Assembly (NCBI RefSeq): GCF_003403295.1
Contig: NZ_QUWV01000029.1
Location: 1 to 64,000, forward strand
DNA length: 64,000 nucleotides
Direction of reading: 5' to 3'
Source of the DNA: Komagataeibacter melaceti
GTDB lineage: Bacteria > Pseudomonadota > Alphaproteobacteria > Acetobacterales > Acetobacteraceae
In this document: positions 1 through 64,000 of the stretch, piece after piece
Position numbering within the stretch: position 1 is the first letter of the stretch
Layout of the letters: each line of letters opens with the position of its first letter
The notes under the pieces: model-generated
Database searches by the model: none
What the model saw: the letters and a program-made list of their open reading frames with translations, nothing else
What the model was told of the DNA's origin: nothing
Translations under genes and position numbers: made by a program

Positions 1-617
1 ACACCGCCGCCCCTGCCGAAAGCGCGCCCCCACCCCCGCCGGTGGATAACAGCAAGGGCAGCGTGACCGGGCTGCCACTGCCCCGCTTCGCCGCCCTCCG
101 CGCCGATGAGGTCAACCTGCGCACCGGGCCGGGCCAGCGCTACCCGATCGACTGGGTCTATCACCGCCGCGGCCTGCCGGTGAAAATCGAGCGGGAATTC
201 GACGTCTGGCGCCTGGTGGAGGACGCGGACGGGCAGAAGGGCTGGGTCCAGCAGGCAACCCTGGTGGGAACCCGCACGTTTGTCATACCGGGTCTCCCGC
301 CGCAGGGTGACGCGGCGCAGGCCGGGCAGCCTGACGCCAAACAGACCGACGTGATCGGCCGGGCCGATACCCGGCTGGTCGGGCATGTGGCCGACGCCAC
401 GCAGGCGGCGGACATAAAGGGCGCGGTCATGCTGCGTGCCGATGCCAGCACCACCTCCGCCATCGTGGCCGTGCTGCGCCCGGGCGTGGTCGGCACCCTG
501 CGCCAGTGCCAGGCGGGAAGCCCGTGGTGCAAGGTCTCGGTCAAGCAGTACGGGGGCTGGCTGGAACGTAGCGCCATATGGGGACTATTGCCGCAGGAGG
601 TCATCTCGCCTTCCTGA
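1..617 (+). CDS. SH3-domain protein, 5' end outside the window
   Basis: The reading frame is open from the first base to the TGA at 615-617, so the gene starts upstream. The visible N-terminal part is a Pro/Ala-rich linker, as is common after a signal peptide. It is followed by two bacterial SH3-like modules. The first has the typical VNLRTGPG core and a GWV turn. The second carries LRADAS and a GGWLER segment. Such proteins are usually exported and bind peptidoglycan or act as accessory modules of envelope proteins. A GTG at 42 could be read as a start but would begin inside the linker, so I treat the gene as truncated by the window edge. Pyruvate kinase follows 31 bases later on the same strand. 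Confidence 0.75.
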   Translation, partial: TAAPAESAPPPPPVDNSKGSVTGLPLPRFAALRADEVNLRTGPGQRYPIDWVYHRRGLPVKIEREFDVWRLVEDADGQKGWVQQATLVGTRTFVIPGLPPQGDAAQAGQPDAKQTDVIGRADTRLVGHVADATQAADIKGAVMLRADASTTSAIVAVLRPGVVGTLRQCQAGSPWCKVSVKQYGGWLERSAIWGLLPQEVISPS

Positions 618-648
618 GGGCCGTCATGAACAGATCGGGAGAAAATGA

Positions 649-2088
649 ATGCCGGAAACACCATATCGCGCCCTGCGCCGGACCAAGATCATATCGACAC
701 TTGGCCCGGCCACATCGGACCATGCGGCCATACGCGCACTGGCCGTGGCGGGGGTGGATGTTTTCCGGCTCAATTTCTCCCACGGCACGCATGAGGACCA
801 CGCCGCCCGCCATGGCGTGATCCGTGATGTGGAGGCTGAACTGGGCCGCCCCATCGGCATACTGGCCGATGTTCAGGGCCCCAAGCTGCGTGTGGGCAAT
901 TTCGCCAACGGGCGGGTGCAACTGACCGCAGGCGCCCGGTTCCGGCTTGATCTGGACCCCACGCCGGGCAACGAAACCCGCGTCTGCCTGCCCCACCCTG
1001 AAATCCTGTCCACCGCGAACGAGGGCAGCTCCCTGCTGCTTGATGACGGGCGTCTGGCGCTGCGGGTGTGTGAACGGGGTAATGGCTTCCTGCTGACCGA
1101 GGTCACGCTGGGTGGCGCGCTGTCCGACCACAAGGGCGTCAACGTGCCCGATGTGGTCCTGCCCATCCCGGCCCTGACGGACAAGGACCGCGCGGACATG
1201 GCCTTCGCGCTGGACCTCGGCATCGAATATGTCGGTCTGTCCTTCGTCCAGCGCGCGGATGACGTGCGTGAGGCCCGTGCCCTGGCCAATGGCCGCGCAT
1301 GGATCATGACCAAGCTTGAAAAGCCGCAGGCCATGGACAACCTCGAGGAGATCGTCGCCCTGTCGGACGCGGTCATGGTGGCGCGCGGCGATCTGGGCGT
1401 GGAACTGCCGCCCGAACACGTGCCGCTGGCCCAGAAGCGCATCATCCGCATGGCCCGGCAGATGGGGCGGCCCGTCGTGGTGGCGACCCAGATGCTCGAA
1501 AGCATGATCCACGCCCCCACCCCCACCCGCGCCGAGGCATCGGACGTGGCGACGGCGGTGTTTGATGGTGCGGACGCCGTGATGCTTTCAGCCGAGACGG
1601 CAGTCGGTTCCTACCCGCGTGAGGCCGTGGCCATGATGGACCGCATCGTGCGCCGGGTGGAAGGTGACGAAGGCTGGCGCCGCCAGATGGAAGGCTCCGG
1701 CCCCGCGCCGGAACATGACGTGACGGGTGCGATCGCTGCCGCCACGCGGCAGGTCGCCGCCACGGTGGAGGCATCGGCCATCGCGGCCTTTACCCTGTCG
1801 GGACGCACCGCGCTGCGAATCGCGCGCGAACGCCCGGCCTGCACCATCCTCGGCCTGACCCCCACCGATGACATCGCCCGCCGACTGGCCGTGGCGTGGG
1901 GGGTGCAGGCCATATCCGTCGGGCAGGAAGCCCCGGTCCATACGATTGAAAGCGTGGTGGACCAGGCCCTTTCCGTCGCGCGGATGGATGGCTACGGCAC
2001 GGTAGGTGACAGGGTGGTGATTGTGGCGGGGCTGCCGTTTGGCGTGGCGGGCAGCACCAATACGCTGCGTGTCGCCATTATCCGATAG
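649..2088 (+). CDS. pyk: Pyruvate kinase
   Basis: Converts phosphoenolpyruvate and ADP to pyruvate and ATP in the cytoplasm. The 479-residue product has the usual bacterial length. Near the N terminus it shows TKIISTLGPAT and RLNFSHG (residues 40-46, substrate and K+ site). At about 220-226 lies the TKLEKP segment with the catalytic lysine, and MVARGDLGVELP at about 243-254 binds Mg2+ and phosphoenolpyruvate. The C-terminal third is the allosteric domain. The ATG at 649 has a GGGAGA ribosome-binding site about 6 bases upstream. It is followed, on the opposite strand, by tyrA with only 3 bases between the stop codons. Confidence 0.95.
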   Translation: MPETPYRALRRTKIISTLGPATSDHAAIRALAVAGVDVFRLNFSHGTHEDHAARHGVIRDVEAELGRPIGILADVQGPKLRVGNFANGRVQLTAGARFRLDLDPTPGNETRVCLPHPEILSTANEGSSLLLDDGRLALRVCERGNGFLLTEVTLGGALSDHKGVNVPDVVLPIPALTDKDRADMAFALDLGIEYVGLSFVQRADDVREARALANGRAWIMTKLEKPQAMDNLEEIVALSDAVMVARGDLGVELPPEHVPLAQKRIIRMARQMGRPVVVATQMLESMIHAPTPTRAEASDVATAVFDGADAVMLSAETAVGSYPREAVAMMDRIVRRVEGDEGWRRQMEGSGPAPEHDVTGAIAAATRQVAATVEASAIAAFTLSGRTALRIARERPACTILGLTPTDDIARRLAVAWGVQAISVGQEAPVHTIESVVDQALSVARMDGYGTVGDRVVIVAGLPFGVAGSTNTLRVAIIR

Positions 2089-2091
2089 GGC

Positions 2092-2994
2092 TTATGCCTG
2101 CCGGTTCTCGATCAGGCTGCGCCGGATGGCGCGGCCACGCCTGATCCGGCCCACGATCACATCCTCATTGCCGGTGCGGATGGCCTCGCCCATGGCCTGC
2201 GCGTCCGCGATGAAGCGGTCGAGCAGTTCCAGCAGCGCCTCGCGGTTGTTGAGGAAGATGTCACGCCACATCGTCGGGTCCGACGCCGCGATGCGCGTGA
2301 AATCCCGGAACCCCGACGCCGCGAAATCCAGCACCTCGGAACGGGTTTCATCCGCCAGGTCATCGGCCGTACCGCAGATGGTGAAGGCCAGAAGGTGCGG
2401 CAGGTGGCTGACAATGGCGCAGACCCGGTCATGGTGCTCGACCGTCATGCAGCGCACGCGCGCGCCCATCATCTCCCACAGGGTGGTGATGCGGGTGATC
2501 GCCGCGGGCGGCGTGTTCTCCGGCGGGGTCAGCAGGCACCACCGGTCCTCGAACAGGGTGGCGAAACCGGCGTCCGGTCCTGAAAACTCGGTGCCCGCCA
2601 TGGGGTGCGCGGGCACGAAGGCAATATCGGGATGCGCCGCAAGCAGCGGCTGCACGGCGTCCATGACCGTTTTCTTGACCGACCCGACCTCACTCAGGAT
2701 CGCGCCGGGCTTCATGACCGGCAGCACCTGTGCCGCCACCATGGCAATCGCCCCGACCGGCACGCAGATGATGACGCAGTCCGCCCCCCGCACTGCTGCG
2801 ACCGGATCGGCCTCGACCGCATCGGCAATATCCAGTTCGGCCACCCGCGCGCGGACTTCGGGGCTTATGTCACATGCGACCAGATGGCGCGCGATGCGCC
2901 GGTCTTCACGCGCGCGGCGCAGGATGGATGAGCCGATCAGGCCGGGCCCGATAATGACCAGCGTATCGAACAGGGGGGTGGTGGGTTCCGGCAT
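2092..2994 (-). CDS. tyrA: Prephenate (or arogenate) dehydrogenase
   Basis: Catalyses the oxidative decarboxylation step of tyrosine synthesis from prephenate or arogenate with NAD(P). The N terminus holds a Rossmann motif GPGLIGSS (residues 16-23). The middle has the TyrA signatures SVKK and HPMAGTE, and the C-terminal half is the helical dimerisation region. At 300 residues it is the short single-domain form without an ACT domain or chorismate mutase. Substrate preference cannot be told from sequence alone. It lies 39 bases downstream of hpnL on the same strand, so the two may share a transcript, although they have no obvious functional link. No hisC- or aroA-type neighbour is present. Confidence 0.88.
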   Translation of the reverse strand: MPEPTTPLFDTLVIIGPGLIGSSILRRAREDRRIARHLVACDISPEVRARVAELDIADAVEADPVAAVRGADCVIICVPVGAIAMVAAQVLPVMKPGAILSEVGSVKKTVMDAVQPLLAAHPDIAFVPAHPMAGTEFSGPDAGFATLFEDRWCLLTPPENTPPAAITRITTLWEMMGARVRCMTVEHHDRVCAIVSHLPHLLAFTICGTADDLADETRSEVLDFAASGFRDFTRIAASDPTMWRDIFLNNREALLELLDRFIADAQAMGEAIRTGNEDVIVGRIRRGRAIRRSLIENRQA

Positions 2995-3033
2995 GGGGGT
3001 GTCTGTCTGGCTCGGGGTTTGAAAAAAGCGCGG

Positions 3034-4113
3034 TCAGTCCCGCGCGGCCTCCGTGCGCTCACGCAGGGGGCCGGATGCCGGAAGCGGTTCTGCCGCATCA
3101 TCGGGCATGGAACCGGCTGATTTGTTGCGCAGGGCCCGCATTTCCATCCCCTGCCATGTCAGCAGCATGGGAATACCGATGACCAGCTCACGCCCGCGCC
3201 GCAACAGCGACAGCCCCAGCGAGACCGAGGGCGGGATGCCAAAGGCCGATCCGAGCGTGATATAGGCCGCTTCCTGCACCCCCAGCCCCGCAGGCACCAG
3301 GAACGAGACGGACATGATGCCGCAGGCCACGCCCTCGATCGCGACGGCGCCGCCAAAGCTCAGATGTGCGCCCAGGAAGTAATAGGCGACCCAGATCGTG
3401 GCCGCGCTGCCCAGCCAGCCCACGTAATGCAGCAGCGCGCCCTGCACGATGCGGCCGGGGCGCGACCAGATGGCATTGAAACGGTCCTGGATGCTGTCCG
3501 CGCTGCTCAGCATGGCATCCTGCCACTGCGCGGCCATGTTGCTGCCCAGCTTGCTGCCCACACGCTTGAGCAGGTCGCCCCCGTGGCGCTGGGTCCAGAT
3601 GAAGCCACCGATGCCAAGGCTCAGCAGCACGAGGCCGATGATGACCGGGCGCGCGAACGGGCTGGACTGCTGGTGGGCCACAAGACACAGCACGGCGGTC
3701 AGGATGAACAGGATCTGGCCCATCACCTCGGTGGTGATGTCCACCAGGTTGGCGCAGGCGGCTTCCCCACCGCTTATGTGCTTGCCGTGCCCGCGCGCGA
3801 ACAGGTCGCTTGAACAGGTGGCCCTGATCCCCACCACCATGCCGCCAAGCTGCGAGAACGGCAGGCATGCGGCAGCCGCATCGCGGATCATGCGCGAAAC
3901 CAGCAGCTGCACGAACGGAATGTCCCGACAAGCCGCGTGCCACGCAAGACCCAGTATTGCGTCAACTGCAAGCTGCGCCACCACGGTCGCCATGAACCCG
4001 ACGAACCCGATGGAGACGATGGCCCTTATTACCGAACCGGCCCCGTACCACGCGGTGCAGCCAGTCAGCAGGGCCAGGCCAAGGATGGCCAGCAGGATGG
4101 TGAGCTTTCTCAA
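3034..4113 (-). CDS. hpnL: HpnL-type integral membrane protein (LPG synthase/flippase-like fold)
   Basis: A 359-residue polytopic membrane protein of the UPF0104/flippase-like group, with about 8 hydrophobic segments spread along its length. Its place next to hpnA-E, shc and hpnG and its family resemblance point to HpnL, a membrane protein associated with hopanoid loci whose biochemical role is not established; a part in moving or modifying hopanoid lipids is only an inference. The N terminus (MRKLTILLAILGLALLTGC) looks like a lipoprotein signal but more likely is the first transmembrane helix. It is divergent from hpnA, with 192 bases between the start codons. The C terminus is a short charged cytosolic tail. 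Confidence 0.72.
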   Translation of the reverse strand: MRKLTILLAILGLALLTGCTAWYGAGSVIRAIVSIGFVGFMATVVAQLAVDAILGLAWHAACRDIPFVQLLVSRMIRDAAAACLPFSQLGGMVVGIRATCSSDLFARGHGKHISGGEAACANLVDITTEVMGQILFILTAVLCLVAHQQSSPFARPVIIGLVLLSLGIGGFIWTQRHGGDLLKRVGSKLGSNMAAQWQDAMLSSADSIQDRFNAIWSRPGRIVQGALLHYVGWLGSAATIWVAYYFLGAHLSFGGAVAIEGVACGIMSVSFLVPAGLGVQEAAYITLGSAFGIPPSVSLGLSLLRRGRELVIGIPMLLTWQGMEMRALRNKSAGSMPDDAAEPLPASGPLRERTEAARD

Positions 4114-4305
4114 AAAAGATCCGTCTTGGTCTGTGGGCGTCTGAACACCGGGTGAAATCGTACCACGATGGTCAACTGGGCCTGACTTACACTACCGGAG
4201 GGTCTGGCGCCACCGGGAGGTGTCGGGATAAATGGAACGCCCGCTGGTTGCGAGTCCGTATCGCAATCGTGAATTCTGTCCCCTGACGGAGTGATCATTC
4301 AGACC

Positions 4306-5301
4306 ATGACAGCCCCAACCCTTGTGACCGGTGCGACCGGTTTTGTCGGCTCGGCCGTTGCCCGCAACCTGGTGGAACGTGGGCACACGCTCCGGCTCAT
4401 GGTACGCAAGGGGAGCGACCTGACCAACCTGCGCGACCTGCCCGCCGAACTGGTGGAGGGCGACCTCTCCACCCCCGGCAGCTTTGACGCGGCGGTGAAG
4501 GGCTGCCGCTACGTGTTTCATGTCGCGGCGGATTACCGCCTGTGGGTGCCCGACCCGGTACCGATGATGGTGGCCAACGTGGAGGGCACGCGCGCGCTCA
4601 TGCTGGCAGCGCAGAAAGCGGGGGTGGAGCGGATCGTGTACTGTTCCTCCGTCGCGGCGCTGGGGCTGATCGGTGATGGCACGATCTCCGATGAGGAAAC
4701 GCCGGTGCACGAGCATGGCGTGATCGGCATCTACAAGCGCTCCAAATACCGCGCCGAGCAGGAAGTCCTGCGCCTGGTGCATGAGCGCGCCCTGCCCGCC
4801 GTGATCGTGAACCCCTCCACCCCCGTCGGCCCGCGCGACATCAAGCCGACCCCCACCGGGCAGATGATCCTGGACTGCGCGGCGGGCCGCATGCCGGCCT
4901 ATGTCGATACCGGCGTGAACATCGTGCATGTGGATGACGTGGCCGAAGGCCATGCTCTGGCGCTGGAACGCGGCCGGATCGGGGAGAAATACATCCTTGG
5001 TGGCCAGAACTACCTGCTGCGCGACCTGTTCGCCATGACGGCGGAACTGGCCGGTGTCGCGCCGCCGCGCATAAGCCTGCCGCAGGCGGTGATCTGGCCG
5101 GTGGCCGTGGCGAGCGAATGGCTGTCCCGCGCATTTGGCATCGCACCCCGTGTCACGCGGGAGATGCTGGCGATGTCGCACAAGAAGATGTTCTTCTCCT
5201 CCGACAAGGCGATCCGTGAACTGGGCTATGCCCCGCGCCCCGCGCGTGAGGCGGTGAAGGACGCCATCGACTGGTTCCGTCAGCACGGCATGCTGGACTG
5301 A
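4306..5301 (+). CDS. hpnA: Hopanoid-associated sugar epimerase HpnA
   Basis: An extended short-chain dehydrogenase/reductase of the dihydroflavonol-4-reductase-like group, found in hopanoid loci and thought to act on a sugar nucleotide or sugar headgroup. The N terminus has the NAD(P)-binding TGATGFVGS motif. The catalytic YKRSK (YxxxK) follows around residue 145. I place the start at ATG 4306 (product MTAPTLVTG...). A GTG at 4291 is in frame, but it lies on the GGAG that could serve as the ribosome-binding site, so the start is not fully certain. The gene is first in the plus-strand hpnA-B-C-D-E-shc-hpnG series, and hpnB starts 10 bases after its stop. Confidence 0.88.
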   Translation: MTAPTLVTGATGFVGSAVARNLVERGHTLRLMVRKGSDLTNLRDLPAELVEGDLSTPGSFDAAVKGCRYVFHVAADYRLWVPDPVPMMVANVEGTRALMLAAQKAGVERIVYCSSVAALGLIGDGTISDEETPVHEHGVIGIYKRSKYRAEQEVLRLVHERALPAVIVNPSTPVGPRDIKPTPTGQMILDCAAGRMPAYVDTGVNIVHVDDVAEGHALALERGRIGEKYILGGQNYLLRDLFAMTAELAGVAPPRISLPQAVIWPVAVASEWLSRAFGIAPRVTREMLAMSHKKMFFSSDKAIRELGYAPRPAREAVKDAIDWFRQHGMLD

Positions 5302-5311
5302 GGTTGCGGTC

Positions 5312-6544
5312 ATGCTTGTGCTTCCCCTCTCCGTCCTTGCCCTTGTCATCTGGCTGGGACTGATTTTCTGCCATGGCCGGTTCTGGCAGGCCGGTCCCAT
5401 CCTGCGCCCGGTGCGGGGCGCGCAGCTTGCGGGCCAGAAATGCCCCGAAGTGTGCGTGGTGGTGCCCGCGCGGGATGAAGCGGCCTCCGTCGTGCAGTCT
5501 GTCGGTTCGCTGCTGGCGCAGGACTATCCCGGTGAGCTGCATGTCATACTGGTTGATGACAACAGCACCGACGGCACCGGCAGGCTGGCGCGTTCCGTGC
5601 CGGACCCGAAAAAGCGGCTGACGGTGGTCAATGGCAGGGCACGGCCGCCGGGATGGAGCGGCAAGCTGTGGGCGGTGGCCCAGGGGGTGGCGCGGGCGCG
5701 TGAACTCATGCCCGATTCCAGCGGCTTCGTGCTGCTGACCGATGCCGACATCACCCACGACCCGCGCCATATCTCGACACTGGTGGCCAAGGCGCAGGCC
5801 GATCACCTCGATCAGGTGTCCGAGATGGTGGAACTGAACTGCGCCAGCGCGGCCGAGCGCATGCTGGTCCCGGCGTTCGTGTTCTTCTTCACGCTGCTCT
5901 ACCCCTTCGCCAGTGTGAACAACCCGCGCAGCCGGGTGGCGGGGGCGGCAGGCGGCACGGTGCTGGTGCGCTGGTCGGCGCTGGCGCGCATCGGCGGGAT
6001 CGAGAGCCTGCGCGGCGCGCTGATAGATGACTGCACGCTGGCCGCCCACATCAAGCACAGCGGCGGCGCGATCTATCTGGGCCATAGCTGTCTGGCGCGC
6101 TCGATCCGCCCCTACCCCAACCCGGTGGACATCTGGCGCATGGTGGCGCGCACGGCCTATGTGCAGCTTGACTATTCACCCATGATGCTGGTGGGCACCA
6201 TCATCGGCATGACCCTGCTGTGGCTCGTGCCCATGCAGCTTGCCCTGTTCGGCCACGGGCTGCCCTGCCTGCTGGGGGCCGGGGCCTGGGTCATGTCCAT
6301 GGCGTCGTACACGCCCACGCTGCGCCGCTTCGGGCAGTCACCCGCATGGGCGATGTTGCTGCCGGCCATCGCCGGGTTCTATATGCTGGCCACGATCGGC
6401 TCGGCGGTGGACCACCACCGGGGCCGGGGCGTGGTGTGGAAAAGCCGGGCCTATACCGAACCTGACGGCGCGATCTCGACCTCCATGCGGGGGGAGGGCC
6501 GCGCCACCGTAATGAACCGCACCATGGGAGATGACGTAGGGTGA
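5312..6544 (+). CDS. hpnB: Hopene-associated glycosyltransferase HpnB
   Basis: A family 2 glycosyltransferase of 410 residues. An N-terminal hydrophobic helix (about residues 3-20) is followed by the GT-A domain with VVVPARDEA and DDNSTDG nucleotide-sugar motifs, then a later LTDAD metal-binding motif. Three or so hydrophobic segments near the C terminus anchor it to the membrane. It is the hopanoid-cluster glycosyltransferase HpnB, whose exact acceptor is not proven. Its stop overlaps the GTG start of hpnC by 4 bases (GTGA), so the two genes are probably translationally coupled. Confidence 0.87.
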   Translation: MLVLPLSVLALVIWLGLIFCHGRFWQAGPILRPVRGAQLAGQKCPEVCVVVPARDEAASVVQSVGSLLAQDYPGELHVILVDDNSTDGTGRLARSVPDPKKRLTVVNGRARPPGWSGKLWAVAQGVARARELMPDSSGFVLLTDADITHDPRHISTLVAKAQADHLDQVSEMVELNCASAAERMLVPAFVFFFTLLYPFASVNNPRSRVAGAAGGTVLVRWSALARIGGIESLRGALIDDCTLAAHIKHSGGAIYLGHSCLARSIRPYPNPVDIWRMVARTAYVQLDYSPMMLVGTIIGMTLLWLVPMQLALFGHGLPCLLGAGAWVMSMASYTPTLRRFGQSPAWAMLLPAIAGFYMLATIGSAVDHHRGRGVVWKSRAYTEPDGAISTSMRGEGRATVMNRTMGDDVG

Positions 6545-7404
6545 ACACTGATGAGCGGGCCGTGTGGGGGGACGCCGATGTCTCGTCCGGCAAGGATGCC
6601 GGCGATGAGAACTTTCCGGTAGGTTCCCTGCTGATCAGCCGCAGGCTGCGTCCGCACGTACATGCCTATTACGATTTCGCCCGCGTGATCGACGATATCG
6701 TCGATACCGACCGGCTTGATGCGGAAGCCAAGATCGCGCGCCTCAACGCCATGGAGGACGTGGTGCTGGGCCGCCGCGCCGCCCCCGCCCGGCGCGATGC
6801 GCAGACGGCGGTGCGCGTGGGCCGCACGCTGGCGCAGACCGGCGTCTCCACCCCGACCGCCACGGACCTGATCGTGGCGTTCCGGCAGGACGCGGTAAAG
6901 AACCGTTATGATTCGTGGGAGGAACTGGCGGAATACTGCCGCTATTCCGCCAATCCCGTGGGGCGCTTCCTGCTGGAACTGCATGGCGAGGACCCGCGCA
7001 CGTTCGGCCCGTCCGATGCGCTGTGCACGGCGCTGCAGGTCCTGAACCACCTGCAGGACTGCGCCGATGACCTGCGCAACCTTGACCGCTGCTACCTGCC
7101 GCGCCCGTGGCTTGAGCGCGAGGGCGTGGCGGTGGACGACCTGCGCCGCCCCGCCACCGTGCCGGGCCTGCGCCGGGTGTTCGATGCGCTGCTTGACCGG
7201 GTGGACATGCTCAACCGGGAGGCGGCGAGCCTGCCGGGCCTGATCCGTGACCGGCGCATGCGCATGGAGGCGGCGGTGATCGTCGGGCTTTCGCGCAGGC
7301 TGGCGGCGCGGCTGCGCAGGCAGGACCCGCTGGCGGAACGGGTCAAGCTGTCGCGCAAGGATGTTCTGGGCGCCCTTGCCGGGGCGGTACGCACGCTGGT
7401 CTAG
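6541..7404 (+). CDS. hpnC: Hydroxysqualene synthase HpnC
   Basis: Second enzyme of the bacterial three-step squalene route: it turns presqualene diphosphate into hydroxysqualene. The product is an all-helical trans-isoprenyl diphosphate synthase-fold protein of 287 residues. It shows two aspartate-rich metal sites: DDIVDTD near residue 50, after FARVI, and DCADDLRNLD near residue 175. The GTG start overlaps the hpnB stop. A 78-base gap separates it from hpnD, the longest spacing among hpnA-E. The assignment as HpnC rather than HpnD rests on gene order and the divergent first Asp motif. Confidence 0.9.
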   Translation: MNTDERAVWGDADVSSGKDAGDENFPVGSLLISRRLRPHVHAYYDFARVIDDIVDTDRLDAEAKIARLNAMEDVVLGRRAAPARRDAQTAVRVGRTLAQTGVSTPTATDLIVAFRQDAVKNRYDSWEELAEYCRYSANPVGRFLLELHGEDPRTFGPSDALCTALQVLNHLQDCADDLRNLDRCYLPRPWLEREGVAVDDLRRPATVPGLRRVFDALLDRVDMLNREAASLPGLIRDRRMRMEAAVIVGLSRRLAARLRRQDPLAERVKLSRKDVLGALAGAVRTLV

Positions 7405-7482
7405 GCGCGGATTTTGTCCTTGGCCATGATTGCCGCTAAGAACAGGCGGACTGTAATCGTAAACTGAACGGAACACGCGGGA

Positions 7483-8364
7483 ATGGGTTTTTTGCGCGCG
7501 CGGCATGATGAGGCCCCGGTACTGGGCTGCGACCCCGCCGACCTGGCGGCGGTGGAGCAGGTGGTGGTGCGTTCGGGTACCTCCTTTGGCAAGGGCATGC
7601 GCATCCTGCCGCCGGACCGGCGGTATGGCATGTACGCGGTCTATGCCTTCTGCCGCCTGGTTGATGACGTGGCCGATGATGCGGGCGAGGCCGAGGACAA
7701 GTGCCGCAGGCTGGAAGAATGGCGCGCGCGCATCGCCCGGCTTTACGCCGGGGAGGCACGCGACGGCATCGACCGCGTGCTGATGGCCACCATCCGCCGC
7801 TTCGGCCTGCGGCATGAGGATTTCACCGCCGTGATCGACGGGATGGAGATGGACGCGCGCGGTCCCGTCATCGCCCCGGACGAGGCGACGTTCGACCTGT
7901 ACTGTGACCGCGTGGCCTCGGCAGTGGGGCGGCTGTCGGTGCGGGTGTTCGGGGATTCCTCGCCCGCTGCGGATCAGGTCGCCTACCACCTGGGCCGTGC
8001 GCTGCAGATCACCAACATCCTGCGCGACGTGGCGGAGGACGCGCGGCTTGGCCGCCTGTACCTGCCGCGCGAACTGCTGGAACGCTTCAACATCCCGCCC
8101 GAACCCGCCGCCGTGGTGCGTGCGCCCACGCTGGAACAGGTGGGCCGCATCCTGGCCGGTCGCGCGCATGACCATTTCCGCGCCGCCGCCGCCGCCATGG
8201 CCCGGTGCGACCGCACGGCCATGCGCCCCGCGCGCCTGATGGGGGCGACCTATGCCGCCATCCTCGCCGCGCAGGAGCGTCAGGGATGGAAGACACCCGA
8301 ACACCGCGTCTCCCTGTCGCGCCCGCGCAAGGTGCTGATCGCCCTGCGCGCGCTGGTGGGCTGA
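7483..8364 (+). CDS. hpnD: Presqualene diphosphate synthase HpnD
   Basis: Condenses two farnesyl diphosphates to presqualene diphosphate, the entry step for hopanoids. The 293-residue helical protein has FCRLVDDVADD near residue 60 and NILRDVAEDA near residue 180, the two Asp-rich Mg2+/diphosphate sites, with RLYLP just after the second. The start is ATG 7483. Only 3 bases separate its stop from the hpnE start. Confidence 0.92.
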   Translation: MGFLRARHDEAPVLGCDPADLAAVEQVVVRSGTSFGKGMRILPPDRRYGMYAVYAFCRLVDDVADDAGEAEDKCRRLEEWRARIARLYAGEARDGIDRVLMATIRRFGLRHEDFTAVIDGMEMDARGPVIAPDEATFDLYCDRVASAVGRLSVRVFGDSSPAADQVAYHLGRALQITNILRDVAEDARLGRLYLPRELLERFNIPPEPAAVVRAPTLEQVGRILAGRAHDHFRAAAAAMARCDRTAMRPARLMGATYAAILAAQERQGWKTPEHRVSLSRPRKVLIALRALVG

Positions 8365-8367
8365 GGC

Positions 8368-9681
8368 ATGAGCGGGCATGTCCATATCGTCGGCGGGGGG
8401 CTGGCGGGGCTTTCCGCCGCAGTCGAACTGGCCGGCGGCAGCGAGCGTGTCACGGTCCATGAGGCCGGTCCGGCCTGTGGCGGGCGGGCGCGTTCCTACC
8501 TTGACCGGCATCTGGGCTGCCGCATCGACAATGGCAACCACCTGCTGCTGTCGGGCAACCCGGCGGTGTACCGCTATCTGGGCCTGATCGGGGCGCAGGA
8601 TACGCTGGTTGGCCCCGGTCGCCCGGTTTTCCCGTTCGTGGATCTGGCGGAGCGGCTGCGCTGGACGCTGGACCTGTCGCGCGGGCGGCTGCCGCTGTGG
8701 GTGCTCTCGCGCCGCAGGCGTGTGCCCGGCATGCGGCTGGCGGAACTGCGCGGGCTGCTGGCGCTTATGGAGGCCACGCCGGACATGGTGGTGGCGGACT
8801 GCCTGCAACCCGGCAGCCTGTCGCGCCGCCTGCTCGAACCCTTCGCCATTTCCGTGCTCAACACCATGCCCGATACCGGCAGCGCCGCCCTGCTGGGCGC
8901 GGTGGTGAAGGAAAGCCTTGCACGGGGCGGGCGCAACTGCCTGCCGCGCTTTCCGGCGCAGGGCCTGTCCGAAAGTTTCGTGGACCCGGCACTCGATCAC
9001 CTCGCAACACTCAAGGCGGAGGTCCGCACCGCAAGCCGGGTCAGCGCCGTGGAAATGGATAATGGCCACGTCACCGCCCTGCGGCTGGGTGAGGCACGCA
9101 TCGCCATCGGCCCGCATGACACGGTCATCATGGCCGTTCCGGCTCCGGTCGCGAGCAGCCTGCTGGCGGCGGAACTGCCCGGCTTCAGCGCGCCGGATGC
9201 GTTCGAGTCCATCCTGAACGTGCATTTTGCGCTGCCGGAGGCCCCGCGCCTGACGGGCGGGCTGGCGCAGGCCCGCTTCATCGGCGTGGTGGGAGGGGTG
9301 AGCGAATGGGTGTTCGTCAAGGATCGCATCCTGTCGGTCACGGTCAGCGCCGCCAACCGCTACGACACGCGCGACCAGGACGAACTGGCCGCAATCATCT
9401 GGAACGAGGTGCGCGCCGCGATCGACCCCGCCGCCACGGCTCCGCTGCCGGTGGCCATGCCGCCGCTGCGCATCGTGCGTGAAAAACGCGCGACATTCGC
9501 CGCGACTCCGGCGCAGGACCGCCTGCGGCCCACCACGCGGACCATGGCGGGCAACCTGCTGCTGGCGGGAGACTGGACGGCAACGGGATTGCCCGCCACA
9601 ATCGAGGGCGCGATCCGGTCAGGCCATGCTGCAGCGCAGGCCGTTCATGCCCGCAGGGGCCTGCCGGGCCGACCGAAATGA
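8368..9681 (+). CDS. hpnE: Hydroxysqualene dehydroxylase HpnE
   Basis: FAD-dependent enzyme that reduces hydroxysqualene to squalene, completing the HpnCDE route. The N-terminal dinucleotide-binding motif is VGGGLAGLSAA, followed by an acidic residue in VHEAGP and a GGRARSY segment, typical of the amine oxidase/phytoene desaturase group. The C-terminal LLAGDWTATGLPATIEGA motif closes the FAD site. Length is 437 residues. The next gene, shc, begins 55 bases downstream. Confidence 0.9.
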   Translation: MSGHVHIVGGGLAGLSAAVELAGGSERVTVHEAGPACGGRARSYLDRHLGCRIDNGNHLLLSGNPAVYRYLGLIGAQDTLVGPGRPVFPFVDLAERLRWTLDLSRGRLPLWVLSRRRRVPGMRLAELRGLLALMEATPDMVVADCLQPGSLSRRLLEPFAISVLNTMPDTGSAALLGAVVKESLARGGRNCLPRFPAQGLSESFVDPALDHLATLKAEVRTASRVSAVEMDNGHVTALRLGEARIAIGPHDTVIMAVPAPVASSLLAAELPGFSAPDAFESILNVHFALPEAPRLTGGLAQARFIGVVGGVSEWVFVKDRILSVTVSAANRYDTRDQDELAAIIWNEVRAAIDPAATAPLPVAMPPLRIVREKRATFAATPAQDRLRPTTRTMAGNLLLAGDWTATGLPATIEGAIRSGHAAAQAVHARRGLPGRPK

Positions 9682-9736
9682 AAACGATTTACGGATTTGC
9701 AATAGGCCCCCGTCACGGCACGGGGAACGTGGAATA

Positions 9737-11749
9737 ATGGCGAACACAACCGAAACACTCACCGCTACCCGCACGAGCACCGACACGACCAGCGGCAAGG
9801 CCGATGCCGCCATGCCGCTGGACGCGGCCAGTCTGGAGCAGGCCGTAACCCGCGCCCACGCCGCACTGGGCAGGCGACAGGCCGATGACGGGCACTGGGT
9901 CTTTGACCTTGAGGCCGATGCCACCATCCCGGCCGAATACGTGCTGCTGGAGCATTACCTCGACCGGATCGACCCGAAGCTGGAACAGCGCATCGGCGTG
10001 TACCTGCGCCGTATCCAGGGAACACATGGCGGGTGGCCGCTGTATGAGGATGGCAAGTTCGACCTGTCGGCATCGGTCAAGGCCTACTTCGCCCTCAAGG
10101 CGATCGGTGACAGCGTGAACGCCCCCCACATGATCCGCGCCCGGCAGGCGATCCTTGACCATGGCGGGGCGGAACGGACCAACGTGTTCACCCGCATCCA
10201 GCTCGCCCTGTTTGGCGAGGTGCCGTGGGAAGCCGCGCCGGCCATGCCGGTCGAGATCATGCTGCTGCCGCGCACGGCCCTGTTCTCGGTATGGAACATG
10301 TCCTACTGGTCGCGCACGGTCATCGCGCCGCTGCTGGTGCTGGCCGCGCTGCGCCCGCGCGCCATCAACCCGCGCGACGTGCATGTTCAGGAACTGTTCG
10401 TCACCCCGCCGGCCAAGGTGCGCGACTGGATTCGCGGGCCGTACCGCTCGGTCTGGGGGCGTGTGTTCAAGTATGTGGACGCGGTGCTGCGCCCCGTCGA
10501 GAGCATGATCCCCGAAAAGACCCGCCGCAAGGCCATCAAGGCGGCGGTGGACTTCATCGAGCCGCGCCTGAATGGCGTGGACGGGCTGGGGGCCATCTAC
10601 CCCGCCATGGCCAATACGGTCATGATGTTCCGCGCCCTGAACGTGCCCGATTCCGACCCGCGCGCCAAAACCGCGTGGGAGGCCGTGCAGCGCCTGCTGG
10701 TCAATCAGGGCGAGGAAACCTACTGCCAGCCCTGCGTCTCCCCCATCTGGGATACGGGCCTGGCCGGTCACGCCATGATCGAGGCCGCTTCCGGCCCCAA
10801 CGGGATCGCGCCGGAAGAAACGAAGAAGAAGCTGGCCGCCGCCGGGAAATGGCTGCGCGAGCGCCAGATTCTGGATGTGAAGGGCGACTGGGCCATCAAC
10901 CGCCCGGACCTGCGCCCCGGTGGCTGGGCCTTCCAGTACGCCAATGACTATTACCCCGACGTGGATGACACCGCCGTGGTAGGCATGCTGCTGCACCGGG
11001 AGGGTGACCCCGCCAATACGGAAGCCATCGAACGGGCGCGGGAATGGATCATCGGCATGCAGAGCACGAATGGCGGCTGGGGCGCGTTCGATGTCGATAA
11101 CAACCTCGACCTGCTCAACCACATTCCCTTTGCCGACCACGGCGCGCTGCTTGACCCGCCCACGGCGGACGTGACCGCGCGCTGCATCTCCTTCCTCGCC
11201 CAGCTTGGCCACCCCGAAGACCAGCCCGTCATTGACCGCGGTGTCGCCTACCTGCGTGATGATCAGGAAAAGGACGGCTCATGGTTCGGGCGCTGGGGCA
11301 CCAACTACATCTACGGCACATGGTCTGTGCTGTGCGCGCTAAACGCGGCTGGCGTCGCGCATGATGACCCGATGATCATCCGCGCCGCCGACTGGCTGCG
11401 CAGCCACCAGCGCGAGGACGGCGGCTGGGGCGAGGACTGCGCCAGCTACGAAGGTGCGGCACCTGGCACGTACAAGGAAAGCCTGCCCTCACAGACCGCA
11501 TGGGCGGTGCTGGGCATGATGGCCGCCGGCCTGCGCGACGATCCCGCCGTGGCCCGTGGTGTCGCCTATCTGGGCCGCACGCAGGGCGAGGATGGCGAAT
11601 GGGCGGAAGAGCCGTACAACGCCGTCGGCTTCCCCAAGGTGTTCTACCTGCGTTACCACGGCTACCGGCAGTTCTTCCCGCTTCTGGCGCTGTCGCGCTA
11701 CCGCAACATGCAGGTCAGCAACAGCGGCCGCGTGGGCTACGGGTTCTGA
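9737..11749 (+). CDS. shc: Squalene-hopene cyclase
   Basis: Cyclises squalene to hopene and diplopterol at the membrane, the central step of hopanoid synthesis. The mature frame gives 670 residues, the usual length. DVDDTA at residues 408-413 is the acid catalytic motif. Several QW-type repeats (QSTNGGWGAFD, QREDGGWGED, RTQGEDGEW) run through the protein. I start at ATG 9737: the frame remains open back to 9479, but that region overlaps the end of hpnE. The N-terminal 30 residues are Thr/Ser-rich and poorly conserved in character. hpnG follows 19 bases later. Confidence 0.96.
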   Translation: MANTTETLTATRTSTDTTSGKADAAMPLDAASLEQAVTRAHAALGRRQADDGHWVFDLEADATIPAEYVLLEHYLDRIDPKLEQRIGVYLRRIQGTHGGWPLYEDGKFDLSASVKAYFALKAIGDSVNAPHMIRARQAILDHGGAERTNVFTRIQLALFGEVPWEAAPAMPVEIMLLPRTALFSVWNMSYWSRTVIAPLLVLAALRPRAINPRDVHVQELFVTPPAKVRDWIRGPYRSVWGRVFKYVDAVLRPVESMIPEKTRRKAIKAAVDFIEPRLNGVDGLGAIYPAMANTVMMFRALNVPDSDPRAKTAWEAVQRLLVNQGEETYCQPCVSPIWDTGLAGHAMIEAASGPNGIAPEETKKKLAAAGKWLRERQILDVKGDWAINRPDLRPGGWAFQYANDYYPDVDDTAVVGMLLHREGDPANTEAIERAREWIIGMQSTNGGWGAFDVDNNLDLLNHIPFADHGALLDPPTADVTARCISFLAQLGHPEDQPVIDRGVAYLRDDQEKDGSWFGRWGTNYIYGTWSVLCALNAAGVAHDDPMIIRAADWLRSHQREDGGWGEDCASYEGAAPGTYKESLPSQTAWAVLGMMAAGLRDDPAVARGVAYLGRTQGEDGEWAEEPYNAVGFPKVFYLRYHGYRQFFPLLALSRYRNMQVSNSGRVGYGF

Positions 11750-11768
11750 TGGCGGGGAAACGCTAGAC

Positions 11769-12449
11769 ATGTCCGACACAGCAACCACAGCCCCGTTCTC
11801 CCGGCTCGGGATCGTGGTGGGAATGGAGGCGGAGGCATCGCTCATCCGCCCGTTCCTGCCCCATGCCCGCTTCGGCCTGAGCGGGGCGACCCTGTCGGGC
11901 GCACGGCAGGCCGTGCTTGACCTGCTGGAAGGGGGCGTGGATGCGCTCCTGTCCTTCGGTCTGGCGGCGGGGCTTGATCCCGCCCTTGCGCCCGGCACGG
12001 TCGTCATCCCACGGCATGTGATGGTCAATGGCGAGCGTCTGGCCGCCTCCCCTGCGCTGCTGGCATGGCTGGGCGCGGAACGGGCGGATGTGGTTGGCGG
12101 CGACCTGCTGCATAGCGACGTGATCGTGACCGACGCCCGGCGCAAGACCGCCCTGTTCAGCCAGACGGGCTGCGTGGCGCTGGATATGGAAAGCGGCGTG
12201 GTGGCTGAAATGGCCAGCATGCGCAAGGTACCCTTCGCGGCCCTGCGTGTCGTATGCGACCCGGCTGACCGCACCCTGCCCCCCGCCGCCATGGTGGCGC
12301 TGCGGCCCGATGGCAGCCTGGCGGTGGGCGCCCTGATCCGCAGCATCGCGTGCAACCCGTTGCAGATTCCCGCCCTGATCCGCGTGGGGCGTGACGCGGG
12401 TGCCGCGCGGAATGCGGTCAAGGCCGTGCTGGCGCAGCGTTTTTCCTGA
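11769..12449 (+). CDS. hpnG: Hopanoid-associated phosphorylase HpnG
   Basis: A 226-residue member of the purine/uridine phosphorylase (nucleosidase) superfamily. HpnG removes adenine from adenosylhopane so that the side chain can be elongated. It starts at ATG 11769 with GIVVGMEAEA at the N terminus, has a glycine-rich SFGLAAGLDPAL segment near residue 60 and ALDMESG near residue 138, the last a hallmark of nucleosidases of this fold (the Glu contacts the ribose). The partner radical-SAM enzyme HpnH, which makes adenosylhopane, is not in this window. Confidence 0.87.
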   Translation: MSDTATTAPFSRLGIVVGMEAEASLIRPFLPHARFGLSGATLSGARQAVLDLLEGGVDALLSFGLAAGLDPALAPGTVVIPRHVMVNGERLAASPALLAWLGAERADVVGGDLLHSDVIVTDARRKTALFSQTGCVALDMESGVVAEMASMRKVPFAALRVVCDPADRTLPPAAMVALRPDGSLAVGALIRSIACNPLQIPALIRVGRDAGAARNAVKAVLAQRFS

Positions 12450-12665
12450 ACAGGCCCCGGTCACGGCCGGGACATGACACATGGATGTGATGGTCGGGCC
12501 TGCCGCCCCCATCACGCCCTCCCTCCCCGCGCGAACGGGCCGGGCGGTATGGATGGGGCATGGGCGCATTTTTCCCACCCGGCAGGAAACCGGGCGGGGA
12601 TGAATGTGCTATGCGGGACGCTGCTCCCTGCCGGGACTGCTTGACGCCCCGCGTAATGCGGGTGA

Positions 12666-12679
12666 TTGATTCGCATCAA
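12666..12679. promoter_or_regulatory. Perfect FNR-type box upstream of ackA-xfp
   Basis: The sequence is TTGAT-TCGC-ATCAA, an exact match to the FNR consensus TTGAT-N4-ATCAA. Its centre is about 66 bases upstream of the ackA ATG. If it acts as a class II activator site (centre at -41.5), transcription would start near 12714. A weak -10-like CATAGG lies at 12705-12710. The window itself encodes a likely reader, the Fnr-type regulator at 62649-63416. Regulation is inferred from the motif. Confidence 0.75.
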
Positions 12680-12738
12680 TGTCAGCCATGGTCGATCCGC
12701 GTGACATAGGGCTGGCCGAAAGATCAGGAGAGACAGGC

Positions 12739-13965
12739 ATGACACGCGCTGTGCTGGCACTGAATGCAGGATCATCCAGCCTCAAGTTCGCCCTGTTTTC
12801 CATCGAAAAGGGAGAAACGGCCACCGCGCCCAGCCACCGCATCGCATCGGGTGAGCTGGAGGGCATCGGCACGCACCCCCATTTCATTGCCCATGACGCC
12901 AGTGGCCACGTGCTGGTGGATGAACGGTGGGACCCCGCCGTTCCCGACGCCACGGGCAAGGTCAGCGCGGACACCGCACATCACGGCCCCATGGCGACCC
13001 TGATGGAATGGGTGGGCAAACAGCTTGGCGATGTGGACCTGATGGCGGTGGGGCACCGTGTGGTCCATGGCGGGCCGGAGTTCATCGCCCCCGTCCGCAT
13101 CACGCCCGATATACTGGCCCGCCTTACGGCGCTGACCCCGTTCGCGCCGCTGCACCAGCCCGGCAGCCTGGCCCCCATCCGGGCGCTGCTGGCGCAGTAT
13201 CCCGACCTGCCGCAGGTCGCGTGTTTCGACACGGGCTTCCACCACACCCTGCCGCCGGTGGCGCAGGCGCAGGCCCTGCCGCGTGACTACGCAGCACGCG
13301 GGGTGCGGCGCTACGGGTTCCATGGCCTGTCATATGAATATATCGCCTCCGCCCTGCGCAGTTGCGCGCCGCGCCTGGCGGAAGGGCGCACCATTGTCGC
13401 GCATATCGGCAGCGGGGGCAGCCTGTGCGCCCTGCGCGGCGGGCGCAGCATCGACACGACCATGGGCTTTTCGGTGCTGGACGGTCTGGTCATGGGCACG
13501 CGCTGCGGCCACCTTGACCCCGGCGTGATCCTTTACATGCTCAAGGAAGAAGGGCTGGGTGCGGCCGAGATCGAGAACATCCTCTATCACCGCTCCGGCC
13601 TGCTGGGCGTGTCAGGCATGTCGGCCGACATGCGCGACCTGCACGCCAAGGCCGCGACCAGCCCGGAGGTGACGCAGGCGCTGGACCTGTTCGTCTATCG
13701 TTTCACCCAGCAGGCGGGCGCCATGATGGCGGCGCTGGAGGGGCTGGACGGTCTGGTCTTCACCGCCGGCATTGGCGAAAATGACGCGATCATCCGCGCC
13801 GCGATCTGCGCGCGGCTGGCATGGGCGGGAGTTCGCATTGATGCGCAGGCCAACGCCACGCATCAGGGCGTCATCAGCACGCCGGACAGTGCTGTCGAGG
13901 TGCGGGTCATCCCCACCGATGAGGAAACAACAATCCGTCGGCATGTGCTGATGTGTCTGGCCTGA
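12739..13965 (+). CDS. ackA: Acetate kinase
   Basis: Interconverts acetyl phosphate + ADP and acetate + ATP. The 408-residue product has the N-terminal LNAGSSSLKF nucleotide motif, GHRVVHGG, GFHGLSYEY, and a phosphate-binding HIGSGGSLCALRGGRS. In many homologues this last motif reads HLGNGAS, so the Asn is Ser here. MGTRCGHLDPG and FTAGIGEN complete the family pattern. I choose ATG 12739 because AGGAG at 12726-12730 is well placed and the family N terminus begins there; an in-frame ATG at 12679 overlaps the FNR box. xfp begins 42 bases downstream, so both enzymes of the phosphoketolase-acetate branch are likely co-transcribed. Confidence 0.95.
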   Translation: MTRAVLALNAGSSSLKFALFSIEKGETATAPSHRIASGELEGIGTHPHFIAHDASGHVLVDERWDPAVPDATGKVSADTAHHGPMATLMEWVGKQLGDVDLMAVGHRVVHGGPEFIAPVRITPDILARLTALTPFAPLHQPGSLAPIRALLAQYPDLPQVACFDTGFHHTLPPVAQAQALPRDYAARGVRRYGFHGLSYEYIASALRSCAPRLAEGRTIVAHIGSGGSLCALRGGRSIDTTMGFSVLDGLVMGTRCGHLDPGVILYMLKEEGLGAAEIENILYHRSGLLGVSGMSADMRDLHAKAATSPEVTQALDLFVYRFTQQAGAMMAALEGLDGLVFTAGIGENDAIIRAAICARLAWAGVRIDAQANATHQGVISTPDSAVEVRVIPTDEETTIRRHVLMCLA

Positions 13966-14007
13966 GCGCAGGCCGGACAGGGATGGACTATCTCGGAAGG
14001 AACGGAA

Positions 14008-16377
14008 ATGAGTGAAACTGCATCCGCAACACCGCTGTCAGCAGCGGATGTCGCGCTGTTCAACAAGTGGTGGCATGCAGCAAACTATCTGTCGATTGCC
14101 CAGATCTACCTGCTGGCCAACCCGCTTCTGCGTGAACCGCTCAAGCTGGAACACACCAAGCCGCGCCTGCTGGGCCACTGGGGCACCACGCCGGGGCTGA
14201 ACTTCCTGTACCTGCACCTTAACCGCATCATCCGCGAACAGGACCGCAATGTGCTGTTCATCGCCGGGCCGGGCCACGGCGCGCCGGGTGTCGTGGCCAG
14301 CACCTATCTGGAAGGGACGTACACCGAGTATTTCCCCTCCATCACGCAGGATGCGGACGGGCTGGCCAAACTGGTCAAGCAGTTCTCCTTCCCCGGCGGC
14401 ATCCCCAGCCACGCCGCCCCGACCACGCCGGGCTCCATCCATGAAGGTGGCGAGCTGGGCTATTCCCTGTCCCATGCCTATGGCGCGGTCTTTGACAACC
14501 CCGACCTGGTCGTGGCCTGCGTTGTCGGTGATGGCGAGGCCGAAACCGGCCCGATGGCCACATCATGGCACAGCAACAAGTTCCTTGACCCCAAGAGCGA
14601 CGGCGCGGTCCTGCCGATCCTGCACCTGAACGGCTACAAGATCGCCAACCCGACGGTGCTGGCCCGCATCTCGCCCGAGGAACTGCTGAACCTGTTCCGC
14701 GGCTATGGCTACGACCCCATCGTGGTGGAAGGTGACGACCCGGACACCATGCACCAGAAAATGGCCGTGGCGATGGACACGGCCTTTGCCAAGATCACGG
14801 ACATCCAGAAAGCCGCACGCGAGAAGAACGAGACCGCGCGCCCGCTGTGGCCCATGATCATCATGCGCACCCCCAAGGGCTGGACCTGCCCCAAGACGGT
14901 GGACGGCCTGCGCACGGAAGGCTACTGGCGCGCCCATCAGGTGCCCATTACCGACATGACCAAGCCGGGGCATCTGGAACTGCTCGACAAGTGGCTGCGC
15001 AGCTACAAGCCTGAAGAACTGTTTGACGAAAACGGCACCCTTCTGCCCGAAATCGCGGCCCTCGCCCCCAAGGGCAACCGCCGCATGAGCGCAAACCCCC
15101 ATGCCAATGGCGGGCTGCTGCGCCGTGACCTGCGCCTGCCGGACATTACGGAATACGCGGTGACCGTTTCCTCGCCGGGGCATGAGACGGGTGAGAGCAC
15201 GCGCGTGCTGGGCGCATGGCTGCGCGACGTGATGAAGGAGAACCTTCCGGCCGGCAACTTCCGCGTCCTTGCGCCGGATGAAAACAACTCCAACCGCCTG
15301 AACGCCGTGCTGGATGTTACCGACCGGGCATGGAACGCCACCACCTATGATTATGACGATCATCTGGGGGTGAACGGCCATGTCATGGAAATCCTGAGCG
15401 AGCATACCTGCCAGGGCTGGCTGGAAGGCTACCTGCTGACCGGGCGGCATGGCTTCCTGTCGTGCTACGAGGCGTTCATCCACATTGTGGATTCCATGGT
15501 CAACCAGCACGCCAAGTGGATCAAGCAGGCTGATGAGGTCTCGTGGCGCGCGCCGATCGCATCGCTGAACTACCTGCTTACGTCGCATGTATGGCGGCAG
15601 GACCATAACGGGTTCAGCCATCAGGACCCCGGCTTCATCGACCACGTGCTGAACAAGAAGGCCAAGACGGTGCGGGTGTTCCTGCCGCCTGATGCCAACA
15701 CCCTGCTGTGCGTGGCCAAGGCCTGTCTTGAAAGCCGCGACCGGGTGAACGTGATCGTGGCGGGCAAGCAGCCCGAGCCGCAGTGGCTGGACATGGATGA
15801 CGCCATCGCGCACTGCGCCCGTGGCATCGGCATCTGGGAATGGGCCAGCAATGACAAGGGCGGTGAGCCTGATGTCGTCATGGCCTGCGCGGGCGACGTG
15901 CCGACCATGGAAACGCTGGCCGCAGTCCAGATCCTGAACCATCACCTGCCGGACCTGAAGATCCGCGTAATCAACGTGGTGGACCTGCTGACGCTCGAAT
16001 CCCGCTCCCAGCACCCGGACGGGCTGGAAGATTCCGTGTTCGACAGCCTGTTCACCATGGACAAGCCGGTCATCTTCGCATTCCACGGCTATCCGGCGCT
16101 GATTCACAAGCTGGTTTACAAGCGGGCCAACAGCCGCAACTTCCACGTGCATGGCTACCGTGAGGAAGGCTCCACCACCACACCGTTCGACATGACGGTG
16201 CGCAACAACCTGGACCGCTTCCATCTGGTGCAGAACGTGATCCGCCACGTGCCCGGCCTTGCGGCCAAGGCGGCCTATGCCAACGAGGCGATCAGCAACA
16301 AGCTGATCGAACACAAGCGCTACGTGGCCGAACATGGGCAGGACCTGCCCGAAATCCGCAACTGGCGCTGGTCGTAA
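14008..16377 (+). CDS. xfp: Xylulose-5-phosphate/fructose-6-phosphate phosphoketolase
   Basis: Thiamine diphosphate enzyme that cleaves xylulose 5-phosphate or fructose 6-phosphate with phosphate to acetyl phosphate plus glyceraldehyde 3-phosphate or erythrose 4-phosphate. At 789 residues it is full length. Signatures include AGPGHGAPG (about 87-95), GGIPSHAAP with [13 protein letters not shown], and the ThDP motif GDGEAETGP (about 174-182). It starts at ATG 14008 after a GGAAGGA-type ribosome-binding site. Upstream ackA uses its product, so the pair makes acetate and ATP from pentose phosphate sugars without oxygen. A strong terminator follows. Confidence 0.97.
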
Positions 16378-16403
16378 GACCTCCGCCTTTTTACGTGGTT
16401 AGG

Positions 16404-16432
16404 AAAAAGGGAGCAGAAATGCTCCCTTTTTT
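16404..16432. terminator. Rho-independent terminator after xfp, probably bidirectional
   Basis: An A-rich run leads into GGGAGCA, a GAAA loop, and TGCTCCC followed by TTTTTT. The A-tract on the left becomes a U-tract when read on the minus strand, so it can also end the convergent L,D-transpeptidase gene. Confidence 0.9.
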
Positions 16433-16466
16433 CATGCCCGGATGATCCGGCCCGTGCAGGCACGGT

Positions 16467-17897
16467 TCATGGCTGGTCCTGTTCCGGTGGGGTGAATGGC
16501 TGCGATGGCGGCGCCTGTGCCGCCATGTCGGAGGGGGAAGGCGGTAGCGGCCGGATGGTTATGATCGGCTGCGGCGCGGGGGGCGGCGAATCTGGCGCGG
16601 CTGCGGCGGATGCCGGGACTGATGGCGTGGATGCGCGATCAGCGGACCGCGATGGAGCAGGAGGCTCAGCGGGCTGTGGCAACGCCGGTGTCCCTGCGGT
16701 GGATTGCGGGACTGACGGCGTGGACGCCCGATCAGCAGACTGCGACGGATCGGACGGGTCAGGCTGCGGCACAGTGGTCTGTGACGGAACTGGTGCCTCC
16801 GGGTAAGACGCCGGAACAGACGGCGCGAATGTACGATCAGCAGGCTGCGGCGTGGCAGGTTGTGATGGGGCCGATGCGTCTGGGGCGGACGGTGGCGCCA
16901 ACGCTGTGGATACGTGGTCAGCAGGCCGGGACGCGACAGCCGGAGGCGGAACCGATGCCACCATGGAGGGCGACGCTACAGGCCGTGGCGAAGCCGCTAC
17001 GCCTGTAGGGGACGCCGCGCCGGGTGTCGCGGAGGAGGCAAGGTACTGGGCAAAACTTTCCTGTATCCTGCGCGCCTTTTCCGGGTCGGAGGCAATGGCC
17101 TGCGGGTCAGACGAGTCCACGACGACAATCCGGTCTCCCTGCAGCGGGCCGGGCGTATGCTCGGCCCCCAGCAGCGCCCGCACGGCGCGGGCGTTCGGGG
17201 CGTCATTGCGCACCATCAGGTCAAGCTGCCGGTCCAGCAGGCCATGGTGGTCGATAAAACTGTTCACGCGCGCGGGGATGCGGATGCACCCTTCGGAATC
17301 CGCCTGCCCCAGCCTCGATTCAAGAAAGGCGGGATCGGTCGCATGCATCTCCAGCCGCACCACCGCCAGCGCGTCCCTGCGCCGCCAGTCTTCCGTTGTC
17401 TGCCAGCCAAAGTCCCACACCCGCATGCCCTTGTCGCCATTGCCACGGATGCCGTATTCGTTCTTGGTGCCCAGCGCGCGATAGCCGTAAATCTGCCCGT
17501 CATTGCGGAATATGCCCACGGGCGTGCGGAAATGCTCCTTGCGCCCGGGCCTGCCCGTACTCACCGCCACCATGCCCAGCGGCGTCAGGTCATGCCGCGT
17601 CGGGTCCGACAGCACGAACCACATGAGCTGGACGGCAGGCGCGCGGTCCACCACCAGAATGACCTCGGTATCCGCAGGCCAGTTGCCGGTCCGGTCGAGC
17701 ATGTCCATGCCCAGTTCCATGGCCCGCCGGGTCTGGCGCGGTGACAGGCGGGTGCGCTGGAGGCCAAGTTCGCGCCGGATGTCCTGCTGGAGTGCGATCG
17801 CGGCATCGGGCAGGGCCGCCGCCGGAGCGCCCGGAACCCGGCATGTCATGAACACGGGTATCAGAACCGGCAATATCCAGCGCATTGGAAGCATCAT
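16467..17897 (-). CDS. L,D-transpeptidase (YkuD family) with long Pro/Ser/Ala-rich tail
   Basis: Likely a periplasmic peptidoglycan cross-linking or lipoprotein-attachment enzyme. With the start at ATG 17897, the product begins with a signal-like MMLPMRWILPVLIPVF. The catalytic block follows: HATDP with His at about residue 185, and SEGCIR with the nucleophile Cys at about 204, which fits the YkuD pattern. From about residue 260 to the end, some 210 residues are low-complexity Pro/Ser/Ala/Thr/Gln with imperfect copies of SADRASTPSVP. An ATG at 17990 is in frame but would place 31 non-hydrophobic residues ahead of the signal sequence. No good ribosome-binding site decides the start. The gene is convergent with xfp. 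Confidence 0.8.
   Translation of the reverse strand: MMLPMRWILPVLIPVFMTCRVPGAPAAALPDAAIALQQDIRRELGLQRTRLSPRQTRRAMELGMDMLDRTGNWPADTEVILVVDRAPAVQLMWFVLSDPTRHDLTPLGMVAVSTGRPGRKEHFRTPVGIFRNDGQIYGYRALGTKNEYGIRGNGDKGMRVWDFGWQTTEDWRRRDALAVVRLEMHATDPAFLESRLGQADSEGCIRIPARVNSFIDHHGLLDRQLDLMVRNDAPNARAVRALLGAEHTPGPLQGDRIVVVDSSDPQAIASDPEKARRIQESFAQYLASSATPGAASPTGVAASPRPVASPSMVASVPPPAVASRPADHVSTALAPPSAPDASAPSQPATPQPADRTFAPSVPASYPEAPVPSQTTVPQPDPSDPSQSADRASTPSVPQSTAGTPALPQPAEPPAPSRSADRASTPSVPASAAAAPDSPPPAPQPIITIRPLPPSPSDMAAQAPPSQPFTPPEQDQP
16602..16752 (-). repeat. Imperfect tandem repeats in the L,D-transpeptidase tail
   Basis: Two blocks of about 54 bases, near 16602-16655 and 16699-16752, are clearly related. 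Both contain a GGGACTGA-GGCGTGGA core on the plus strand and encode the SADRASTPSVP-like units of the tail. Further weaker copies extend towards 16900. They look like repeats expanded inside the coding sequence. Confidence 0.6.
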
Positions 17898-18022
17898 GCG
17901 GGCAGCCCCGGTCGGGAAGAGGGTATCATGACCTTGTACATCGCATCGGAAGCCCGAACGGGCCGGATGGAAACCATCGCACGCAATCATGAAACATGAA
18001 ATACCAGACGACTATTGGGGGG

Positions 18023-18032
18023 ATGTTAACAT
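18023..18032. promoter_or_regulatory. 10-base palindrome ATGTTAACAT upstream of rfbB
   Basis: A perfect palindrome lies 40 bases before the rfbB start in the 174-base gap between the divergent L,D-transpeptidase and rfbB genes. It may be an operator, but nothing else in the sequence identifies a binding protein. No convincing -35/-10 pair was found in this gap. Confidence 0.3.
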
Positions 18033-18071
18033 TTCACCTGTCTGTTAGGGTTTTCGATGTGATGGATTGCC

Positions 18072-19127
18072 ATGCGCGTTTTACTGACCGGGGGATACGG
18101 CTTTATCGGGTCGGCCGTGGTGCGCCACCTGATAGAAAACACCCGCCACGATGTGCTCAACATTGACAGCCTGACCTATGCCGCCAGCCCCGACGCGGTA
18201 GCTGATGTGGCGGCGGACAGCCGCTACGGCTTCAGGCAGTGCGATATCTGCGATACGGCGGCGGTAGGCCGTATCCTTGACGCCTACCGCCCCGATGCGG
18301 TCATGCACCTGGCTGCTGAAAGCCATGTGGACCGCTCCATCGACAGTGCGGGCGTGTTCATGCGCACCAACATCATGGGCACCTTTTCCATGCTGGAGGC
18401 CGTGCGGGCCTACTGGCGGGAACTGCCGCCCGCCCGGCGCGCGGCGTTCCGCTTCCATCATGTCTCGACCGATGAAGTGTTCGGCATGCTGGGCCCGCAT
18501 GATCCCCCCTTTACCGAAGCGACACCGTACAACCCCAGCAGCCCCTATTCCGCCAGCAAGGCGGCGTCGGACCATCTGGTGCGCGCATGGCACCACACTT
18601 ATGGGCTGCCCGCTTTCATCACCAACACCACCAACAATTACGGCATCTGGCATTTTCCTGAAAAGCTGGTGCCGCTCACCATCATCAACGCCCTTGAGGG
18701 CAGGACGTTGCCGGTCTATGGCGCGGGCGACAACGTGCGTGACTGGCTGTTCGTCAGTGACCATGCGGAAGCGCTGGTCCGCGCGGTGGAACATGGCAGG
18801 CCGGGCGGGACATACGCCATCGGTGCGCGCCAGCCCCGCACCAACCTTGAGGTCGTACGGGCCATCTGCGCCGTGCTGGACAGGCTGTGTCCCGATCCCG
18901 CCGGGCCGCATGCCCGCCTCATCCGCCATGTGCCGGACAGGCCGGGCCATGATTTCCGCTATGAAATCGACCCCACCCACGCGGAGCGGGCGCTGGGCTG
19001 GACCGCGCGGCATGATTTTGAAAGCGGCCTTGAACTGACCGTGCGCTGGTATATCGACCATGCGCCATGGTGGCGGGCCATACGCGCCCGGCAGCAGGCC
19101 AGCCTGCCCATGGGGCAGGTGGCCTGA
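18072..19127 (+). CDS. rfbB: dTDP-glucose 4,6-dehydratase
   Basis: Second enzyme of dTDP-L-rhamnose synthesis: it makes dTDP-4-keto-6-deoxyglucose. The 351-residue extended SDR protein has GGYGFIGS at residues 7-14, [10 protein letters not shown] near 85, a DEVF catalytic segment, and YSASKAASD (YxxxK) near 158. Its stop overlaps the rfbA start (TGATG), so they form a coupled pair. The other two genes of the pathway, rfbC and rfbD, lie 32 kb away at 51.7-53.2 kb. Confidence 0.95.
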
Positions 19128-20053
19128 TGGCCATGGCACAGCACGACACCACACACCGCCCCGCCACGCGGGGTATCCTGCTGGCGGGCGGTTCGGGCAC
19201 GCGGCTGCACCCGATGACACTGGCCGTAAGCAAGCAGCTCCTGCCCGTATATGACAAACCCATGATCTATTACCCGTTATGCACGCTGATGATGGCGGGC
19301 ATCCGGGACATCATGATCATTTCCACCCCGCAGGACCTGCCGCAGTTCCAGCGTCTTCTGGGTGATGGCGCGCAGCTTGGCGTACGCTTCGCCTACCGTG
19401 TCCAGCCCCGGCCCGACGGGATCGCGCAGGCGTTCCTCATCGCGGGGGACTGGCTGGCGGACGCGCCATGCGCGCTGGTACTGGGGGATAACCTGATCTT
19501 TGCCGATCACCTGCCCGCCATGCTGCGCAAGGCGGCGGAGCGCACCCATGGGGCCACGGTCTTCGCCTATCAGGTACGCGATCCCGAACGCTACGGGGTC
19601 GTGACCTTCGCGCGGGATGGCGCGGCGCTGGACATTCTAGAAAAACCCGTGCCCGCGCCGTCAAACTGGGCGGTGACCGGACTGTATTTCTATGATGGGC
19701 GGGTGCGGGAACTGGCGGCGGGCCTGCGCCCCTCCGCCCGGGGGGAGCTTGAGATAACCGACCTCAACCGCATCTACCTGGCTGAAAACGCCCTGCATGT
19801 CGAACGGCTTGGCCGGGGCTGCGCGTGGCTGGACGCGGGCATGCCGGACAGCCTCATGCTGGCGGGTTCCTTCGTGCAGACCGTGCAGGCGCGTCAGGGC
19901 ATGCTGGTCGGATCACCGGAGGAGGCGGCTTTCCTCATGGGCTATATTGACGCAGCCCAACTCCGCGCGCTGGCCGGTCGCATGGGCCGCACCGAACTGG
20001 GCCGAACGCTTATGGCCATTGCGGACGGAGCCACGCCAACGCCCGCACCCTAG
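19127..20053 (+). CDS. rfbA: Glucose-1-phosphate thymidylyltransferase
   Basis: Makes dTDP-glucose from dTTP and glucose 1-phosphate, the first step towards dTDP-rhamnose. The N-terminal [14 protein letters not shown] is the nucleotidyltransferase signature, followed by [22 protein letters not shown] near residue 120 and EKP around 175 also fit. The chosen ATG at 19127 overlaps the rfbB stop; an upstream in-frame start at 19067 would run through rfbB. The product is 308 residues. Its TAG stop shares a CTAG palindrome with the stop of the convergent MFS gene. Confidence 0.95.
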
Positions 20054-21336
20054 CTGGCCCCGGCCGCGCGCCGGGCGCAGATACGCCGCCAGATATTGCA
20101 CCCGCCCATGCACAGGCAGCCCCCCGTCACCACCACGGCCAGCGGCGCGGGGCTGTGAAAGACCACATGGCCCAGTATGAAGCCACTGCCGGCAGCAAGG
20201 GAAAACTGGATCGTGCCCATAAGCGCGGACGCACTGCCCAACTGGTGGCCGTGATGGGTAAAGGCCATGACCGTCGCATTGGGGCCGATAAAGCCCAGTG
20301 ATCCCGTCATGCCCATGACCAGCGCACACACCAGCAGCGGGTGCGCAGGCCCCGCCACCCCGGCCACCGACAGCCCGAGGCAGAGCACCGCAACGATCAG
20401 GCAGGACATGATCCCGCCATCCAGCAGGCGTGACAGGCCCAGCCGATGCACCAGCAGGCCGTTGAGCTGCGCGCAGGCGATGAACATCGCGGCGTTCAGG
20501 CCGAAGAAAGCGCCGAATTCACCGGGCGTGAACTGCAGCAGGTGCTCGAACACCACAGGGGCGGAGGTAATGTAGGCAAACATGACGAAGGAGGAGAAGC
20601 TGTTGATCAGCGCACTGGACATGAACACGGGCTCACGCACCAGCGCGGCATAGCGGCCGATCATGCCCGGCATGGAAAACGAGATCCGCTTGCCCACCGG
20701 CATCGTGTCGGGCAGGCAGGCCAGCACCGCCCCCAGCGCCAGCACGCCGTAGCCCACCGCAATGGTGAAGATCCAGCGCCAGTGCCCGAATGACAGCACC
20801 AGACTGCCCAGCGAGGGTGCGAGGATGGGCATGACCCCAAAGACCAGCATGAGCTGCGACATGATCCGCACGCACGCCGCCCCGGTCGCCACATCACGCA
20901 CGATGGCGCGCGGGATCACGGCGCAGGCCGCACCACCCAGCGCGGCAATGAAGCGGCACAGGCAGAACAGGTCGAACCCGCTGACCACCGCGCACCCGAG
21001 CGAACCGGCGCAGAACAGGACCAGCCCTCCCACCAGCGGCACGCGCCGCCCCAGCCGGTCGGACAGGGGGCCAAGGCTGAACTGCCCCACCGCAAGACCT
21101 GCGAACCATGCCGCCAGCGTCACCTGGCTGGCCCCGGTGTGGCCGCCCGCCAGTTCCTGATCCATGGCCGGGAAGGCAGGCAGGTACATATCGGTGGCAA
21201 GCGGGCCGATGGCCGTGATCAGCCCCAGCAGGGCGATCATCCAGAAGGGCATGGCGGAAGGAAGCGGCTGGGAAGCTGGCATGATGATCCGGGACGCAGA
21301 TGACGGAAGGGGAGCCACGGGCAGGGGCATATCCAT
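20050..21336 (-). CDS. Bcr/CflA-type MFS multidrug efflux transporter
   Basis: A 428-residue major facilitator with about 12 hydrophobic segments. [11 protein letters not shown] after the first membrane helix and [13 protein letters not shown] in the loop after helix 2 are typical of the Bcr/CflA drug-resistance group. It probably exports drugs or small metabolites by proton antiport; the substrate cannot be inferred. The N terminus carries about 25 extra polar residues before the first helix, and an internal start in that stretch is possible. It overlaps the rfbA stop by 4 bases in convergent orientation. Confidence 0.85.
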
Positions 21337-21433
21337 GTTATTTCACACCGCTTGTCCATGCGCCGTGCCGCATGCATCCCATGCCCGCCACGCCACCCCC
21401 GTTTCATGGCGCGGCGGGTTTATGGGTGTTGGG

Positions 21434-22108
21434 TCAGAGCCCGAAACTGGCGACCAGCCCGGACAGCCCCGTCTGCCGGTGCCGTTGCAGCCGGGCGGCC
21501 ACCAGCACGGCGCGGGCTTCGGTAATGGCCTGGTCCAGTTCGGAATTGATGATAACGTGATCGAACTCGTTCCAGTGCGAGATCTCGTCGCGCGCGGCCT
21601 GCATGCGGCGCGCGATCTCGTCGGCCTCGTCCGAGGCACGGCCATGCAGGCGGCGCTCCAGTTCCGCGATGGAGGGCGGCAGCACGAATATGCTGACCAC
21701 ATCATCAGGCAGCGCCGCGCGGATCTGGCGGTGGCCCTGCCAGTCTATGTCGAACACCATGTCACGACCCTGCGCCAGCGCTTCCTCCACCGGGGCGCGC
21801 GGCGTACCGTAGCCCCGGCCGAACACGGTGGCCCATTCCAGCATCTCGCCCGTTTCCGCCATGCGCATGAACGCCTCCATGCTGCGGAAATGGTAATGGA
21901 TGCCGTCACTCTCCCCCGGGCGGGGCTGGCGCGTGGTGACCGACACGGAATGAAGCAGTTGCGGCTCGGACGCCCGCAGCGCATTGGCAATGGTGGACTT
22001 GCCCGCGCCGGACGGGGCTGAAATAACCAGACATACCCCCCTGCGCTGGACCGGGACCCCGGAAGTGGCGCGGAAGGGAGGGGCTGGCTGGCTCATACGG
22101 CTCTCCAT
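21434..22108 (-). CDS. gmk: Guanylate kinase
   Basis: Phosphorylates GMP to GDP. The P-loop SAPSGAGKST is at about residues 30-39. It is followed by the GMP-binding SVTTRQPRPGE segment and by ESDGIHYHF, both characteristic. The product is 224 residues, with an N-terminal extension of about 20 residues compared with the E. coli type; an internal ATG at 22096 (MSQPAPP) is another possible start. It is divergent from the SDR gene. Confidence 0.94.
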   Translation of the reverse strand: MESRMSQPAPPFRATSGVPVQRRGVCLVISAPSGAGKSTIANALRASEPQLLHSVSVTTRQPRPGESDGIHYHFRSMEAFMRMAETGEMLEWATVFGRGYGTPRAPVEEALAQGRDMVFDIDWQGHRQIRAALPDDVVSIFVLPPSIAELERRLHGRASDEADEIARRMQAARDEISHWNEFDHVIINSELDQAITEARAVLVAARLQRHRQTGLSGLVASFGL

Positions 22109-22188
22109 GGTTGTCGGCCCGCCTGCTTGCGGGCCGGGCGCGGAAACGAAGTAGCGCAGTTCTAACAGGGTGTATGTATTCTGCGAAC

Positions 22189-23019
22189 ATGAAACAGGAT
22201 TCGATACTGATCACAGGCGCCTCGTCCGGTATCGGGCGTGGCCTTGCCCTCGCCCTCGCCCGGCCGGGGCGCACGCTGCACCTGGGGGGGCGTAACGCGC
22301 ATAACCTGAAGGAAGTGGCCACACGCTGCATCGCACGTGGGGCGGATGCCCGCATACGGGTGCAGGATGTGCGCGATCAGGCGGGCATGGAGGCATGGAT
22401 CATGGCCACCGGCACGCTGGACCTTGTCTTCGCCTGCGCGGGAATCACGGCCTCCACCACAGGCGGCGAGGACGCACCCCATGAACCCGACGCCCAGATC
22501 CGGCGCATGTTCGCGACCAATGTGGATGGCGTCATCAATACCGTGCTGCCCGCGCTACGGGTCATGCGCGGCCAGCCGCGCGGCAGCGACGGCGTGCGCG
22601 GGCGCATATGCGCCATGTCCTCGGTGGCGGGGCTGGTCTCGTTTCCGGGCACGCCATCGTACTGCGCGTCAAAGGCGGCGGTGGACCGCTTCATGGTGGC
22701 GACGGGCGGGAACATGGCGCGGGCTGGCATCATGATGTCCAGTGTGTGCTGCGGGTTCGTAAACACCCCCATGACCGCACGCAACACCTTCCACATGCCC
22801 GGCCTGACCCAGACGGGCGATGCGGTGCGGGCCATCCTGTCGGGGGTGGCGCGCGGCAGGCGGCGCATTTCCTTCCCGTGGTGGCTGGCGGCGGGATCGC
22901 GCTTCATGGACCTGCTGCCGATCGGGATCGCGCAGTCCTGTTACTTCCGCCAGCCGGCGGGACAGGCGGGCAGCATGCCCGAAACGGGGCTGGAGCAGCC
23001 GGGCACGCCCGCGGCGTGA
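22189..23019 (+). CDS. Short-chain dehydrogenase/reductase
   Basis: A classical SDR with an N-terminal TGASSGIG cofactor motif, NVDGVINT in the middle, a catalytic Ser, and YCASK (YxxxK). The C-terminal part has a hydrophobic, basic stretch (RRISFPWWLAAGSRFMDLLP) that may touch the membrane. The substrate is unknown. Start choice lies between ATG 22189 and ATG 22174, and AGGG at 22167-22170 does not settle it. It ends 37 bases before the RND transporter gene on the same strand, so co-transcription is possible. Confidence 0.8.
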   Translation: MKQDSILITGASSGIGRGLALALARPGRTLHLGGRNAHNLKEVATRCIARGADARIRVQDVRDQAGMEAWIMATGTLDLVFACAGITASTTGGEDAPHEPDAQIRRMFATNVDGVINTVLPALRVMRGQPRGSDGVRGRICAMSSVAGLVSFPGTPSYCASKAAVDRFMVATGGNMARAGIMMSSVCCGFVNTPMTARNTFHMPGLTQTGDAVRAILSGVARGRRRISFPWWLAAGSRFMDLLPIGIAQSCYFRQPAGQAGSMPETGLEQPGTPAA

Positions 23020-23056
23020 GGGATGACCCCGTGATGGCAGGAACCGGGACCAGCCC

Positions 23057-26000
23057 TTGAACCCGTGCCGCATCTTCATCCTGCGCCCCGTAGCGACCAC
23101 CCTGCTGGCGGCGGCCATCATGCTGTCCGGCCTTTTTGCCTACCGGGTACTGCCAGTGGGCGACCTGCCGGATATCGCCGTGCCGGTCATCTACATCATG
23201 GCCAGCCAGCCCGGCGCCTCGCCCCAGCAGATGGCCAGTTCCGTCACCACCCCGCTGGAACGCAGGCTGGGGCAGGTGGCGGGCGTAAGCGAGATCGAGT
23301 CCGATTCCAGCCAGGATAACGCCTTCATCCTGCTGACCTTCGATGAAACCACCAATATCGACGCCGCCGCCAATGACGTGGAAGCCGCATTGCGCGCCGC
23401 CCGCGCCGACATGCCCGCAACGCTCGAGTCACAGCCGCAGTACTGGAAGGCCAACCCCTCCGACAACCCGGTCATGATCCTGGCGCTGACATCGGACACG
23501 CAGCCGGTGTCCGAGCTGTACGACATTGCCAAGACGCGCCTGCAGCCATTGCTTGCGCAGGTGCAGGGCGTGGGCTGGGTCGAGATTGCGGGCAGTTCCG
23601 CCCCGGCGGTGCGGGTGGAAATCAACCCGTGGCCGCTGTTCAAATACGGGCTGGGGTTCGAGGACATCCGCTCCGCCCTGGCATCGGCCAACGCCAATAC
23701 GCCCAAGGGCATCATAGAAAACGACACGACCCGCTACACGCTGGCCACCAACGACCAGGCGCGCACCGCCGCCCAGTACCGTGACCTGGTGATCGGCTAC
23801 CGTGACAGCCGCCCCGTGCGGCTGCGCGACGTGGCCACCGTGCGCAACGGCGTGGAAAACGAACGCCAGATTGGCTACCTGAACGGGCACACCGCGGTCA
23901 TGGCCATCATCCGCCCCCGGGCCGGAGCGAACGTGATCCACGTGATCGATTCGATCAAGGGCCGCCTGCCCGCCCTGCGCGCGGCGCTGCCGCGCGGGGT
24001 CTCGCTGGTGCCCGCCATGGACCGTTCCATCACCATCCGCGCCTCGCTGGCGGATACGCAGTGGACGCTCCTCGCCTCGGTCGTGCTGGTAGTGGGGGTG
24101 GTGCTGGCGTTCCTGCGCAGCCCGCGCGCGACACTCATCCCGGCCATTACGGTGCCCATATCACTGGCGGGCACGCTGGCGTTCATGGCGCTGTTCCACT
24201 TCTCGCTCGATATCCTGTCGCTCATGGCGCTGACCATCGCCACCGGCTTCGTGGTGGATGACGCCATCGTGGTGCTGGAAAACATCGCCCGCCACATGGA
24301 GGCGGGGCTGGACCGCAGGCAAGCCGCCCTGCGTGGCTCGCGCGAGATCGGGTTTACCGTGCTGTCCATCACCATCTCGCTGGTGGCGGTATTCCTGCCG
24401 CTGCTGCTGCTGGCGGGCACGCCGGGCAAGGTGTTCTTCGAGTTTTCGATGACGCTGGCGATCACCGTCACCGTCTCGCTGGTGCTGGCGCTGAGCCTGA
24501 CACCAATGATGTGCAGCCTGTTCCTGGAGGTCGGCACGGATGCGCCGCCACCGCCCACCGCCCCGCGCTGGCGGCGGTGGGCGCATGGCGTGGGTGAGGC
24601 GATGGAGGCGGGATACCGCTACCTGCTGCGCCATTACGAGCGTTCCCTCGCCAGCGCCCTGCGCCATCATGTGCTGACCGCCGTGACCCTGCCGCTCAGC
24701 CTTGCCGTCATGATCGGCGTGATCGTGCTCATGCCCAAGGGCATCCTGCCCAAGGAGGACGTGGCCATGGTCATGAACTTCTTCCGCGCCGACCAGACCA
24801 CCTCCTTCCCCGCCATGAAGGAGAAGATCCGCGCCATAAGCGACGCGATGGGGGTGGATCAGGACACGCAGGAAGTCGTCGCGTTCTCGGGTGATACGAA
24901 CATCGAGGGGCAGGCCTTCGCCCAGATGATCGACCGCACGCAGCGCAGCGACGGCCCTGACGAGATGATCGAGCGCATCCACAAACGGCTGGCCAACATT
25001 CCGGGGCTGGATATTTCCCTGTTCTCGGCAGGTGACATAAGCGGCGGCGGCGGCCGGCAGAAGGAGGGGGCATACCGCTACCTGCTGACCAGCGACAATG
25101 CCGATGACATCTATACATGGGCGCCCCGCCTGACCGCCGCGCTGCGCGCCAACCCGATGCTGCGCGACGTGACAACGGATGTCATGAACAACGGCGCGGC
25201 CATCCATGCCGACATCATCCGTGACCTTGCGGCGCGTTACCTTGTCACGCCGCAGCTCATCAGCAACACGCTGTACGACGCCTTTGGCCAGCGCACGGCG
25301 TCCAACATCTCCACCCCGCTCACCACCTACCATGTGGTGATGGAGGTGGCGGACCAGTACCGTACCACGCCCGACATCCTGGATTCCTTCCGCATCTCGA
25401 CCGCCGGCGGCAGTGCGGGGGGCGGGACGGTATCGAACACGGTGCGCGCACGCACGGTTACGACGGGGCAGGAAAGCCGCAGCGCGCAGCTCAGCCAGCA
25501 GTCGTTCCGCAACCAGGTCGCCAACCGGCTGGCGGGCGGGGCCGGGGCCTCGAACGGGTCGGCCGTCTCCTCCAGCACCGAGACGATGATCCCGCTTTCC
25601 GACGTGGCGCGCCTCGTGCCCCGCCCCACGGCCATTACCGTCTCGCACCGCGACGGGTTCGTCTCCGCCGCCATTTCCTTCAACCTCGCCCCCGGCAAGG
25701 CCCTGAGCGACGCCTCGGCCGCGATTGCCGACACCATGGTGAGCATGCATGTGCCGCCCTCCATCCATGGCGGGTTTACCGGGCAGGCGGCACAGTTCCA
25801 GTCCGCCATCATCAACGAGGTGCTGATCTTCGTTGCCGCCCTTGTCACGATCTACGTGACGCTGGGCATCCTGTATGAAAGCTACATCCACCCGCTGACC
25901 ATCATGTCCACCCTGCCCTCGGCGGGGGTGGGGGCGGTGCTGGCACTGTGGGCGACGGGGCAGGAGTTTTCCCTCATCACCATGATCGGGATGATCCTGC

Positions 26001-26350
26001 TGGTCGGGATCGTGAAAAAGAACGCCATCCTGATCGTGGATTTCGCGCTGCATGCGGAACGCGACCGGGGTCTTTCCCCGCGCGACGCCATACATGACGC
26101 CTGCATCCAGCGTTTCCGCCCCATTCTCATGACCACGCTGGCGGCGGCACTCGGGGCCGTGCCGCTGATCACCAATGGCGGCTATGGCGTGGAGATGCGC
26201 CGCCCGCTGGGCATTACCGTGGTGGGCGGGCTTGTGATGAGCCAGTTGCTGACACTGTACACCACGCCGGTCATCTATCTTTACATGGAACGCATCCGCA
26301 CATGGACCGCGCGGATGGCCCACCGCCTGCTGGCGCGCGGCCGGGGATAA
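23057..26350 (+). CDS. RND-type efflux pump inner-membrane subunit
   Basis: An AcrB/MdtB-like resistance-nodulation-division permease of 1,097 residues. The N-terminal helix is followed by the first periplasmic domain. [14 protein letters not shown], in transmembrane helix 4 (about residues 396-409), carries the paired Asp residues of proton translocation. A second large periplasmic region with a Gly/Ser-rich insertion (about 765-830) precedes the C-terminal membrane bundle, which contains [14 protein letters not shown]. No periplasmic adaptor or outer-membrane channel gene is adjacent, which is unusual; partners must be encoded elsewhere. The start is a TTG codon at 23057. Confidence 0.9.
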
Positions 26351-26421
26351 AAAATCTTTTCCCCAATGAAAAAAAGGGGGTTGCGGGCAGCGGCAGTGTC
26401 GGCTAGAAACCGCCTCACAGC

Positions 26422-26498
26422 GCACCCGTAGCTCAACTGGATAGAGCACCAGACTACGAATCTGGGGGTTAGAGGTTCGAGTCCTTTCGGGTGCGCCA
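26422..26498 (+). tRNA. tRNA-Arg (anticodon ACG)
   Basis: A 77-base cloverleaf. Acceptor stem GCACCCG pairs with CGGGTGC, with a G discriminator and an encoded CCA. The anticodon stem CCAGA/TCTGG holds the loop CTACGAA with anticodon ACG at 26456-26458. The T arm contains GGTTCGAGTCC. It reads CGU-type arginine codons, probably after conversion of A34 to inosine. Confidence 0.95.
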
Positions 26499-26661
26499 CT
26501 TTCCTTAAAATAAAATCAGCGGACCATCCCGGTAATGGTATCCTCCCTGCGCATGCGGGCGGGAGTCTGGCCGTTCCCCTTCCAAAAAGAAGGGTGCCTG
26601 CCGCCTGCGGGGCTGCTACACCCTTGCCTGATCTTTCTTTGTCCGGATTCAGGAAACAGGA

Positions 26662-27876
26662 ATGAACGGGTCCCGCCCCCCCGAAAACATGCCGCCACAG
26701 GCCCCATCCGCACAGCGTGAGGGGATTGCCGGCTGGGTTGACCGCAGGCTTCCGGTCATAAGCGGGTTCCGTAAGGAATATATCGACTTCCCCATGCCGC
26801 GTAACCTGAACGGGTTGTGGAATTTCGGGGCGATCCTGTGCGCGGTGCTGGTCATCATGCTGGCCAGCGGCATTTTCCTGGCCATGAACTATACACCCAC
26901 GACGGCGGGGGCCTTCGCCTCGGTCGAGATGATCGAACGCCAGTTGCCCGGCGGGTGGATGCTGCGCGCGATCCATGTCACGGGGGCGAGCCTGTTCATG
27001 GCCGCACTGTACATCCACCTGTTCCGCGGGCTGTACTATGGCTCGTACAAGCAGCCGCGCGAGATCCTGTGGCTGTCGGGGCTGGGGCTTCTGCTCCTGA
27101 CCATGGTCACCGCCTTTGCGGGCTATGTGCTGCCATGGGGGCAGATGTCCTACTGGGGGGCGGATGTCGCGGGCAAGGCGGTGGGGGCCGTGCCGCTCAT
27201 CGGGCCGACGCTTGAACATGTCATGGAGGGTAGCGACCAGTTGGGGGATATTTTCATCCACCGCTTTTTCGTGCTGCATTTCCTGCTGGCCTTCACCATC
27301 GTGGCCATTGTCGTGCTGCATGTGGCCGCACTGCATGTGCCCGGCCCCAACAACCCCACTGGCCGGCCCGTTCCCGCACGTGAGACCGTGCCCTTCCACC
27401 CCTACTACACGACCAAGGACCTGACCGGGATCGTGCTGTTCGCGCTGGTGTTCGTGGCCCTTGCCTTCCTGTGGCCCGGCCTGCTGTCCGAACCGGCAAA
27501 CTACCGCCCCGCCAACCCCATGCACACCCCGGCCGATATCGAGCCGGAATGGTATTTCCTGCCGTTTTACGGGATGCTGCAATCCGTGCCGTCAAAATTC
27601 GGCGGGCTTGTCGCATCGGCGGGTGCAGTGCTGATCCTGTTCGCCGTGCCGTGGCTGGACCGATCCCCCATCCGCTCGGCCCGTTTCCGCCCGGCCTGCC
27701 GCATTGGCCTGGCGGGGCTGGTAGTGGCGTTCGTGCTCATGGGGCTGGTGGGCCGCCACCATGCCGCAGGGGGCTGGATGACCGTGGGGCGGCTCGCGAC
27801 ACTTTACTACTTCGGCTACTTCCTCGTGCTGCTGCCGCTATGCGCGCGGCGGGAAATGCGCGGCCCCGCCGCCTGA
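26662..27876 (+). CDS. petB: Cytochrome b subunit (bc1-type), without its usual partners
   Basis: A 404-residue cytochrome b like that of the ubiquinol-cytochrome c reductase complex. Heme ligands are visible as two His pairs spaced by 14: His105/His119 and His206/His220. The quinol-site PEWY motif is present in EPEWYFLPFYG, and GYVLPWGQMSYWG matches the Qo-side helix. The fused length covers the cytochrome b6 and subunit IV parts. In most alphaproteobacteria petB lies in an operon with the Rieske protein and cytochrome c1, but neither is next to it here: upstream is tRNA-Arg and downstream the TPP riboswitch. ATG 26662 follows an AGGAAACAGGA ribosome-binding region. Confidence 0.9.
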   Translation: MNGSRPPENMPPQAPSAQREGIAGWVDRRLPVISGFRKEYIDFPMPRNLNGLWNFGAILCAVLVIMLASGIFLAMNYTPTTAGAFASVEMIERQLPGGWMLRAIHVTGASLFMAALYIHLFRGLYYGSYKQPREILWLSGLGLLLLTMVTAFAGYVLPWGQMSYWGADVAGKAVGAVPLIGPTLEHVMEGSDQLGDIFIHRFFVLHFLLAFTIVAIVVLHVAALHVPGPNNPTGRPVPARETVPFHPYYTTKDLTGIVLFALVFVALAFLWPGLLSEPANYRPANPMHTPADIEPEWYFLPFYGMLQSVPSKFGGLVASAGAVLILFAVPWLDRSPIRSARFRPACRIGLAGLVVAFVLMGLVGRHHAAGGWMTVGRLATLYYFGYFLVLLPLCARREMRGPAA

Positions 27877-27912
27877 TCCTGCTGCCCGGCACGTCCGGTC
27901 CAGCATCCGTGA

Positions 27913-27942
27913 CTTGACGCGCAGGCGTCCCATCCCACACTC
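27913..27942 (+). promoter_or_regulatory. Possible promoter of the TPP riboswitch-ThiY transcript
   Basis: TTGACG at 27914-27919 is followed after 16 bases by CACACT at 27936-27941, a weak -10. This would start RNA just before the riboswitch aptamer. The match is moderate. Confidence 0.35.
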
Positions 27943-27944
27943 TC

Positions 27945-28025
27945 CACCCGACCGGGGTGCCCGTTGTGATCGGGCTGAGATCATACCCGTTGAACCTGAT
28001 CTGGGTCATGCCAGCGAAGGGAGGC
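27945..28025 (+). promoter_or_regulatory. TPP riboswitch (THI element)
   Basis: The conserved core is easy to see: GGGGTGCC, then GGCTGAGA, ACCCGTTGAACCTGATCTGG, and GCCAGCGAAGGGA. The aptamer ends about 60 bases before the start codon of the ThiY-like gene. It therefore senses thiamine diphosphate and should repress the downstream precursor-uptake gene when TPP is plentiful. The spacer to the start contains GGAGAGGGA, the ribosome-binding site, so control may act at translation initiation. Confidence 0.95.
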
Positions 28026-28086
28026 TGACCTGTCGCGCCTGTTCCCTGCCTGCCGTGTTCCATGGATAATCGGAGAGGGAATTCCC

Positions 28087-29055
28087 ATGCGCGCCATAAC
28101 CCGCACATCCGCCCTGATGGCCGTTCTGGCCTGCATGGTGCTGCTGATACAGCCCGCGCGTGCGGCGGGGCGGCAGGTTACGGTCGTGCTGGACTGGTTC
28201 CTCAATGCCGACCACGCCAGCCTACTGGCCGCGCAGTACAGCGGCGCCTTTGCCCGCCACGGGCTGGATGTAAAGCTGATCGCCCCGGCTGATCCCGGCT
28301 CCCCCGCGCGCTTGGTGGCGGCGGGGCAGGCCGACCTTGCGGTTTCCTACCAGACACAACTGGGCATGCTGGCGGACCAGTCCATACCGCTCGTGCGTGT
28401 TGGCACGCTGATTGATACCCCGCTCAACGTCCTGATCGCCAGCGGCAGCGTTCATGACCTTTCGGACCTCAAGGGCAGGACCATCGGCATTTCGCTGCCC
28501 GGCGTGGATGACGCCGCCCTTGACGCCATGCTCCATTCCGTGGGGCTGGGCATTGCCGATGTGCGGCAGGTCAATGTCAATTTCCAGTTGGAGCAGGCCA
28601 TCATAAGCCACGCGGTGGATGCGGTGATCGGGGCGGTGCGCACCTATGAACTGATCGACCTGCAACAGAAGGGCGTTCAGGTCAGCGCCTTCTTTCCCGA
28701 GGAACACGGCGTGCCGATGTCCGATGAGCTGATCTTCCTGGCCGGGCGCGACCATGCGCATGAGGCATGGATACGTGATTTCATGGATGCGCTGGCGGAG
28801 GGGGCCAATACCCTCATCAATCACCCTGACACCATACTGGCGCAGGCGGTACACGATCACCCGGAACTCGACACACCGCTGAACCGGGCGGCATGGCAGG
28901 CCACGCTGTCACGCATCTGCAAGCAGCCCGCGCTGCTGAACGTGCCCCGCTATCAGGCTTTTGCCGCGTTCCTGCACGCGCATGGCATGATGGCCCACGA
29001 AATCCCGCTCGGGCAGTACGCGATTGACCCGTTCAGCCCGCCCGCATCACCCTGA
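28087..29055 (+). CDS. thiY: ThiY-like (NMT1/THI5 family) substrate-binding protein for thiamine pyrimidine precursors
   Basis: Periplasmic binding protein of an ABC importer, probably for N-formyl-aminopyrimidine or HMP. A signal peptide spans about residues 1-26, ending QPARA-AG. The mature protein starts QVTVVLDWFLNADHAS, the family hallmark, and continues with LVAAGQADLAVSYQTQL and a DLKGRTIGI segment. Length is 322 residues. It follows a TPP riboswitch, which fits thiamine-related uptake. No permease or ATPase gene (thiX/thiZ) follows; the next gene is convergent. Confidence 0.85.
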   Translation: MRAITRTSALMAVLACMVLLIQPARAAGRQVTVVLDWFLNADHASLLAAQYSGAFARHGLDVKLIAPADPGSPARLVAAGQADLAVSYQTQLGMLADQSIPLVRVGTLIDTPLNVLIASGSVHDLSDLKGRTIGISLPGVDDAALDAMLHSVGLGIADVRQVNVNFQLEQAIISHAVDAVIGAVRTYELIDLQQKGVQVSAFFPEEHGVPMSDELIFLAGRDHAHEAWIRDFMDALAEGANTLINHPDTILAQAVHDHPELDTPLNRAAWQATLSRICKQPALLNVPRYQAFAAFLHAHGMMAHEIPLGQYAIDPFSPPASP

Positions 29056-29072
29056 GTTCCGGGCCGTGGGGT

Positions 29073-29594
29073 TCAGTCCTGCGGGGTAATGCTGGTCAGC
29101 AGGTCGCGCCTGTGCGGCAGGAAGGTAGTGATGCGCAGGCCATGCCACGCCACGATACTGTCACCAAGGAACATGCCCAGCGCGATGACGGTGCAGACCA
29201 GCGCATTGCCGAACATAAGCACCAGCCACCATGCGATGGATGAATCGCGCACGCTGCCCAGGAACAGCGCGAAGGCCGAACCGCAGGCGGAAGCGCCCCC
29301 TACCCCACCGAACAGGATCGCCGCATCCAGCAGCAGCGTGCGGTAATGCAGCAGCCCCAGCCGCTTCATGAGCATGCTGGCATCCTTGCCGGTCTTGTCC
29401 TCCATGCCATCAAGCTTGTCGCGCACCGTCTCGATCCGGTCACTGACCCGCGCCAGCCGCGTGTTGAACATGTTCAGCAATGTGCCGATGCCCGACAGCA
29501 TGAACACCGGCGTCAGGGCGGTCTGGATCAGATGGGCAACGCCATCAACGGATTCATCGGGAATAAGGCCGGGAAAGGCAGACACGAAAGGCAT
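29073..29594 (-). CDS. DUF2721 family membrane protein
   Basis: A 173-residue protein with three to four hydrophobic segments at about residues 22-45, 85-112, and 120-148. Between the first two lies a charged stretch (NTRLARVSDRIETVRDKLDGM) that may form a coiled coil. This arrangement matches the DUF2721 family, whose function is unknown. It is convergent with the thiY-like gene, with 17 bases between stops. Confidence 0.7.
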   Translation of the reverse strand: MPFVSAFPGLIPDESVDGVAHLIQTALTPVFMLSGIGTLLNMFNTRLARVSDRIETVRDKLDGMEDKTGKDASMLMKRLGLLHYRTLLLDAAILFGGVGGASACGSAFALFLGSVRDSSIAWWLVLMFGNALVCTVIALGMFLGDSIVAWHGLRITTFLPHRRDLLTSITPQD

Positions 29595-29685
29595 ATCCTT
29601 GGCTGGGGGCAGGACCTGCGTTTTTTGGGCTTATCCCCGGCCCCGTCAAGGGGCAGAGTCGCGACATGAAGACAGGGAGAATTTC

Positions 29686-29958
29686 ATGTCACATAATTAC
29701 GCCACCCCGCTCACGCCCGAAAAACGGCTGGCGCGCGTCCTGTCGCGCATTCCGGGGGACTGGCCGCTTGCCATCGAGCGTCAGCCCGACCCCAGTGGCA
29801 CGCCGCGCTGGCGCGCGCGCCTGACCCCACCCGGACATGATGCACAGGAATGGACCCCGCCGCACGAAACCATGGTGGAAGCGCTGGAAGCCGCATGGCG
29901 TCACGCCCGCGCGCTGCTGAACGGCGGGACGGGCGGACATGATACAGTCAAGAATTAA
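29686..29958 (+). CDS. Small hypothetical protein
   Basis: A 90-residue cytosolic-looking protein with no signal or membrane segment. The ATG at 29686 has an AGGGAGA ribosome-binding site just upstream. The middle is Pro/Trp/Arg-rich (SGTPRWRARLTPPG, EWTPPHETM) and the C-terminal part is a short amphipathic helix (VEALEAAWRHARALL). I do not recognise a family. It stands alone between the divergent DUF2721 gene and the porin leader. Confidence 0.55.
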   Translation: MSHNYATPLTPEKRLARVLSRIPGDWPLAIERQPDPSGTPRWRARLTPPGHDAQEWTPPHETMVEALEAAWRHARALLNGGTGGHDTVKN

Positions 29959-30403
29959 GTCAATAAAATATAAACACAGGTTTGTGAGGTTTATGTCTGT
30001 ATTTCTGAAACCTGAAATTTGCTTCCAGCCACTTTTTATTGAACAAAGACAGGGATTCCGGCGCACACGATTGTTTGATGCATGCCCGGAAATGTTCTGA
30101 AACCAGACCGAACCAACCCCCAAACGCCGCCATCGTACCGTGATATCGTACGGAATCAGTCAGGAAATGCACACACGCCCCACCCGGGGCATGTTTGAAA
30201 GATTGCATGAAACCAAAGGAATTTTGGCCAGAAAATATATTTCCCTGACAGAAGGTTCGCCGCTTTCCAGCCTGTTGCGCAAGGAAGAATCCCTGAGCGA
30301 TGGTACATCACCCCGCCCCCGTCATGCCCCCGGCCGGGGGCGGGACAGCCCATTGACCGGCCCGGTTTTATACAACAGGAATGCTGGCAGGGAGTTTAAT
30401 ACT
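29959..30403 (+). other. Long non-coding leader region upstream of the porin gene
   Basis: This 445-base gap has no convincing gene. The first 100 bases are clearly A+T-rich compared with the surroundings and hold the inverted repeat CAGGTTT (29977-29983)/AAACCTG (30008-30014). The porin frame stays open back to 30140, but that part does not resemble an export signal and lacks a ribosome-binding site. A GC-rich hairpin at 30312-30344 lies just before the porin start. It probably holds the porin promoter and a structured 5' leader. Confidence 0.5.
30312..30344 (+). repeat. 10-base perfect inverted repeat in the porin leader
   Basis: CCCGCCCCCG at 30312-30321 pairs exactly with CGGGGGCGGG at 30335-30344 around a 13-base loop. 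The stem is all G-C and no T-run follows, so it is not a standard terminator. It ends about 45 bases before the porin ribosome-binding site and could control translation or mRNA stability. Confidence 0.6.
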
Positions 30404-32161
30404 ATGTCGGCTGGAAAATTGGCGCGTATTGGCGCGGTCGTTGTCATGGCAAGCGGTGGCGCGTCTTTTGCCTGCCCCGATGAGGCTTGGGCTGACGATT
30501 ACAGTGAACTCCTCGACATCCTGAAGGCAAAAGGCAGCCTGACGCAGGGTGAGTACAACGGCCTGCTGAGCCATCACATGCAGCATGTGCGCGCGGCGGC
30601 AACAGCCGCGCGGCCGCAGCAATATGTACCCGTGCAGCGCCACATGGCCGTGCCCGCCTCCACCCACGCCTCCATGCGCAGCGCCATGGGCCAGACCATC
30701 CAGCCGCCCGGCACCATCAATATCGGCGGCGGGATGGACCCCAACGACGTGCTGGCCCAGGCCCAGCAGGCGGCAGCCGATGCACAGGCCAGCGCGGCCT
30801 CGGCCGAATCCACATGGCTTGCCACCCAGCATGCCATGAACGGGTCCGACTTCGTGCGGGTCAACAAATACGTGCCCGGTGGCGGCCTGACCTTCAAGGC
30901 GGGGCCGATCGACATCAACCTGTCCGGCTTCATCAACGGGTTCTATACATTCAACAGCCCCGCCGGCGGCCATTACGTGGCGGGCGGCGTTTCAACCGGC
31001 AGCAGCGGTTTCGATTCCTCGGCGCTGCGTAACGGCCTGCTGCCCGCCGGCCTGATCCTGAAGCTCAAGACCACGCAGAACGGCATCGACCTTGCCGCCG
31101 TGATGGGCATGTATCCCGGCATCAACAACGCCAAGAACGGCGCGTTCAACGCCAATACCGGCGGCAGCCCGGTGGGGCTGGGAACGGCCGGTATCGATTT
31201 TCGTCAGGTTTACGTTACGGCGGGCAACAAGAAATGGGGCACGTTCAAGATCGGTCGTGACCTTGGCATCTTTGGTGGTGACGCCATTCTGGATGACGCG
31301 ACCCTGCTGAGTGTCGGTTCCACCGGCAGCAACGCAGCACCAGGCAATACCTCGCTCGGCCGTATCGGCGTTGGTTACGTATATGCCGACTGGATACCGC
31401 AGATTTCCTACCAGTCCCCCACCGTTGCGGGTTTCCAGGGCACGGTTGGCATTCTCCAGCCGCTAGATGAATTCGACTTCTCCGGCGCTGATGGCAATGG
31501 CAACGCCTATTCGGCAAGCTCCACCCAGCACAGCTCGCCCATGATCCAGGGCAAGGTGACATATGACTTCAAGGTTGGCGGGCTGAGCGCGCGCATCTGG
31601 GCCAGCTTCCTTGTCCAGCACCAGCAGGATCTGATGATCAGCAGGACAACGTCGGTCACAACCCAACTGCGCGAAGCCAACGGTGGCATTTACAATATGA
31701 CCACCAACAGTACTGCGGATGTTTCCGTCATTCCGGGTGAAAAACACGGCGTCATGGCGGAAGCGGGCGAAATCGGCACGAAGCTGACCTACGGCCCGGC
31801 CCAGTTCGTGGGCTATTACTACCGTGGCAGCGGGTTGGGTACGACCGGGCTGTTCTTTGATGGCGTAGCCAGCAATGGCCGCAAGCGCGCATCGGAAGGC
31901 TATTATGTCCAGATGATGTATAACTTCACCAAGCGCTTCAAGCTGGTCGGCAGTTATGGTGTCAGTAACCTGTATCAGGCGCCGGGCGAGGATGATCCCG
32001 ATCTGGTCCGCCGCAACCAGTCGGAAGTGGGTGCCGCCTATTACAAGATGACGGACTGGCTCAATCTGGTGGCGGAATACGCCCATACCAGTTCCGCAGC
32101 TCATGGGCCGTACAAGGAGAGCGACAACAGTGCCTCCGGCGGTATGATCCTGCTGTTCTGA
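30404..32161 (+). CDS. Outer-membrane porin
   Basis: A 585-residue exported beta-barrel protein. The signal peptide runs from MSAGKLARIG to about AWA-DD (residue 28). The first mature part (DYSELLDILKAKGSLTQGEY) is a short helical element seen in several alphaproteobacterial porins. An Ala/Gln-rich, probably coiled-coil segment follows near residues 110-140 (AQAQQAAADAQASAASAE). The remainder has alternating amphipathic strands rich in Gly, Tyr and Asn and ends in a terminal Phe (GGMILLF), as expected for Bam recognition. ATG 30404 has AGGGAG nine bases upstream. A strong terminator follows. Confidence 0.85.
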   Translation: MSAGKLARIGAVVVMASGGASFACPDEAWADDYSELLDILKAKGSLTQGEYNGLLSHHMQHVRAAATAARPQQYVPVQRHMAVPASTHASMRSAMGQTIQPPGTINIGGGMDPNDVLAQAQQAAADAQASAASAESTWLATQHAMNGSDFVRVNKYVPGGGLTFKAGPIDINLSGFINGFYTFNSPAGGHYVAGGVSTGSSGFDSSALRNGLLPAGLILKLKTTQNGIDLAAVMGMYPGINNAKNGAFNANTGGSPVGLGTAGIDFRQVYVTAGNKKWGTFKIGRDLGIFGGDAILDDATLLSVGSTGSNAAPGNTSLGRIGVGYVYADWIPQISYQSPTVAGFQGTVGILQPLDEFDFSGADGNGNAYSASSTQHSSPMIQGKVTYDFKVGGLSARIWASFLVQHQQDLMISRTTSVTTQLREANGGIYNMTTNSTADVSVIPGEKHGVMAEAGEIGTKLTYGPAQFVGYYYRGSGLGTTGLFFDGVASNGRKRASEGYYVQMMYNFTKRFKLVGSYGVSNLYQAPGEDDPDLVRRNQSEVGAAYYKMTDWLNLVAEYAHTSSAAHGPYKESDNSASGGMILLF

Positions 32162-32175
32162 TCGCATAACCTGTT

Positions 32176-32226
32176 GGAAACCGGGGCATACCGGCATAGG
32201 CTGTGCCCGGTTTCCTGTTCTTTTTT
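32176..32226 (+). terminator. Rho-independent terminator after the porin gene
   Basis: GGAAACCGGG at 32176-32185 pairs with CCCGGTTTCC at 32206-32215. The stem is followed by TGTTC and a run of six T. Confidence 0.88.
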
Positions 32227-32262
32227 GTAAAAAAGAACCAAAAAACTTCTGTCGTTTTTTAT

Positions 32263-33924
32263 TTACGGCTTACCCGCCGCATACAGCCCTATCGTCAGGT
32301 ATTTGCCTGTCGAATAGTTCAGCCCCGTCTGTTGCCCCAGTTCACGGATTTCCAGGCCATCATGCTGCGCACGGGCAGTGAAGGTTTCCAGATCGCGCGT
32401 GCCTACCAGCGCCAGACCACATTTCTGGTCCTGTTGCAGGAAATCGGCGGCAGCATCGGGGCCAATCAGCCGTGTCGTCTCCCCCAGCAGAAAGACCAGG
32501 CTGGGTTCAGAATTCGATGTCGAGGCCACAACCGTATTGCGGGCGCAGGGCCGGTGCGCATCCACCAGTGCTGCAAGGCGCGGGCTCAGCCATATGGTCT
32601 GCAGGCGCGGGATCACGGTGGAAAACAGGCCAACATGGATGATGACGGCAGCAGCAATCGCAGCCATGGCGGCATACAGCGCATCCCGGTGCAGGATAAG
32701 GTAGCCCGACAGCACCAGCAGCGGCAGCGCGCCAATGGGAATGAGCAACGCGGCGGGAGACAGCACGCCTTCCATCCGCCACAGCAGCACAGGCCCGGCA
32801 AAGGCCAGAACGGACCCCAGCGTAAACCAGATCAGCCCATAGGCCGCCAGCAGCCCACGGGCCCATAGCGCCCGAGGCCATTCCCACTGGCCGGAAAAGG
32901 AAACGATCGCCGCAGCCGTCAGGATGGCAATGGCCGGATAGGTCGGCAGCACGTAATGCGGCAGCTTGGTCGCAATGGCCTCGAACACCAGCCAGTGCGG
33001 GATGATCCAGCACAGCAGGTAACGTACATGCGGCTCAAACCGACGTGCCCATATGAAAGGCAGGCTCATGGCCGCGAAAATTGATCCCGGCCAGAATGCA
33101 ATGGCAAAGACCGCCAGATGGTAGCCCGGCGGCAGGCCGTGCGTTTCCTGCCCACTGGCCACCTTGCCCAGAAAATTGTGCCCGACGGCGCGTGAAAAGA
33201 AATCCCCATGGCTGATCACGCCAATCGCAATGCACCATGGCAACACGATTGCCAGCATGAGCAGCCAGCCCCATGCCGGGCGCAGGCGATGCCACCAGTC
33301 GATCCGCCTTTCCACCAGTGCCAGGGCCAGCGGTGTGCCAAAACCGGGCACAAGCACCACCGGTCCCTTGAGCATCAGCCCACAGCCCAGCGCGGTCCAG
33401 TATAAAAGTGCCGCCGCCAGCGGTGTTGCGAGATCACGCTCCCGGTCCAGATAGGCGCGCAGCAGGCCGCACTGCACCAGCAGCACACTCAGCAGCAGGG
33501 TGGTATCAATGGTGGCCATCCGCCCTTCCGCCGTCATCAGCACCGATACGGCCAGCAGGGCGGCGGCCAGCAGGCCACAGGTGGGGCCGAACAGGGCCGC
33601 ACCGATCCAGGCAGTCAGGACAGCGGCAGCCGTGACCGCCAGCAGTGATGGAATACGATAGGGCCAGACGGCGTGGCTGTCCTCCATGCCGGTCAGGCGG
33701 ACGGCAGCGGCCTCCAGCCAGTATATGCCAGCGGGCTGCAGGTAGCGGGGCTGGTCGAGAAACCGGACATCGACATAGTTGCCGCTGTGCAGCATCTGGG
33801 CCGTGGCTTCCATATAGCGCGGTTCATCACGGTCCAGTGGCGGCATGGCCGCGCGCCCCGGCAGAAACAGCACAAACACGGACAGCGCCACCAGAATATA
33901 GTGGCGCAGTGTCAGACGTGTCAT
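32263..33924 (-). CDS. GT39/ArnT-like glycosyltransferase, polytopic membrane protein
   Basis: A 553-residue protein with about 12 predicted membrane helices. The first periplasmic loop has PPLDRDEPRYMEA, the acidic DE motif that marks the PMT/ArnT (GT39/GT83) C-type transferases, and FLDQPRYLQPAG downstream. These enzymes move a sugar from a polyprenyl-phosphate carrier to lipid A or another periplasmic acceptor. It lies 12 bases after a GT2 gene that could make the polyprenyl-phosphate sugar, so the pair can work in sequence. ATG 33924 has AAGGGA eight bases upstream. It is the last gene of the F0 operon transcript if the whole block is co-transcribed. Confidence 0.85.
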   Translation of the reverse strand: MTRLTLRHYILVALSVFVLFLPGRAAMPPLDRDEPRYMEATAQMLHSGNYVDVRFLDQPRYLQPAGIYWLEAAAVRLTGMEDSHAVWPYRIPSLLAVTAAAVLTAWIGAALFGPTCGLLAAALLAVSVLMTAEGRMATIDTTLLLSVLLVQCGLLRAYLDRERDLATPLAAALLYWTALGCGLMLKGPVVLVPGFGTPLALALVERRIDWWHRLRPAWGWLLMLAIVLPWCIAIGVISHGDFFSRAVGHNFLGKVASGQETHGLPPGYHLAVFAIAFWPGSIFAAMSLPFIWARRFEPHVRYLLCWIIPHWLVFEAIATKLPHYVLPTYPAIAILTAAAIVSFSGQWEWPRALWARGLLAAYGLIWFTLGSVLAFAGPVLLWRMEGVLSPAALLIPIGALPLLVLSGYLILHRDALYAAMAAIAAAVIIHVGLFSTVIPRLQTIWLSPRLAALVDAHRPCARNTVVASTSNSEPSLVFLLGETTRLIGPDAAADFLQQDQKCGLALVGTRDLETFTARAQHDGLEIRELGQQTGLNYSTGKYLTIGLYAAGKP

Positions 33925-33936
33925 GGCACGGTCCCT

Positions 33937-34713
33937 TCAGCGTTCGGTAACGCGTTTCGGTATCCTGGCGCGGCTGTTCAGCCACATTACGCCCAATATA
34001 TCCCGGATGCCGACCAGCGCCCGGTTGAAGTTGGTGTATTTTGAAGATCCATGCAGCCGGTTGCGGTGGTGAACCGGCATGCAGACCAGCGGCACGCCGC
34101 GCCGCCCCATAAGCGAGGGCAGGAAACGGTGCAGCCCCTCGAACTGCGGCAGGCAGAGGAAATCTTCCCGGCGGAATGCCTTGAGCGAGGCCCCGGTATC
34201 CGGGCAGCCATCATCCAGCAGGCGGCGCCGCAGGCCATTGGCAAAGCGCGAGGCCAGCCTGCGGGAAATATTGTCCTGCCGTTTGGTCCGCACCCCCACG
34301 ACCAGCGGTGCGCGACCACTGGCAGAACGGCACAGTCCCAGCATCGGGGCAAAATCGACCGGGTTGTCCTGTCCATCCCCATCAAGGGTGATGACCCATT
34401 CCCCACGCGCGGCCGCGATGCCGGTGCGCAGGCCAGCGGATTTACCGCAGGCCCGGTCATGGCTGATAATACGCAGGTCCGGCAGGATGCCGTCCTGCCT
34501 TACGGCCTCAAGGGCCGCGACGGTGCCATCAGTGCTGCCATCATCCACAAACAGGACTTCGGCAGCAGGCAGATCGGCAAGGGAAGCCGCTATTTCCTGG
34601 CACAGCGGGCGGATATTGTCCCGCTCATCCAGTACAACTGCGATAATGGAAACAACGGGGCGATCATCCGCCCCGTTACCCGTTTCCTGTATTGCGGCCT
34701 TGGGCAAGGGCAA
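33937..34713 (-). CDS. GT2 glycosyltransferase (DPM1/ArnC-like), begins right after the atpF stop
   Basis: A 258-residue GT-A glycosyltransferase: VSIIAVVLDERDN at the start, DDGSTDGT, then TLDGDGQDNP with the metal-binding Asp residues. It resembles polyprenyl-phosphate sugar synthases but lacks a long C-terminal membrane region. The only plausible starts are TTG at 34713 or 34707, because the conserved domain begins about 19 codons later and no ATG or GTG lies in between. The TTG at 34713 follows the atpF TGA directly and in the same frame, and no ribosome-binding site is seen, so translation probably depends on atpF (coupling or stop-codon readthrough). Confidence 0.83.
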   Translation of the reverse strand: MPLPKAAIQETGNGADDRPVVSIIAVVLDERDNIRPLCQEIAASLADLPAAEVLFVDDGSTDGTVAALEAVRQDGILPDLRIISHDRACGKSAGLRTGIAAARGEWVITLDGDGQDNPVDFAPMLGLCRSASGRAPLVVGVRTKRQDNISRRLASRFANGLRRRLLDDGCPDTGASLKAFRREDFLCLPQFEGLHRFLPSLMGRRGVPLVCMPVHHRNRLHGSSKYTNFNRALVGIRDILGVMWLNSRARIPKRVTER

Positions 34714-35208
34714 TCAGGCAGCGCGCTGGGAAAGGGAGGCGGGCAGATCACTGATCGAGCGGTCGATAATCTTGCCATCCGCATCGGCCCCGAGGCTGGC
34801 GGCCAGTGTTTCCTGCGTTGCCTGAATGGCGATTTCAATCGCCGCTTCACGCACTTCACGCAGCGCCGAACGCTCGGCCGATGCAATGCGGTCCTTGGCC
34901 ATCTGCTCGCGGCGGGCGGCAATGTCCTCGGCGTTCTTGCGGGCCTGTTCCGCAATGATGGCGGCTTCACGCAGGGAGTGTTCGACCAGTTCCTTGGCTT
35001 CGGCCAGAGCCGCTTCCCGGTCACGCGTGGCGTCCTCGAGCATCTGCTCGGCTTCGCGGCGCAGGCGCGCGGCTTCGTCAAGTTCGGCCCGGATGCGTTC
35101 CGCCCGCCCGTCCAGCGCGCTCACCAGGGGTTTCCACAGTGAACGTCCGAACAGGACAAAAAACAGGACAAAGGCAACAGCCGACCAGAAGCGGGGATCA
35201 TGAAACAT
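34714..35208 (-). CDS. atpF: ATP synthase F0 subunit b
   Basis: Peripheral-stalk subunit of the F1F0 ATP synthase. The 164-residue protein has one N-terminal membrane helix (about residues 7-25) followed by a long charged, Ala/Arg/Glu-rich helix that forms the stalk dimer with b'. It is last of the five F0 genes atpI-B-E-F'-F. The F1 genes are not in this window, as is usual in alphaproteobacteria. The TGA stop is immediately followed, in frame, by the GT2 reading frame. Confidence 0.93.
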   Translation of the reverse strand: MFHDPRFWSAVAFVLFFVLFGRSLWKPLVSALDGRAERIRAELDEAARLRREAEQMLEDATRDREAALAEAKELVEHSLREAAIIAEQARKNAEDIAARREQMAKDRIASAERSALREVREAAIEIAIQATQETLAASLGADADGKIIDRSISDLPASLSQRAA

Positions 35209-35238
35209 GATTATGACCTGTCTGTCTTGGGCAGCGGG

Positions 35239-35853
35239 TCAGAGACCACGTGCTGCCGCAGCAGAACCGACCTTTGCCGTCACGAAATCGGCCGGGGCGG
35301 CAATGCCGGATAACTGATGGATCAGCGTTTCCGCCGTATTTGTGGAAATTTCACGCACCGAGGCTAGGGCCTGGTCGCGCGCCTGTGAGACGCGGGCCTC
35401 GGCATCACGGATTTCCGTGGCCAGACGGGTGTTCATTTCCTCGGTCTGCCGGGCGGCGGCGATACGCGCCTCCTCAACAACCTTGTCCACATTGGCCTGT
35501 GCCTCGGCCATGGCGTTGTGCCGTGCCGTATGCAGTTCAGCCACTGCTTCATCCGCGCGGGTCTTCGCCTTGTGCGCGATCTCCAGATCCGTCTCGATCG
35601 TCTGGCGACGCTGGGACAGGACCTTTTCCACCTTCGGCAGCGCCGAGCGGCTGAGCAGGAGATAGAGCACCAGGAAAATGCCAGCGCCCCATATCACCTG
35701 GCCGATGACATAGGGATTGCCGAAATCAAGCTGGGGCATGCCCTCGGCGCGCGCGCCAGGGGCAACCATGGCCATCAGCGGCAGAGCCAACGCGGACGGG
35801 ACCACAACGGTCCTCGCCCTTCGGATGTTGTCATACATCACGGCGCGCGCCAT
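35239..35853 (-). CDS. atpF': ATP synthase F0 subunit b'
   Basis: Second, non-identical b subunit found in photosynthetic and alphaproteobacterial ATP synthases. Of 204 residues, about the first 35 resemble a signal peptide (ARTVVVPSALALPLMAMVAPGARAEG), a feature seen in related b' proteins. The true membrane helix follows (YVIGQVIWGAGIFLVLYLLL), then the charged stalk helix. An in-frame ATG at codon 6 is an alternative start. It lies 16 bases after atpE and 30 before atpF. Confidence 0.9.
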   Translation of the reverse strand: MARAVMYDNIRRARTVVVPSALALPLMAMVAPGARAEGMPQLDFGNPYVIGQVIWGAGIFLVLYLLLSRSALPKVEKVLSQRRQTIETDLEIAHKAKTRADEAVAELHTARHNAMAEAQANVDKVVEEARIAAARQTEEMNTRLATEIRDAEARVSQARDQALASVREISTNTAETLIHQLSGIAAPADFVTAKVGSAAAARGL

Positions 35854-35869
35854 GTTCGCCTCCAGCGTA

Positions 35870-36094
35870 TCAGACGAAGAGGATCAGGAACGCGATCAGC
35901 AGCGCATACAGGGCCACGGCTTCCGTCAGGGCGAAGCCCAGCATGCCAAGACCGAACACGTGCGGGCGCGCGGACGGGTTGCGCGCGATGCTGCTTACCA
36001 GCGTGGAGAAGATGTTACCCAGGCCAATGCCAACGCCAGCGAGGGCGATAACGGCGATACCGGCACCAATTTCACGGGCTGCTGCGATATCCAT
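35870..36094 (-). CDS. atpE: ATP synthase F0 subunit c
   Basis: Proteolipid of the rotor ring, 74 residues forming a helical hairpin. The polar loop is ARNPSARP. The proton-carrying Glu lies in helix 2 at [12 protein letters not shown] (about residue 58). No Na+-binding pattern is evident, so it is most likely a proton-driven ring. It lies 60 bases after atpB. Confidence 0.96.
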
Positions 36095-36154
36095 GTCTTT
36101 TTTTCCTTGTTTCAGACGTTCTGGATTGAAGCGATGGAAGCGGGGGACGACCCT

Positions 36155-36904
36155 TTAGTGGGCCACCGCCTCCCTCAGATAGATGCAGGTAAGGATGGCA
36201 AACACGTATGCCTGCAACGCACCCACCAGCAATTCGAGTGCCATCAGCGCGATATTGATGACCACGGGACCAACGGCGATGATGTCACCGAAGAAGCCCA
36301 GACCGGCCAGCATGATCGTGAAGGCGGCAAACATGTCGAACATCACGTGACCGGCGACCATGTTGGCAAACAGACGGATCGACAGGCTCACGGGACGCGA
36401 AAGAAAGGAAAGGATCTCGATCGGGATCAGCAGCGGGGCCAGCGCCTTGGGGGCACCGGCGGGCATGAAGTGGGCGAAGAAGCGCGCACCCTGCACCTTG
36501 AGCGACACGATGATCGAGAGGCAGAACACCATCAGCGCCAGCGCCAGCGTTACGGCGATATGGCTGGTGAAGGCGAAGGAGAAAGGCAGAAGGCCAAGAT
36601 AGTTACCGGCCAGGATGAAGAAGAACAGCGTGAACACGAAGGGGAAGAAGGCCCGCCCCTCGGGGCCGATCGTGTCCACCGCCATGTTGTGGATGAAATC
36701 GTAGCAGATTTCGGCCGCGGCCTGGAGCCGGCCCGGCACCACGGCGGCGGGGCGCATACCCACATAAAGGAACGCCAGAACAAGAATGGCGGCGACAATC
36801 ATCATCATGGGAGACTGGCTGAACCGCAGGGATTCGCCAATTACCCCCATAACGGGGTGGAGCTCGAACTGACCGAGCGCGTCGATGGATGATCCGGCCG
36901 CCAA
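36155..36904 (-). CDS. atpB: ATP synthase F0 subunit a
   Basis: Stator subunit that forms the two proton half-channels. The 249-residue protein has about five to six membrane helices. The essential Arg lies in SLSIRLFANMVAGH (about residue 177-180), and ELLVGALQAYVFAIL near the C terminus is the second signature. It starts at ATG 36904, 12 bases after the atpI stop. Confidence 0.96.
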   Translation of the reverse strand: MAAGSSIDALGQFELHPVMGVIGESLRFSQSPMMMIVAAILVLAFLYVGMRPAAVVPGRLQAAAEICYDFIHNMAVDTIGPEGRAFFPFVFTLFFFILAGNYLGLLPFSFAFTSHIAVTLALALMVFCLSIIVSLKVQGARFFAHFMPAGAPKALAPLLIPIEILSFLSRPVSLSIRLFANMVAGHVMFDMFAAFTIMLAGLGFFGDIIAVGPVVINIALMALELLVGALQAYVFAILTCIYLREAVAH

Positions 36905-36916
36905 CTTCGTTCTTCC

Positions 36917-37258
36917 CTATATCCGTCCCGAACCGTTATCCGGCCCGTTTGCCTCAGCGTTCATGGCCTCGGGCCTGACAAGACGCCAGACATTCAGCAC
37001 ACCTGCCACACCACCAAGCAGCGAGAACAGGATCAGGAACCACGGGCGGGCATGAAGCCAGTGGTCAAGCCCCCAGCCCATGGCAACCCCGACCACAAGA
37101 GCCGACACAAGTTCCGTTCCCGCCCTGAGAACAAGGCCAAGATCGGACATTCCCCCCCCTGCGGGACGTTGGGCGGCGGCACGAGGCTCGATGCGCTCGC
37201 GGGCTGCTTTCAGTCGCCGGTCGAAGGATTCGCCGGATGGATCGGTATCCTTATCCAC
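36917..37258 (-). CDS. atpI: AtpI/AtpZ-type ATP synthase accessory protein
   Basis: A 113-residue protein with a charged N-terminal third and two membrane helices: LVSALVVGVAMGWGLDHWL and FLILFSLLGGVAGVLNV. AtpI helps assemble the c-ring. The start is GTG at 37258: GGGAGG is placed about 8 bases ahead of it, while the upstream ATG at 37333 would add 25 residues without a ribosome-binding site and cover the promoter. It is the first gene of the F0 operon. Confidence 0.88.
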   Translation of the reverse strand: MDKDTDPSGESFDRRLKAARERIEPRAAAQRPAGGGMSDLGLVLRAGTELVSALVVGVAMGWGLDHWLHARPWFLILFSLLGGVAGVLNVWRLVRPEAMNAEANGPDNGSGRI

Positions 37259-37286
37259 GTCTCGCACCTCCCAAGGGTGCAGGCGG

Positions 37287-37315
37287 TAGCTAACGATGCT
37301 GCAATAACCTGTCAA
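37287..37315 (-). promoter_or_regulatory. Likely sigma-70-type promoter of the F0 operon
   Basis: On the minus strand, a consensus -35 TTGACA (37315-37310) is followed after 17 bases by TAGCTA (37292-37287). This sets transcription start near 37280, about 22 bases before the atpI start codon. The -35 is perfect and the -10 moderate. Confidence 0.6.
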
Positions 37316-37381
37316 GCAATGCCCACCAAACAAACGCCTTATTCAGGCATCTTTTTTGCCGGGCCTGCGTTTGCCGCCCCG

Positions 37382-38152
37382 TTATTCCGCCTGGGAGCTA
37401 CCGGGAATGACATCATAACCCGCACTGCCGGGGAACGCGCCGGGAGGCGGGGCATCGGCCGGTTCGATATGGATGGCCTGGTTGACATCCGGGCCTATCT
37501 CACGCGCGTTGATGGCGGTTCCCCGCTCGCCCGTGACGCCGGTGCCGATGGCATGCAGCGAAGCCCCCGGCTTGAGCCACGCGGCCAGCCGCACGGCATT
37601 GGCGTCACCCACGTAAACAACGCTGTGATCCTTCATTATAACACCCACGACCTTGCCCTGTATACCATACAAAGGAGCAAGAACCGTGCCGTCGACCGGG
37701 ACATCCGGGCCGATGCTGGGTGAATCAAAGGGCACATTCCCCGTGGCGGGGCGCACGTCGGCAATGCGCATCCCCCGCGGGCCGGACACGGCATAGGCAC
37801 GCACGATGGGCAGGTTCACCCCCTTCAGGCCATGGACACTGACCTGCTCCCCGGCATGGACGATGGCGGGCAGGTTCTCGCCCAGTTCATGCAGGCACAT
37901 GACCTGCGTGCCGTCCGCCAGCAGCATGCCGGACACCTGGCCCGCGGGCGTGAGGATATATTGCACGAGCTGGCCGGTTGTGACCGGCAGCGGCGCGATA
38001 TCGAACACCAGCGCGGGCTGCGCGGGTGCTGGAGCAGTGGATTCGGGCCGTGGGGCATGCTTGCCCGCGGCATGGGCATTACCCGCCCCCAGGCAACCCG
38101 CAAGAAGCACGCCCGCAAGAAGGCGGCACGAGGAACGTCGATGAATGGCCAT
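37382..38152 (-). CDS. Exported protein with two similar beta-rich modules, function unknown
   Basis: A 256-residue protein with a signal peptide. [10 protein letters not shown] (Cys at residue 20) looks like a lipobox, although AHA-AG at 28 could be a signal peptidase I site. After a Pro/Ala linker, two modules resemble each other: residues 58-122 ([20 protein letters not shown]...) and 153-218 ([20 protein letters not shown]...). Both follow a G-x-V...G-x-V-x-G...D...L...G pattern, suggesting an internal duplication of an OB-like or small beta-barrel fold. I do not recognise the family. It is convergent to nothing and lies 95 bases after purH on the same strand. Confidence 0.7.
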
Positions 38153-38247
38153 GCAGATACCCGTCTCTCATCAGTCTCGCCCGGCATCGGGCCGGGCGTG
38201 CTATCTCATTCCATCCCCCGCGCGCAGGCAAGGGATGTGTGTTCGGA

Positions 38248-39828
38248 TCAGTGCCGGAAATGGCGCATACCTGTGAAGACCATGGCGATCCCCGCCTTGT
38301 CGGCGGCGGCGATCACCTCATCATCACGGATCGAGCCACCGGGCTGGATCACGGCGGTCGCACCCGCCGCGATGGCGGCTTCCAGCCCGTCGGCAAAGGG
38401 GAAGAACGCATCGGACGCCACCACGCTGCCCTGTGTCAGCGGATGGTCAATGCCCGCGGCCTTTGCGGCATCGGCGCTTTTGGTGGCGGCGATGCGTGCG
38501 GAATCAACCCGGCTCATCTGCCCCGCACCAATGCCGACCGTACTCTGGTCCTTGGCATAGACAATCGCGTTCGACTTGACGTGCTTGGCCACGCGGAAGG
38601 CGAAGATGAGATCCGCCATTTCCGCCGCAGTGGGGGCGCGCTTCGTCACCACCTTCAGCGCATCGGGCATGATCCGCCCGCTATCGCGCGTCTGGGCCAG
38701 GAAGCCCCCCGCCACGGAACGCACGATCACCCCGCCAGCCGCCGGGTCGGGCAGCGCGCCGGTCAGCAGCAGGCGCAGGTTCTTCTTGCGCGCAAGGATC
38801 TGGCGCGCTTCCTCGGTGGCGTCGGGGGCGACGATCACTTCCGTAAAGATCGTGGCGATACGCGCGGCGGCATCGGCTTCCAGCGTGCGGTTGAGTGCGA
38901 CGATCCCGCCGAAGGCGGAGACCGGGTCGCAGCGCAGCGCGTTGTCCCATGCTTCCACCTGTGTCGCGGCCGTCGCCACGCCGCACGGGTTGGCATGCTT
39001 GACGATCACCACGGCGGGCGCATCGAATTCGGCCACGGCCTCGAACGCCGCATCGGTATCATTGATGTTGTTGTAGGACAGGGCCTTGCCCTGAACCTGC
39101 GTGGCCGTGGCGACGCCGGGGCGGTTGCTGCCATCGGTATAGAAAGCCGCCTTCTGGTGCGGGTTCTCGCCATAACGCAGGCTTTCGCGCCGCTCACCCG
39201 CCACGATCATGCGCGGCGGCAGCACCTCGCCTTCCTGCCGGGCGAACCATGCGGCAATGGCGGCGTCATACGCGGCGGTACGGGCATAGGCCGCACCGGC
39301 CAGCACCGTGCGCTGCGCCAGTGTGGTGCCGCCATTTTCCAGCGCGGTGATGATCTGCGCATACTGCGCCGGATCGGTCACGATGGCCACATGGGCATGG
39401 TTCTTGGCCGCGGCACGGATCAGGGCCGGGCCACCGATGTCGATGTTCTCGATGCAGTCTTCCGGCCCCGCGCCGGAAGCCACAGTGGCCTCGAACGGGT
39501 AGAGGTTCACCGCAACGAGGTCGATCGGGGCGATCCTGTGTTCTTCCATCTGCTGGACATGGGCGGGCAGGTCACGCCGGCCGAGGATGCCGCCATGGAT
39601 CTGCGGCACCAGCGTCTTGACGCGCCCGTCAAGGATTTCCGGAAACCCGGTATGGTCCGACACGTCACGCACGGCGATGCCAGCCTCACGCAGGGTGCGG
39701 GCGGACCCGCCTGTCGAGAGGATTTCGGCGCCATGGGCGACAAGGGCGCGGGCAAGCTCAAGCAGGCCGCTCTTGTCGGAAACGGAAATCAGGGCACGCC
39801 GAACCGGCACGGTCTTCGGGGGGGTCAT
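38248..39828 (-). CDS. purH: Bifunctional AICAR formyltransferase/IMP cyclohydrolase
   Basis: Catalyses the last two steps of de novo IMP synthesis. The N-terminal cyclohydrolase (MGS-like) domain starts [15 protein letters not shown] and contains STGGSA and [21 protein letters not shown]. The transformylase domain carries [24 protein letters not shown] and the C-terminal [12 protein letters not shown]. The 526-residue length is normal. I prefer ATG 39828, which has AAAGG ten bases ahead, over the GTG at 39846. Confidence 0.96.
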
Positions 39829-39941
39829 CAGCGGGTGACCTTTCACGCAAGCTGGAAATGAGCCAATCCGGGTGGATTAGTCCAACCGTGTCACGCGGGG
39901 CAATAAGCGAAATGCCATGGCAGGCTCCGCCGTGGCTGAAA

Positions 39942-40754
39942 TCAGGGCTGTACAGCCGCCCGCATGGCTGCCAGCAGGTCCGGCCTGCGCGGGATTTCGT
40001 GGCCATCGAGCATCAGCACCTCGCGCATGCACAGGCTGTTGAGGGTGAACAGCGCCCCCGCCCCGCGCAGCATGTCCGGTGTCAGGCGGCGGACATGCAG
40101 CAGCCCCGCATCCACCAGCACGCCCCGGGCGGTGCCGGGCAGCGCGCCGTCGGACACCGGGGGCGTGACAGGCTGGCCGTCGATGCAGGCGATCAGCGTG
40201 CTGGCGCAGGTCTCGGCCACGTATCCGCCGCGATTGAGCAGCAGCGCATCATCCGCCCCCTGCCCGGCGGCCTCCATGCGCGCGAGGATGGACGGCAGGT
40301 AGTTCAGGCTTTTCACACGCGAGAGCACACTCTCCTCATCACGCCGATGGATGGACGTGACCAGCCGGACCGGCCCCTGCGGCGCAATGGCGGATGACGC
40401 GGTCAGCAGCAGGGTCGGCGTGACTTCGGGCGGGGGCAGCAGCCCGCGTGGCCCGGTCCCGCGCGTGCAGGTCAGCCGGAGTGAACCGCCCATGAGATGA
40501 CAGGCGGCCAGCATTTCCGCCACCGCCCCCGCAATCAGGGCGGGATCGGGCGCAGGCAGCATGAGGGTCGCGGCCCCTTCTTCCAGCCTGCGCATGTGCC
40601 GGTCAAAATGCCTGACCTGCCCGCCCGAGACACGCATGGTCTCGAACAGGCCATCCCCCAGCAGGAAGCCCCGGTCCGCCGGGTCGATGCGCGCCTGCCC
40701 GGCGGGCAGCAGTCGCCCGTTCAGCCAGACAGGCAGGCAGATGGGTGTGGTCAT
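39942..40754 (-). CDS. pabC: Class IV aminotransferase, probable aminodeoxychorismate lyase
   Basis: PLP enzyme of 270 residues. The fold-type IV pattern is clear: RGFLLGDGLFETMRV at about 28-42, the PLP Lys in SRVKSLNYLP near 148, and GYVAETCASTLI near 176. Such proteins are aminodeoxychorismate lyases, branched-chain or D-amino acid aminotransferases. Its start overlaps the pabB stop by 4 bases (ATGA), so PabC, which releases p-aminobenzoate for folate synthesis, is the best call. Confidence 0.85.
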   Translation of the reverse strand: MTTPICLPVWLNGRLLPAGQARIDPADRGFLLGDGLFETMRVSGGQVRHFDRHMRRLEEGAATLMLPAPDPALIAGAVAEMLAACHLMGGSLRLTCTRGTGPRGLLPPPEVTPTLLLTASSAIAPQGPVRLVTSIHRRDEESVLSRVKSLNYLPSILARMEAAGQGADDALLLNRGGYVAETCASTLIACIDGQPVTPPVSDGALPGTARGVLVDAGLLHVRRLTPDMLRGAGALFTLNSLCMREVLMLDGHEIPRRPDLLAAMRAAVQP

Positions 40755-42130
40755 GGGCGCGCGCCCTCCGGCCGGTTGCCGAAAATTGCCAGAAGGGCCG
40801 CTATTTTAAGCTGCATTTCACGGTATTCGCGCATCGGGTCGGAATCAAAGGTGATCCCGCCCCCGGCTGCGGCGGTAATATGCCGCCGCGTCATGACCAG
40901 CGTGCGGATGATGACGGAACTGTCCATGGCGCCATCATACCCGATCCACGCCACCACGCCGCAATAGGCCCCACGGGGCGAGGCCTCCAGTTCATCAATA
41001 ATCTGCATGGCGCGGTGTTTTGGCGCGCCGGTAACCGAACCGGGCGGCAGTGTGGCGCGCAACAGGTCCGGCGCATCACAGCCTGCGCGCAGCCGCCCCG
41101 TTACCTCCGACACCAGATGATGCACATGGGCGAACCGCTCGACGCCAAACAGTTCGGATACCCCGATACTGCCAAGCATGGCCACGCGCCCGATGTCGTT
41201 GCGCATGAGATCCACGATCATCAGGTTTTCCGCCCGTTCCTTTGCATCGTGGCGCAGGGTGTGGGCCAGGGCGTCATCCTCGGCGGCGGTCGTGCCGCGT
41301 GGCGCGGTGCCCTTGATGGGCCGGGTGCGGACCGTGCCATCGGGCGCAAGGGAGACAAACCGCTCGGGCGAGGCACTGAGGATGGCCCAGTCCCCATTGC
41401 CGGACAGGAACGCACCGAAGGGGGCTGGCGAATTCACACGCAGGTTCCGGTACACATCAACCGGCGCAAGCCCGTCGGGACGCTGCGCGCGCATGCGCCC
41501 GGTGATGTTGACCTGAAAGACCTCACCCGCCGCGATCCGCTCCACCGCGCAGGCCACATGCCGCCGGTAGGCCGCGTCATCCTGATCCGCCACAAAACGC
41601 ACATGGGGCAGGACGGGCGCGGGGGCCGGGGGTGCAACGGCTTCCCACTGCGCGATCAGTTCTGCTGCCCGCGCGGCGGCAAGGCCAGTCGGACTGGCCG
41701 TGGCCAGCCATGCCTCCCCCGTCAGGCGGTCAAGGATGAAGGCATGGTCGTACAGACCGAACGCCGCCTCCGGCTCGCGGGCCAGTGCGTGCCGTGTGCC
41801 TGTGCCCTCCATGCGCTGGCCCGCGCCATAACCGATAAAACCGATCATTCCCCCGGCGAAGGGCACCTGTGACGGGCATGTCCCGCCCATGGGCAGGCAC
41901 TGGCGCAGCAGCGTGGTGAGATCCCGCCCGTCGGGCTGGCCATCCAGCAGGCAGCGGCCCGCCTCCTGCACGATGACATGGAGCGGATCACGGCAAATGA
42001 CCGCCCAGCGCGCCCGCGCGCCCGCTTCCCCCCCGCTATCAAGGCAGGCCAGCCATGGCAGGTGCCCCCACGCGGCCAGAACGGCATCCATGTCCCGCCA
42101 TGGCAGGGACCACAGCCGGTCGCTATTCAT
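40751..42130 (-). CDS. pabB: Aminodeoxychorismate synthase component I
   Basis: Makes 4-amino-4-deoxychorismate from chorismate with ammonia. The protein (459 residues from ATG 42130) has the chorismate-binding C-terminal domain: EVFQVNITGR, SASPERFVSL, RTRPIKGTAPRG with the Lys typical of PabB (anthranilate synthases have Ala here), DLMRNDIGRV and GSVTGAPK. The frame is open further upstream but that part overlaps ptsI on the same strand in a different frame. The ATG overlaps the end of ptsI by 8 bases. Folate gene pair pabB-pabC thus sits at the tail of the PTS genes. No pabA is adjacent. Confidence 0.9.
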   Translation of the reverse strand: MNSDRLWSLPWRDMDAVLAAWGHLPWLACLDSGGEAGARARWAVICRDPLHVIVQEAGRCLLDGQPDGRDLTTLLRQCLPMGGTCPSQVPFAGGMIGFIGYGAGQRMEGTGTRHALAREPEAAFGLYDHAFILDRLTGEAWLATASPTGLAAARAAELIAQWEAVAPPAPAPVLPHVRFVADQDDAAYRRHVACAVERIAAGEVFQVNITGRMRAQRPDGLAPVDVYRNLRVNSPAPFGAFLSGNGDWAILSASPERFVSLAPDGTVRTRPIKGTAPRGTTAAEDDALAHTLRHDAKERAENLMIVDLMRNDIGRVAMLGSIGVSELFGVERFAHVHHLVSEVTGRLRAGCDAPDLLRATLPPGSVTGAPKHRAMQIIDELEASPRGAYCGVVAWIGYDGAMDSSVIIRTLVMTRRHITAAAGGGITFDSDPMREYREMQLKIAALLAIFGNRPEGARP

Positions 42131-43964
42131 CCGTGGGCGGGTGCATGCTGGCGGCGTAGGTATCCAGCATGGCGCTGACCTCCTGCCCGTCCACGGCTTC
42201 CAGCGCGCGGCTGGCCATGCGGCGGCAGTCATCCATCGAGACCGCCCTGATCGCGCGCTTGACGCGTGGCACGGCGGAGGCATGCATGGAAAAGGACCGC
42301 AGCCCAAGCCCCACCAGCAGGGGCACCGCCAGCGGGTCGGACGCCATTTCCCCACAGATCGAGACCGGCCTGCGCTGGCGCAGGGCCGCATCCGCCGTCA
42401 TGCGCACCAGTTGCAGCACGGCAGGGTGGAACGGGTCATACAGGGCGGCCACATCGGTTGCCGCCCGGTCCGCCGCGAGGGTGTACATGGTCAGGTCATT
42501 GGTGCCGATGGCAAAGAAATCCGCCTCCTGCGCCATGACATCGGCCATGAGGGCGGCGGCCGGGGTTTCGATCATGACGCCCAGCGGCGGCAGCGGATCG
42601 GGTATCTCCACGCCCTTGCGCCGCAGCCTGCGCCCGACGCGGGCATAAATCTCACGCGCGCGGCGCAGTTCCCCCACCGACGAGACAAGCGGCAGCATGA
42701 CCCGCACCGGCCCCGCGCGGGCCGCGCGCAGGATCGCGGCGAACTGTGTCTCGAGCAGCGTGCGGTGCTGGAGCAGCAGCCTTATGCCGCGTATGCCCAG
42801 CGCCGGGTTGGTATCTCCGCCATCGCCAATTCCCGCGCGCGCCAGGGCGTCACTGTTCTTCTCGCTGCCCCAGTCCACCACGCGAATCGTGACCGGATCG
42901 CCCGCCATGGCGGTAATCATGGGCTGATAGACCGCTTCCTGCTGGATTTCATCAGGCACGGTTTCGGCGTTCATGAACAGGAATTCGCTACGCAGCAGCC
43001 CGATGCCCGCCGCACCGGACTGCGCGATCATGGGCAGTTCGGCCGGAATTTCCAGATTGGCCTGAAGGGTCAGCACCTCCCCGCTGGAAAGCCGCGCGGG
43101 CAGGCGGCGCAGGCGGCCCAGCGTCTGGCGTTCACGTGCATAGGCCGCGACCTCCACCCGCGCGGCAGCCGCCGTGCGGGTGGACGGGCGCACGATGACC
43201 TGCCCGGTCGTGCCATTGACCACCAGCCGGGTACGCCGCCCCAGTTGCGCCAGAAGCCCGTGCGCCGCCAGCACGGCGGGCACACCCAGTGCGCGCAGCA
43301 GGATGGCGGTGTGGCCGGTGCTTCCGCCCTCCTCCGTCACGACGGCGGCAATGCGCGAGGGGTCAATCAGGGCGGCATCGGCGGGGCGTATCTGCTCGGC
43401 CACCAGAATGGCGCCATCGGGCAGGGCGGAAAAGGAACGGTAGGGCGTGCCGCTGAGGTTACGGATCAGCCTGCGCCCGATTTCACGGAATTCGCCCGCG
43501 CGGCGGCGGGCGGCCACGGCGTCCTCCCCTTCCGGCGCGGGCCTGCCGGGTGGGGCGAGCATGAATTCGGCCAGTGCCTCGGTTTCCTGCATCACGGCGG
43601 CTTCGGCCACCATGCCGTGGTCCAGCCGTGTCTCGATCCCACGGCGCAGGCGTGAGGGGCCAAGCATGCGCCGGTACACTTCCAGCAGGGAGCCGATTTC
43701 CACCTGCCCGTCTTCCGGCAGCAGCGAAAGGCGTTCATGCAGCCGCACGAGCTGGGCCACGGAACGGCTGACCGCATCATGCAGGCGGGCCCGCTCATGA
43801 GCGGGATCACAGTCGCGGCGCGTGGTGTCCACCGCCGGGGCCGCAGGTTCATGCGCGATGGCGGCATAGCCGATCGCGACACCGGGGGAGACAGGCTGCC
43901 CTTCCACCCGGACTTCCGCCGGGCGGGCGCGACGGGACGGGCGGCGTTCAGTCGTCTTCATCAA
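42123..43964 (-). CDS. ptsI: PTS enzyme I (phosphoenolpyruvate-protein phosphotransferase)
   Basis: Transfers phosphate from PEP to HPr. The 613-residue product covers the HPr-binding N domain, the phosphohistidine segment GGSTGHTAILLRALGVPAV (His at about 217), and the PEP-binding C domain with GIGLLRSEFLFM, GTNDLTMYTLAADR and SICGEMASDP (catalytic Cys). No N-terminal GAF domain is present, so it is not the nitrogen-PTS PtsP type. It starts inside the ptsH end (17-base overlap) and ends inside the pabB start. Confidence 0.93.
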   Translation of the reverse strand: MMKTTERRPSRRARPAEVRVEGQPVSPGVAIGYAAIAHEPAAPAVDTTRRDCDPAHERARLHDAVSRSVAQLVRLHERLSLLPEDGQVEIGSLLEVYRRMLGPSRLRRGIETRLDHGMVAEAAVMQETEALAEFMLAPPGRPAPEGEDAVAARRRAGEFREIGRRLIRNLSGTPYRSFSALPDGAILVAEQIRPADAALIDPSRIAAVVTEEGGSTGHTAILLRALGVPAVLAAHGLLAQLGRRTRLVVNGTTGQVIVRPSTRTAAAARVEVAAYARERQTLGRLRRLPARLSSGEVLTLQANLEIPAELPMIAQSGAAGIGLLRSEFLFMNAETVPDEIQQEAVYQPMITAMAGDPVTIRVVDWGSEKNSDALARAGIGDGGDTNPALGIRGIRLLLQHRTLLETQFAAILRAARAGPVRVMLPLVSSVGELRRAREIYARVGRRLRRKGVEIPDPLPPLGVMIETPAAALMADVMAQEADFFAIGTNDLTMYTLAADRAATDVAALYDPFHPAVLQLVRMTADAALRQRRPVSICGEMASDPLAVPLLVGLGLRSFSMHASAVPRVKRAIRAVSMDDCRRMASRALEAVDGQEVSAMLDTYAASMHPPTDE

Positions 43965-44238
43965 ACCCGGCCCCGACCAGCCTGACCAGGGCCGCCAGCG
44001 CCTGTGGCCCCTGTGGCCCCTGCGCGATGATGCGGATCGTCTCGCCCCGGCCCGCCCCCAGCATCATGAGCCCCATGATGGAATGGCCGCTGACCGTCAT
44101 ATCGGCATGGATGACATCAATGGACGCATCGAATTTTTCAGCAACCGTCACGAATTTCGCAGCCGCACGCGCATGCAGCCCGCGCTGGTTGACGATCCCC
44201 ACATCCGCCGTGTGGGCCATGTCCTGATCGCGCGCCAT
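43948..44238 (-). CDS. ptsH: Phosphocarrier protein HPr
   Basis: Small phosphocarrier of 96 residues. NQRGLHARAAAKF holds the active His (about residue 22) and GHSIMGLMML holds the regulatory Ser (about 53) phosphorylated by HprK. Three bases separate it from the upstream EIIA gene. With HprK and RapZ nearby this is a regulatory phosphorelay. Confidence 0.95.
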   Translation of the reverse strand: MARDQDMAHTADVGIVNQRGLHARAAAKFVTVAEKFDASIDVIHADMTVSGHSIMGLMMLGAGRGETIRIIAQGPQGPQALAALVRLVGAGFDEDD

Positions 44239-44241
44239 GGG

Positions 44242-44700
44242 TCAGTCCCCGTGCCCGGCGATGCTGTCGATCCCGTCCACACAGTCCCCCGTGCCGGACA
44301 GGCAGGCGGGCGGCAGGTGCGAGGCGACCGAGATGTAACGCCTGCCTGCCGTTTCCGCGCCCACAAGACATTCCTGCATGCTGGCATGGCCGCGCATCTG
44401 CGCCAGCTTGACCAGCATGGGCATGTTCACGCCCGCCAGTACTTCCACCCGGTCATTCTTCAGGGCGGAGATCGCGACATTGGAGGGCGTGCTGCCGAAC
44501 ATGTCGGTCAGCAGGATGACCCCTTCACCACTATCCACCGACTCGATGGTTTCAAGCAGGCCACAGCGGCAGGTTCCCGGCAGGGCGGAGGGGGAGACAC
44601 TGAACACCGCAAGCTGTGCCTGCGGGCCGACCACATGTTCGAGTTCCCCCTTGAGGGTCTCGCCCAGAACGCCGTGCATCACGAACACAAGGCCGATCAT
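44242..44700 (-). CDS. manX: PTS EIIA protein, mannose family
   Basis: A 152-residue stand-alone EIIA-Man-type domain. VFVMHGVLGETL carries the phosphorylatable His (residue 9), and LLTDMFGSTPSN near 64-75 is the family motif. There is no EIIB, EIIC or EIID gene, so it probably serves regulation instead of sugar uptake. The C-terminal 25 residues (after SVASHLPP) form an extra acidic tail. Its start overlaps the rapZ stop by 4 bases. Confidence 0.9.
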   Translation of the reverse strand: MIGLVFVMHGVLGETLKGELEHVVGPQAQLAVFSVSPSALPGTCRCGLLETIESVDSGEGVILLTDMFGSTPSNVAISALKNDRVEVLAGVNMPMLVKLAQMRGHASMQECLVGAETAGRRYISVASHLPPACLSGTGDCVDGIDSIAGHGD

Positions 44701-45680
44701 GCGTGGTCCGTCCGCTGCGTTGTCTCTGACAGCCCGCGCGGACGGTTGGCCCAGCGCCAGCTGCTCCGGCCCTGACGGGCCAGTTCACGGTGCATGACCA
44801 CAACCGGCCATGTCTCACGGGACGGATCATCCGCCCCGCGCTGCGCAAGCCTGCGCGCCAGTTCCTCCACAATGGTGACGGAGCGGTGCCGCCCGCCCGA
44901 ACAGCCCAGCGCGATGGTGGCGTATTTCTTCCCCTCCCGCACGAAACGCGGCAGGACGAGTTCCAGTATCCCCACGATCCGGTCAAGGAATTCAGGATAA
45001 TCCGGGTCCTGCGCCACATACTGCGCAACATCCGCATCCAGCCCCGTCATGGCGGACAGGGCGGGATCGTAATAGGGGTTGGTCAGGAAACGGGCGTCGA
45101 ACACCATATCGGCCTCCCGCGGGAGACCGGCGGGAAAGGCGAAGGACATGAGGGCCACCGTCAGCCCGTCCAGACCACCGGCCGACCATTCCCCGAACCG
45201 GGCCTCGACAAGCTGCCGCAGTTCGGGCGGCGGCAGGTCGGAGGTGTCGATCACCACATCAGCGGCTTCACGCAGGGGGGATGTCAGCTTGATTTCGGCC
45301 TCGATCCCTTCCTTCACGGTGCCATGCGCGGCCTGCGGGTGGCGCCTGCGGGTGGCGGTATAGCGGCTGAGCAGCACGCTTTCCTCGGCCGTGGCGTAAA
45401 TCAGTTCCGCGCTGAGGGCGGGGTTGACGCGCAGCCGCGCAAGGGCGGCCAGCACGGCGGAGGCATCAAACCCGCGCGTGCGCGAATCCACCCCCACCGC
45501 CACGGGCCGTTCGGCGCGGGCGACGATCTCGTCCAGCATGCCCAGCGGCGGGTTGTCGATCACTTCATGGCCCAGATCCTCCAGGATACGGAGAATCGAG
45601 GACTTTCCTGCCCCGGACAGGCCGGTTACCAGCAGGATGCGACGGGGAAGGGGCGTATCTTCATGCATGATGTCAGTCAC
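44697..45680 (-). CDS. rapZ: RapZ-type nucleotide-binding RNase adapter
   Basis: A 327-residue protein of the RapZ/YvcJ family. The Walker A motif TGLSGAGKSS is near residue 20. DNPPL follows, and the C-terminal domain has SFAFPAGLPREADMVFDARFLTNPYY and ALGCSGGRHRSV, both hallmarks. In enterobacteria RapZ controls an sRNA that tunes amino-sugar synthesis; in alphaproteobacteria its target is unclear. ATG at 45668 is another possible start. 125 bases separate it from hprK upstream. Confidence 0.93.
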   Translation of the reverse strand: MTDIMHEDTPLPRRILLVTGLSGAGKSSILRILEDLGHEVIDNPPLGMLDEIVARAERPVAVGVDSRTRGFDASAVLAALARLRVNPALSAELIYATAEESVLLSRYTATRRRHPQAAHGTVKEGIEAEIKLTSPLREAADVVIDTSDLPPPELRQLVEARFGEWSAGGLDGLTVALMSFAFPAGLPREADMVFDARFLTNPYYDPALSAMTGLDADVAQYVAQDPDYPEFLDRIVGILELVLPRFVREGKKYATIALGCSGGRHRSVTIVEELARRLAQRGADDPSRETWPVVVMHRELARQGRSSWRWANRPRGLSETTQRTDHA

Positions 45681-45805
45681 GCAGAACCAGACTTCCGTCA
45701 GCCATGTGCCATATGACAGATCGCTGTATCATGACGTGATCGAGACCTTTTTCCTGACCCTGTTCATTCCCTGCAAAGGGCGATAACGACAAAGCGGGCA
45801 CGGCA

Positions 45806-46249
45806 TCACACCTGCCCTTCATCCAGCAGATGGGCACGCCCCGCAACACAGTCCAGCACCAGCCCGACCCGGGCCACGGCGGATGGCTGCGCGGGATCAA
45901 GCAGAAATTCCGGCCTGCCCGTCACCTTATCACATCCCGGCCCGCGCGGCAGGCGCGCAGCATAGCCCTGCGGGGTCACCAGCCTTGCAACGGCGGCAAT
46001 GCGCACCCGCTCACGCCAGCCCATGCGTATGATCCCGATTCCCCTTACCTCCAGCAGCCCTGCAAGCCGTGGCGGGGCGCTGGCCCAGCCATCATGCACG
46101 CATACCCGGTCATCCGCCACAAGGTCATATCCCGCATCGACCAGCCGCAGCAGCAGGTCCGACTTGCCCGCGCCCGATGGCCCGACCAGCAGTATTCCCT
46201 GCTCATGCCGCGCCGCGCAGGAAGCATGGATCTGGACCGGATCGTTCAT
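45806..46249 (-). CDS. hprK: Short HPr kinase/phosphorylase
   Basis: The alphaproteobacterial short form: 147 residues, only the catalytic domain without the N-terminal half found in Firmicutes. Walker A is LVGPSGAGKSD (about 21-31), LVADD follows, and GLLEVRGIGI is the HprK signature. It should phosphorylate HPr on Ser. The gene is divergent from the RidA-like gene. No histidine kinase/response regulator pair lies upstream, unlike in many relatives. Confidence 0.92.
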   Translation of the reverse strand: MNDPVQIHASCAARHEQGILLVGPSGAGKSDLLLRLVDAGYDLVADDRVCVHDGWASAPPRLAGLLEVRGIGIIRMGWRERVRIAAVARLVTPQGYAARLPRGPGCDKVTGRPEFLLDPAQPSAVARVGLVLDCVAGRAHLLDEGQV

Positions 46250-46336
46250 GAATTTAAGACTTATCCGAAAGCGGTCGTTGCGGTGAAATAAAAATTTTTA
46301 TGGACAAAAGATGACCATTTTGTGATTCTGGGGCAA

Positions 46337-46693
46337 ATGCAAGAAAACATGCTGTTTCGCTCCCCGACAGAAATACAGATCCGGCACCTGACCGGAGCCG
46401 ACGCCGCAACGGGGGCGTTCCCGCCAGATGTATTCGGCCAGATCCGCCAGGCGCTGGCCGATGGGATGGTGCAGCTCGCCAGCCATGGCCTGACAGCGGA
46501 CAACGTGACGCGGGTCGTGTTCGTCCTGTCCGAGACCGAAGGGTTCAGCACCTGTTTCCCCCTGCTCAATGACCTGTTCGCCCGCACCTGCCCGGCAACG
46601 ACCCTGCGCCTGATCGACCACTTTGCCAGTCCCGGCCAGCTTGCCGAAATCGAACTGGTTGCCATAGCGGAGCAGGAAACCGACATCGCATAG
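46337..46693 (+). CDS. RidA/YjgF-like small protein lacking the canonical Arg
   Basis: About 118 residues with the RidA pattern: TGADAATGAFPPDVFGQIRQAL, HGLTADNVTRVVFVLSE, and C-terminal AEIELVAIAE. RidA deaminates reactive enamines/imines using an Arg in a PARS motif. Here the matching site reads CPATTLRL, so the Arg is replaced by Thr, and the N-terminal GPYS motif is also missing. It may bind a ligand without deaminating it. The start is uncertain among GTG 46322, ATG 46337 and ATG 46349. It is divergent from hprK and followed by a terminator. Confidence 0.65.
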   Translation: MQENMLFRSPTEIQIRHLTGADAATGAFPPDVFGQIRQALADGMVQLASHGLTADNVTRVVFVLSETEGFSTCFPLLNDLFARTCPATTLRLIDHFASPGQLAEIELVAIAEQETDIA

Positions 46694-46696
46694 CAG

Positions 46697-46720
46697 AACC
46701 GCCCGACCGGGGCGGTTTTT
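46697..46720 (+). terminator. Rho-independent terminator after the RidA-like gene
   Basis: AACCGCCC pairs with GGGCGGTT around a 5-base loop, and the stem runs into a T-tract (46716-46720). Confidence 0.85.
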
Positions 46721-46802
46721 CGTATGAATTCAATATGCAGGCACCGGAAGCACAGGCTTCCACCAGTCATGCACAAGGCTCTGTTTTTTCAGGGGAAGGA
46801 TG

Positions 46803-46878
46803 TGGTGGAGCTGAGGGGAATCGAACCCCTGACCTCCTCATTGCGAACGAGGCGCTCTCCCATCTGAGCTACAGCCCC
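46803..46878 (-). tRNA. tRNA-Ala (anticodon CGC)
   Basis: A 76-base cloverleaf on the minus strand: acceptor GGGGCTG/CAGCTCC, A discriminator and encoded CCA. Anticodon stem CCTCG/TGAGG, with a G-U pair, holds the loop TTCGCAA; anticodon CGC is at 46843-46845 on the plus-strand scale. The T arm has GGTTCGATTCC. Confidence 0.93.
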
Positions 46879-47020
46879 ACATCCTGCGCGATAAATACCC
46901 GCCCCACCGGGCAAGTCAAGGCCCATTTTCCACCCGCGCGCCTGTTTTCCATCCGCGATGTTCCGTTCATTGCGGTTGTATGCGGGGCGCACGGACACTA
47001 GATTCCATTTCCCGTCATCT

Positions 47021-47341
47021 ATGAAAGTTGGCCCGTTGATTTCCATCATCTTTCAGCTGCTGTTTGAACTCGTCCAGCTTTATACATGGGTTGTACTGCT
47101 GGCCTGCCTGTTCAGCTTTCTCATCGGTTTTGGCATTCTGGACCCGCGCAACCAGATTGTCTGGAAGATGTCGAATTTCCTCTACCGCATGACCGAGCCT
47201 GTGCTGCGCCCGATCCGTAACGTGCTGCCCAATGTCGCCAATATCGACCTCAGCCCGCTCGTGCTGCTGCTGCTCATCCAGTATGTGCTGATGCCGCTCA
47301 TGGTGCGGGTTTATGGTATGCTCATGGTCGGGTTCGCGTGA
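47021..47341 (+). CDS. YggT family membrane protein
   Basis: A 106-residue inner-membrane protein with two hydrophobic halves (about residues 3-35 and 75-103) separated by DPRNQIVWKMSNFLYRMTEPVLRPIRNVLP, the YggT signature. The family is linked to osmotic or cell-division functions without a firm activity. ATG 47021 is preferred over the upstream in-frame start at 46958, which adds a charged stretch. Confidence 0.88.
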   Translation: MKVGPLISIIFQLLFELVQLYTWVVLLACLFSFLIGFGILDPRNQIVWKMSNFLYRMTEPVLRPIRNVLPNVANIDLSPLVLLLLIQYVLMPLMVRVYGMLMVGFA

Positions 47342-47403
47342 ATTCCCACCTTCATCACGGGCCGCCTGTTTCTTCAGACATCATTCAGGGAGTTTCCCCC
47401 CAC

Positions 47404-47859
47404 ATGAAAAAATCAAACCGTTTCCTGACCCTTCTTGCCGCACTGCCCGTCGCCGCGGCCCTTTCGGGCGCGCCCGCGCATGCGCAGGGTCTGGGTGGGC
47501 TGACTGGTGGTGGCGCATCGGGTGGCCTGGGCGGCGAAGCGGCTGGCCTGCTTTCGGGCAGCGGGCTCAATATCCCGTCCGTCTCGTCGCTGGCACCGTC
47601 CAATGTGACGGGCCTGCTCGGTTACTGCGTGCAGAACAACTACCTGCAGGGCAACAGCCCCACGACGCTGCTTTCATCGCTGAAGCAGAAGGCGGGCCTG
47701 GACACCACGACCAGCCAGTACACCAATGGTGAAAAGGGTATCCTTGATACGGGGAACGGCAACACCTTCTCGCTTGCCACGCTCAGCGGCAACCTGAAGC
47801 GCAAGGTCACCACCAAGGTGTGCAACGCGGTGCTGAAGCAGGGCCAGTCCCTGCTCTGA
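47404..47859 (+). CDS. DUF2501 family exported protein
   Basis: A 151-residue secreted protein. Signal peptide of about 27 residues ends PAHA-QG. A Gly/Leu/Ser-rich stretch follows, then a compact domain with two Cys (in LLGYCVQNNYL and KVCNAVL) that could form a disulfide. This matches DUF2501 (YjjA-like), of unknown function. ATG 47404 has AGGGAG eleven bases upstream. It is convergent with hemJ. Confidence 0.78.
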   Translation: MKKSNRFLTLLAALPVAAALSGAPAHAQGLGGLTGGGASGGLGGEAAGLLSGSGLNIPSVSSLAPSNVTGLLGYCVQNNYLQGNSPTTLLSSLKQKAGLDTTTSQYTNGEKGILDTGNGNTFSLATLSGNLKRKVTTKVCNAVLKQGQSLL

Positions 47860-47872
47860 TCACGCCGGTTGC

Positions 47873-47899
47873 GTCCGCCCGTTTTCAGAACGGGCGGAC
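47873..47899. repeat. 11-base perfect hairpin between convergent DUF2501 and hemJ genes
   Basis: GTCCGCCCGTT at 47873-47883 pairs exactly with AACGGGCGGAC at 47889-47899 around TTCAG. It overlaps the last codons of hemJ. No T-run follows on either strand, so a terminator role is possible but not shown. Confidence 0.5.
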
Positions 47900-48331
47900 A
47901 ACCACCATGATTACGATAACCATCATGAGAACGGTCGGCACCTCGTTCGCCATGCGGTAAAACCGTTCGGAACGGGTGTTGCGGTCATGGGCGAAATCCC
48001 GCCGCCAGCGCGCGCAGGCGCCATGGAACCCGGCCAGCGCCGCCACCGCCGCAAGTTTGGTGGGCCACCACCCCGCATGCCAGTCCACCAGCCCCGGAAT
48101 ACTCGCCAGCGCGCCGCCGAAGATGAAGGTGGAAATCATGGCCGGCAGCATGATGAACCGCAGCAGCTTGTATTCCATCACCTTGAACCGCTCGGATTCC
48201 GCTGATCCCGCTTCCACCTGGCAGTGATAGACAAACAGCCGCGGCAGGTAGAACAACCCGGCCATCCATGCAATCAGCGACATGATGTGGAAGGCCTTGA
48301 GCCAGAGCATGAACGGGATCAGTGCATTCAT
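47885..48331 (-). CDS. hemJ: Protoporphyrinogen oxidase HemJ
   Basis: A 148-residue integral membrane protein with four helices. The conserved His lies in LKAFHIMSLIAWMAGLFYLPRLFVYH, and KLLRFIMLPAM and the late RMANEVP segment also fit. HemJ oxidises protoporphyrinogen IX to protoporphyrin IX. Its start overlaps the HAD gene stop by 4 bases, and hemE lies just before that, so this is a heme-synthesis operon hemE-HAD-hemJ. Confidence 0.92.
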   Translation of the reverse strand: MNALIPFMLWLKAFHIMSLIAWMAGLFYLPRLFVYHCQVEAGSAESERFKVMEYKLLRFIMLPAMISTFIFGGALASIPGLVDWHAGWWPTKLAAVAALAGFHGACARWRRDFAHDRNTRSERFYRMANEVPTVLMMVIVIMVVVRPF

Positions 48332-49041
48332 TTCCCCCTGTCTCCCGCACTGTCCTGGCTGGTCAGGATGCGCCTGAGCAGCGGCACGAATTCATCCAGA
48401 TGCGTGATACGCAGCAGGCCGGGCCATGTGGGTGCAGGCAGGTGCGCGGGGCGGAGCAGCACGCAGCCCATGCCCGCCGCCTGCGCCGCGCGGGCGCCGG
48501 TTTCGGTATCTTCCAGCACGATACAGGTTTCAGGCGGCACATCCTGCGCCCGTGCCGCCGCCAGATACACCGCCGGGTCCGGCTTGGGGCGTCCCATGTC
48601 GCGCGCGGAATGGATGCATGTATCGACAATCAGTTCATCCAGCCCGGTGCGGCCGAATTTCGCCGCCATTTCCATGGCCGAGGAATTGGAGCCGATACGG
48701 TAGGGCAGGCCCAGCTTGGCCACTCCCTTCAGCATGGCGGGCGCGCCGTCAATGGTTTCGGCCTCGTTGCGCATGAGCGTGACCAGATTGCGCTGCATCT
48801 GCGCAGGCCAGTCATCGGGCAGGGTGATCCCCTCCGCCTGCTCGATCTCATGCTTCAGGGCGGTCAGCGCATGCCCTGCGAAGCGGCGGACCGCATCCTC
48901 GTCGCTGATCTCGCAGCCATGTTCACGCACCGAGCGGGCGATCATCCGGCATGATGGTCCTTCACTGTCGATCAGGACGCCATCACAGTCGAATATGACA
49001 AGGTTGAGCGCCCCATCGGGACGCAGGGCGGCAGGCAACAT
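48328..49041 (-). CDS. HAD-superfamily hydrolase (phosphatase/phosphomutase-like)
   Basis: A 237-residue subfamily IA HAD protein. Motif I is FDCDGVLIDSE (about residues 17-27), motif II is GSNSS, motif III Lys is in GRPKPDP, and motif IV is VLEDTETG. The cap is the small helical type found in beta-phosphoglucomutases and phosphoglycolate phosphatases. Substrate unknown. It lies between hemE (3 bases) and hemJ (4-base overlap). Confidence 0.88.
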   Translation of the reverse strand: MLPAALRPDGALNLVIFDCDGVLIDSEGPSCRMIARSVREHGCEISDEDAVRRFAGHALTALKHEIEQAEGITLPDDWPAQMQRNLVTLMRNEAETIDGAPAMLKGVAKLGLPYRIGSNSSAMEMAAKFGRTGLDELIVDTCIHSARDMGRPKPDPAVYLAAARAQDVPPETCIVLEDTETGARAAQAAGMGCVLLRPAHLPAPTWPGLLRITHLDEFVPLLRRILTSQDSAGDRGK

Positions 49042-49044
49042 GGC

Positions 49045-50106
49045 TTACACCGCCCGGATGGTCTTGATCAGGTCGCCCACATGCTCGGGCGGCGTGGTGG
49101 GAATGACGCCATGGCCCAGGTTGAATACATGGGGCCGCCCCTTCATCGCATCGCGGATGGCACGGGCTTCCTGACGCATCCCTTCGCCCCCGGCAAGGAC
49201 GCGGATGGGGTCAAGGTTGCCCTGCAGCACCAGCGTTGCGGGCAGCTTTTCCGCCAGGGTCTTCATGTCCGCGCCGGTATCGAGCGCCAGCGCGTTCACG
49301 CCTGTCCGCTGGCCATATTCAACCGCCATGATCCCGGCCAGGCGGGGGAAGCCGATGACCGGCACGCCCGGATGGCGGGTGTTGATGATTTCGGTAATCC
49401 GGCGCGCCGGTTCAATGACATGCTGCCGGAACTGCGAGGGTGGCAGCAGCCCCGACCAGCTATCGAACAGCATCACCGCCTCGGCCCCGGCCTCGATCTG
49501 GGCACAGAGCATGTCGGCCGTCGATGTGGTCAGCAGGTCGATCAGGCGGTTGAAGAATTCGGGGTCGGTATAGGCCAGCCTGCGGGTTTCCTCGAACTCA
49601 CGCGAGCCATGGCCCTCGACCATGTAACAGGCCACCGTGAACGGTGCGCCCGCAAAGCCGATCAGCGTGACCTGTCCGGGCTGGGCGGGACCGATCGGCT
49701 CAGGGCCGTCAACGATCGCGCGCAGCCTCTTGAGCGTTTCCATGACCGGCTGCACCGCCTGCGCCACCCGGCCCGGATCGAGGCGTTCCATATCGGCCAG
49801 TGAACGCACCGGCTCCAGCACCGGCCCACGTCCGGCTACGAAATCCAGTGACTGGCCCATCGCCCATGGCAGAATCAGGATATCGGAAAACAGGATCGCG
49901 CCATCCATGCCGAAACGCCGGACGGGCTGGAGCGTTATGTCCACCGCCATGTCCGGTGTCATGCAGCGGGTCAGGAAACCGGCTTTTTCACGCAGGGCCC
50001 TGAATTCCGGCAGGAAACGCCCCGCCTGCCGCATCAGCCATACCGGAGGTGGCCATGTTGCCTCTCCCAACAGGGTGGCGAGCAGGGGTTTGCGTGTTTC
50101 AGTCAT
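49045..50106 (-). CDS. hemE: Uroporphyrinogen decarboxylase
   Basis: Converts uroporphyrinogen III to coproporphyrinogen III. The N-terminal VWLMRQAGRFLPE signature holds the conserved Arg, followed by FSDILILPWAMG with the catalytic Asp and the later GFAGAPFTVACYM. The length is about 353 residues. ATG 50106 (MTETRKP) matches family N termini; an ATG at 50127 adds 7 residues. It is divergent from maf across the candidate origin. In Caulobacter and Rickettsia the chromosome origin also lies next to hemE. Confidence 0.95.
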   Translation of the reverse strand: MTETRKPLLATLLGEATWPPPVWLMRQAGRFLPEFRALREKAGFLTRCMTPDMAVDITLQPVRRFGMDGAILFSDILILPWAMGQSLDFVAGRGPVLEPVRSLADMERLDPGRVAQAVQPVMETLKRLRAIVDGPEPIGPAQPGQVTLIGFAGAPFTVACYMVEGHGSREFEETRRLAYTDPEFFNRLIDLLTTSTADMLCAQIEAGAEAVMLFDSWSGLLPPSQFRQHVIEPARRITEIINTRHPGVPVIGFPRLAGIMAVEYGQRTGVNALALDTGADMKTLAEKLPATLVLQGNLDPIRVLAGGEGMRQEARAIRDAMKGRPHVFNLGHGVIPTTPPEHVGDLIKTIRAV

Positions 50107-50196
50107 CGATCCGTCGTTCTGTTTCATTGTGGCCGGACTATCTCGTACTTTCCGCCGGACGGATAGCGGGCAGGCGCGATGCGCGCGCTCCTTTCA

Positions 50197-50512
50197 AATC
50201 AATAAAAGAAAAGAGAAAGAAATTTTTTGATGTGCTTTAAGCGCTGTGGATGACGGGGTACCCGCACTTCCGAAAATGTACCCCACTTTTCCCACAGAGT
50301 GTACAGTTTCCGACTCCAAGGATTCCCGGGGGTCGGGGAAGTTATCCAGATTGTACCGACATAAGCCTGTGTACAACCCACCGCGAATGAAGGTGTACCC
50401 GTTGTCCACGGTACTCGGTACGGCGCAGAATTGTTTCGAGTACTGTCCCCATGTACCCCAGTACTCTCACGGGCGGAATTTTACGTTTCACTTCCACAGT
50501 ACGGAGAAGGCG
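50197..50512. other. Candidate chromosomal replication origin (oriC) between hemE and maf
   Basis: The gap between divergent hemE and maf has no gene. An A/T-rich, purine-run segment lies at 50197-50240. DnaA-box-like sites follow: TGTGGATGA (50245-50253, one mismatch on the reverse strand), TTTCCCACA (50288-50296), TTATCCAGA (50342-50350, one mismatch) and TTGTCCACG (50402-50410). GANTC sites of the CcrM type occur at 50312 and 50321, with two more at 50522 and 50561 in early maf. Twelve GTAC tetramers lie within 50258-50502. The hemE neighbour and strand arrangement fit an alphaproteobacterial origin; this is inference, not proof. Confidence 0.6.
50258..50502. repeat. Cluster of twelve GTAC tetramers
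   Basis: GTAC starts at 50258, 50278, 50301, 50353, 50371, 50395, 50411, 50418, 50440, 50453, 50461 and 50499, with two more inside early maf (50534, 50576). About one would be expected by chance in this length. Flanks vary (GGGTACCC, TGTACCCC, TGTACAAC, AGTACTGT), so the conserved unit is the palindrome itself. Confidence 0.85.
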
Positions 50513-51169
50513 ATGCCGGACGACTCGAATTTAGTACTAAAGGCCGCACCGTTACAGGCGGAGTCGCCCCCGATAGTACTGGCAAGCCGCTCCACAGCGC
50601 GCAGGAGCCTGCTGGAATCGGCGGGGCTGAAGGTGCGCTGCATGTCAGCGGATGTGGATGAACCCGCCATTCGCGACCATGCCCGCGCCCGTGGGCTGGA
50701 TGCGGACCAGACCGCGCTGGAACTCGCGCGGGCCAAGGCGCGCGCGGTCGGTATGGACAGCGGGACAGACAGGGGCGCGATCGTGATCGGGGCGGACCAG
50801 ATGCTGTCCTTTCAGGGCAGGTGGTTCGACAAGCCTGCAGGCGTGGCGCAGGCGCGCGAGCACCTGCGCATCCTGCGCGGGCGGTCCCATACACTGCATA
50901 CGGCAGTGGTGATGGTGCAGGACGGGTGCGAGATATGGCGCCATGTCGCCTGCCCGGTGCTGCATATGCGCCCGTTCAGCGATTCCTTTATGGAAAGTTA
51001 TCTGGCGGCGGAGGGGGAGACGATCCTGTCCTGCGTGGGCTGCTACCGGCTGGAAGGGCCGGGCATCCAGCTTTTTTCACGGATCGAGGGCGAATACGCC
51101 GCCATTCTGGGCCTGCCGCTGCTTGCGCTGCTGCGTGCGCTCCGGGCCCGGAATATCATCTTGCAATAA
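50513..51169 (+). CDS. maf: Maf-family nucleotide pyrophosphatase
   Basis: A 218-residue Maf/Ham1-like protein that probably hydrolyses modified or non-canonical nucleotides. IVLASRSTARRSLLESAGL at the start is the family hallmark, with GADQMLSFQGRWFDKP in the middle and CVGCYRLEGPGIQLFSRIEGEY near the end. ATG 50513 has GGAG six to nine bases upstream. The frame stays open back to 50246, but that part runs through the GTAC-rich candidate origin and shows no protein character. Confidence 0.88.
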   Translation: MPDDSNLVLKAAPLQAESPPIVLASRSTARRSLLESAGLKVRCMSADVDEPAIRDHARARGLDADQTALELARAKARAVGMDSGTDRGAIVIGADQMLSFQGRWFDKPAGVAQAREHLRILRGRSHTLHTAVVMVQDGCEIWRHVACPVLHMRPFSDSFMESYLAAEGETILSCVGCYRLEGPGIQLFSRIEGEYAAILGLPLLALLRALRARNIILQ

Positions 51170-51267
51170 ATCGGTTTGCGGGGGGTTGCATTGGCGCGGG
51201 GTTACGGTTATACCCCGCGAACCGAAGCACGGTGGGCCATCCCGGTGGCCCGACCGGCAGGAACAGT

Positions 51268-51343
51268 GGGGCCATAGCTCAGTTGGGAGAGCGCCTGAAT
51301 GGCATTCAGGAGGTCAGGGGTTCGACTCCCCTTGGCTCCACCA
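51268..51343 (+). tRNA. tRNA-Ala (anticodon GGC)
   Basis: A 76-base cloverleaf: acceptor GGGGCCA/TGGCTCC, discriminator A, encoded CCA. Anticodon stem CCTGA/TCAGG holds loop ATGGCAT with GGC. The T arm contains GGTTCGACTCC. A short inverted repeat CCAGAT/ATCTGG (51341-51357) overlaps the 3' end. Confidence 0.96.
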
Positions 51344-51687
51344 GATTCCACATCTGGTACCCCCACAAAATAAAAATCCATCTGGTTCTTTCCATGCCCG
51401 GCATGGGAGTCGTTCCAGTCCTGTCTTAACCGGTTGATAACGTCTGTCGCGTTAAATCGTTTTCAGGATGATGAAACGAAAGAATGCACCGCCCCTCCAC
51501 GGCGGCTGCGCGGATGGACAGATCCCGATGCGGATTTTCACCAGTTCTATAACCCTGCCTCCCCATGGCATGGGCCTGCCTGTCGCGGGATATGGCTCAT
51601 GACGGGCAGCAGAACCGCAATGGCCGGGCATATCCCTCCGTTACGTCTGGCGGGAACGCCCGCGCGCCATCGTGCCGGATGTTGGAA
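51344..51687 (+). other. Gap between tRNA-Ala and rfbC with no recognised gene
   Basis: About 340 bases. The first 100 are A/T-richer, the rest has genomic composition. The rfbC frame is open back to 51565, but the added residues do not fit the family. I see no copy of the tRNA 3' end and no integrase, so there is no sign of an integrated element. Confidence 0.4.
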
Positions 51688-52254
51688 ATGACCATAAAGG
51701 TCGAGGCCCTGCCCCTCGAAGGGGTGCTGCTTGTGACACCGCCGCGTTTTGATGACTGCCGCGGTTTTTTCAGTGAAACATATAATGCCGCGTTATGGGC
51801 CGAAATCGGGATTACCGCGCCCTTCGTGCAGGATAATCACAGCCTGTCATGCCACAGGGATACGGTGCGCGGTCTGCACTGTCAGGTGCCGCCCTGCCCG
51901 CAGGGCAAGCTGGTGCGGTGCAGCCGGGGTGCGATATGGGATGTGGCCGTTGACGTGCGTGCCGGCTCACGCACCTTCGGGCAATGGGTTGCGGCAACCC
52001 TGAGTGCCGAAAATGGCAGCCAGCTCTGGATACCTCCGGGCTTCCTGCATGGTTTCTGCACCTTGGGCGAAAATACCGAGGTCCAGTACAAATGCACCGG
52101 CCTGTGGGACCGCGCCTGTGAACGGGTGGTGCGCTGGAATGATGAAACGCTGGGGATCGAATGGCCGGTAAGCGACCGGCAGGCCGTCCTGTCCGCGCGT
52201 GATGCCCAGGCGCCGCCTTTTTCCAGCGTGATAGACTGGTTTCAGTATCCATGA
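51688..52254 (+). CDS. rfbC: dTDP-4-dehydrorhamnose 3,5-epimerase
   Basis: Third enzyme of dTDP-L-rhamnose synthesis. The 188-residue cupin protein has RFDDCRGFFSETYN, FVQDNHSLS, VRGLHCQ, GAIWDVAVDVR and PPGFLHGFCTL, covering the catalytic His and Asp/Tyr surroundings. ATG 51688 is chosen because the family N terminus starts here. The stop overlaps the rfbD start (ATGA). Confidence 0.94.
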   Translation: MTIKVEALPLEGVLLVTPPRFDDCRGFFSETYNAALWAEIGITAPFVQDNHSLSCHRDTVRGLHCQVPPCPQGKLVRCSRGAIWDVAVDVRAGSRTFGQWVAATLSAENGSQLWIPPGFLHGFCTLGENTEVQYKCTGLWDRACERVVRWNDETLGIEWPVSDRQAVLSARDAQAPPFSSVIDWFQYP

Positions 52255-53189
52255 ATCCGGCTGTCTTCCCCCTTTCCGTCCCCATGGGGTTCCGCCTTCT
52301 GGTCACGGGTGGTTCCGGGCAACTGGCCACCGCCCTGCGCCAGCGCGGCGGGGCGGCGGTCAGGGTGGTGGGACGACCGGAATTCGATTTTGCCCGGCCC
52401 GATACGGTCGTGCGCATCATGCAGGCGGTCCGGCCCGATCTGGTCATCAATGCGGCGGCATGGACCGCGGTGGATGCGGCGGAAGACCAGCCCGATCTTG
52501 CCCGGCAGGCCAATGCGGAGGGGCCGGGCCTGCTGGCATGGTTATGCGCAGGGCAGGCTGTGCCGATGCTGCATGTCTCGACGGATTATGTGTTCAGCGG
52601 CATGAAAGGCCAGCCCTATACCGAGTCCGATCCGGTCAGCCCGCGCAGTGTCTATGGCCGCACCAAGGCGGAGGGGGAAAGGGCGGTCCTGAATGCCTGC
52701 GCACAGGCCATGATCGTGCGCACGGCATGGGTATATGGCCCGACGGGGCGGAATTTCATCCGCACCATGCTTGATGCCGCCCGCAGGCATCCGCAACTCA
52801 GGGTTGTTGATGACCAGTGCGGCAACCCGACCTGCGCGGGCGATCTGGCCGCTGCCCTTCTGGGTATCGCGGCGCGGATACTGCATACCGGCTGGCAGCC
52901 GCATTATCGCGGGGTGTTCCATGCCGCGGGTGGTGGAAGCTGCACATGGCATGAACTGGCCTGCGCGGCGCTGGGGCATGCAACCCGCCATGGCGCCCCT
53001 GCCCCGCCGCCGGTCATGCCGATCACCACGGCGGACTGGCCCACGCCCGCCGCGCGCCCCATGGACGGGCGGCTTGACTGTTCGCGCCTGCGCCACGTCT
53101 TCGGGCTTGAACTGCCACACTGGCATGAAAGTATCGGCCCGGTGGTCGCGGCCATGGTGCGGCAGGACAGGCAGGTGCTTTCAGGCTGA
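52251..53189 (+). CDS. rfbD: dTDP-4-dehydrorhamnose reductase
   Basis: Last step to dTDP-L-rhamnose. RLLVTGGSGQLATAL is the NADPH motif, VINAAAWTAVDAAE and STDYVFSG the family core, and YGRTKAEGE the YxxxK active site. The 312-residue product has about 12 extra residues at the N terminus before the Rossmann strand, and ATG 52284 (MGFRLLV) is an alternative start. Its stop overlaps the convergent MATE gene by 9 bases. Confidence 0.93.
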   Translation: MNPAVFPLSVPMGFRLLVTGGSGQLATALRQRGGAAVRVVGRPEFDFARPDTVVRIMQAVRPDLVINAAAWTAVDAAEDQPDLARQANAEGPGLLAWLCAGQAVPMLHVSTDYVFSGMKGQPYTESDPVSPRSVYGRTKAEGERAVLNACAQAMIVRTAWVYGPTGRNFIRTMLDAARRHPQLRVVDDQCGNPTCAGDLAAALLGIAARILHTGWQPHYRGVFHAAGGGSCTWHELACAALGHATRHGAPAPPPVMPITTADWPTPAARPMDGRLDCSRLRHVFGLELPHWHESIGPVVAAMVRQDRQVLSG

Positions 53190-54614
53190 ATGGTCGAGTT
53201 CGTCCAGTTCGATCATCCCGGCCTCGCCGCTCTGTGGTGGGGGAATGACCGGCATGGCCTGTTCGGTCACCCTGTCGCCGGGGTGCAGCCGCCGGACCAC
53301 GCTAAAGGCGGTCATGACCGCACAGGACCCGAACAGCACGCTGCCCAGAACCTGCCCCACCTGCACGCCCGCCGGCCCGAAATGCATGCCCATCCACACG
53401 AACGGTATGGTGCCCAGTGTCGCCCGCCCCCAGTTGAACAGGGTGGAGTAGAGCGGGAAACCAAGGTTGTTGAAGGCTGAATTGGCCACGAACAGCATGC
53501 CGATGAAGACGTAGCCCGCAATGGTCCAGTTACAGAATAGGTGGATCAGCATTGCCGCCGTGCCCTGTGCGGAGAACACCCGCACGACAATATCCTGCGT
53601 CAGGAACAGGATGGCCCACGTGGCCGCGACACAGGCCGCGACCAGCCATAGCGATGTCACTAGCGTCTCGCGCACCCGGTCCAGCTTTCCCGCCCCCAGG
53701 TTCTGCGACATGATCGGCCCGATTGATCCCGTCAGGGCGAAGACCACGGCGAAGGCGACGGGCACGATCCGCTCGATCGTCGCCTGCCCCGCAACCGCCG
53801 CCAGCCCGAAACCGGCCATGGCGTGGGTCACGAACACGCTGCCCACGGGTGTGGCCAGGTTGGTCAGGATCGCGGGCATGGCCACCTGTCCCACCAGCCT
53901 TGTATCCGACAGCACATGGGTCCGTATGGGCCGACCGAACAGCCCGTGGCTGCGCACGCAGCGAAAGCCGATCAGCGCCACGATCAGCCGGGACAGGATG
54001 GTGCTGATCGCAGCCCCCTTCAGCCCAAACCCCATGACAAGGATCAGCAGCGGGTCGGTAATGGCCGAGATGATCGCCCCCGTCAGGGTCACGTTCATGG
54101 ATATCCGCGCAGCCCCTATGGCGCGCAGCAGGCCCGAACACCCCATGCCCACCGCGATGAGTGGCAACCCGGGCGAGACGATTTCCAGAAAGATGGTGGC
54201 CTGCCGCGCGGCTTCCCCCCGCGCGCCCAGCAGCCCCAGCAGCGGCCCGGCCAGCCACGCCGTGGCAAGGCCGATCAGCAGGCAGACCCCCAGCATGACA
54301 ATACCGAAGGAGGACGCAACCCGCCGCGCCTGCTCGATCCGGCCCGCGCCGATCAGCCGCCCGGTAATGGCCCCGATCCCGATGGACAGCCCGATGGAGA
54401 CGGCAATCTGTATGTAGCTTATGGCCCCCGCGAACCCGATGGCCGCCGTCTGGGCCGGATCGCCCAGCCACGAGATGTAGAACAGGTTGAGCAGATCGAC
54501 GATAAAGACCGCCATGAGGCCAATGGCCCCCGTACCCGCCATGACGATAACGTGACGGGCGATGCGACCCGTGCAGAACGCGGCATGTGGTCGGTTTACG
54601 GGATTTCCCCCCAT
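53181..54614 (-). CDS. MATE-family efflux transporter
   Basis: A roughly 477-residue protein with 12 hydrophobic segments in two homologous halves, as in multidrug and toxin extrusion transporters. The first half has SWLGDPAQTAAIGFAG and SIGIGAITGRLIGAG, the second VAGQATIERIVPVAF and SIGPIMSQNLGAGKLDR. The substrate is unknown. The ATG at 54614 is preferred over a GTG at 54683, which adds 23 polar residues and lacks a ribosome-binding site. The C terminus is a short acidic tail that overlaps rfbD. Confidence 0.88.
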   Translation of the reverse strand: MGGNPVNRPHAAFCTGRIARHVIVMAGTGAIGLMAVFIVDLLNLFYISWLGDPAQTAAIGFAGAISYIQIAVSIGLSIGIGAITGRLIGAGRIEQARRVASSFGIVMLGVCLLIGLATAWLAGPLLGLLGARGEAARQATIFLEIVSPGLPLIAVGMGCSGLLRAIGAARISMNVTLTGAIISAITDPLLILVMGFGLKGAAISTILSRLIVALIGFRCVRSHGLFGRPIRTHVLSDTRLVGQVAMPAILTNLATPVGSVFVTHAMAGFGLAAVAGQATIERIVPVAFAVVFALTGSIGPIMSQNLGAGKLDRVRETLVTSLWLVAACVAATWAILFLTQDIVVRVFSAQGTAAMLIHLFCNWTIAGYVFIGMLFVANSAFNNLGFPLYSTLFNWGRATLGTIPFVWMGMHFGPAGVQVGQVLGSVLFGSCAVMTAFSVVRRLHPGDRVTEQAMPVIPPPQSGEAGMIELDELDHSA

Positions 54615-54756
54615 TCGGGTGTCCAGTCTGCTGTCGGTCAGGTGATCTGCACCTGCATGATGCGGGGCAATGAAAAGCGGCACAAGGGTCTTATATAGGC
54701 TGCTTTTTATAGTATGGCAGAAAAATGACGGCCTGTTCTGTATATACTGATTTCAA

Positions 54757-54799
54757 ATTGTGCGGTGCAAAATAAAAATAATAATTGTGCAGCGCAAAA
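54757..54799. promoter_or_regulatory. Two operator-like direct repeats 27 bases apart
   Basis: ATTGTGCGGTGCAAAA at 54757-54772 and ATTGTGCAGCGCAAAA at 54784-54799 differ at two positions. Each is a partial palindrome around TTGnGC...GCnCAA-like arms. They lie in an A/T-rich stretch between the divergent MATE gene and the small RNA candidate, 34 bases ahead of its -35. Confidence 0.5.
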
Positions 54800-54832
54800 A
54801 AGTAAAAATACGATTTTTATTTATATTTATTG

Positions 54833-54861
54833 TTGACCTGTAAAGGCAGGGATGGCATACA
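54833..54861 (+). promoter_or_regulatory. Possible promoter of the small RNA candidate
   Basis: TTGACC at 54833-54838 is followed after 17 bases by CATACA at 54856-54861. The -35 is good (5 of 6), the -10 weak. Predicted start is near 54868. Confidence 0.45.
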
Positions 54862-54867
54862 GAATTA

Positions 54868-54988
54868 CACGAAGCCGCTGGCTTCCATAAATACCAAGAA
54901 CATCCGGTAAAAATTCCGGACAGGGCGCGATGCTACTGGCACCGACCTTTCACTGGCAGGGTCCCCATATGGGGGCCCTGTTTTTTTT
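54868..54988 (+). ncRNA. Candidate small RNA (or terminated leader) of about 120 bases
   Basis: No protein is encoded between the A/T-rich gap and the perfect terminator at 54957-54988, yet the stretch is structured. GAAGCC-GCT-GGCTTC (54871-54885) is one hairpin. TCCGG (54903-54907)/CCGGA (54916-54920) is a second with an A/T loop. The terminator is a third. A terminator with no upstream gene on that strand, preceded by a promoter-like pair, suggests an independent RNA. It could instead be an attenuator for the small gene that starts 117 bases later. I cannot match it to a known family by eye. Confidence 0.5.
54957..54988 (+). terminator. Strong Rho-independent terminator
   Basis: A 10-pair stem, CAGGGTCCCC with GGGGGCCCTG, around ATAT, then eight T. 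It follows no coding gene on the plus strand. Confidence 0.92.
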
Positions 54989-55105
54989 CCATGGCTGTTT
55001 CAGTGGGGTGCCATCACGCTTTTACGTATCTGGCCCGGTCGGGTTTTCTCTACCCTGTGCTTTCCCGCATTGATCGGGGACCGTTCCGTTGAGGGAGAGA
55101 AGACA

Positions 55106-55309
55106 ATGAGCAGACTGACTGCGGCCGAACGTGATGCCTTGCCCGATTCAGCCTTTGCCCTGCCGGGGCGGCGCTACCCCATACCCGATGCGACCCATGC
55201 GCGTGACGCGCTGGCCCGCGCCAGCGAAATGCTGCACCGGGGCGACCTGACACAGCAGGAATATGACACCGTGGTGGCCCGTGCCCACGCCGTGCTGGAA
55301 AATGAATAG
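55106..55309 (+). CDS. Small conserved protein with an ALPGRRYPIPDATHA motif
   Basis: A 67-residue soluble protein. ATG 55106 follows GAGGGAGA. The N-terminal half contains LPDSAFALPGRRYPIPDATHARDALARAS, a sequence type met in many small or phage-associated bacterial proteins (DUF6582-like by memory). The C-terminal half (LHRGDLTQQEYDTVVARAHAVL) looks like a short helical pair similar to SHOCT-type ends. Function unknown. A strong hairpin terminator follows at once. Confidence 0.65.
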   Translation: MSRLTAAERDALPDSAFALPGRRYPIPDATHARDALARASEMLHRGDLTQQEYDTVVARAHAVLENE

Positions 55310-55322
55310 CAGGCAGCCATGA

Positions 55323-55359
55323 AAAAAGGGGCGCGGGATAAACTCCCGCGCCCCTTTTT
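55323..55359. terminator. Bidirectional terminator between the small gene and etfA
   Basis: An A-run, then GGGGCGCGGGA, loop TAAAC, TCCCGCGCCCC and five T. The symmetric A and T runs allow it to end both the small plus-strand gene and the minus-strand etf genes. Confidence 0.92.
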
Positions 55360-55380
55360 GCCGTCAGGAACCGTTCAGGT

Positions 55381-56310
55381 TCAGCCAGCCTTGTCCAGTT
55401 CGGCCTCAAGCTGCGGCAGGACCGTGAACAGGTCCCCCACAATACCGTAATCCGCCACCTGGAAGATCGGCGCCTCGGGGTCCTTGTTGATCGCAACGAT
55501 GACCCGGCTGTCCTTCATCCCGGCCAGATGCTGGATCGCACCGGAAATGCCAAGGGCGATGTAAAGCTCCGGCGCCACGATCTTGCCGGTCTGGCCAACC
55601 TGGTATTCGTTGGGAACGAAACCGGCATCCACCGCCGCGCGCGATGCGCCAATGGCCGCGCCAAGCCGGTCGGCCAGCGGGTCGAGGAGCTTGAAGTTCT
55701 CCTCGTTCTGCATGCCGCGTCCGCCCGAGACCACAACGCGCGCGGATTCCAGCTCCGGGCGTTCGGACTGGGACAGTTCCGTGGAGATGAAGGTCGAGCC
55801 ACCAGGACCGGCCGGCAGCGCCACTTCCTCGATCACGGCATTGCCGCCTTCGGCCGGGACCGGATCAAAGGCGGAGGCACGGACCGTGATCACCTTTTTC
55901 GCGTCAGCCGACTTCACCGTAGCCAGCGCGCTGCCCGCGTAGATGGGGCGGACAAAGGTGTCGGCGTCATTGACGGCGATGATATCGGGGATCGGCTGCA
56001 CATCCAGCAGGGCGGCAGCACGCGGCAGCACGTTCTTGGATGTGGCAGACGATGCCGCGAGGATGTGCGTGTAACCCCCGGCAAGATCCGCCAGCAGGGC
56101 CGCCATCGGCTCGGCCAGTTCGCTGTTGCCGCTGGTGTCGGTGACCTGAAGCACCTTTTTCACGCCCGGGATGGCCGCCGCAGCCTTTGCCGCGTCAGCG
56201 CCGGTGACCAGCACATCGACATCACCCAGCTTGGCCGCCGCCGCAATGGCGGAGCGGGAGGCCTGCCGGATCACGCCATCATCATGATCCAGAAAAACAA
56301 GAACGGTCAT
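55381..56310 (-). CDS. etfA: Electron transfer flavoprotein alpha subunit
   Basis: FAD-binding subunit of ETF, which passes electrons from acyl-CoA and other dehydrogenases to ETF-QO. The C-terminal FAD domain shows [46 protein letters not shown] and the final [20 protein letters not shown]. Length 309 residues. It lies 2 bases after etfB. Confidence 0.96.
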
Positions 56311-56312
56311 GA

Positions 56313-57062
56313 TCAGATCACCTTTGCTTCGTTGCGCAGACGCGAAACCAGTTCCGCAGCCGAGTCGAGCTTGACGCCAGCCTTGCGTTCCGGCGGCTCG
56401 GCAACCGAGATCACGCTCAGGCGCGGGGTCATGTCCACGCCCAGATCGGCTGGCGTGATTTTTTCCAGCGGCTTCTTGCGCGCCTTCATGATGTTGGGCA
56501 GCGAGGCGTAGCGCGGCTCGTTCAGGCGCAGGTCAGCCGTGATGATGGCGGGAAGCGCCAGCTTTACGGTCTGCAGGCCGCCGTCGATCTCGCGCGTGAC
56601 GGTCACCGCGCCATCGGCCACTTCCACCTTGGAGGCGAATGTCGCCTGCGGGCGACCCAGCAGGCCCGCCAGCATCTGGCCGGTGGCGTTCATGTCATCA
56701 TCAATGGCCTGCTTGCCCAGGATGACCAGATCCGGCTTTTCCTTTTCCACCAGTGCCTTGAGCACCTTGGCAACGGATAGCGGTTCCGTGACCGTGTCGG
56801 TTTCCACCAGAATGGAACGGTCCGCGCCCATCGCCATGGCCGTGCGCAGCGTGTCCTGCGCCTTGGCTTCCCCGATCGAGACCGCGACGATTTCCGTCAC
56901 CACGCCTTTTTCCTTCAGGCGCACGGCTTCCTCAACCGCGATTTCATCAAACGGGTTGATGGACATCTTGAAGCCAGCGGTTTCAACACCGGAACCATCG
57001 GCCTTTACGCGTGCCTTGATGTTGTAATCAAGCACGCGCTTAACGGGTACAAGAACCTTCAT
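56313..57062 (-). CDS. etfB: Electron transfer flavoprotein beta subunit
   Basis: AMP-binding partner of EtfA, 249 residues. [13 protein letters not shown] at the start, [16 protein letters not shown], and the signature region around [21 protein letters not shown] are typical. ATG 57062. The gene follows ETF-QO by 71 bases on the same strand, so all three electron-transfer genes are likely one transcript. Confidence 0.96.
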
Positions 57063-57133
57063 TGCATATTTGCCTGTCTGTATTCGGATAAGGGCAATCT
57101 GTGTGGCAGCTACATACCGTACCTGCCGCCAGA

Positions 57134-58774
57134 TTACATCCCGCCGGGATAGTTCGGGCCGCCTGCCCCCTCCGGTGTGGTCCAGTCAATGTTCTGGGCC
57201 GGGTCCTTGATGTCGCATGTCTTGCAGTGCACGCAGTTCTGCGCGTTGATCTGCAGGCGCGGGTCGGTGGCCTCATCCGCCACTTCATAGACACCCGCAG
57301 GGCAGTAACGGCTTTCCGGTGAGCGGAAGACATCCCAGTTCACCGTCTTCCACAGCGAGGTGTTGCGCACCTTCAGGTGGACGGGCTGGTCTTCCTCATG
57401 GTTGGTGGCGGACAGGAACACCGAGGAGAGGCGATCGAACGTGATCTTGCCATCGGGCTTGGGGTAGCTGATCTTGGGCGAGATCGAGGCTGGTTCCAGC
57501 GTCTCGTTGTCGCCATGGCGCGTATGCAGCGTCCACGGTGCGCGCCCGCGCAGCAGCATGGCGTCGATGCCTGCGTACAGCGCGCCCTTTTTCATGCCGA
57601 ACCGGGCAAAGGCCGGGCGGATGTTGCGCACCGCGCGCAGTTCCTGCCACAGCCACGAATCCCGGATGCGCCGCGTATAGGAACCCGGTTCCACACGGTT
57701 CGTGGCCAGGGCTTCCGCCACGGCTTCGGCCGCCAGCATGCCGGACTTCATGGCAGTGTGGGTGCCCTTGATCTTGGGTACGTTCAGGAAGCCAGCCGTA
57801 TCACCAATCAGCGCCCCGCCGGGGAAGGTCAGGCGCGGGATGGACTGGATGCCCCCTTCCGACAGCGCGCGCGCGCCATAGGCGACACGGCGGCCATTTT
57901 CAAAATAGGGGCGGAAGGACGGGTGCAGCTTCACGCGCTGCATCTCATCAAACGGGGAAAGCCAGGTATTGGGATAGTCCAGCCCGACCACGAAGCCGTA
58001 GGAGACGAGGTTCTCCCCGAAATGGTACATCCATGCCCCGCCATAGGTCCGGTCATCCAGCGGCCAGCCGAAGCTGTGCTGCACCAGGCCGGGGCGGTGC
58101 ATTTCCTTGGGGATTTCCCACAGTTCCTTGATGCCGAGGCCATAGGTCTGGGGATCGACCCCCTTGCGCAGGTTGTACATGGCCGTGACCTGCTTGGTCA
58201 GCGAGCCACGGCAGCCTTCGGCAAACAGGGTGTATTTCGCGCGCAGTTCCATGCCCGGGGCATAGTTGCCGGTCGGCTCGCCATCGCGGCCGATGCCCAT
58301 GTCGCCCGTTGCAACGCCGGTGACGCGGCCGCTGTCATCGACCAGCACCTCGGCGCCCGCGAAACCGGGATAGATTTCAACGCCCAGTTCCTCGGCCCGG
58401 CCGGCAAGCCAGCGGCACAGATCCCCAAGGCTTACGATGTAGTTGCCGTGGTTGCTCATGTGCGGCATCACACGTTCAAGGAAGGGAACCTCAAGCCCGC
58501 CGTCGCGTGTCAGGTAGAGCGCCTGCTCCTCCGTCACGGGGGTATCCAGCGGTGCGCCTTCCTCACGCCAGTGCGGCAGGAGTTCCTGCAGCGCGCGGGG
58601 TTCGATTACGGCGCCCGACAGGATATGCGCGCCGATCTCGCTGCCCTTCTCGATCAGGCAGACGCTGGCGTCCGGGGCAAGCTGCCGCAGCTTTATGGCC
58701 GCCGCCAGCCCCGATGGACCGCCGCCAACGATCACGACATCGAATTCCATAGTCTCGCGCTGGGTCTCGCTCAT
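57134..58774 (-). CDS. etfD: Electron transfer flavoprotein-ubiquinone oxidoreductase
   Basis: Membrane-bound flavoprotein that moves electrons from ETF to ubiquinone. [19 protein letters not shown] is the FAD motif near the N terminus and [16 protein letters not shown] the second. The C terminus carries the 4Fe-4S site: CPAGVYE, then [13 protein letters not shown]. From ATG 58774 it has 546 residues; GAGGA lies ten bases upstream. The frame stays open to 58888, but that stretch is not conserved in character. Confidence 0.94.
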
Positions 58775-58921
58775 ACCTCTGTTGTCCTCTTGCGTCATGA
58801 CCGGGATGACATGGGATGAATGGGATTTCACCTTAACCGTACTGCTTCCTAGAGCCGTTTGGTCAGGGAATAAAGTCCCGTTGCGCATTCCGTTCCCGCC
58901 CGGCGCGCAGGACTTGTGGTC

Positions 58922-59563
58922 TCAGGCCGTGGCGGGCGGGTGGGCCAGTTCATCGGTCGCCAGCCATTCGGGGCCGACGTAATTGACAATCAGCGTGCGG
59001 CGCACGCCCGTCAGCGGGCGCGGCAGGAAGCCATGCCATGACCGGTCGGACGGAATGAACAGCAGGCCGGAATTGAACGCGCCCGATGCACGGGCCACCG
59101 GCGTGCCCTCCGCCGTCATGATGTCCGTGCCCCAGTCACCCGCATCCGCCCCCATGGAGAGCGAGACCAGCAGCGTCAGCCGCTTGGCCCCGATATCGGT
59201 ATGGGGTTCAAGCCAGAACCCGTCCGTATCCAGGCACAGTTCCAGGCGCAGGGAAGCGCCCTCAAGCTCCGCATCGCAGCAGGAGGTGAACATTGCACGT
59301 GTCCGCGCATCCTCGAACAGGCGGGCAAGCTCATCCAGCGCCGGGTTGGTTGCGCGCAGTGCCGGGGTGATGAATAGCCGGCTGCCATTGCGCCCGGCGC
59401 GCTGCCCGCCACATTCCCCCCCGAGGAACCGTGTATCCGGCATCCACGTAACCAGCGCCGCGGCTACGGCGGCGGGCAGCACGTCGTGCATCTGCCAATG
59501 GGGGAATGGCCATGGCAGGACAGGGCTGGCGGCAAGGGCAGCAATGACATGGTTTGGTTGCAT
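58922..59563 (-). CDS. 2-oxoglutarate/Fe(II)-dependent oxygenase-like protein
   Basis: A 213-residue protein. The jelly-roll part shows the iron-binding HTD in WLEPHTDIGAKRLTLLVSL, the distal His in SWHGFLPRPLTGVRRTLIVNYV, and the 2-oxoglutarate Arg in the same segment. The substrate is unknown; the family includes prolyl and small-molecule hydroxylases. It lies between hemN and ETF-QO on the same strand with gaps of 75 and 147 bases. Confidence 0.75.
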   Translation of the reverse strand: MQPNHVIAALAASPVLPWPFPHWQMHDVLPAAVAAALVTWMPDTRFLGGECGGQRAGRNGSRLFITPALRATNPALDELARLFEDARTRAMFTSCCDAELEGASLRLELCLDTDGFWLEPHTDIGAKRLTLLVSLSMGADAGDWGTDIMTAEGTPVARASGAFNSGLLFIPSDRSWHGFLPRPLTGVRRTLIVNYVGPEWLATDELAHPPATA

Positions 59564-59638
59564 GGCCGGATGTTTTATCTGCTGGGTCCCGCGCGATTAT
59601 CGCGCCGTGGCCGGATGAAGATGAGGGATGTAAGCGAA

Positions 59639-61006
59639 TTACAGGGCGCTGGCATGGCGGGCGCTGCTCTGCGGTGACAGATAGCGGTCAAACACCGATG
59701 CAACATGCCGTACGAACGCGCGCCCTTTTTCCGTAACCTGCACATGCCGGGCGTCCATGTCCACCAGCCCGTCCTGCACCATGGGCACGAGGCGGGACAG
59801 TTCCGGGCCGAAACTGTTGGCGGGCAGGTGATATTCCGTAATGACCTGATCCACATCCACCTGCATCGTGCACATGAGCTGCTTGATGATGGCGGCGCGA
59901 ACATGGTCATCGGGCGAGAGGCTGACCCCGCGCACGACCGGCAGCATGTCCGTCATTTCCGCCATCAGCCGGGCATAGGCCGCCGATGTGGTGGCGTTCT
60001 GCGTCATGCCATCGGGCAGGGAGGAAATGGCGGATGCGCCAATGCCGATCAGGGCGGGGGCGCTGTCGGTGGTGTAGCCCTGGAAATTGCGGTGCAGCGT
60101 ACCGGATTCCATGGCGCGCGCCATGCTGTCATGTGGGCTGACATAATGGTCCAGCCCCACGGGCAGGAAACCTTCGCCACGCAGCACGGTGTCAATCGCG
60201 GCGCGCTGGGCAATACGTGCTTCCGGGCCGGGCAGTTCGCCCACCGGCATCAGGTTCTGGCGCTTCTGCTTCCACGGCACATGCGCATAGCCGAACACGG
60301 CCAGCCGGTCGGGGTGCAGGCTCGCCACCGCCCGCGCCGTGCGGGTGACGCTGTCGGTATCCTGCCGGGGCAGGCCGTAGATCAGGTCAATATTGATGGA
60401 TTCCACCCCTGCATCGCGCAGGGCGTCGCGACAGGCGCGGGTCTGCTCCCAGCTCTGGATACGGCCGCAGGCGGTCTGCACGTTGGCATCCAGATCCTGC
60501 ACACCCATGCTGGCGCGGTTGAAACCAAGCTCATGCAGCAGGGCGGGATATTCGGGCGGGAGATGACGGGGATCGACCTCGATGCTGATTTCCGCATCCG
60601 GGGCGATGACAAAATTCTGGCGTATGGCCTGCATGACGCGGCGCATCGCGCTGGCGGGGAGCGTGGTGGGCGTGCCGCCACCCCATTGCAGATGGGTGAC
60701 ATGGCGGCCGGGGCCGATCAGGGCCACGATCCGGCGCAGTTCCTCATGCAGCAGGGCGGCATAGGCCGCGCGTGCATCCGTATTGCGCAGCACGGCGGTA
60801 TTGCACCCGCAGAACCGGCACAGCATGTCGCAGAAGGGAACGTGCAGATAAAGTGAAACCGGCTGTGACGCCGGCAGGGCGGAAAGCCATTTCCGGCTGT
60901 CCGCAGGTCCCACCGCATCGGAAAACTGAGCGGCGGTGGGATAGCTGGTGTAACGCGGCAGATTGCCACCGTAGCGCGAAAGCAGGGTGCTGTCTGCCGC
61001 GTTCAT
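59639..61006 (-). CDS. hemN: Oxygen-independent coproporphyrinogen III oxidase
   Basis: Radical SAM enzyme that makes protoporphyrinogen IX without oxygen. The cluster motif is CDMLCRFCGC (Cys-x3-Cys-x2-Cys, near residues 59-66), preceded by YLHVPF. QWGGGTPT, SIEVDPR and MGVQDLDANVQ follow, with the HemN C-terminal domain after residue 350. Length 455. It begins 4 bases after the ompW stop, so it probably shares the FNR-controlled ompW promoter. With hemE/hemJ at 48-50 kb the window holds three heme steps. Confidence 0.95.
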   Translation of the reverse strand: MNAADSTLLSRYGGNLPRYTSYPTAAQFSDAVGPADSRKWLSALPASQPVSLYLHVPFCDMLCRFCGCNTAVLRNTDARAAYAALLHEELRRIVALIGPGRHVTHLQWGGGTPTTLPASAMRRVMQAIRQNFVIAPDAEISIEVDPRHLPPEYPALLHELGFNRASMGVQDLDANVQTACGRIQSWEQTRACRDALRDAGVESINIDLIYGLPRQDTDSVTRTARAVASLHPDRLAVFGYAHVPWKQKRQNLMPVGELPGPEARIAQRAAIDTVLRGEGFLPVGLDHYVSPHDSMARAMESGTLHRNFQGYTTDSAPALIGIGASAISSLPDGMTQNATTSAAYARLMAEMTDMLPVVRGVSLSPDDHVRAAIIKQLMCTMQVDVDQVITEYHLPANSFGPELSRLVPMVQDGLVDMDARHVQVTEKGRAFVRHVASVFDRYLSPQSSARHASAL

Positions 61007-61010
61007 GCCA

Positions 61011-61835
61011 TTAGAACCGGTAGGCGATACCAGCGGAAACGACGGTCGGGTCGAGCGAGTCGTGAGCCTTGACCTTCAGGCTTTCGTTGCTGTTCTCGGC
61101 CCATGCATGCATGCGCACGAACATCTGCTTCACGTCGAAGTTGAAGAACCAGTTGCCCACGAGCTGGTAATCCACACCGGCATTGATGGACGGGCCACCG
61201 GTGAAGCCGGAGTTCAGCTTGCTCAGGCCAAGCGCCTGGCTGCCGCTCATGTTGTGGAACCACATGAAGGTGCCACCCACGCCCACATACGGGTTCAGGC
61301 GCTTGTGCGGACGGAAATGCCACGCGACGGTGATCGTCGGCGGCAGAACCCATGCGCTGCCCACATCGGTCTTGCCATGACCGGATACGCCTGCCAGTGC
61401 GCCGCCATTGGCCTGTACTTCATGGCGGGTGCTGGTGGCGATCAGGTCAAGGGAGATGTTGTCGGTGACGAAGTATTCGAACGTCAGTTCCGGCATGACC
61501 TGGTTGGTGGTCTTGACGTGGGTGCCGTTCAGGGCGGTGTTGTTAAGGCCTAGAGAGCGAGCCGTTGCCCAGACCTTGCTGTCACGATCTTCCGGCAGCA
61601 CGCCCACGGCGGACAGGCGGACCATGAAGTCACCCTTGCCCAGGCCGATCTTGGTGCTGGCGCAGGTCTGGAAAAGACCGCAATGACCCTTGGGCTGTGC
61701 CGGTGCAACCGGTGCTGCCAGCGGTGCGTTGACGTAGGTGGTGGGTGCTGCGGTCTGCGCCTGGACCGCGACCGGCGTCAGCGCCGCGGCGCCGAAAGCG
61801 GCCGACAGGGCGATGTTGCGAATGTTCTTCATCAT
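61011..61835 (-). CDS. ompW: OmpW-family outer-membrane protein
   Basis: A 274-residue small beta-barrel. Signal peptide ends VAVQA-QT (about residue 27). After a Pro/Ala linker come GDFMVRLSAVGVLPED, typical of OmpW, alternating strands such as WVLPPTITVAWHF and NPYVGVGGTFMWF, and a terminal Phe (AGIAYRF). ATG 61835 has AAGG seven bases ahead. A perfect FNR box lies about 110 bases upstream. In enterobacteria ompW is also FNR-controlled. Confidence 0.9.
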   Translation of the reverse strand: MMKNIRNIALSAAFGAAALTPVAVQAQTAAPTTYVNAPLAAPVAPAQPKGHCGLFQTCASTKIGLGKGDFMVRLSAVGVLPEDRDSKVWATARSLGLNNTALNGTHVKTTNQVMPELTFEYFVTDNISLDLIATSTRHEVQANGGALAGVSGHGKTDVGSAWVLPPTITVAWHFRPHKRLNPYVGVGGTFMWFHNMSGSQALGLSKLNSGFTGGPSINAGVDYQLVGNWFFNFDVKQMFVRMHAWAENSNESLKVKAHDSLDPTVVSAGIAYRF

Positions 61836-61937
61836 GGGCAGACCTTAATTTTTCTCTCACGGGTAGAAGGTGAGAACGTTAAGAATATTCGAAGTGATTT
61901 GATCTGTGCAGAAATCACGCTCACCTAACATTCGGCT

Positions 61938-61951
61938 TTGATATGAATCAA
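61938..61951. promoter_or_regulatory. Perfect FNR box upstream of ompW-hemN
   Basis: TTGAT-ATGA-ATCAA, a full consensus match. It lies just after the stop of the GNAT-like gene. If its centre is at -41.5, ompW transcription would begin near 61903. Confidence 0.75.
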
Positions 61952-62437
61952 TCAAAGAGGGTGATCTATTTGCTTATCGCGCTCGATCCGGACTGTTCTT
62001 TCGGTGATGTGGCTTGTTGAACACAGTTTCAGGACCGTGTCCTCCTTGTTTGCCATGGGGTTACTATAGGAAAAAGTACGGATTGCCCGGCATCCCATCT
62101 CGCGCGCCAGTTTCTCCATGGCAGGGATCAGGGCGTCGATGATCTGCTGTTTGTGGGCGAAGGACAGGGCGATGATGTAATCGGCGCTCAGCGTATCGCC
62201 CGAGAACAGGTCGAACCCGCGGCGGAAGGTGGCCATGGCGCAGGGCGGCCGGGATTCCCCGTAATGGGCGACCAGTATCCCCTCACGCGCGCGCTTGCCC
62301 GCGCGTGCCATCCGTCGGCCGATGCGTGTCCATTCCCGCAGGCTTATATGCGGGAATGACAGCCGTATGAGGGGATACAGCAACGGAACATCCGCCGGAA
62401 CCAGTCGTCTGACCAGAGGTGATGGGACGGCCTGCAC
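61952..62437 (-). CDS. Possible GNAT-fold N-acetyltransferase
   Basis: About 161 residues. VRRLVPADVPLLYPLIRLSFP near the start resembles the first strand and helices of GNAT proteins; the later part has SADYIIALSFAHKQQIIDALIPAMEKLAREMGCRAIRTF. The match is weak, so the function is open. I prefer GTG 62437, which has AGGAA about 14 bases upstream; a longer frame begins only with TTG at 62512, in an Arg/His/Lys-rich stretch that would touch the FNR box. It is divergent from the Fnr gene. Confidence 0.55.
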   Translation of the reverse strand: MQAVPSPLVRRLVPADVPLLYPLIRLSFPHISLREWTRIGRRMARAGKRAREGILVAHYGESRPPCAMATFRRGFDLFSGDTLSADYIIALSFAHKQQIIDALIPAMEKLAREMGCRAIRTFSYSNPMANKEDTVLKLCSTSHITERTVRIERDKQIDHPL

Positions 62438-62516
62438 GCGGCGTGGTTTCCTGTGGGTTGAGAAACTTCTCTTATGATGCTTACGGTATTTACCGAATGA
62501 TCTATGGCGCAACGCA

Positions 62517-62530
62517 TTGATTTACATCAA
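62517..62530. promoter_or_regulatory. Perfect FNR box in the fnr/GNAT divergent promoter region
   Basis: TTGAT-TTAC-ATCAA, a full consensus match about 119 bases ahead of the fnr-like start codon and 79 bases ahead of the GNAT-like start. It suggests autoregulation of the Fnr-type gene, control of the divergent gene, or both. Confidence 0.75.
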
Positions 62531-62648
62531 TCCATCGGACATACTCGGTTCCGTTTGCGAATGATTTGCTGTGTTTTCAGGCGGCCCGCACCTGCCGACC
62601 CCATCCGTTACAGGCATGTCGGTCCCTGAAAGTAATTGGGAACAACCT

Positions 62649-63416
62649 ATGTCGGATATGCCTTCGTGTCAGTTCGAGTCGCGGCCACGGCGTATCGTGA
62701 TCGGGTCATCCGGCGTGCAGGCTGATTTCTGCGCCACCTGCGCCGTACGGCCAACCAGCGTCTGCAACGTGATCGCGCAGGCCGATATGGCCCGCCTGGC
62801 GGAAGCGGCGGTGGAAACCATCATTCCCCCCGGCCGTGGCTTTATCGAGGAAGGCGCCCCCGCCACCGATTTTTTCAACATAACCTCCGGCACCGCCAAG
62901 CTGTTCAAGGCCCTGCCGGACGGGCGGCGCCAGATTACCGGCTTTGCGGCGCCGGGGCATTTCCTGGGCCTTGCGGTGTCGGACAGTTACGCCTTCGGCG
63001 CGGAAGCGGTCGATACGGTGCGTGCGTGCCGCTTCTCGCGTGAGAAGATGGCCGAACTTCTGGACGATTTCCCCCGCCTTGAGCGTCGCCTGCTGGAAGA
63101 AGCCTCCAACGAACTGGTGGCGGCGCAGAACCAGATGCTGCTGCTGGGCCGCAAGACGGCGCGCGAGCGGGTGGCGAGTTTCCTGCTGGACCAGATGCGT
63201 GCGGGCATGCCGCTGGACCAGAACGGGCAGCGCGGCAGTCTTCACCTGCCCATGACGCGCGGCGACATTGCCGACTACCTTGGCCTGACCATCGAGACCG
63301 TCAGCCGCACGCTGAGCTGGATGCGCAGCCAGGGCATGATTGACGTCGGCAAGGGCTACGCCATCACCATCCGTGCCGCAGGCAGGCTCGATACACTGGC
63401 GGCGGGAAACAGCTAG
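62649..63416 (+). CDS. fnr: FNR-type oxygen-sensing transcription regulator
   Basis: A 255-residue Crp/Fnr protein. FCATCAVRPTSVCNV supplies three Cys (C-x2-C-x7-C) and a fourth lies in VRACRFSRE, consistent with a [4Fe-4S] cluster. The cyclic-nucleotide-binding-like beta roll spans about residues 45-150. The C-terminal helix-turn-helix is LPMTRGDIADYLGLTIETVSRTL, with the E-SR core that reads TTGAT-type half sites. ATG 62649 follows GGGAA; two earlier in-frame ATGs exist. It is convergent with the AI-2E family gene, overlapping by 4 bases. Confidence 0.92.
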   Translation: MSDMPSCQFESRPRRIVIGSSGVQADFCATCAVRPTSVCNVIAQADMARLAEAAVETIIPPGRGFIEEGAPATDFFNITSGTAKLFKALPDGRRQITGFAAPGHFLGLAVSDSYAFGAEAVDTVRACRFSREKMAELLDDFPRLERRLLEEASNELVAAQNQMLLLGRKTARERVASFLLDQMRAGMPLDQNGQRGSLHLPMTRGDIADYLGLTIETVSRTLSWMRSQGMIDVGKGYAITIRAAGRLDTLAAGNS

Positions 63417-64000
63417 TCCGGGTCCGGGTCGTTCCTGTCCGGGGTGGACGGGGCGTCATCTTCCGTGAAAAGCGGGTTCTGCGGTGTGGTCGTGCGTGTC
63501 GGGCCGCCGACGATGTGGCCGATGGGGGTCAGGAACTCCACATGGTCACAGATGATCTTGAAGACCGCGAGCAGCGGGACCGACAGGAAAGCCCCGAAAA
63601 TCCCCCACAGCCAGTCCCAGAACATGAGCGAGGCCATGACCAGCACCGGGTTGAGCGTGAACCGGCGCGCCAGCACCATGGGGGTTATGGTCTCGCCTTC
63701 CGTCAGGTGGATGCACAGGTAGATGGCGGGCGGCAGGAGCGCCTGCCAGACGGATGGATAGACGAACAGCCCCACCAGAAAATAGATGATGATGCCCATC
63801 ATGGGGCCGATGATGGGAATGTAGTTGAGCAGGAACGCCAGCACACCCCACAGCAGCGCGTTGGGCAGGCCCAGCAGCCAGCACTGCGCCATGTTCACCA
63901 GCCCGACCAGGCTGTTGATGATGGTGATGGTGGCCAGGTAGAGCGAAACATTACGCTCGATCTGGTAGGCGATCTGCACCGTGCGCCGCTTGTCGGCAAA
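63413..64000 (-). CDS. AI-2E family (PerM-like) membrane protein, C-terminal part
   Basis: The frame runs off the right edge. The visible 195 or so residues hold hydrophobic segments with LLGLPNALLWGVLAFLLNYIPIIGP, TPMVLARRFTLNPVLVMASLMFWDWLWGIFGAFLSVPLL, the AI-2E exporter/PerM signature. An acidic tail (DDAPSTPDRNDPDPD) ends the protein. Members include putative autoinducer-2 exporters and Na+/H+ antiporters; the specific role is unknown. Confidence 0.85.
   Translation of the reverse strand, partial: FADKRRTVQIAYQIERNVSLYLATITIINSLVGLVNMAQCWLLGLPNALLWGVLAFLLNYIPIIGPMMGIIIYFLVGLFVYPSVWQALLPPAIYLCIHLTEGETITPMVLARRFTLNPVLVMASLMFWDWLWGIFGAFLSVPLLAVFKIICDHVEFLTPIGHIVGGPTRTTTPQNPLFTEDDAPSTPDRNDPDPD

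Follow-up and report, generated by a model that had tools for sequence, protein, structure and literature searches.

A conserved row of GTAC sites beside hemE in Komagataeibacter melaceti suggests a methylation-marked chromosomal replication origin

The gap between the hemE and maf genes of Komagataeibacter melaceti is very probably the chromosomal replication origin, a hemE-type alphaproteobacterial oriC, on support that is strongly indirect, and it holds a conserved row of GTAC sites which, together with a matching lone enzyme, suggests that the origin carries a chemical mark not described so far. We consider it fairly likely that this oriC is marked by N4-methylcytosine (m4C) at GTAC, placed by a solitary RsaI-related N4-cytosine methyltransferase, and that the mark gates initiation in the manner of Dam/SeqA. 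Taken as a claim of its own, that methylation regulates initiation is put forward more tentatively.

The window (the whole stretch of 64,000 nucleotides that was analysed) is contig 179 of a draft genome of 3.49 Mb in 248 contigs. A sequence-only reading of this DNA had proposed a candidate origin between divergent hemE and maf, and the gap lies exactly where that reading placed it, at 50128–50512, with hemE on the minus strand at 49045–50127 (Pfam URO-D, 1.1e-111) and maf on the plus strand at 50513–51169, its ATG at 50513 (Pfam Maf, 3.1e-43). The A/T-rich character that had been ascribed to the gap was borne out (A+T is 47.5% versus 35.3% across the window), as were the GANTC sites, of which a motif scan counted two (CcrM-type) within 50312–50325, and the tRNA-Ala gene to the right, found at 51268. 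To the left of the gap, a scan that took minus-strand ORFs only gave Pfam matches for eight of the nine ORFs scanned. HemE itself is ~89–91% identical to the products of six named Komagataeibacter loci and at most ~83% identical to those of the other named genera compared. The most A/T-rich 60 bp of the gap (50192–50251) have a G+C content of 28%, a value matched or undercut by 74 of the 63,940 60-bp windows scanned, and their plus strand is purine-rich, a feature that is also visible in the alignment of relatives' gaps; judging from composition, this stretch is likely to act as an unwinding element. Nine-mers that resemble the DnaA box, with at most two mismatches to TTATCCACA, number five in the gap (one more than the four counted earlier) versus 0.68 expected per 385 bp, a count that no other 385-bp stretch of the window exceeds. 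None of them is perfect: two have one mismatch (TCATCCACA on the minus strand at 50245–50253, the TGTG part of which is kept in at least 63 named loci, and TTATCCAGA on the plus strand at 50342–50350) and, by the same motif scan, three have two (TTTCCCACA on the plus strand at 50288–50296, TTGTACACA on the minus strand at 50368–50376 and TTGTCCACG on the plus strand at 50402–50410). Elsewhere in the window, Rfam places a TPP riboswitch on the plus strand at 27943–28039, and a minus-strand row of PTS enzyme I-like, RapZ-like and HPr-kinase-like genes occupies 42123–46249.

The strongest signal in the gap, absent from the earlier reading, is its array of GTAC sites. The 385 bp contain 13 GTAC where 0.77 would be expected (Poisson P ~3e-12), and the maximum in any 385-bp stretch of the window outside the gap is four; in the draft genome as a whole, seven of the 18 triple-GTAC matches fall inside the gap and any other matching contig has one or two. 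To follow individual sites we used an alignment of 26 gaps, namely those of the 30 best-matching hemE loci minus four without an array at hemE, so that the gaps were selected for the array. A core of three sites on the plus strand (50258, 50278 and 50301, with spacings of 20 and 23; 50258–50304) is kept site by site in 26 of the 26 aligned gaps, as is the GTAC at 50371, which lies at the centre of the DnaA-box-like TTGTACACA; four of the 13 window sites are thus kept in every array-bearing gap. A second dense part, also on the plus strand (50411, 50418, 50440, 50453 and 50461; 50411–50464), is kept in 23, 22, 20, 25 and 19 of the 26 gaps, respectively, and the less conserved sites lie at 50145–50148 (7/26), 50353–50356 (4/26), 50395–50398 (11/26) and 50499–50502 (7/26). 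The spacings are kept as well, in the order 20, 23, ~70 and then often 7, 22, 13 and 8 in array-bearing gaps. Each gap has 6–13 GTAC, or 14.9–34.6 per kb, versus 0–3.6 per kb in the flanks (26 of the 30 best-matching hemE loci), and GTAC is the most enriched 4-mer in the 26 array-selected gaps, 23-fold over the flanks. The median conservation of the 13 window GTAC sites is 22/26 versus 3/26 for 4-mers not touching GTAC, and 20,000 random draws, each of 13 other 4-mers, never reached the conservation sum observed.

A scan of named genomes with the spaced GTAC pattern returned at least 117 stretches, at least 63 of them from Acetobacteraceae. Among the matches listed, 61 of the 63 from this family are dense versus 5 of the 54 others, and those five resemble unrelated repeats; the Acetobacteraceae among the matches listed include Acetobacter, Gluconobacter, Komagataeibacter, Novacetimonas, Gluconacetobacter, Asaia, Commensalibacter, Bombella, Saccharibacter, Neokomagataea and others. 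The arrays of acetic acid bacteria consist of about 6–14 GTAC sites beside an A/T-rich stretch. A wide spread of the exact array beyond the family was considered and rejected: in a class-wide draw the spaced pattern was found in 4 of 385 genomes, which are four of the five family members drawn (G066 is without it) and none of the 380 others. Viral contigs gave 40 matches to the pattern, five of them dense, and in their first 120 bases these five resemble unrelated repeats or coding sequence. Dense short repeats of the GTACA/TGTAC type, unlike the acetic acid bacterial element, were seen in Rothia aeria (L061) and an uncultured alphaproteobacterium (L075), and Commensalibacter melissae (G122) carries an identical 37-bp triple-GTAC sequence twice (C1:338076 and C1:434827), perhaps as a repeated element.

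All 17 genomes searched for methyltransferases have a CcrM-type enzyme, and 15 of them have a second PF01555 enzyme, which is missing from G029 and G045. The second enzyme is a beta-class methyltransferase that carries the motif SPPY, which we take to be of the m4C type. By sequence it matches 12 PDB entries, the best two of which are N4-cytosine methyltransferases and the fourth that of PvuII, with adenine enzymes such as CcrM and RsrI also among the 12; its below-cutoff NCBIfam matches likewise include adenine-specific families. An AlphaFold model made without an alignment had a mean pLDDT of 34.7 and was left out of the argument. In two genomes (G000 and G022, 1.5-kb flanks) the enzyme has MltA and di-haem peroxidase/MauG-type genes as neighbours. 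Relatives with 42% identity in Synechococcus phages Syn19 and ACG-2014j overlap a gene annotated as R.RsaI, a name given by the depositors; the two phage genes match the PADLOC type II restriction model (E 1.6e-11 and 0.0014) and no Pfam family. No neighbour annotated as R.RsaI stands beside the relatives in phage ACG-2014f (46%) or on a Paracoccus plasmid (52%). The likeness to RsaI restriction-modification lies in the type of enzyme, m4C at GTAC having been reported for M.RsaI of Rhodobacter blasticus (PMC6256690), and the difference is that the 1.5-kb flanks read in two genomes hold no restriction gene next to the enzyme. We link the enzyme to the array mainly because this RsaI route gives the same four letters independently, and GTAC is, on sequence relationships, probably the enzyme's target site.

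The distribution of enzyme and array was compared across 150 family genomes, of which 145 have hemE; 130 hemE-upstream stretches were taken and 129 counted, that of G082 being too short. The SPPY methyltransferase occurs in 71 of the 150 genomes (54–100% identity). With an array at hemE defined as at least seven GTAC in 400 bp, 34 of the 129 genomes have one, and the enzyme is present in all 34, whereas none of the 62 enzyme-less genomes has an array there (maximum, four GTAC in 400 bp). The converse fails, as 33 of the 67 enzyme-bearing genomes are without an array at hemE, three of these having a displaced one. Of eight enzyme-bearing genomes examined from seven genera outside the acetic acid bacteria, seven have triple-GTAC matches; these are scattered and form no comparable array, apart from short GTAC runs in repeat-like sequence (G130 and G143) and a five-site group at hemE (G017). 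In a HemE tree of 50 of the 145 genomes (the 30 best matches and 20 chosen by hand), 39 acetic acid bacteria come together in a supported group; 36 of them have both enzyme and array and three have neither. These three make up two separate lineages inside the clade in which both are missing, G066 on the one hand and G029 with G116 on the other; G029 and G116 are compositionally unusual in the tree, and the co-occurrence rests on one clade.

A methylated GTAC array could act on initiation as follows. DnaA would load from the weak boxes beside the A/T-rich stretch at ~50192–50251; the GTAC sites would be fully methylated before initiation and hemimethylated after passage of the fork; and hemimethylated GTAC would alter the binding of DnaA or of another protein, so that re-initiation would be delayed. 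With at least one GTAC inside a DnaA-box-like TTGTACACA, methylation could act directly on DnaA binding. The strongest alternative also has the gap as oriC, with the GTAC sites binding a protein (DnaA at degenerate boxes, or another initiator or regulator) and methylation uninvolved; we regard it as less probable, though as a serious rival. What speaks for protein binding is, first, that conservation at some GTAC sites extends into the flanks beyond GTAC, as with the two-mismatch DnaA box TGTGTACAA at GTAC 50371, which is present in 63 of the 63 named Acetobacteraceae loci among the matches listed, loci that were themselves found via the GTAC pattern. Yet the flanks vary from site to site and GTAC is their common part, the enzyme and the array are jointly missing in two lineages, and the enzyme family has its RsaI link, all of which speaks against this alternative; the many deeper genomes that have the enzyme without the array speak for it.

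The DnaA boxes and DnaA proteins bear on the same choice. Perfect TTATCCACA boxes are found in the hemE–maf gap of the three genomes of the acetic acid clade that have neither enzyme nor array, 14 in G066, two in G029 and one in G116, and they are absent from 1.5 kb in 32 of the 34 array genomes. In the control, however, they are also absent from 1.5 kb in 68 of the 95 non-array genomes, so that absence of perfect boxes alone does not set array genomes apart. All 21 DnaA proteins aligned (that of G135, a 22nd, is not included) share the motif RDHTTVMHA, and the DnaA proteins of G029, G116 and G066 differ at domain IV positions outside this motif, a further point in favour of a role for protein binding. 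We weighed a shift in DnaA specificity as an explanation of the GTAC sites: the constant base-contact motif speaks against it, and the differences elsewhere in domain IV leave it some room. Two observations weaken the case for a role of methylation in initiation, namely that perfect DnaA boxes at hemE are missing from most non-array genomes too and that DnaA of the array-less lineages differs outside the motif compared. The 14 perfect boxes of G066 (L393) lie within ~270 bp, which is unusually dense.

Known cases of origin methylation are Dam/GATC and CcrM/GANTC, each with m6A. Dam, GATC and SeqA time re-initiation at oriC of E. coli, where the GATC sites are dense and carry m6A. The array resembles this system in its dense 4-bp palindromes within oriC and in the solitary methyltransferase, and differs from it in having GTAC and probably m4C rather than GATC and m6A; a further difference is that GTAC is not enriched upstream of dnaA (0–2 sites in 173–500 bp in 22 genomes). 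By analogy, the GTAC system may work like Dam/SeqA without being a member of it, the site being another and the base probably so. CcrM, which is tied to the cell cycle in Alphaproteobacteria, is likewise a solitary beta-class methyltransferase, and an enzyme of its type accompanies the second enzyme in these genomes; the site and the enzyme are different, and the gap has only two GANTC. No description of GTAC at the origin in acetic acid bacteria was found among the titles and abstracts listed by searches of the open-licence literature. More tentatively still, we propose a third origin-methylation system in acetic acid bacteria, in which m4C at GTAC from a solitary RsaI-like enzyme would time initiation, lineages without enzyme and array would use perfect DnaA boxes, and the element as a whole could occupy a new chromosomal site. 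If true, an m4C origin system would be an independent invention and a housekeeping role for m4C, and a compact oriC would become available for vectors. The methylation idea lends itself to a direct test in the two lineages that naturally have neither enzyme nor array.

That the gap is an oriC had been offered by the sequence-only reading as the best explanation, and this is supported by GC skew in relatives, the proximity of parS, the remoteness of dnaA and Caulobacter-type flanks in two deep relatives. Inside the window, cumulative GC skew is lowest at 48–50 kb (−0.57), with a second dip of −0.54 near 55–60 kb. Skew was sampled in relatives because the window's own genome, in 248 contigs, is too fragmented, and twenty 20-kb stretches each were taken along the chromosomes of G060 (same genus), G149 and G025. 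In G060 the negative-to-positive turn of the skew falls within −27 to +33 kb of hemE, in G149 it falls within −103 to +56 kb, and in G025 it lies to the left of hemE, at −125 to −25 kb. In G122 the local skew minimum coincides with the edge of the array; its distance from the array is ~3 kb in both G135 and G149, 8 kb in G060 and 30 kb in G025, where it falls at parS. The fine skew of G122 and G135 covers 40 and 58 kb around the locus, respectively. The gene order of G025 at C1:1.84–1.875 Mb is unlike that of relatives, which suggests a rearrangement near the origin. In each of the 11 array genomes tabulated, a search for parS (TGTTTCACGTGAAACA, at most one mismatch) found it at a distance of 9–123 kb from the array, and in all of them dnaA lies at 66–100% of the half-chromosome from the array. 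The table holds 11 of the 15 genomes searched and leaves out G000 (in pieces), G029 and G045 (without array) and G100. G045, which has neither array nor enzyme, gave no parS match at up to one mismatch, and G100 has four parS within ~37 kb of hemE and one at ~249 kb.

The flanks of the gap point the same way. In G100 and G017, which are deeper members of the family, the gap is separated from maf by a gene of PF03618 (kinase-pyrophosphorylase), a family that we take to be COG1806/DUF299. The earlier statement that the origin is beside hemE in Caulobacter and Rickettsia agrees with the source, which puts both origins in a hemE–COG1806 neighbourhood (PMC1914354). With the origins of Caulobacter crescentus (Cori) and Rickettsia prowazekii the window shares the hemE flank, an A/T-rich stretch and DnaA-box-like sites, the two deep relatives in addition keeping the COG1806-type gene on the other side, and it differs from them in having maf in place of COG1806 and a dense GTAC array. 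It differs also in that the gap holds no strict-consensus CtrA (TTAA-N7-TTAA) or IHF site, going by the consensuses we adopted for the scan; such sites are Caulobacter regulatory features, and origin function is generally independent of them.

An origin beside dnaA, which would make the hemE gap something else, is very improbable. It has in its favour that oriC was placed near dnaA in Acetobacter pasteurianus 386B and A. cerevisiae KSO5 by two papers (PMC3751514, PMC13209655), and that dnaA is only ~185 kb from hemE in G100. The remoteness of dnaA in all 11 tabulated array genomes argues against it, however, and skew has no sign change at dnaA in G060 or G149, while the change near dnaA in G025 has the sign of a terminus. 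Moreover, the KSO5 paper identified the origin with the skew maximum; the parS region of the relatives that we sampled, by contrast, lies near the skew minimum. The relatives sampled speak against the dnaA-proximal rule of the two Acetobacter papers. If the hemE gap is indeed the oriC, origin placement would be corrected in industrial acetic acid bacteria, for which the two papers give a site near dnaA.

The array is also found away from hemE. In G118, G032 and G101 the hemE gap is without an array, and the array lies 20–26 kb from hemE (~25 kb in G032 and G118). In G032 (Bombella dulcis) it has a gene for gluconate 2-dehydrogenase subunit 3 on one side and one for a GMC oxidoreductase on the other (Pfam, L151), and neighbours of the same kind, judged from translations, flank it in two other Bombella, in Saccharibacter floricola and in an uncultured relative. 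The GTAC array is thus an autonomous unit, and the origin appears to have moved in the lineages with the GTAC element away from hemE. That the gap merely regulates hemE and maf and is no origin, as might be thought of divergent genes whose promoters it presumably must hold, is likewise very improbable, given that the array stands apart from hemE and maf in G118, G032, G101 and the Bombella and Saccharibacter loci, a distance of 20–26 kb in some genomes arguing against a hemE/maf control region, and that skew and parS point to the gap. The loci at which we saw a gluconate 2-dehydrogenase-type neighbourhood of the GTAC element are L151, L121, L100, L125 and L065.
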